This document shows, piece by piece, positions 1 through 18,993 of a stretch of DNA of 18,993 nucleotides. The DNA comes from Dysgonamonadaceae bacterium (GTDB lineage Bacteria > Bacteroidota > Bacteroidia > Bacteroidales > Azobacteroidaceae), in the NCBI GenBank assembly GCA_031255425.1, contig JAIRSN010000087.1, positions 1 to 18,993 on the forward strand, in the 5' to 3' direction. Each line of letters opens with the position of its first letter. Position 1 is the first letter of the stretch. The notes under the pieces are model-generated. The model saw only the letters and a program-made list of their open reading frames with translations, was not told the origin of the DNA and did not search any database. Both the position numbers and the translations under genes were made by a program.

Positions 1-35
1 CGTAAATGGGCGAGTTCGATATAATCGATCTTCAT
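1..35 (-). CDS. Possible N-terminus of a leftward gene, cut by the window edge
   Basis: On the minus strand an ATG at 35 opens a frame that stays open to the edge and reads MKIDYIELAHL. It is preceded on its own strand by an A/T-rich stretch, which is the usual context of Bacteroidetes start codons. The charged-hydrophobic beginning would fit many protein families, so no function is assigned. Eleven codons are too few to prove coding, and no TAnnTTTG box was found just upstream. If it is real, palindrome array 1 lies in its upstream region. Confidence 0.3.
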   Translation of the reverse strand, partial: MKIDYIELAHL

Positions 36-48
36 ACTTTAAAAAATT

Positions 49-92
49 TAATTGTTAATAATATAATTACTTCTCTTGTTTATTGAAAATGA
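49..92. other. A/T-rich leader-like flank of palindrome array 1
   Basis: This stretch ends at the first palindrome of array 1 and matches the stretch in the same place before array 2 (13824-13866). Both contain TAATTGTTAATA, then 5 or 6 variable bases, TTACTTCT, 11 mostly T-rich bases, AAAATG, and then the first palindrome. The match beyond the palindromes suggests that flank plus array form one element. Function unknown. Confidence 0.6.
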
Positions 93-409
93 CTTTCGGG
101 GTGACCCCGAAAGTGTGAATGTTAACGCGGGCACGTTTTCGGGGTGACCCCGAAAACGTGAATCTGTTAAATTAGTATAATCGGGGTGACCCCGAAAACG
201 AAAATCTGTTAAATTATTGCTTTCGGGGTCACCCCGAAAGCGTAAAAAGTTCTCCGGCGCGTTTTCGGGGTCACCCCGAAAGCATGAAAAGTTCTCCGGG
301 ACGTTTTCGGGGTCACCCCGAAAGCATGAAAATTTGCCTGAGATGTTTTCCGGGTTACCCGGAAACCGTGAAAATTTGCCTGGGACATTTTCGGGTTCAC
401 CCCGAAAGG
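91..409. repeat. Palindrome array 1: eight units at a 42-43 bp period
   Basis: Eight palindromes have centres at 103, 146, 188, 230, 272, 314, 356 and 398, so the steps are 43, 42, 42, 42, 42, 42 and 42 bp. The typical unit has arms CTTTCGGGGT and ACCCCGAAAG around one central base. That base is G in units 1-3, C in units 4-6 and T in unit 7. Unit 7 has changed to a CCGGG/CCCGG core on both arms at once. Unit 8 has one mismatch. The 18-22 base spacers occur as neighbouring near-copies: CTGTTAAATTA twice, AAAGTTCTCCGG twice and AAAATTTGCCTG twice, with a GTTAAC spacer first. This is not a CRISPR: spacers resemble one another, repeats vary, and no cas gene is present. Because 42 is a multiple of three, several frames stay open (14-residue periods such as FSGSPRKHEKFSGT), but these are probably not genes. 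Confidence 0.9.
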
Positions 410-533
410 GAAAAAACAATCGTTTCATGATATTATCTAAACGTTTATTCTTTCAATTTATTTTATTATTCCTTCTATATATTATAGGATATAAGATGAT
501 AATAACCCGCAGCCAAACAGACACACCGTACTC

Positions 534-564
534 TTTCAAAATATATAAAAAAAACGTATCTTTG
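534..564 (+). promoter_or_regulatory. Promoter of the 714-2336 gene
   Basis: A Bacteroidetes -7 box TATCTTTG lies at 557-564. A weak -33 match TTTC lies at 534-537, 19 bp upstream. Transcription would start near 570 and leave an untranslated leader of about 140 bases. The rest of 410-533 is very A/T-rich and shows no convincing gene. Confidence 0.6.
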
Positions 565-713
565 CAACCGTTGACATTTCATGAGCATCCGATGAACAGT
601 TATGCATACCGATTCTTTTTGAAAACATCTTCCCGCACAGGGCAGAAAACATACGGCACGGGGGATTTGCCCGGCAGCCGCTTTTTTATTTACCCTTTAA
701 AAATTAAAATTTT

Positions 714-2336
714 ATGAACAAAAGAGTTTTTTACTTAGTGATGATGTCCTGCTTTCTTTTGGCGGGACCAGTGAGTGCGCAAAAAGCGCCCGGCTTCTTG
801 AAGAAACACGTACGGACGCACAACAAAGCATCCTTGCGCCATTCCCGGCAGATAAGCAGCGTTTTTGATTTGCCCGCATTGCCGGTAGCGAGTGTAAGCA
901 GCCGGACGGCACAAGAAGTGGCCCGTCCGACCACCGTTTACCGGGAAGATAATTCCGGACAAAAATGGAAATATGAGTGTACCTACGACACCTACGGCCA
1001 TGTGGCGTCCGTGAAGCTCTACGAATGGAATTCCGAGCAGGAAACGTATACGCTCCGCGGGTCTGTTGAGCGCGAATACCATCGCTTGCCCAACGGCGAG
1101 TTTGTGATCACAAAAGCAGAGTCCGAATACCTGTGGAACGCCGAGCATCCCGATAAGCATCGGCATACCGCCGCCTACGACAGCAAAGGCATGCACCTGT
1201 GGTCTCAGGGCGAAGCGTACAATTTCGAGGCGTCGGAATGGAACCCGGTGTCTCGCACCGAAGCGCGTATCGAAAACGGCGTCCGCACCGCCATCCTGCA
1301 TGATGGAGTAGTGGACGACCGCTATACTTTCGACAATAAAGGGCGCCTCACCCGCTACCGCAATAACGGTTATACCTACTCCGAAGACATGACCTATACC
1401 TGGAACAACAACGACCGGCTGGTGGAAGTCGTTGATAGCGGTGTGGAAGACCTGAACGGCGACGGCATTTTCGATGATACCTATACTGTTACTTACAGCA
1501 ACCTTCAAATTGTACATAATGAAAAATACTTCGATCCTTACAGCCTGGAGCCTTTTCCATTCGGGAGCAGCAGTAACTCGGACAGTTCGGAACAAGTTTC
1601 GTGGGGAAATTTTTCCATCGACGACTATACCTTGCACACCGTCTATTACACGATGGATATGAACGTCGTGGAAAACGGCATGGAAATGCAAGCGCAAAGA
1701 CGCGCAACGGTCAATGCCGCCAAAAATCAAATCAAGGAGGAAATAATTGTTGGATCGATCGTATTTAGAACGGAAACAACCGACCTGCCTGACGGATACG
1801 GCAGCTACCGCATAATATCAGAAAATGGTGGCGAAATAGACTACGAAGAGTCGAGTACTTACAGTGAATACGGCGAACTGCTACGGGATTATGTCGCGGA
1901 GTTTTCTGTCGGCGAAGGTGGCGAAAAAGAGTTATACTTCGGGCACGAAGTGGTTTACGACCGCGAATACGACGCGCAGCACCGCCCGGTACGCACCACT
2001 GTTTCCAACAGCATGTTGGGCGAAAATCCCAATGCAAGCGTAACGTATGTCGAAACGTACGACGCCTGGACGACCGTAGGTTTACCGTCCGGCATCGCGG
2101 CACCCGCCCGTCCTGCGGTATCCCTTTATCCCAATCCCGCCACGGACTACATTGTCGCCGGCAACGCAGAGCAGGCAGACATCACAATCAGCGACCTGTC
2201 GGGACGGGTTGTTTGCCGGCAAGCCGCCGCTCCCAACCGGGCTACCGTTTCTGTTGCGCATCTGCCTGCGGGTGTTTATTTTGTTGAAATACGGGGAAAT
2301 GGGGGAATAGCTGCGGGGAAGTTTATTAAAAAATGA
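714..2336 (+). CDS. Secreted T9SS-dependent protein with YD-like repeats
   Basis: This 540-residue protein has a clear Sec signal peptide (residues 1-22, cleavage before QKAPG). Its C-terminal domain (about 469-540) starts with the Por signature YPNPATDYIVAG, continues through LPAGVYFVEI and ends in KFIKK. That is a type A T9SS sorting domain, so the protein should cross the outer membrane and be anchored or released there. The middle contains loosely repeated aromatic strands such as YDTYGHVASV, FDNKGRLTRY and WNNNDRLVEV, resembling YD/RHS-type or beta-barrel surface repeats. A DLNGDGIFDD segment (246-255) has the D-x-N-x-D-G pattern of an EF-hand or dockerin-type calcium loop. No catalytic motif was recognised, so the activity is unknown; adhesin or glycan binding are possibilities. 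The ATG at 714 follows an A/T-rich tract and immediately precedes the signal peptide, so the start is secure. Confidence 0.88.
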   Translation: MNKRVFYLVMMSCFLLAGPVSAQKAPGFLKKHVRTHNKASLRHSRQISSVFDLPALPVASVSSRTAQEVARPTTVYREDNSGQKWKYECTYDTYGHVASVKLYEWNSEQETYTLRGSVEREYHRLPNGEFVITKAESEYLWNAEHPDKHRHTAAYDSKGMHLWSQGEAYNFEASEWNPVSRTEARIENGVRTAILHDGVVDDRYTFDNKGRLTRYRNNGYTYSEDMTYTWNNNDRLVEVVDSGVEDLNGDGIFDDTYTVTYSNLQIVHNEKYFDPYSLEPFPFGSSSNSDSSEQVSWGNFSIDDYTLHTVYYTMDMNVVENGMEMQAQRRATVNAAKNQIKEEIIVGSIVFRTETTDLPDGYGSYRIISENGGEIDYEESSTYSEYGELLRDYVAEFSVGEGGEKELYFGHEVVYDREYDAQHRPVRTTVSNSMLGENPNASVTYVETYDAWTTVGLPSGIAAPARPAVSLYPNPATDYIVAGNAEQADITISDLSGRVVCRQAAAPNRATVSVAHLPAGVYFVEIRGNGGIAAGKFIKK

Positions 2337-2365
2337 GTTCCGACACAGAGCTTCTCCCTTTAACA

Positions 2366-2402
2366 AAAAAGAAAGCGTCCCCCAAAGGGACGCTTTCTTT
2401 TT
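2366..2402. terminator. Bidirectional intrinsic terminator between convergent genes
   Basis: A perfect 16-bp stem runs from AAAAAGAAAGCGTCCC (2366-2381) over a 5-base loop to its complement at 2387-2402, which ends in TTTCTTTTT. A and T tracts on the two sides allow termination in both directions. It sits between the convergent genes ending at 2336 and 2442. Confidence 0.93.
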
Positions 2403-2441
2403 AGCTATCAGTCCGGACCGGCTGGAGCCGTCCGTATACCT

Positions 2442-3851
2442 TTATTTCTTAAACACTTTCGAGGAGAAGACCCCTTTGTCCGTATGCAATTTCACGATGT
2501 ACATGCCGGCATTCAAACCGGACACATCGATTGTTTTGCCGGCGCCGGAAAGCACCGCCTTGCCCTGCATATCGTAAAGGTCTGCCTTTTTCACCTCGCC
2601 CGCGATGTACAAAGTACTTTCCACCGGGTTGGGATATATCCGCACCTGGGGCGCATCCGCCACACCGGGAATCGCGCTGACCATGTTCGGGTCTGTACCC
2701 CAGAAAGTAAGGTTGTCGATAAACGTATCTCCGGTGATGCCCGGCGCCGAGATTCTCAGGTCCACTTTGGAGGCATGCGCCGCGCTGATGTTGAACGTGA
2801 ACGTGTTCCATGTGGGACCAACCGCCGTACCGGAAGTGTTGAAATCAATCGCCGCCCAATTGCCGCCGTCTAAACGGTATTCGATCAGCGGTTCCCGCGA
2901 ACGGATGTCGACCTGGAACTGCAAATCAACCAAGTCCGGCAGGATGGCGATATTCTCGATCAGGATGGCGGGCGATTCGGCATTCATGCGGAGGTAATAG
3001 TCGCGGCTGGTGCCGGCTTCGTACTGGAAATCAACGAAAGACGACTGGAGTTCCGCACCGCCGACCCAACGGTCTTTGCCCTTCTGCAACTTCACTTCCC
3101 AGGAATTGCCCGCATAGAGCGTGATGTCCTGGTTCGGATCGCCTTGCCAGGCAGCATCGGTTTCCTTCTGGATATAGAACGTTTCGCGGTAAGTACAGAT
3201 CTTGTTGCTTTTTTTCAGATGGAAAATAAAATCGTCCAGGTAGATGGTCGACTGGTTGGAAGGCGCCGCCTGTCCCGGGCGGAACTTCACCTGGATCATG
3301 CCCAGGGTCCTGCCCGAAACGATACCGCTCCGTTCGACCTTGAACCAGGTGTCGACCAGCGAACCGCCGGCGTCGTTCAGCGGCAGTCCGGGGTAGGTAG
3401 CATATTGCCGTTCCCAGTTTTCCCGTTGCACGTTCGCGTCGGTTCCCCGGTCGGGGCCGTCGCTCCGCAATTCGACCGCCAGTCCGGAAGCCAGTCCGGC
3501 GACTTCGGTCGTTGCCGGGAAATATTCCTTAAATTCAAATGAATCATAATACCCCAGGTGAATGTCTTCCGGCATGGCAGGCTCGATACCGGCATCCCTC
3601 CGCAAACGTCCCGCCTGAATTTCAGCGGTCGACCATTCGTTGTTCCTGTGCGTGTAAGTCCCTATGCCTTTGGAGGTGTTTATCCCTTCCGGGAAAGCGT
3701 TCCGGGTGTAATTAATTTTATCGCCGGGCGAAGAGTTCAACGCTCCCGGACTTTTTTCCCAATCCGCCACTACAATCGATTGAGGTTTTTGTGCAACAGC
3801 GGCACCGACTGTCAAAATAAATGACAACAATAAGAAGAATAACTTTTTCAT
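2442..3851 (-). CDS. Secreted T9SS-dependent protein with carbohydrate-binding-like modules
   Basis: This 469-residue protein has a Sec signal peptide (residues 1-20, then QKPQS). Its C-terminal Por sorting domain (about 403-469) contains VRIYPNPVESTLYIAG and LNAGMYIVKL and ends SSKVFKK. Between them lie what look like two beta-sandwich modules. Each ends in a strand of the type seen in carbohydrate-binding jelly rolls: IYLDDFIFHL near 205 and TFIDNLTFWG near 380. No glycosidase or lyase signature was recognised. It is probably exported by T9SS and binds a glycan or other surface polymer. It lies 141 bp downstream of the GH5 gene on the same strand but has its own TAAATTTG box, so co-regulation with GH5 is an inference. 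The start is supported by the signal peptide and the A/T-rich upstream tract. Confidence 0.85.
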   Translation of the reverse strand: MKKLFFLLLSFILTVGAAVAQKPQSIVVADWEKSPGALNSSPGDKINYTRNAFPEGINTSKGIGTYTHRNNEWSTAEIQAGRLRRDAGIEPAMPEDIHLGYYDSFEFKEYFPATTEVAGLASGLAVELRSDGPDRGTDANVQRENWERQYATYPGLPLNDAGGSLVDTWFKVERSGIVSGRTLGMIQVKFRPGQAAPSNQSTIYLDDFIFHLKKSNKICTYRETFYIQKETDAAWQGDPNQDITLYAGNSWEVKLQKGKDRWVGGAELQSSFVDFQYEAGTSRDYYLRMNAESPAILIENIAILPDLVDLQFQVDIRSREPLIEYRLDGGNWAAIDFNTSGTAVGPTWNTFTFNISAAHASKVDLRISAPGITGDTFIDNLTFWGTDPNMVSAIPGVADAPQVRIYPNPVESTLYIAGEVKKADLYDMQGKAVLSGAGKTIDVSGLNAGMYIVKLHTDKGVFSSKVFKK

Positions 3852-3899
3852 GCGAATACAATTTTAAATTTTAATAAAAACGAATTTAATTCTTGTATG

Positions 3900-3907
3900 C
3901 AAATTTA
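3900..3907 (-). promoter_or_regulatory. -7 box of the 2442-3851 gene
   Basis: On the minus strand TAAATTTG fits the Bacteroidetes -7 consensus TAnnTTTG, 48 bp before the start codon. No clear TTG -33 box was seen at the right distance, so the call is moderate. Confidence 0.5.
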
Positions 3908-3992
3908 GGCGATGTATCGCAGATAAGTCATCAGGATTAGCGTCCGATTCCATGCCGGTTGTCGCACTCTTTGCGGAATTGTCGCAAAACGG

Positions 3993-5747
3993 CTATCGTT
4001 CCGTTGCAAGCCGGATGTAGTTGAGGTCGAAACCGCCTTTGTCGATGAAGACGCGGAGGGTGTTTTGCCCCTTTTTCAGGGCTGTTTCCCGCCCGGCGGA
4101 AAGCGTCCATTCGCCGGCAGAACCGTCAGGAACAGTGACATCGCCGGCGGGTTCGCCGTTGACGGTGAGGTGCAGCCGCCCGCCTTCCGCTGCGTGGGAA
4201 GTCCGCAGGCTCAGCAGGTATTTTCCTTCTTTTTCCACGTCGATGGTGTATTGCAACCATTCGCCCGGTTCCGTATAGCTTACGCAATAGCCGTTTGTGG
4301 GAAAATCGTTGCAGGGAGCAATATCGACGCCGTCGTTCCGGTAGCTTTCGCCGCTGTTCCAGGGAACGGAAACCGATGTGGATGTGCGGTAATTAGCGGA
4401 ATCCGTGTCGTGATACGCCCAGCCGCTGCGTCCCAGGTCGTAGTCGGAGGCGAAGACCGTGAGGGAGCTTCCGCTTTTCAGTTCGTGGGTTGTATAAGGA
4501 AGCGTTTCGTCCGTCCGTACCTGGCGGAACAATGCGTCCAAGTAGTCTTTATGGAAAACCGTATTCTTTAGCTTGTAGTTTTCAGCCAGTTGGCTTAACA
4601 CCTTCACCGCCTGTTCCTGCGAAGGGCGTTCGCCGGTGCCCGCCCAATACTGCTTCAGGGCGTCGTAGCCTTCGGGCTTTTGTACCTGCATCGGGCAAGC
4701 CAGTCCCATGCGTTTGTAGGTCCACCAGCACCAGCCGATGTTCTTTTCTTCCATCATCCGGATTGCGTCCGTAAACCAGGCGTTGGAGTTTTCGCCCGAT
4801 TCGCTCAACCAGATCGGCGCGTTGTTTTGTTCGCGGTGTTTCAGGATAAAGTGGAGTTCGCCTTCGTAGTTGTAGTTCCAATACTTGTGAAAACTGATCA
4901 CAATATTATCGTCCCACAACGGAAAGATGCCGTTGTAGTTGTTTCCCCAGCAGTTTCCTTCGATGACAATCAGGTGGTTACGGTCTACCTCCCGGATGGC
5001 TTCGGTGATCCGGATCAACAGTTCGCGGAGCGGAGCGTTCAAGGGTTCGGCGCAACCGTTTTTGTCGTCTTTCGATTCAAACCCGTAATTCGGTTCGTTC
5101 AGCACATCGTATCCGCCGATCCATTCCTCGCCGGCATACCGTTCGGCGAGTTTCCGCCAGAGCGCGACGGTCTTGTTCTTGTTTTCCTCGCTTTCCCACA
5201 GGCGGACTTCAGACGCATCCGAAATGGCAATATCATTTCCCTGCCCGCCCGGAGCGGCATGTAAATCCAGCATCAGGTAGATCCGGTTGGCGGCACACCA
5301 CGACAGAAGGCTGTCCGTAAGCACGAAGCCTTCTTCCAACCAGGTGTTTTCGCCCGGCACCGGTTCGTCTTCCACAGGGAGGGTAAACAGATTGTAGTGC
5401 ATCGGATAGCGGACGGAGTTGAAACCCCATGCCGACAACGAATCCAGGTCTGCCCGGGTGATGCCGTTCTTTATCCATTCTTCGTAAAACACACGTGTAG
5501 CGGAGTCGCCCGCCAATTCGTTTATCTTGCTCCGGATCTCGGTTTGCGTCCGGGCGATACCCGACAATTGCAGCATGTAGGGTTCCTGCAAGACCCAACC
5601 GCCTAAACCAATGCCGCGAAGCAACACGTTGCCGTTATCATTTACAATCTCCTGATTCCTGGCGCGTAAAAATCCTTGCGCCGAAACAACTGTCGAAGTG
5701 AAACACATCAACCCTACAAAACCAACCAAATAATTTATCTTTCGCAT
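3993..5747 (-). CDS. Secreted GH5-family glycoside hydrolase with C-terminal CBM6-like domain
   Basis: This 584-residue protein has a signal peptide ending at VVSAQ (residue 24). The GH5 TIM barrel spans about 28-375. Visible active-site motifs are FNSVRYPMHY (109-118), LDLHAAPGGQ (160-169) with His163, DVLNEPN with the acid/base Glu218, SFHKYW with His287, and IWLSESGEN with the nucleophile Glu316. DLHxAPG is common in GH5 branches acting on beta-1,3- or beta-1,4-glucans, but the substrate cannot be fixed from sequence alone. Residues about 425-580 look like a CBM6-type module, with YTEPGEWLQYTIDV followed by a terminal GGFDLNYIRL strand. Unlike its T9SS neighbours it has no Por tail and no clear lipobox, so it is probably periplasmic. 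It probably degrades glycan fragments alongside the downstream secreted binding protein. Confidence 0.9.
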   Translation of the reverse strand: MRKINYLVGFVGLMCFTSTVVSAQGFLRARNQEIVNDNGNVLLRGIGLGGWVLQEPYMLQLSGIARTQTEIRSKINELAGDSATRVFYEEWIKNGITRADLDSLSAWGFNSVRYPMHYNLFTLPVEDEPVPGENTWLEEGFVLTDSLLSWCAANRIYLMLDLHAAPGGQGNDIAISDASEVRLWESEENKNKTVALWRKLAERYAGEEWIGGYDVLNEPNYGFESKDDKNGCAEPLNAPLRELLIRITEAIREVDRNHLIVIEGNCWGNNYNGIFPLWDDNIVISFHKYWNYNYEGELHFILKHREQNNAPIWLSESGENSNAWFTDAIRMMEEKNIGWCWWTYKRMGLACPMQVQKPEGYDALKQYWAGTGERPSQEQAVKVLSQLAENYKLKNTVFHKDYLDALFRQVRTDETLPYTTHELKSGSSLTVFASDYDLGRSGWAYHDTDSANYRTSTSVSVPWNSGESYRNDGVDIAPCNDFPTNGYCVSYTEPGEWLQYTIDVEKEGKYLLSLRTSHAAEGGRLHLTVNGEPAGDVTVPDGSAGEWTLSAGRETALKKGQNTLRVFIDKGGFDLNYIRLATER

Positions 5748-5792
5748 AATTATATAAACTTATGATATTAAAACTTTAAAATTAAAACCGGA

Positions 5793-5823
5793 CAAAGATA
5801 CGTTAAGTTTCCCCTTTTTGCAA
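5793..5823 (-). promoter_or_regulatory. Promoter of the GH5 gene
   Basis: On the minus strand a TATCTTTG -7 box lies at 5800-5793. TTG lies at 5823-5821, 20 bp upstream, which is the expected Bacteroidetes spacing. The start codon is about 45 bp downstream. Confidence 0.75.
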
Positions 5824-5830
5824 CTGGACA

Positions 5831-5882
5831 GACACAGAGTGTCTTTTATATTTTAAAGAGGCACGGCTATCGGCTTGGCTGC
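5831..5882 (-). repeat. Dispersed hairpin element, copy 1
   Basis: Read on the minus strand it has a GCAGCCAAGCCGATA head, an A/T tract ending ATAAAAG, and the hairpin GACAC-TCT-GTGTC, a perfect 5-bp stem. It points at the GH5 promoter, which begins 8 bp beyond the hairpin. It is head-to-head with copy 2. Confidence 0.75.
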
Positions 5883-5885
5883 GGC

Positions 5886-5928
5886 GAAGGGGGACTGCTT
5901 CCCAAAAATATAAAAGCGCCTGCGGCAC
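5886..5928 (+). repeat. Dispersed hairpin element, copy 2
   Basis: It has a shorter head, CTGCTTCCC, then AAAAATATAAAAG, then the hairpin GCGCC-TGC-GGCAC with one mismatched pair. It points toward the kinase promoter at 5954. Together with copy 1 it forms a roughly 100-bp inverted pair filling the divergent region. Confidence 0.65.
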
Positions 5929-5953
5929 TGTGGCTAATATAAAAATTTTCGTT

Positions 5954-5961
5954 TATCTTTG
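5954..5961 (+). promoter_or_regulatory. -7 box of the pyridoxamine kinase gene
   Basis: TATCTTTG followed by CA matches the Bacteroidetes -7 consensus, 24 bp before the start codon. The -33 region (about 5930-5934, TGTGG) is a poor match. Confidence 0.65.
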
Positions 5962-5984
5962 CAGCCTTAAATAAATCATAAACA

Positions 5985-6836
5985 ATGGAAACATTAAAAC
6001 GAGTAGCAGCGATACACGATATTTCCGGATTCGGAAAATGTTCTTTAACCGTCGCTTTGCCGATTATCTCGGCGGCAGGCATTGAGGCGTCCGTTCTTCC
6101 CACCGCCGTTTTGTCCACGCACACCGGCGGGTTCACGGGCTTCACTTACCGCGACTTAACGGACGATATGGCGCCCATCACCGCCCACTGGAAATCGTTG
6201 GACATCCGTTTCGATGCCATATACACCGGCTTCCTGGGGTCGTTCGAACAGTTGGAATTGGTGACGCGGTTTTTCGAAACCTTCAAGACCGGCGACAACC
6301 TGATCCTGGTGGATCCGGTGATGGCAGACAACGGCAAACTGTACGAAATATTTACTCCCGCGTTTGCCGCCGGGATGCGCCGGCTGTGTGAACGGGCGGA
6401 TATGATTGTGCCCAACCTTACGGAGGCAGCCCTCCTGACCGGCGAACCGTATCATCCGGGACCTTACACGGAGGACTATATCGAGCGATTGTTGAAGAAA
6501 CTGAGCGCGTTGGGACCGGAGAAAGTCGTCCTGACCGGCGTCTTCTTCAACGATACGGAACTGGGCGCCGCCACTTACGACGCTCCCTCCGGCAGGATTG
6601 CCTGTGCCTTGGAAAAACGCATTCCGGGCTATTACCATGGCACGGGCGACGTCTTCGGTTCCGCCCTGCTGGCAGCTTGCCTGAACGGGTTTACCCTGCA
6701 CGAATCGGCGGCTATCGCGGTGCGTTTCACCACTTCGGCAATCAAAAAGACCGCCGCCGCCGGCACGGACATCCGCTTCGGCGTAAACTTCGAACAGTGT
6801 ATCCCTCAACTCCTGAGGGATTTGAAACTTGGATAA
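5985..6836 (+). CDS. pdxK: Pyridoxamine/pyridoxal kinase (ribokinase-like)
   Basis: This 283-residue cytoplasmic kinase phosphorylates vitamin B6 vitamers with ATP in the PLP salvage pathway. The N-terminal HDISGFGKCS (11-20) and STHTGGFTGF (44-53) are typical of the PdxK/PdxY group within the ribokinase-like family. DPVMADNGKLY (110-120) is the characteristic phosphate and metal region. HGTGDVFGSAL (218-228) carries the anion hole and the catalytic base Asp222. Length is normal for the family. The ATG at 5985 lies 24 bp after a strong -7 box and directly before the conserved first strand, so the start is good. The gene is monocistronic; rpoN converges on it from the other side, with 30 bp between the two stops and no obvious terminator. 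The choice between PdxK and PdxY naming is uncertain. Confidence 0.9.
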   Translation: METLKRVAAIHDISGFGKCSLTVALPIISAAGIEASVLPTAVLSTHTGGFTGFTYRDLTDDMAPITAHWKSLDIRFDAIYTGFLGSFEQLELVTRFFETFKTGDNLILVDPVMADNGKLYEIFTPAFAAGMRRLCERADMIVPNLTEAALLTGEPYHPGPYTEDYIERLLKKLSALGPEKVVLTGVFFNDTELGAATYDAPSGRIACALEKRIPGYYHGTGDVFGSALLAACLNGFTLHESAAIAVRFTTSAIKKTAAAGTDIRFGVNFEQCIPQLLRDLKLG

Positions 6837-6866
6837 GGAAACGCGCCCCGGCAGTGCGGCGCAGCT

Positions 6867-8318
6867 TCAGATTTCTTTACGCAACCTTGAAATAGGGATA
6901 TTGAGTTGTTCGCGGTATTTGGCTACCGTCCGGCGGGCAATCTCGTAGCCTTTCTTCTTCAATTCCTTTACCAGCGAATCGTCGGTGAGGGGTTTGGTTT
7001 TGTCTTCCGCTTCGATGCAGGATTTCAGGATGGTTTTGATTTCCCTTGTCGAAATCTCCTCGCCATCTTCGTTGAGCATGGCTTCGGAAAAGAAGAATTT
7101 CAGGGACTTCACGCTCCAGTTGGTTTGCACATATTTGCTGTTGACCACCCGCGAAACGGTCGAAATGTCGTACCCGCACAATTCGGCAACATCCTTCAGT
7201 ATCATGGGTTTCAGTTCGGTTTCCTCGCCGGTCAGGAAGAAGTTGTGCTGTATTTCGATGATTGCCAGCATGGTGTTCCGCAGGGTGGTGTTCCGTTGTT
7301 TGATGGCGTCGATAAACCACCGCGCCGCATCTAATTTTTGTTTGACGAAAAGGATAGCCTCCCTTTGCCCGGCGGTTTTCTTTCCTTTTTTCCCCGCGTA
7401 ATCGGCGAGCAGGTTGCCGTATTCTTTGTTGATCCGCAGTTCGGGGATGTTTTGCTCGGTCATTGTAAAAATCAATTCGCCGTTGACCGATTCCACCACA
7501 AAGTCGGGGGTGATCTGCGCCATTTTGGTCTCCATATTGCTCTCCCACGCATTTCCCGGCTTGGGGTTCAGCAGGGTGATTTCCTTGATAATGCCTTTCA
7601 GTTCCTCTTCGGAAACGTTTAAGGACTTGCAGATTTTGTCGTATTGTTTTTTGGTAAAACTGTCGAAATACTTATCGAGAATCAGGATGGCGGCTTTCCG
7701 TTCCGGCGTTTTTTCCTTTCGTTCCAACTGCAACAGCAAGCATTTCTGCAAACTGGTAGCGCCGATTCCGGCAGGGTCCAGCTCTTCGATGACGCGCAAT
7801 ACGTCCAGGATGCCGGCGGCGGGGATTTCCATCCCGTACTGAAAAGCAAGGTCGTCGGACAAGGCTTCCGGTTTGCGGCGCAGGTAGCCGTCGTCGTCGA
7901 TATTTCCGATGATGTATTCGCCGATTCTGAAGTTTTCTTCCGAGAGGTTTTTCAGCCGCAACTGGTTGAGGAGGTATTCCTGAAACGATTCCGATTCGGA
8001 ATAGGGGATTTCGCCCTGTTTATTTTCCCGGGAATAATAATCCTGTTGGAGTTTATAGTCCGGAATATCGTCTTCCGTGAGGTAATCGCCCAGCGACAAG
8101 TCCTCGTCGGGCGCATCCTCGCTGGGGAAATCGTCGGGAGCGAGGTCGTCCGGTTCGGGCGCCGCATCGGAAACATCTTCCAGCGCGGGATTTTCTTCCA
8201 ATTCCTGATTGATTCTGTTTTCTATTTCCAGCGCGGTCAATTCCAACAATTTCACCTGCTGAATTTGCAGGGGCGACAGCTTTTGTTGCTGTTTATGGGT
8301 AAGTTGTTGTCTAATCAT
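6867..8318 (-). CDS. rpoN: RNA polymerase sigma-54 factor
   Basis: This 483-residue protein recruits core polymerase to -24/-12 promoters, which need an AAA+ activator. Region I is the glutamine-rich N-terminus (RQQLTHKQQQKLSPLQIQQV, ending near ELEENPALE). An acidic region II follows, with many Asp and Glu at about 50-95. Then come the core-binding region and a helix-turn-helix around LKDVAELCGYDISTVSRVV. The C-terminus has the RpoN box ARRTVAKYRE (461-470). The frame stays open upstream to 8645, but the extra 109 residues come from intergenic repeats and lie upstream of a TATATTTG promoter box (8350-8343). The ATG at 8318 is therefore the start. Bacteroidales genomes usually carry one rpoN with many NtrC-type activators; none is seen nearby. 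Confidence 0.96.
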   Translation of the reverse strand: MIRQQLTHKQQQKLSPLQIQQVKLLELTALEIENRINQELEENPALEDVSDAAPEPDDLAPDDFPSEDAPDEDLSLGDYLTEDDIPDYKLQQDYYSRENKQGEIPYSESESFQEYLLNQLRLKNLSEENFRIGEYIIGNIDDDGYLRRKPEALSDDLAFQYGMEIPAAGILDVLRVIEELDPAGIGATSLQKCLLLQLERKEKTPERKAAILILDKYFDSFTKKQYDKICKSLNVSEEELKGIIKEITLLNPKPGNAWESNMETKMAQITPDFVVESVNGELIFTMTEQNIPELRINKEYGNLLADYAGKKGKKTAGQREAILFVKQKLDAARWFIDAIKQRNTTLRNTMLAIIEIQHNFFLTGEETELKPMILKDVAELCGYDISTVSRVVNSKYVQTNWSVKSLKFFFSEAMLNEDGEEISTREIKTILKSCIEAEDKTKPLTDDSLVKELKKKGYEIARRTVAKYREQLNIPISRLRKEI

Positions 8319-8342
8319 CCTTATTCCTTTGGAAAGCGGATA

Positions 8343-8374
8343 CAAATATACGGTTTTACCGGAAACATCCCAAA
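8343..8374 (-). promoter_or_regulatory. Promoter of rpoN
   Basis: On the minus strand TTTG lies at 8374-8371 and TATATTTG at 8350-8343, with 20 bp between them: a full Bacteroidetes vegetative promoter. It lies 24 bp upstream of the rpoN ATG and rules out longer translation starts. Confidence 0.85.
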
Positions 8375-8397
8375 TTTTTATTTGGCGGGCGGACACG

Positions 8398-8450
8398 GCG
8401 GCGCAGCCGCTTTTATATTTTTGGGAGACACGGCGTATCGGCTTGGCTGC
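8398..8450 (-). repeat. Dispersed hairpin element, copy 3
   Basis: Read on the minus strand: head GCAGCCAAGCCGATACGCCG, then CTCCCAAAAATATAAAAG, then the hairpin GCGGC-TGC-GCCGC with a perfect 5-bp stem. It points at the rpoN promoter, starting 24 bp beyond the hairpin. A nearly identical copy begins at 18956. Confidence 0.8.
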
Positions 8451-8453
8451 GGG

Positions 8454-8508
8454 TGTTTCCGCCTCGAAGCCCAGGCCGGAGGGGGCGGAGGCGCAGTCCG
8501 GAGGGCAG
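8454..8508 (+). repeat. Direct repeat, left copy
   Basis: It begins TGTTTCCGCCTCGAAGCC and ends GCAGTCCGGAGGG. It is matched, with a few substitutions, by 8796-8847. The two copies flank the inverted-repeat mosaic at 8535-8771. Confidence 0.75.
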
Positions 8509-8534
8509 CAGCACAACCCGGAGGGTTGAATATG

Positions 8535-8698
8535 AGTAACCCGACCCTGAAAGGGTCGAATAACCCAGCCCAGGGCATTCGCCCTGGGTATCGGGGAGTG
8601 CGGGTAGAGGAATCCCGCCCATCCATACAATATTATATTACCCAAGGCGTTGCCATTGGGCTGGGCTATGCGACCCCTTCAGGGTCAGGCGCGTCATC
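8535..8698. repeat. Composite inverted repeat of nested hairpins
   Basis: The left half has hairpins CGACCCT-GAA-AGGGTCG (8542-8558) and CCCAGGGC-ATTC-GCCCTGGG (8569-8588). The right half holds the corresponding sequences in inverse order: CCCAAGGC...GCCATTGGG (8641-8660) and GACCC-CTTCA-GGGTC (8672-8686). The two halves are therefore an imperfect inverted repeat as well as each being self-complementary. Translated peptides such as NPTLKGSNNPAQG arise from it but look like by-products. I believe similar peptides appear in many Bacteroidetes hypothetical proteins, which would fit a widespread intergenic repeat. Confidence 0.75.
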
Positions 8699-8717
8699 AT
8701 CCTATACCTATATATGA

Positions 8718-8771
8718 GATACCGCCGGCTAAACGGATTACAACTCGCTTCGCTCAAACAGTAATCCGTTT
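8718..8771. repeat. Intergenic repeat with 11-bp stem, full copy
   Basis: The arms AAACGGATTAC (8731-8741) and GTAATCCGTTT (8761-8771) pair perfectly across a 19-base loop. Bases 8718-8761 (44 bp) recur without change at 18912-18955, where the right arm is missing. Confidence 0.85.
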
Positions 8772-8795
8772 TTAACGCCGTCGGCATCGAGCGGT

Positions 8796-8847
8796 TGTTT
8801 CCGCCTCGAAGCCTAGGCCGGGGGGGCGGCGGTGCAGTCCGGAGGGT
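8796..8847 (+). repeat. Direct repeat, right copy
   Basis: This is the second copy of the sequence at 8454-8508, with the same TGTTTCCGCCTCGAAGCC opening and a GCAGTCCGGAGGG ending. Copies in the same orientation flank the inverted-repeat mosaic. Confidence 0.75.
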
Positions 8848-8850
8848 TGC

Positions 8851-8907
8851 GCGTAGTGCAAAACCGATACACCGTACCATTTAAAATTATAAAAGCGGCT
8901 GTGCCGC
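8851..8907 (+). repeat. Dispersed hairpin element, copy 4
   Basis: It has a head with AACCGATACACCGTACC, the tract TTTAAAATTATAAAAG, and the hairpin GCGGC-TGT-GCCGC with a perfect 5-bp stem (8895-8907). It points at the argB -7 box at 8922. It is the distant partner of copy 3, with the repeat mosaic between them. Confidence 0.78.
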
Positions 8908-8921
8908 TCCGGAATTTTGTC

Positions 8922-8929
8922 TACCTTTG
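8922..8929 (+). promoter_or_regulatory. -7 box of the argB operon
   Basis: TACCTTTG matches TAnnTTTG, 23 bp upstream of the argB ATG. The expected -33 position falls inside the hairpin of copy 4 and has no clear TTG. Confidence 0.62.
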
Positions 8930-8951
8930 TATCATCTAAATATTCGATTAT

Positions 8952-9722
8952 ATGAATCAATTAACAATTGTCAAAGTAGGCGGCAAGGTAGTAGAAGACC
9001 CGCAGTCGCTCGAAGTAATGCTGAAAGAGTTCTCCCGGATCGCCGGGTACAAAATCCTGGTTCACGGAGGCGGACCGTCGGCAAGCCGGCTTGCCGGACA
9101 GTTAGGCATAAAAAATCAATTCGTGGAAGGAAGAAGAATCACCGATTCCGAAACCCTGAAGTTGGTCATCATGGTTTATGCCGGGCTGATCAACAAAAAC
9201 ATCGTTGCCCGGATGCAAGCCCTGAGCCTGGACGCCGTCGGACTGACCGGAGCCGATATGAACCTGATGCTCGCAGCCAAACGCCCGGTGAAAGACATCG
9301 ACTACGGCTGGGTGGGCGACGTGAAAGAAATCAATGCGCCGGTGCTGACCGACCTGCTGAACCAGAACTTCGTTCCCGTAATCGCGCCGCTGACCCACGA
9401 CGGTGCCGGGCAACTGTTCAACACCAATGCCGATACGATTGCCTGCGAAATTGCGAAAGTACTGACGTACAGCTTCAACGTCCGGCTGGTGTACTGCTTC
9501 GAGAAAGAAGGCGTGCTGAGGGACGAAAACGACGAAGAAAGCGTTATTCAATCCATCAACAGGGAAGAATTTCAAGCATACAAAGCATCCGGCGTGGTCA
9601 AAGAAGGGATGATTCCCAAGTTAGACAATGCGTTCGACGCCATCGCCGCCGGAGTGAAAGAAGTCATCATTACCCGCGCCGCGGACATTAATACCGGGAA
9701 GGGAACCTTTATCGTACAATGA
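8952..9722 (+). CDS. argB: Acetylglutamate (or succinylglutamate) kinase
   Basis: This 256-residue amino-acid kinase phosphorylates the gamma-carboxyl of an N-acylated glutamate in arginine biosynthesis, in the cytoplasm. Visible motifs are VKVGGKVV with Lys8, the glycine loop LVHGGGPSASR (36-46), EGRRITDSETL (59-69) for substrate binding, GLTGADMNL (97-105) and LFNTNADTIA near 155-165. It lacks the N-terminal helix of arginine-feedback-inhibited ArgB proteins. In Bacteroides fragilis the pathway is known to run through succinylated intermediates, so N-succinylglutamate is a possible substrate here; sequence alone does not decide. It is the first gene of a four-gene operon and is followed after 42 bp by the methyltransferase gene. 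Confidence 0.94.
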   Translation: MNQLTIVKVGGKVVEDPQSLEVMLKEFSRIAGYKILVHGGGPSASRLAGQLGIKNQFVEGRRITDSETLKLVIMVYAGLINKNIVARMQALSLDAVGLTGADMNLMLAAKRPVKDIDYGWVGDVKEINAPVLTDLLNQNFVPVIAPLTHDGAGQLFNTNADTIACEIAKVLTYSFNVRLVYCFEKEGVLRDENDEESVIQSINREEFQAYKASGVVKEGMIPKLDNAFDAIAAGVKEVIITRAADINTGKGTFIVQ

Positions 9723-9764
9723 AAAAAGCGTCCGCCTTTCCCCTTTATCCTTTTCATTAAAACT

Positions 9765-10904
9765 ATGTTAGTAGCGAAAACACTTTACGGCCTGGAGGAA
9801 ATACTCGCCGGAGAATTAACGGAACTGGGTGCCAACGATATTCAAATCGGCAGAAGGATGGTTTCCTTTTCGGGAAACAAGGAAATACTGTATAAAGCCA
9901 ACTTCCACTGCCGGACGGCTCTCCGTATCCTGAAGCCGGTGGCGACCTTCCACGCGAAAAACCCGGATGAGGTATACGAACAGGTGAAGAAAACCGACTG
10001 GGCAAACTACCTTTCATCCCCCAAAACATTTGCCATCGATGCGGTTGTGTATTCGGAAGATTTCACGCACTCCAAGTTTGTTGCCTACCGCGTAAAAGAC
10101 GCGATTGTCGACTGGTTTGCGGAAAGGGAGTTGCCCCGTCCTTCCGTGCGGGTCAAGAATCCCGACTTGCAGTTGCACGTTCATATTTCGCATACCGAAT
10201 GTATGATTTCGCTGGACAGTTCGGGCGAATCGCTGCACAAACGGGGCTACCGGACGGAAGAAACCGAAGCCCCGCTCAGCGAAGTGCTTGCCGCCGGAAT
10301 GATTCTGAAGACCGGCTGGCGGGGCGAAAGTCCTTTCGTCGATCCGATGTGCGGATCCGGCACACTGCTTATCGAAGCGGTTCTGATTGCGTTGAATATT
10401 CCCCCCGGCGTCTTCCGCGACAAATATGCTTTTGAGAAATGGGACGACTTCGACGCCGAACTGTTCGAACGCATCAGTACGGATGACAGCCGCGAAAAGA
10501 CATTCGATTTCAAGGCGTACGGATCCGACAGTTCGCCCAAAGCCATCCGCGCGGCGGCAAAGAATGTGAAAAATGCGGGGCTTGCCAAATACATCGAACT
10601 GAAGGTATTGCCCTTGCAACAACTGACCGGGGCGCCCGAAAAAGGCATCCTGATTACCAATCCCCCCTACGGCGAACGGCTGAATCCGGGCGATTTGATG
10701 CAAATCTATTCCGCGATAGGCGAACGGTTGAAACATGTATTCGCCGGATACGAAGCGTGGATTATTTCCTCCAGCCGGGAAGGATTCGACAAAATCGGGC
10801 TGAAGCCATCCTCCAGGCACCGGTTGATCAACGGCTCCCTTGCCTGCGAGTACCGTCAATATCAAATTTTCAGCGGCAAACATAAACAATTTAAAAAACA
10901 ATGA
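9765..10904 (+). CDS. THUMP-domain class I RNA methyltransferase (RlmL-like)
   Basis: This 379-residue protein probably methylates guanine N2 in 23S rRNA using SAM. The N-terminal part (about 1-160) has the ferredoxin-like and THUMP layout, with NFHCRTALRILKPV and LQLHVHISHTECMISLD. The methyltransferase domain shows the SAM-binding loop FVDPMCGSGTLLIEA (191-205) and the catalytic NPPYGERL (299-306), typical of N2-guanine methyltransferases. It matches single-domain RlmL/YpsC-type proteins rather than the two-domain RlmKL fusion of E. coli. Its stop overlaps the next start (ATGA), which suggests translational coupling with the peptidase gene. The exact target base is inferred from family only. 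Confidence 0.9.
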   Translation: MLVAKTLYGLEEILAGELTELGANDIQIGRRMVSFSGNKEILYKANFHCRTALRILKPVATFHAKNPDEVYEQVKKTDWANYLSSPKTFAIDAVVYSEDFTHSKFVAYRVKDAIVDWFAERELPRPSVRVKNPDLQLHVHISHTECMISLDSSGESLHKRGYRTEETEAPLSEVLAAGMILKTGWRGESPFVDPMCGSGTLLIEAVLIALNIPPGVFRDKYAFEKWDDFDAELFERISTDDSREKTFDFKAYGSDSSPKAIRAAAKNVKNAGLAKYIELKVLPLQQLTGAPEKGILITNPPYGERLNPGDLMQIYSAIGERLKHVFAGYEAWIISSSREGFDKIGLKPSSRHRLINGSLACEYRQYQIFSGKHKQFKKQ

Positions 10905-12904
10905 ACTATTTTATTTACCTGCTTATTTTCCTGTCGGTTCCCATGAATATTTACGCGCAAGAAAAACAGTTTACACTGGAAGATTTAATTCCGGGAGGGA
11001 ACAGCTATTCCCTTGTACCTAAGACCGAATACCGGGTGAAATGGAAGGGCGACAGCCTGGTCTTTTCGAACGACACCGCCTCGTTTATCGCAGCGCCCGC
11101 CCGTCCGGACAAAAGAACGCCTTTCGCGGAAGAAGCCCGCGGAACAGCGAAGGAGGGCTGGGAGAATACGGATTACTGCGGCGAAAACGGGAGCGTTGCC
11201 TACACGGTGGGCAACGGGCTGTATATCGCCGACAAAGAAGGGCGCACCTGGGTGGTGGCGGAAGAAGATTCCACCCGGGACATCGTTTACGGGAAAGCCG
11301 CCCACCGCAACGAGTTCGGCATCGAGAAGGGGACGTTCTGGTCGCCGGGCGGACGGTTTCTGGCTTTCTACCGCCTGGACGAATCCTTGGTTGCCGACTA
11401 TCCTTTGGTGGATATTTCGGCAAGGGAGGCGGCGTTGAAAAGCATCAAATACCCGATGGCAGGCAGGGAGAGCCAGCAGGTGACGGTAGGCATCTATTCG
11501 CTTGCCTCGAAGGAAACGGTATACCTGAAGACCGGCGAACCGGAAGACCGGTACCTGACCAACCTCTCGTGGGATCCGGGCGAGCAATCCGTTTACATTG
11601 CCGAACTGAACCGGGCACAAAATCATCTCCAACTGAACCGCTATTCGGTGGAGACGGGCGAACGGACGCAGTTGTTGCTGGAAGAACGGCACGAGAAGTA
11701 CGTCGAGCCCCAGACCCCGCTCCTCTTTCTGAAGCGCACCCCCGGACGGTTTATCCGGCAAAGCGCAAAGGACGGGTACAACCATCTGTATTTATACAAC
11801 ACCGAAGGCAAGCTGCTGAAACAGTTGACGTCCGGCGAATATACGGTCGGGCAGGTGCTGGGGTTGGACCGGGCGGAGAACCAGGTGTTTTTCGTATCCA
11901 ACGAGTCGAATCCGCTGGAGTTCCAGGTCTATAAGGTTCACCTGAAAAGCGGGAAGAAGACGCAACTCACCTTTGCCCCCGGCGTCCACCGCCCGCAACT
12001 GAGCGCTTCCGGCAACTACCTGCTGGATTATTATTCCAACCGGGACACGCCCTTGCATATCGACCTGGTTTCCACCGGCAACGCCCGGACGCAGCGGTTG
12101 CAGTCGGCGGCAAACCCGCTCGCAGGCTATGCGTTGCCCGAAATCTGCACCGGCTCCCTGAAGGCTGCCGACGGGGAATCAGACCTGTACTATCGCCTGA
12201 CCAAGCCGGTGGGCTTCGAGGCGACGAAGAAATATCCCACCATCGTCTATGTTTACGGCGGTCCGCACAGCCAGTTGGTTGTCCATTCGTGGCTGGATGC
12301 CGCCCGCGGGTGGGAGATTTACATGGCGCAAAAGGGGTACGTTGTGTTCACGATGGACAACCGCGGGACTTCCAACCGGGGACTGGCGTTCGAGCATGTC
12401 ATCCACCGCCGGCTGGGCGTCCACGAAACGGACGACCAGTTGTGCGGAATCGAGTTCCTGCGCTCGCTGCCGTATGTGGACGCAGAGCGAATCGGCGTTC
12501 ACGGATGGAGTTACGGCGGGTTTATGACGCTCAACCTGATGCTGCGCCACCCCGGAACGTTCAAGGTGGGGGTTGCCGGCGGTCCGGTGGTCGACTGGAA
12601 GTATTACGAAGTGATGTACGGCGAACGGTACATGAGCCGCCCGCAGGAAAACCCGGAGGGCTACGAGGAATGTAACATGAACCGTTATGCCGGGCGGCTG
12701 GACGGCAGGTTGCTCCTGATTCACGGCGACGAAGACCCTACGGTCGTCTGGCAGAACAGCCTTTCGTTCCTGAAAGCCTGCATCGCGGCGGGTACCTATC
12801 CCGACTATTTCGTGTATCCGGGGCAGGGTCACAACATGCGGGGGCGCGACCGGGTTCACCTCCACGAGAAAATCACCCGGTATTTCGACGATTTCCTGAA
12901 ATAA
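10901..12904 (+). CDS. S9 family dipeptidyl peptidase (DPP-IV type), exported
   Basis: This 667-residue serine peptidase has a Sec signal peptide (residues 1-19, ending NIYA before QEKQF). A DPP-IV-type beta-propeller spans about 50-420, with FWSPGGRFLAFYRLDES as a recognisable strand. An alpha/beta hydrolase domain follows, starting around YPTIVYVYGGPHSQLV. The catalytic triad can be placed as Ser537 in GWSYGG, Asp612 in HGDEDPT and His644 in PGQGHNM. The family removes dipeptides, often Xaa-Pro, from peptide N-termini. It is somewhat shorter than typical DPP-IV but all domains are present. It probably works in the periplasm on imported peptides. The start overlaps the preceding stop by 4 bp and the signal peptide begins there, so the start is secure. 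There is no Por tail. Confidence 0.92.
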   Translation: MNYFIYLLIFLSVPMNIYAQEKQFTLEDLIPGGNSYSLVPKTEYRVKWKGDSLVFSNDTASFIAAPARPDKRTPFAEEARGTAKEGWENTDYCGENGSVAYTVGNGLYIADKEGRTWVVAEEDSTRDIVYGKAAHRNEFGIEKGTFWSPGGRFLAFYRLDESLVADYPLVDISAREAALKSIKYPMAGRESQQVTVGIYSLASKETVYLKTGEPEDRYLTNLSWDPGEQSVYIAELNRAQNHLQLNRYSVETGERTQLLLEERHEKYVEPQTPLLFLKRTPGRFIRQSAKDGYNHLYLYNTEGKLLKQLTSGEYTVGQVLGLDRAENQVFFVSNESNPLEFQVYKVHLKSGKKTQLTFAPGVHRPQLSASGNYLLDYYSNRDTPLHIDLVSTGNARTQRLQSAANPLAGYALPEICTGSLKAADGESDLYYRLTKPVGFEATKKYPTIVYVYGGPHSQLVVHSWLDAARGWEIYMAQKGYVVFTMDNRGTSNRGLAFEHVIHRRLGVHETDDQLCGIEFLRSLPYVDAERIGVHGWSYGGFMTLNLMLRHPGTFKVGVAGGPVVDWKYYEVMYGERYMSRPQENPEGYEECNMNRYAGRLDGRLLLIHGDEDPTVVWQNSLSFLKACIAAGTYPDYFVYPGQGHNMRGRDRVHLHEKITRYFDDFLK

Positions 12905-12912
12905 TTCGACCA

Positions 12913-13620
12913 ATGATGCCTGCTTCCCTCTACCTGATTCCCGTCACGCTGGGCGACACCGAAACGTCAAGGGTGCTTCCGTCCTACAACCGGAGCGTCC
13001 TGAAAGCCCTCCGGTATTTTATTGTCGAAAACGTACGCACGGCGCGCCGCTTCCTGAAGCAGGCGGATGCGGACATCGACATCGATTCGTTGACGTTCTT
13101 TCCTTTAAACAAGCACACGACGCCGGAGGAACTGTCCGGTTTTCTGGCGCCGGTGGAGGCGGGTTCGTCCATCGGGGTTCTTTCGGAGGCGGGCTGTCCC
13201 GCCGTTGCCGATCCGGGGGCGGATGTGGTGGCGCTGGCGCAGCAAAAAAACCTGCGCGTGGTTCCGCTGGTGGGTCCTTCTTCGATTGTGCTGGCGTTGA
13301 TGGCGTCGGGATTCAACGGTCAGAACTTTGCTTTTCTGGGCTATCTGCCCATCGACAGCCTCCAGCGGACAAAGGTGTTGAAGTCCCTGGAACTGCGTAT
13401 TTATTCGGAGAATCAAACCCAACTGTTTATCGAAACGCCTTACCGCAACGATAAGTTGTTGGAGGATATTCTGAAAACCTGCAAGCCTGCAACGAAACTG
13501 TGTGTCGCGGCGGATATTACGCTGGATTCGGAATGGATCCGGACGAAAAGGATTAGCGAGTGGCGGAAGCAAATGCCGTCGCTCGGAAAACGCCCCTGTA
13601 TTTTTGCGCTGTATAAATAG
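12913..13620 (+). CDS. SAM-dependent methyltransferase, RsmI-like tetrapyrrole methylase fold
   Basis: This 235-residue protein has the fold of RsmI (16S rRNA C1402 ribose methyltransferase). Visible motifs are LYLIPVTLGD at the N-terminus, LSEAGCPAVADPGADVVALA (about 90-109), VVPLVGPSSIVLALMASG, and ETPYRNDKLLEDIL in the C-terminal half. Bacteroidetes commonly carry a second RsmI-like protein beside true RsmI. The SEAGCPAVADPG form, instead of SDAGTPGISDPG, suggests this is that paralogue, so no gene symbol is given. It is the last gene of the argB operon, only 8 bp after the peptidase gene. The first of two adjacent ATG codons was chosen; the second would remove one residue. Confidence 0.85.
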   Translation: MMPASLYLIPVTLGDTETSRVLPSYNRSVLKALRYFIVENVRTARRFLKQADADIDIDSLTFFPLNKHTTPEELSGFLAPVEAGSSIGVLSEAGCPAVADPGADVVALAQQKNLRVVPLVGPSSIVLALMASGFNGQNFAFLGYLPIDSLQRTKVLKSLELRIYSENQTQLFIETPYRNDKLLEDILKTCKPATKLCVAADITLDSEWIRTKRISEWRKQMPSLGKRPCIFALYK

Positions 13621-13672
13621 TTGCAACACCAAAAACCTCATTTCTACCTAATTTTATAAACATAATATAACA

Positions 13673-13685
13673 GTGGCTGAGCCGC
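13673..13685 (+). repeat. Partial dispersed hairpin element
   Basis: GTGGC-TGA-GCCGC follows an A/T tract and resembles the hairpin end of the dispersed element, with one G-T wobble pair. The head sequence is not recognisable. It faces copy 5 across 21 bases. Confidence 0.4.
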
Positions 13686-13706
13686 CGACCCGGAGGGTTG
13701 GCGCCG

Positions 13707-13760
13707 GACACGCAGTGTCTTTTATAATTTTAAAGGAGTACAGTGTATCTGCTTGGCTGC
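13707..13760 (-). repeat. Dispersed hairpin element, copy 5; likely end of the argB operon
   Basis: On the minus strand: head GCAGCCAAGCAGATACACTG, tract TTTAAAATTATAAAAG, and hairpin GACAC-TGC-GTGTC, a perfect stem. Read on the plus strand it is a hairpin followed by TTTTATAATTTT, 87 bp after the last operon gene, so it could serve as that operon's terminator. No other terminator-like structure was found there. Confidence 0.7.
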
Positions 13761-13823
13761 ACATAGGAACATTGCTTCCCCATAAAAATTGAATTGTTAA
13801 ATGTTAATTGAATTGTTAAATCC

Positions 13824-13866
13824 TAATTGTTAATAAACCTTTACTTCTTTTTTTATCTCAAAATGG
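13824..13866. other. A/T-rich leader-like flank of palindrome array 2
   Basis: It matches the flank of array 1 at 49-92: TAATTGTTAATA, TTACTTCT and AAAATG occur in the same order and at nearly the same spacing, with one base of difference in length. Upstream, ATTGAATTGTTAAAT occurs twice (13788-13802 and within 13805-13821). Confidence 0.6.
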
Positions 13867-14187
13867 CTTTCGGGATACCCCTGAAAGCGTTTATGGAATC
13901 TGCGAGGCGTTTTCGGGGTAATCCCAAAAACGCAAATGTTAACAAAAACCTGTTTTCGGGACAGTCCCAAAAACGTGAATGAGTACTCCAACATGATTTC
14001 GGGACAGTCCCAAAAACGCAAATGTTAACGAAAACCTGTTTTCGGGACAGTCCCAAAAACGCAAATGAGTACTCCAAGATGATTTCGGGACAGTCCCAAA
14101 AACGTAAATGAGTACTCCAAGACGATTTCGGGACAGTCCCAAAAACGCAAATGTTAACGCCGGGACGTTTTCGGGACGATCCCGAAG
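13866..14187. repeat. Palindrome array 2: eight units at a 43-bp period
   Basis: Eight units start at 13866, 13909, 13952, 13995, 14038, 14081, 14124 and 14167, every step being 43 bp. The typical unit is TTTTCGGGAC, A, GTCCCAAAAAC: a palindrome with one C-A mismatch that becomes a G-U pair in RNA from the minus strand. The last unit (GGGACGATCCC) is better paired; the first is degenerate. Spacers fall in two classes, AAATGTTAAC-type and ATGAGTACTCCAA-type. These contain the small palindromes GTTAAC and GAGTACTC and occur in the order a, b, a, b, b, a between units 2 and 8. Because 43 is not a multiple of three, reading frames shift at each unit, so the short ORFs here are unlikely to be genes. 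Confidence 0.9.
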
Positions 14188-14190
14188 TCG

Positions 14191-14231
14191 GAGTCGCAGC
14201 CGCTTTTGTATTTTAGGGAGGCAGTTCCCCT
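14191..14231 (-). repeat. Dispersed hairpin element, copy 6 (degenerate)
   Basis: On the minus strand: CTCCCTAAAATACAAAAG followed by GCGGC-TGC-GACTC, with two mismatches in the stem. It begins four bases after palindrome array 2 and is head-to-head with copy 7. Confidence 0.55.
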
Positions 14232-14236
14232 ATGCC

Positions 14237-14290
14237 GCAGCTAAGCAAATATACCGCACCCCTTTAAAATTATAAAAGAGGCTGAGCCTC
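14237..14290 (+). repeat. Dispersed hairpin element, copy 7
   Basis: It has a head GCAGCTAAGCAAATATACCG, then CCCTTTAAAATTATAAAAG, then the hairpin GAGGC-TGA-GCCTC with a perfect 5-bp stem that differs from the other copies. It points toward the surE promoter 44 bp away. Confidence 0.75.
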
Positions 14291-14333
14291 CAAAATGCAA
14301 CGAATATTAATAGAAGGAATAAATAAAAATGCC

Positions 14334-14341
14334 TACATTTG
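14334..14341 (+). promoter_or_regulatory. -7 box of surE-lpxB
   Basis: TACATTTG fits the -7 consensus. It overlaps the TTG at 14339 that would be an alternative surE start, so translation should begin at the ATG at 14360. No clear -33 box. Confidence 0.55.
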
Positions 14342-14359
14342 TGGCACAAAATAAAAATC

Positions 14360-15163
14360 ATGTCGAAAAGCAAACAACCCCTTATCCTTATCACAAACGA
14401 TGACGGAATCCAGGCAAAAGGATTAAACGAGTTAATAGAAGGCCTCCGGTCCTTGGGAGAAATCGTAGTCATAGCGCCCAACGTATCCCGTTCGGGAATG
14501 TCGAGCGCCATAAGCGCCACGAATCCGATCCGGGTGAACCAGGTGAAGAAAGAAAAAAACCTCACCGCCTACAGTTGCACAGGCACCCCCGTCGACTGCG
14601 TCAAATTAGGCGTGAACGAAATAACCGGCCGGAAACCGGACCTGATTGTTTCGGGAATCAACCACGGATCCAATTCCGCAATCTGCGTGATCTATTCGGG
14701 AACCGTCGGCGCCGCATTGGAAGGATGCATCCTGGGAATCCCCGCCATCGCCGTGTCTTTGACCGATCATTCGCCCTCCGCCGACTTTACCCAGGCGGTA
14801 AAACAGGGAAAAGCCGTTGCCGAAAAAGTGTTGAAAGACGGATTGCCCAAAGGAATTTGCCTCAACCTGAACGTTCCCGCCATTCCGGAAGTAAAAGGAC
14901 TGAAAGTCTGTTCCCAGACGCCGGGCTATTGGACGAAAGAACTTCAAAAGGCGAAAGACCCGATGGGAAAAACCGTCTACTGGCTGACCGGCGAATTCCT
15001 GAACGAAGACCCCGGCAACAACCGGAACGACGAATGGGCGTTGGCACACGGGTACGCCGCGCTGGTGCCCCTGCAATTGGATATGACAGCGTATTCCTTT
15101 ATGGAAGATTTGAAAACAATGACGGAAGAAACCCTCAAAAACAGGAAAGGCGGACAATTATGA
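14360..15163 (+). CDS. surE: 5'/3'-nucleotidase SurE
   Basis: This 267-residue metal-dependent phosphatase removes phosphate from nucleoside monophosphates, and in some species from short polyphosphate. The N-terminal LILITNDDG holds the metal-binding Asp14-Asp15 pair. SRSGMSSAIS, SGINHGSNSA and YSGTVGAALEG are the other family signatures. The frame is open to an upstream TTG at 14339, but that codon lies inside the probable -7 box, so the ATG at 14360 is preferred. Its stop overlaps the lpxB start (ATGA), implying translational coupling. Confidence 0.94.
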   Translation: MSKSKQPLILITNDDGIQAKGLNELIEGLRSLGEIVVIAPNVSRSGMSSAISATNPIRVNQVKKEKNLTAYSCTGTPVDCVKLGVNEITGRKPDLIVSGINHGSNSAICVIYSGTVGAALEGCILGIPAIAVSLTDHSPSADFTQAVKQGKAVAEKVLKDGLPKGICLNLNVPAIPEVKGLKVCSQTPGYWTKELQKAKDPMGKTVYWLTGEFLNEDPGNNRNDEWALAHGYAALVPLQLDMTAYSFMEDLKTMTEETLKNRKGGQL

Positions 15164-16281
15164 AATACTTTCTAATAGCAGGCGAGGCTTCGGGCGACTT
15201 ACACGCATCCAATCTGATGCGCGCATTGAAAAAGATTGATCCACAGTCCGATTTTCGTTTTTTGGGCGGCGACCAGATGCAATCGGTCGGCGGAACGCTT
15301 GTCGGGCATTACCGCGACCTGGCTTTTATGGGATTTATTCCCGTCCTGACGCATCTGTACACCATCGTTGCCCGCCTGAACGCATGCAAGCGAAGCATCA
15401 AAGCGTATCAACCGGATGTGGTGATACTGGTCGACTATCCGGGTTTCAACCTGAAGATTGCCGAATATGTGAAACGGCAGTTGCATCTTCCGGTTTATTA
15501 CTATATCTCCCCCAAAATATGGGCATGGAAAGAATACCGCATCCGGAAAATCAAGAAGTATGTCGACCGGATGCTTTGCATTCTCCCTTTCGAAGCGGAT
15601 TTTTATAGAAAGCACGACTATCCCGTCGTCTATGTAGGCAATCCCACGATGGACGCCCTCGCCCGCCGCGACCGGAAAGCGGAATCTTTTGAGGAATTTA
15701 TCCAACTCAACAACCTTGAAAACAAGCCGGTTATTGCACTTCTGGCGGGAAGCCGCAAGCAGGAAATCAAGGACAACTTGCCGGCGATGCTGGAGGCTGC
15801 CGGCGCTTTCGGGGAATACCAGCCGGTCGTCGCGGGCGCCCCGGGCATCGACCCCTCTTTCTATGGGAAATTCACACGACAACAGAACGTTCGCGTAGTG
15901 TCCGGGCAAACCTACCGCCTGCTGCAACAAGCCAAAGCCGCACTGGTGACCTCCGGCACAGCCACCCTGGAAACGGCATTGCTGCGGGTTCCGCAAGCGG
16001 TGTGCTACAAAGTTCCGTTCAAGCATCTCAGTTCCTTTGTCTTTGAGAAATTCTTTTCCTGCAAATACATCTCGCTGGTAAACCTGATTGCCGGCAAAAC
16101 GGTTGTCCGGGAATTGTTCGGAAAGGATTTCACCGTCCAACAGATCCGGGACGAACTGGACCTGCTGCTTCACGATGAAAAGTACCGGAAGAAAATGACT
16201 GAAGGCTACCGGGAAGTAACCAAAAAATTAGGTACTACGGGAGCCTCCAAAAAAGCGGCGCAATGTGCGTTCCTCGATTAA
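15160..16281 (+). CDS. lpxB: Lipid-A-disaccharide synthase
   Basis: This 373-residue GT19 glycosyltransferase joins UDP-2,3-diacylglucosamine to lipid X to make the lipid A disaccharide at the inner face of the inner membrane. Family motifs are GEASGDLHASNLM (8-20), FMGFIPVL, DYPGFNLKIAEYVK, YYISPKIWAWKEYRIRKIKK, YVGNPTMDA, LLAGSRKQEIKDNLPAM and TSGTATLETALL. The frame runs far upstream through surE without a stop, but the conserved N-terminus begins at the ATG at 15160, which overlaps the surE stop by 4 bp. The stop overlaps that of rpiB on the other strand by 4 bp. Its presence shows a Gram-negative outer membrane with lipid A. Confidence 0.96.
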   Translation: MKYFLIAGEASGDLHASNLMRALKKIDPQSDFRFLGGDQMQSVGGTLVGHYRDLAFMGFIPVLTHLYTIVARLNACKRSIKAYQPDVVILVDYPGFNLKIAEYVKRQLHLPVYYYISPKIWAWKEYRIRKIKKYVDRMLCILPFEADFYRKHDYPVVYVGNPTMDALARRDRKAESFEEFIQLNNLENKPVIALLAGSRKQEIKDNLPAMLEAAGAFGEYQPVVAGAPGIDPSFYGKFTRQQNVRVVSGQTYRLLQQAKAALVTSGTATLETALLRVPQAVCYKVPFKHLSSFVFEKFFSCKYISLVNLIAGKTVVRELFGKDFTVQQIRDELDLLLHDEKYRKKMTEGYREVTKKLGTTGASKKAAQCAFLD

Positions 16282-16712
16282 AAACGGGTTTGTTCCTTTA
16301 TTCGTTCCTGATGTCTTCCGCCTTCAAACGGCGTACGGAAGAAGATTTCTACCATCTTTTCAGCCAAGTCTGCGGATAAGAAACGTCCGGGCAAGGCGAG
16401 TACGTTGGCATCGTTGTGCGCCCGCGCCAGGCGGGTGATTTCTTCGTTCCAGCACAATGCCGCGCGGATTCCTTTGTGCCGGTTCAGGGTCATGCCGATG
16501 CCGTTGCCGGTGCCGCAGACGGCGATTCCCCGCGAGACTTCCCCGCTTTCGACCGCCTTCGCCAACTTGTGCCCGAAGACGGCATAGTTGACGCTTTCGG
16601 CGGTACACGTTCCATAATCAATATAGGGTATCTGCTTCCGGTCGAGCAATGCCCGGATAGATTCTTTCAATTCGTAACCCGCGTGATCGGCGGCAAGACC
16701 TGTCTTTTCCAT
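16278..16712 (-). CDS. rpiB: Ribose-5-phosphate isomerase B
   Basis: This 144-residue cytoplasmic enzyme of the LacAB/RpiB family interconverts ribose 5-phosphate and ribulose 5-phosphate. Visible active-site elements are AADHAG with Asp9-His10, IAVCGTGNGIGM with Cys66 and the phosphate/anion loop, and RAHNDANVLALPGR with His99. The catalytic Cys66 is in the same position as in E. coli RpiB. It lies 39 bp downstream of tkt on the same strand, so two enzymes of the non-oxidative pentose phosphate branch are co-transcribed. Its 3' end overlaps that of lpxB by 4 bp, leaving no intergenic space for a terminator. Confidence 0.95.
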   Translation of the reverse strand: MEKTGLAADHAGYELKESIRALLDRKQIPYIDYGTCTAESVNYAVFGHKLAKAVESGEVSRGIAVCGTGNGIGMTLNRHKGIRAALCWNEEITRLARAHNDANVLALPGRFLSADLAEKMVEIFFRTPFEGGRHQERIKEQTRF

Positions 16713-16741
16713 ACGTATGTTTATTTTTTTGGTGACTCGTG

Positions 16742-16758
16742 CGGATGAAAATCATCCG
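16742..16758 (-). other. Intercistronic hairpin spanning the tkt stop codon
   Basis: CGGATGA and TCATCCG form a perfect 7-bp stem over three bases. On the minus strand the tkt TGA lies in the upstream arm. No T tract follows, so it is not a typical terminator. It may affect tkt-rpiB mRNA processing. Confidence 0.4.
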
Positions 16759-18779
16759 TTGCTTATCATTTTTTTGACTTGTTTGTACACATTTTCGCCC
16801 GTAAAGCCCAATTTTTCGTCCAATACTTTATAGGGAGCGGAAAAGCCGAACGATTCCAGTCCCCACACTTTTCCGTTGCTGCCTGCCAAGCCCAGCAAGT
16901 TGACGGGCAGGCCTGCCGTTAATCCGAAGACTTTTTTTCCGGGGATAATCACCGCATCCTGGTATTCCTGCGGCTGGCTTCTGAACAATCCTTCCGAAGG
17001 GACGGATACGATCCGGACACGGATACCGTCTTTCCGTAACAGCGCCGCGCCTTCCACCAAGGTGGAAACTTCCGATCCGGAGGCCAATAAAATCACTTCC
17101 GCGTTGCCGTCACATTCAACGACGTACCCGCCTTTTTCCGCTTGCAACGCTTCTTTGTACCGGTCTTCCTTTGCCGGCAAACCGGTAATGTTCTGCCGGG
17201 AAAGAATCAATGCCGTCGGCGTGTGGGTGTTTTCCATCGCCAATTTCCAGGCAACCGTTGTTTCCTGAACATCCGCCGGGCGAAGGACAAGCATGGAATT
17301 GCGTCCGCTGTGGTTTTGCATCTTTTCCATCAGCCGGATTTGCGCTTCCTGTTCGACCGGTTCGTGCGTAGGTCCGTCTTCCCCCACGCGAAACGCATCG
17401 TGCGTCCAGATAAACTTGACCGGGAGTTCCATCAGCGCTGCCATGCGTACGGCGGGTTTCATGTAGTCGGAGAAAACGAAAAACGTTCCGCAGGCAGGAA
17501 TCACGCCGCCATACAGCGCCATGCCGACACAGACGCATGCCATCGTCAGCTCGGAAACGCCTGATTGCAGGAAAGATCCGGAAAAGTCGTCCCGGGTGAT
17601 GGCTTGGGTTTGTTTCAGGAATCCGTCTGTCTTGTCGGAGTTGGATAAGTCGGCGGAGGTGACGATCATGTTTTCAACCTGTTTTGCCAGCATGCCCAAC
17701 ACGGTCGCGGAAGCTGCGCGGGTGGCCTGATCCGGCTTCTGTTGTATCGCAGCCCAGTCTATTTCGGGCGACCGGTGCAACCACGCATCCAACTTGGCGG
17801 CTGCCTGGGGGTTTGCTTTTGCCCACAATGCTTTTTCTTCCCGTTTTTGTCGGACGATATGCCGCAGTTCCGTTTTTCTTTTCGCGTAAAGGGTTGCCGT
17901 TTCGGGGAAGATCCGGAAGGGGTCTTCGGGGTTGCCGCCCAGGTTCCGGACGGTTTCGTCGAAACTGGCTCCGGATTCGCCCAAAGGCATGCCATGTGTC
18001 GCGCAATTCCGTTCGTAGGAACTTCCGTCTGCTTTCACGGCGCCTTTCCCCATAACGGTTTTCCCGATAATCAGCGTAGGACATTCTTTTTCGTTCCGGG
18101 CGTCGCGCAATGCCTTGCGGATAGCGGTTGCGTCGTTGCCGTCGATTTCGACCACTTTCCATCCCCATGCCTCGTATTTCATTTTCGTGTTTTCGCTTGT
18201 CACCGCGCTGACGGCGGTCGAAAGCTGAATGTCGTTGGAATCATAGAACATAATCAGGTTGTCCAGTCCCAGGTGACCGGCAAGGCGGCCTGCTCCCTGC
18301 GAGATTTCTTCCTGAACTCCGCCGTCGGAAATGTAGGCGTAAATCTTCTGTCCGGTCGCCCGTCCGGTTTTGGCTTGCAGGAATTTGGCGGCTATCGCTG
18401 CTCCTACGGCGTAGGTATGTCCTTGTCCCAGGGGACCGGACGTGTTTTCGATTCCCCGCGAAACGTCCACTTCCGGATGTCCGGGAGTAGCGCTTCCCCA
18501 TTGGCGGAACTGCTTCAGGTCGTCCGTTGTAAACGTTCCCGCCAACGCCAAAACGGAATACAACATAGGCGACATGTGTCCCGGATCTAAAAAGAAACGG
18601 TCTCTTTCCTCCCACGCATAATGGTCGGGGTCGTATACTAAAAATTCGCTGTATAATACGTTGATAAAATCGGCGCCGCCCATAGCGCCGCCCGGATGTC
18701 CCGATTTGGCTTTTTCTACCATAGAGGCCGCTAAGATACGGATGTTATCCGCTGCACGATTGAGCATTGTGATGTCCAT
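16752..18779 (-). CDS. tkt: Transketolase
   Basis: This 675-residue thiamine-diphosphate enzyme transfers two-carbon ketol units in the pentose phosphate pathway and is normally a cytoplasmic homodimer. The N-terminal domain shows KSGHPGGAMGG (25-35), GSATPGHPE (95-103), SGPLGQGHTYAVGAA (114-128) and the diphosphate/magnesium motif SDGGVQEEIS (151-160, with Asp152 and Glu157), followed by YDSNDIQL. The PYR domain has VGEDGPTHEPVEQ, and the C-terminal domain is complete. Length is typical. The ATG at 18779 lies 30 bp after a TATCTTTG box. It is the first gene of a tkt-rpiB operon. Confidence 0.97.
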   Translation of the reverse strand: MDITMLNRAADNIRILAASMVEKAKSGHPGGAMGGADFINVLYSEFLVYDPDHYAWEERDRFFLDPGHMSPMLYSVLALAGTFTTDDLKQFRQWGSATPGHPEVDVSRGIENTSGPLGQGHTYAVGAAIAAKFLQAKTGRATGQKIYAYISDGGVQEEISQGAGRLAGHLGLDNLIMFYDSNDIQLSTAVSAVTSENTKMKYEAWGWKVVEIDGNDATAIRKALRDARNEKECPTLIIGKTVMGKGAVKADGSSYERNCATHGMPLGESGASFDETVRNLGGNPEDPFRIFPETATLYAKRKTELRHIVRQKREEKALWAKANPQAAAKLDAWLHRSPEIDWAAIQQKPDQATRAASATVLGMLAKQVENMIVTSADLSNSDKTDGFLKQTQAITRDDFSGSFLQSGVSELTMACVCVGMALYGGVIPACGTFFVFSDYMKPAVRMAALMELPVKFIWTHDAFRVGEDGPTHEPVEQEAQIRLMEKMQNHSGRNSMLVLRPADVQETTVAWKLAMENTHTPTALILSRQNITGLPAKEDRYKEALQAEKGGYVVECDGNAEVILLASGSEVSTLVEGAALLRKDGIRVRIVSVPSEGLFRSQPQEYQDAVIIPGKKVFGLTAGLPVNLLGLAGSNGKVWGLESFGFSAPYKVLDEKLGFTGENVYKQVKKMISNG

Positions 18780-18808
18780 GTTGTTTTTTGCTGTTAATAA
18801 TAAAAATA

Positions 18809-18816
18809 CAAAGATA
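18809..18816 (-). promoter_or_regulatory. -7 box of the tkt-rpiB operon
   Basis: On the minus strand TATCTTTG matches the Bacteroidetes -7 consensus, about 30 bp before the tkt start. No clear TTG was seen 19-20 bp further upstream. Confidence 0.65.
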
Positions 18817-18847
18817 ACGACTCCGCCCGTAAATGGCTATAGATTTT

Positions 18848-18871
18848 TCTTTTTGCCTTGATGCAAAAAGA
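18848..18871. repeat. Inverted repeat upstream of tkt
   Basis: TCTTTTTGC and GCAAAAAGA pair perfectly (9 bp) around CTTGAT. A second overlapping inverted pair, CCTTGAT (18856-18862) and ATCAAGG (18881-18887), follows. It is probably another dispersed intergenic repeat. Confidence 0.5.
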
Positions 18872-18911
18872 AACAAAAAGATCAAGGCTTGGCTTCTTGG
18901 CGGACCGCTCT

Positions 18912-18955
18912 GATACCGCCGGCTAAACGGATTACAACTCGCTTCGCTCAAACAG
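18912..18955. repeat. Second copy of the 44-bp intergenic repeat
   Basis: It is identical to 8718-8761. The right arm GTAATCCGTTT present there is missing here; the sequence passes directly into the hairpin of dispersed element copy 8. Confidence 0.85.
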
Positions 18956-18993
18956 GCGGCGCAGCCGCTTTTATATTTTTGGGAGGCACGGCG
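18956..18993 (-). repeat. Dispersed hairpin element, copy 8, cut by the window edge
   Basis: It has the hairpin GCGGC-TGC-GCCGC on the minus strand with the ATAAAAG tract and part of the head. It matches copy 3 at 8398-8435 with one substitution. It points toward tkt. Confidence 0.75.

Follow-up and report, generated by a model that had tools for sequence, protein, structure and literature searches.

At the start of contig JAIRSN010000087.1, from the genome of a Dysgonamonadaceae bacterium, eight palindromes follow one another at regular distances behind an A/T-rich flank, a layout that resembles that of a CRISPR and raises the question of what such an array is and to which gene it might belong. 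The window considered here is the whole stretch of 18,993 nucleotides of this contig (C176), which forms part of an assembly of 2.01 Mb in 274 contigs that is 76.9% complete. The palindromes of this first array (array 1) are centred at about positions 103, 146, 188, 230, 272, 314, 356 and 398, their spacing amounting to 43 bp once and then to 42 bp six times. An earlier note on this DNA, made from the letters alone, had read the same spacing, and it was borne out by the sequence, by the chain of palindromes and by TRF, which returned 42-bp arrays at 139–246 and 221–408. Likewise, the A/T-rich flank that the note considered common to array 1 and to a second array of the window (array 2) was recovered (67–163 versus 13841–13937, 71% identical), and its description of the spacers as not unique was confirmed, neighbouring spacers being near-copies of each other, which upholds growth of the array through unit duplication. 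Searching the genome for the palindrome pattern with at most two mismatches gave 39 matches, with both strands counted and most sites therefore counted twice, and none for the reversed control. The features of both arrays are collected in Table 1.

Table 1. Features associated with the two palindromic arrays of the window (strand given where one applies)
Feature	Position	Strand	Basis or remarks
DUF6261 gene, first 11 codons (MKIDYIELAHL...)	1..35	-	ATG 35..33; runs off contig start; translation
A/T-rich 5' region of the DUF6261 gene ('leader' of the earlier note)	36..91	-	Contains TTATTAACAATT stretch, present at locus L013 too
Array 1, eight palindromes	92..408		Sequence, TRF, palindrome chain
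Seventh palindrome, compensatory double change	347..365		TTTCCGGG..CCCGGAAA replacing TTTCGGGG..CCCCGAAA
Right flank (GAAAAAACAATCGTTTCATGATATTATC...)	409..512		Common to arrays of L012, L013 and L110
Open frame (126 aa, putatively translated) made of repeats of 14 residues and spanning the array	48..428	-	Stop 12 bp before the DUF6261 ATG
Array 2, eight palindromes, period 43 bp; orphan without DUF6261	13866..14190		Palindrome chain; DUF6261 search
Leader of array 2	13785..13865		Last part (from 13841) resembles window 67-91
Left inverted-repeat arm around array 2	13706..13760		55 nt, 80% complementary to 14237-14291
Right inverted-repeat arm around array 2	14237..14291		55 nt, pairs with 13706-13760

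The flank that the earlier note had interpreted as a CRISPR-like leader proved to be something else. Since a third DUF6261 copy, on the minus strand, has its first eleven codons at the left end of the window, the A/T-rich segment is the 5' region of that gene, which points away from the array and whose ATG lies 56 bp from the first palindrome. Eleven residues are too short for a domain match of their own, and the assignment was made through DNA alignment with two other loci of the same genome, L013 and L110: the match between the window and L013 extends into the DUF6261 gene of L013, and L110 aligned over the same region. The genes at L013 and L110 are members of PF19775, DUF6261 (E 1.3e-38 and 1.5e-24, respectively).

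DUF6261 is hence the linked gene family for which the earlier note had proposed to search. PF19775 is present in 13 of 38 genomes of the genus, 32 of 295 of the order and 6 of 296 in a phylum-wide sample, and occurs in several copies in many of the Bacteroidales genomes that carry it. Pairing was assessed at loci picked by the DUF6261 protein alone and not by the array; order-wide, these comprised the best matches plus 40 chosen from the PF19775 list of the order (12 from genome G230, 8 from G254 and 20 from seven other genomes). In the first set (104 local hits, less six duplicates and one without a start, giving 97, four of which had less than 300 bp upstream), the kilobase preceding DUF6261 had 41–43 bp as its best tandem period at 69 of 93 loci and another best period or none at the remaining 24, among them the 40-bp array of Parabacteroides sp. 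An277, which was scored as a miss; the corresponding figures were 3/92 downstream and 0/97 in the coding part. A second set was drawn from 42 loci in named MAG records. Four of these, confirmed by a later comparison to repeat loci of the first set, were removed, as were those too short to include a start, and 32 offered 300 bp or more on whichever side was scored. Here the period appeared upstream in 26/32, with 42 bp as best period in 25 of them, and downstream in 2/32, a fifth duplicate (L273, identical to L183) having entered the downstream count only. As a control, ABC-transporter loci from 12 DUF6261 genomes carried an array in 1 of 30 cases, against 41 of 57 DUF6261 loci. At least one linked array occurred in 33 of the 42 DUF6261 genomes examined; the nine in which none was seen include G274, which was not assessable. 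Outside Bacteroidales, a 41-bp array accompanied two of seven DUF6261 loci, one with a 20-bp sub-period, while among 30 further stretches around weak matches, some of them overlapping, a single one held a 41–43 bp array, already known from G016. The loci are not all independent, as paralogs and related genomes are among them. Taken together, the pairing of DUF6261 with an array of near-fixed period and free sequence is well supported. The suggestion of the earlier note that the design may be undescribed has stood so far, as no description of the pairing was found in the literature searched, with subscription journals mostly outside its coverage.

The 98 linked arrays have periods of 40 (two), 41 (36), 42 (57) and 43 bp (three). 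In the first set 41 bp was about as common as 42 bp (35 versus 31), so helical phase is not exact. Concerning the unit of 42–43 bp that the earlier note had defined, the regular spacing stands, but across loci the unit has no fixed sequence, only a near-fixed period with free sequence. Perfect palindromes with 6-bp arms were found in 36 of 70 consensus units of linked arrays, against 3.9 expected, and were absent from 34. Two palindrome centres were present in eight units (0.1 expected), 20.5–21 bp apart in six of these eight.

Unit sequence is locus-specific, even between close relatives. For six pairs of proteins that are 78–90% identical, the arrays are 51–67% identical, as compared with 45.4 ± 4.5 and a maximum of 58.8 for random pairs; three of the six fall inside the random range, including the pair with 90%-identical proteins, whose arrays are no more alike than by chance (51%), and three keep some likeness. 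In L198/L178, L203/L235 and L211/L213 the flanks align at 79–92% and the array is left between them as an unaligned gap; it aligns in part in L199/L231, and lies within a longer alignment of about 80% in L200/L234 and L110/L162. As these comparisons show, the unit sequence of the arrays turns over much faster than the DUF6261 protein. At one further pair of loci, L204/L232, syntenic in two related genomes, the flanks align at 67–89% while most of the enclosed DUF6261 gene does not align as DNA, a pattern that points to rapid change or to replacement of the gene.

The paralogous loci L013 (contig C60) and L110 (C163) illustrate what is replaced. The alignment is good over some 500 bp of the gene and over the flanks, and the spacers resemble one another, but the palindromes have been replaced throughout, being of GTGGGG..CCCCAC types at one locus and of GCCGGT..ACCGGC type at the other, and even the single palindrome nearest to the gene is altered on both arms. 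The claim that the palindrome is the conserved part of the unit therefore holds within array 1 but not between loci, where paralogs exchange it while spacer and flanks remain recognisable. Compensatory double changes inside arrays exceeded the numbers expected under independence in three sets (8 versus 1.5, 5 versus 0.6, and 16 versus 3.3, the third including some duplicate loci). Changes in one arm were far commoner (138, 66 and 262, respectively), from which it follows that single units tolerate a broken stem.

Arrays elsewhere in the genome of the window were sought with the palindrome pattern and then with a two-hairpin covariance model, and both placed the design on many contigs. TRF, applied to the stretches fetched from the window's genome and from five sister genomes, returned 72 arrays of period 40–44, 48 of them in the genome of the window, where merging left 37 arrays in 40 fetched stretches, 22 lying within 600 bp of a contig end. 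With these arrays and the order-wide DUF6261 loci, the regular spacing is not unique to the two loci of the window, a possibility that the earlier note had raised against its own proposal. The stems vary from array to array yet stay largely complementary: in an alignment of 28 sequences, 46 cells had changed on both sides, against 23.6 ± 3.6 after shuffling and at most 7 in slid controls. A broader set of 22 sequences gave 42 against 20.0 ± 3.9, and is less clean, as its slid controls reached 29. The palindromy of the genome-wide arrays is in part a matter of selection, given that these loci were found by palindrome models; the loci chosen by protein are free of this effect. At E ≤ 0.05 the broader model matched in 6 of 38 genomes of the genus, that of the window included, and sister-genome arrays have periods of 41–43 bp with other palindromes, for instance TTTCGTAC..GTACGAAA in G023. 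In another sister genome, G008, four loci (L089, L090, L091 and L120) carry tandem arrays whose period, 21 bp, is half of the common one, two 21-bp halves alternating at L090; no DUF6261 was found near them in the fetched stretches.

Many of these arrays have no DUF6261 beside them. Among the 15 arrays of the window's genome situated at least 600 bp inside a contig, 14 lack DUF6261 in the fetched stretch. If a class of DUF6261-linked arrays is defined by a DUF6261 start beside a 41–43 bp array, array 1 fits and array 2 does not. Matches of the element around array 2 to four other contigs begin at 13701–13711, and flanks are common to the copies of this type, as they are among L012, L013, L110 and the window. 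Terminal inverted repeats surround array 2; none were seen for array 1, where the contig breaks off on the left. On the grounds of orphan arrays, inverted-repeat arms and copies of the element on other contigs, arrays of this lineage appear to have spread away from DUF6261 in a MITE-like manner. One locus is present on two contigs (L016 on C73, L019 on C166) with nearly identical flanks and with different array units and leader repeat numbers, a difference that shows recent change, either between strain variants or between paralogs.

Other repeats share these intergenic regions. A separate module, roughly 100 bp long and with ends that resemble GGCGGCGCAGCCGCTTTTATATTTT and the complement of it, is scattered between genes and often adjoins arrays (window 5830–5932, 8397–8435, 8872–8907, 13706–13760, 14190–14291 and 18955–18993). 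It has the appearance of a small MITE or of a bidirectional terminator, and L289, likewise in the window's genome, has tandem copies of a 92-bp version. A 44-nt stretch of ACTCGCTTCGCTCAAACAG type, identical at 8718–8761 and 18912–18955, belongs to another dispersed repeat that also lies beside arrays in L080 and L082, and a dispersed intergenic palindromic module, GACCCTTTCAGGGTCG..CCCAGGGCGAATGCCCTGGG, occurs at L074, L018, L086, L013 and around position 8568 of the window.

Among the explanations considered, we rank first, as a tentative choice that falls somewhat short of conviction, one in which the array would control the expression of DUF6261 as a helically phased cis element under geometric constraint, array 1 being the cis element of its own DUF6261 locus. 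The constrained property would be geometry, that is, spacing together with twofold symmetry, and not sequence. At 10.4–10.5 bp per turn, 41–42 bp corresponds to four turns and 21 bp to two, which places the palindromes on one face of the DNA however many units there are, and DNA geometry would be the best explanation for a period near four turns combined with a half spacing of two turns. An oligomeric protein, perhaps DUF6261, might read this spacing and symmetry rather than a fixed sequence and thereby control DUF6261 expression, while gain or loss of units would tune the element at unchanged helical phase. New unit variants would spread via unequal duplication, with the arms being corrected against each other, and in the genome of the window arrays would have left DUF6261, at least one type of them inside an element with inverted-repeat ends. 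A likeness is offered by the iteron and parC arrays of plasmids, in which tandem sites spaced by whole helical turns precede the rep and par genes and are specific to their locus; they differ in that the protein encoded there binds a conserved sequence, whereas the closest DUF6261 pair has chance-level arrays. The BOX elements of pneumococcus, in which a middle unit of some 45 bp, present in varying number, lies between a leader and a tail, have a similar build, but consist of fixed sequence modules and have no linked gene family.

Second in rank, and on the whole unlikely though by no means negligible, is control at the RNA level, in which the array would be transcribed and its hairpins, perhaps bound by DUF6261, would govern translation or decay of the DUF6261 mRNA. 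The stems do covary, and the motif TAnnTTTG, the −7 box of Bacteroidetes, was found within 200 bp upstream of the array at 16 of 47 short-gap loci (3.0 expected from single-base shuffles, as for all these counts), as compared with only two of 47 between array and ATG (0.9 expected). Within 125 bp upstream of the array, 94 loci had 20 motif positions in forward and seven in reverse orientation. Given this enrichment upstream of short-gap arrays, some arrays are probably transcribed. Loci with a long gap, however, had no clear preference (9/49 upstream, 4.0 expected, and 9/49 between array and ATG, 5.4 expected), and a near-constant period of 41–42 nt with a half spacing of about 21 nt has no obvious reason in an RNA.

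We consider it improbable that the arrays are neutral passengers, minisatellites or MITE-type elements found near DUF6261 by history only. The 14 orphans inside contigs, the arms bracketing array 2 and the leader and array shared by several loci would all fit such an origin; nevertheless, across genomes from many families the array is found on the upstream and not on the downstream side of DUF6261, and its sequence is replaced while the period is kept. Nor do named dispersed repeats accommodate it. Like REP/RAYT sets, the arrays are intergenic palindromes in many copies, but they are long, regular and tandem, and a search for the Y1 transposase (PF01797) in the incomplete genome of the window gave no match; the earlier note's statement that this is not a classical REP cluster agrees with the lack of any sign of a REP/RAYT set. 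Porphyromonas gingivalis, a member of the Bacteroidales, harbours named repeats with 41-nt and 23-nt periods that speak for a passenger origin as far as their partly accessible description goes. The closest by period and dispersed copies, in a comparison by description only, is MITE464/PgRS, which the accessible part of PMC4596501 presents as MITE-like, with around 10–20 dispersed copies, 41-nt tandem direct repeats and IS5-type terminal repeats (GAGACTGTTGCA). Its period compares with 42 and 43 bp in the window and 41 bp in sister species and order-wide; the GAGACTGTTGCA ends matched four times in the window, always with two mismatches (6.6 expected) and never at the end of either array, and that part of the description makes no mention of a linked gene family, palindromes or locus-specific units. 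The BrickBuilt MITE of the same species, according to the accessible part of that source (PMC4596501), is intergenic, contains promoter elements and has 23-nt tandem units between a leader and a tail, with 19 copies in one genome. It resembles the present arrays in having tandem repeats between flanks common to the copies, and differs in its 23-nt unit without spacers, against 42/43 bp in the window, and in that a linked gene family goes unmentioned there.

Still less probable is a translated leader, in which each 42 bp of the array would encode 14 residues of a small repetitive protein that ends at or near the DUF6261 start and couples its translation. Besides the open frame of the window (Table 1), frames end at most four bases from the ATG in L110, L144, L146, L147, L169 and L233, and frames open through the array continue without a stop across the gap at a higher rate than the remaining frames (13/25 versus 17/74, p 0.011). 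Upstream of the array the rate is likewise higher (55/108 versus 67/183, p 0.02). Against coding, every sense frame is interrupted in 21 of the 36 arrays with a 41-bp period (sense open in 15, antisense in 10, 7.1 expected), 42-bp arrays are equally open in antisense (48/57) and sense (46/57; 38.6 expected), and the gap signal runs in the same direction on the antisense strand (p 0.17). Finally, a CRISPR-like immune array is next to inconceivable, because the likeness is confined to layout (A/T-rich flank, regularly spaced palindromic repeats, spacers), whereas the spacers of array 1 repeat as adjacent near-copies, which contradicts a CRISPR, the palindrome and not the spacer differs most between paralogous loci, the linked gene is DUF6261, and Cas1 (PF01867) had no match in the 76.9%-complete genome, all in keeping with the earlier note's denial that this is a CRISPR.

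Returning to geometric control as the preferred explanation, the DUF6261 protein itself offers few clues. The family has a median length of about 248 residues and a slightly acidic median pI of 6.0, with a pI above 7.5 in 22 of 92 members. The model is helical and confident (pLDDT 94.7), the copy from the window's genome having an extra C-terminal beta domain; a structural search with it returned no significant match, and a DNA-binding fold is consequently unsupported. Five members had no match in NCBIfam and no convincing one among the PADLOC defence models, where helical stretches of ZorA aligned with one protein (E 0.0017 and 0.0026). Of the 84 downstream neighbours, 70 were scanned, and these include no Pfam family with more than four members, LRR_5 being the most frequent match (4/70); the neighbours are unrelated, and DUF6261 thus seems to stand alone. 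Near DUF6261 in L142, L144, L146, L156, L163 and L175 there are also 69-bp tandem repeats, which probably encode BspA-type leucine-rich proteins.

A more elaborate two-part system, which we regard as doubtful, would have DUF6261, alone or with a partner, set and maintain the array as a ruler of about two turns for symmetry and spacing. Were this the case, the array could be freely rewritten while remaining functional, distinct arrays would keep paralogs from cross-reacting, and orphan arrays would be further targets.

Overall, these data indicate that DUF6261, a family without known function, brings along its own cis element, conserved in length and symmetry and not in sequence. As an element conserved in geometry only is invisible to sequence-based searches, similar pairs of gene and array may have been missed elsewhere. 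The pairing provides a first handle on the role of DUF6261, together with dozens of natural replicates in which an array has been rewritten at a kept period.
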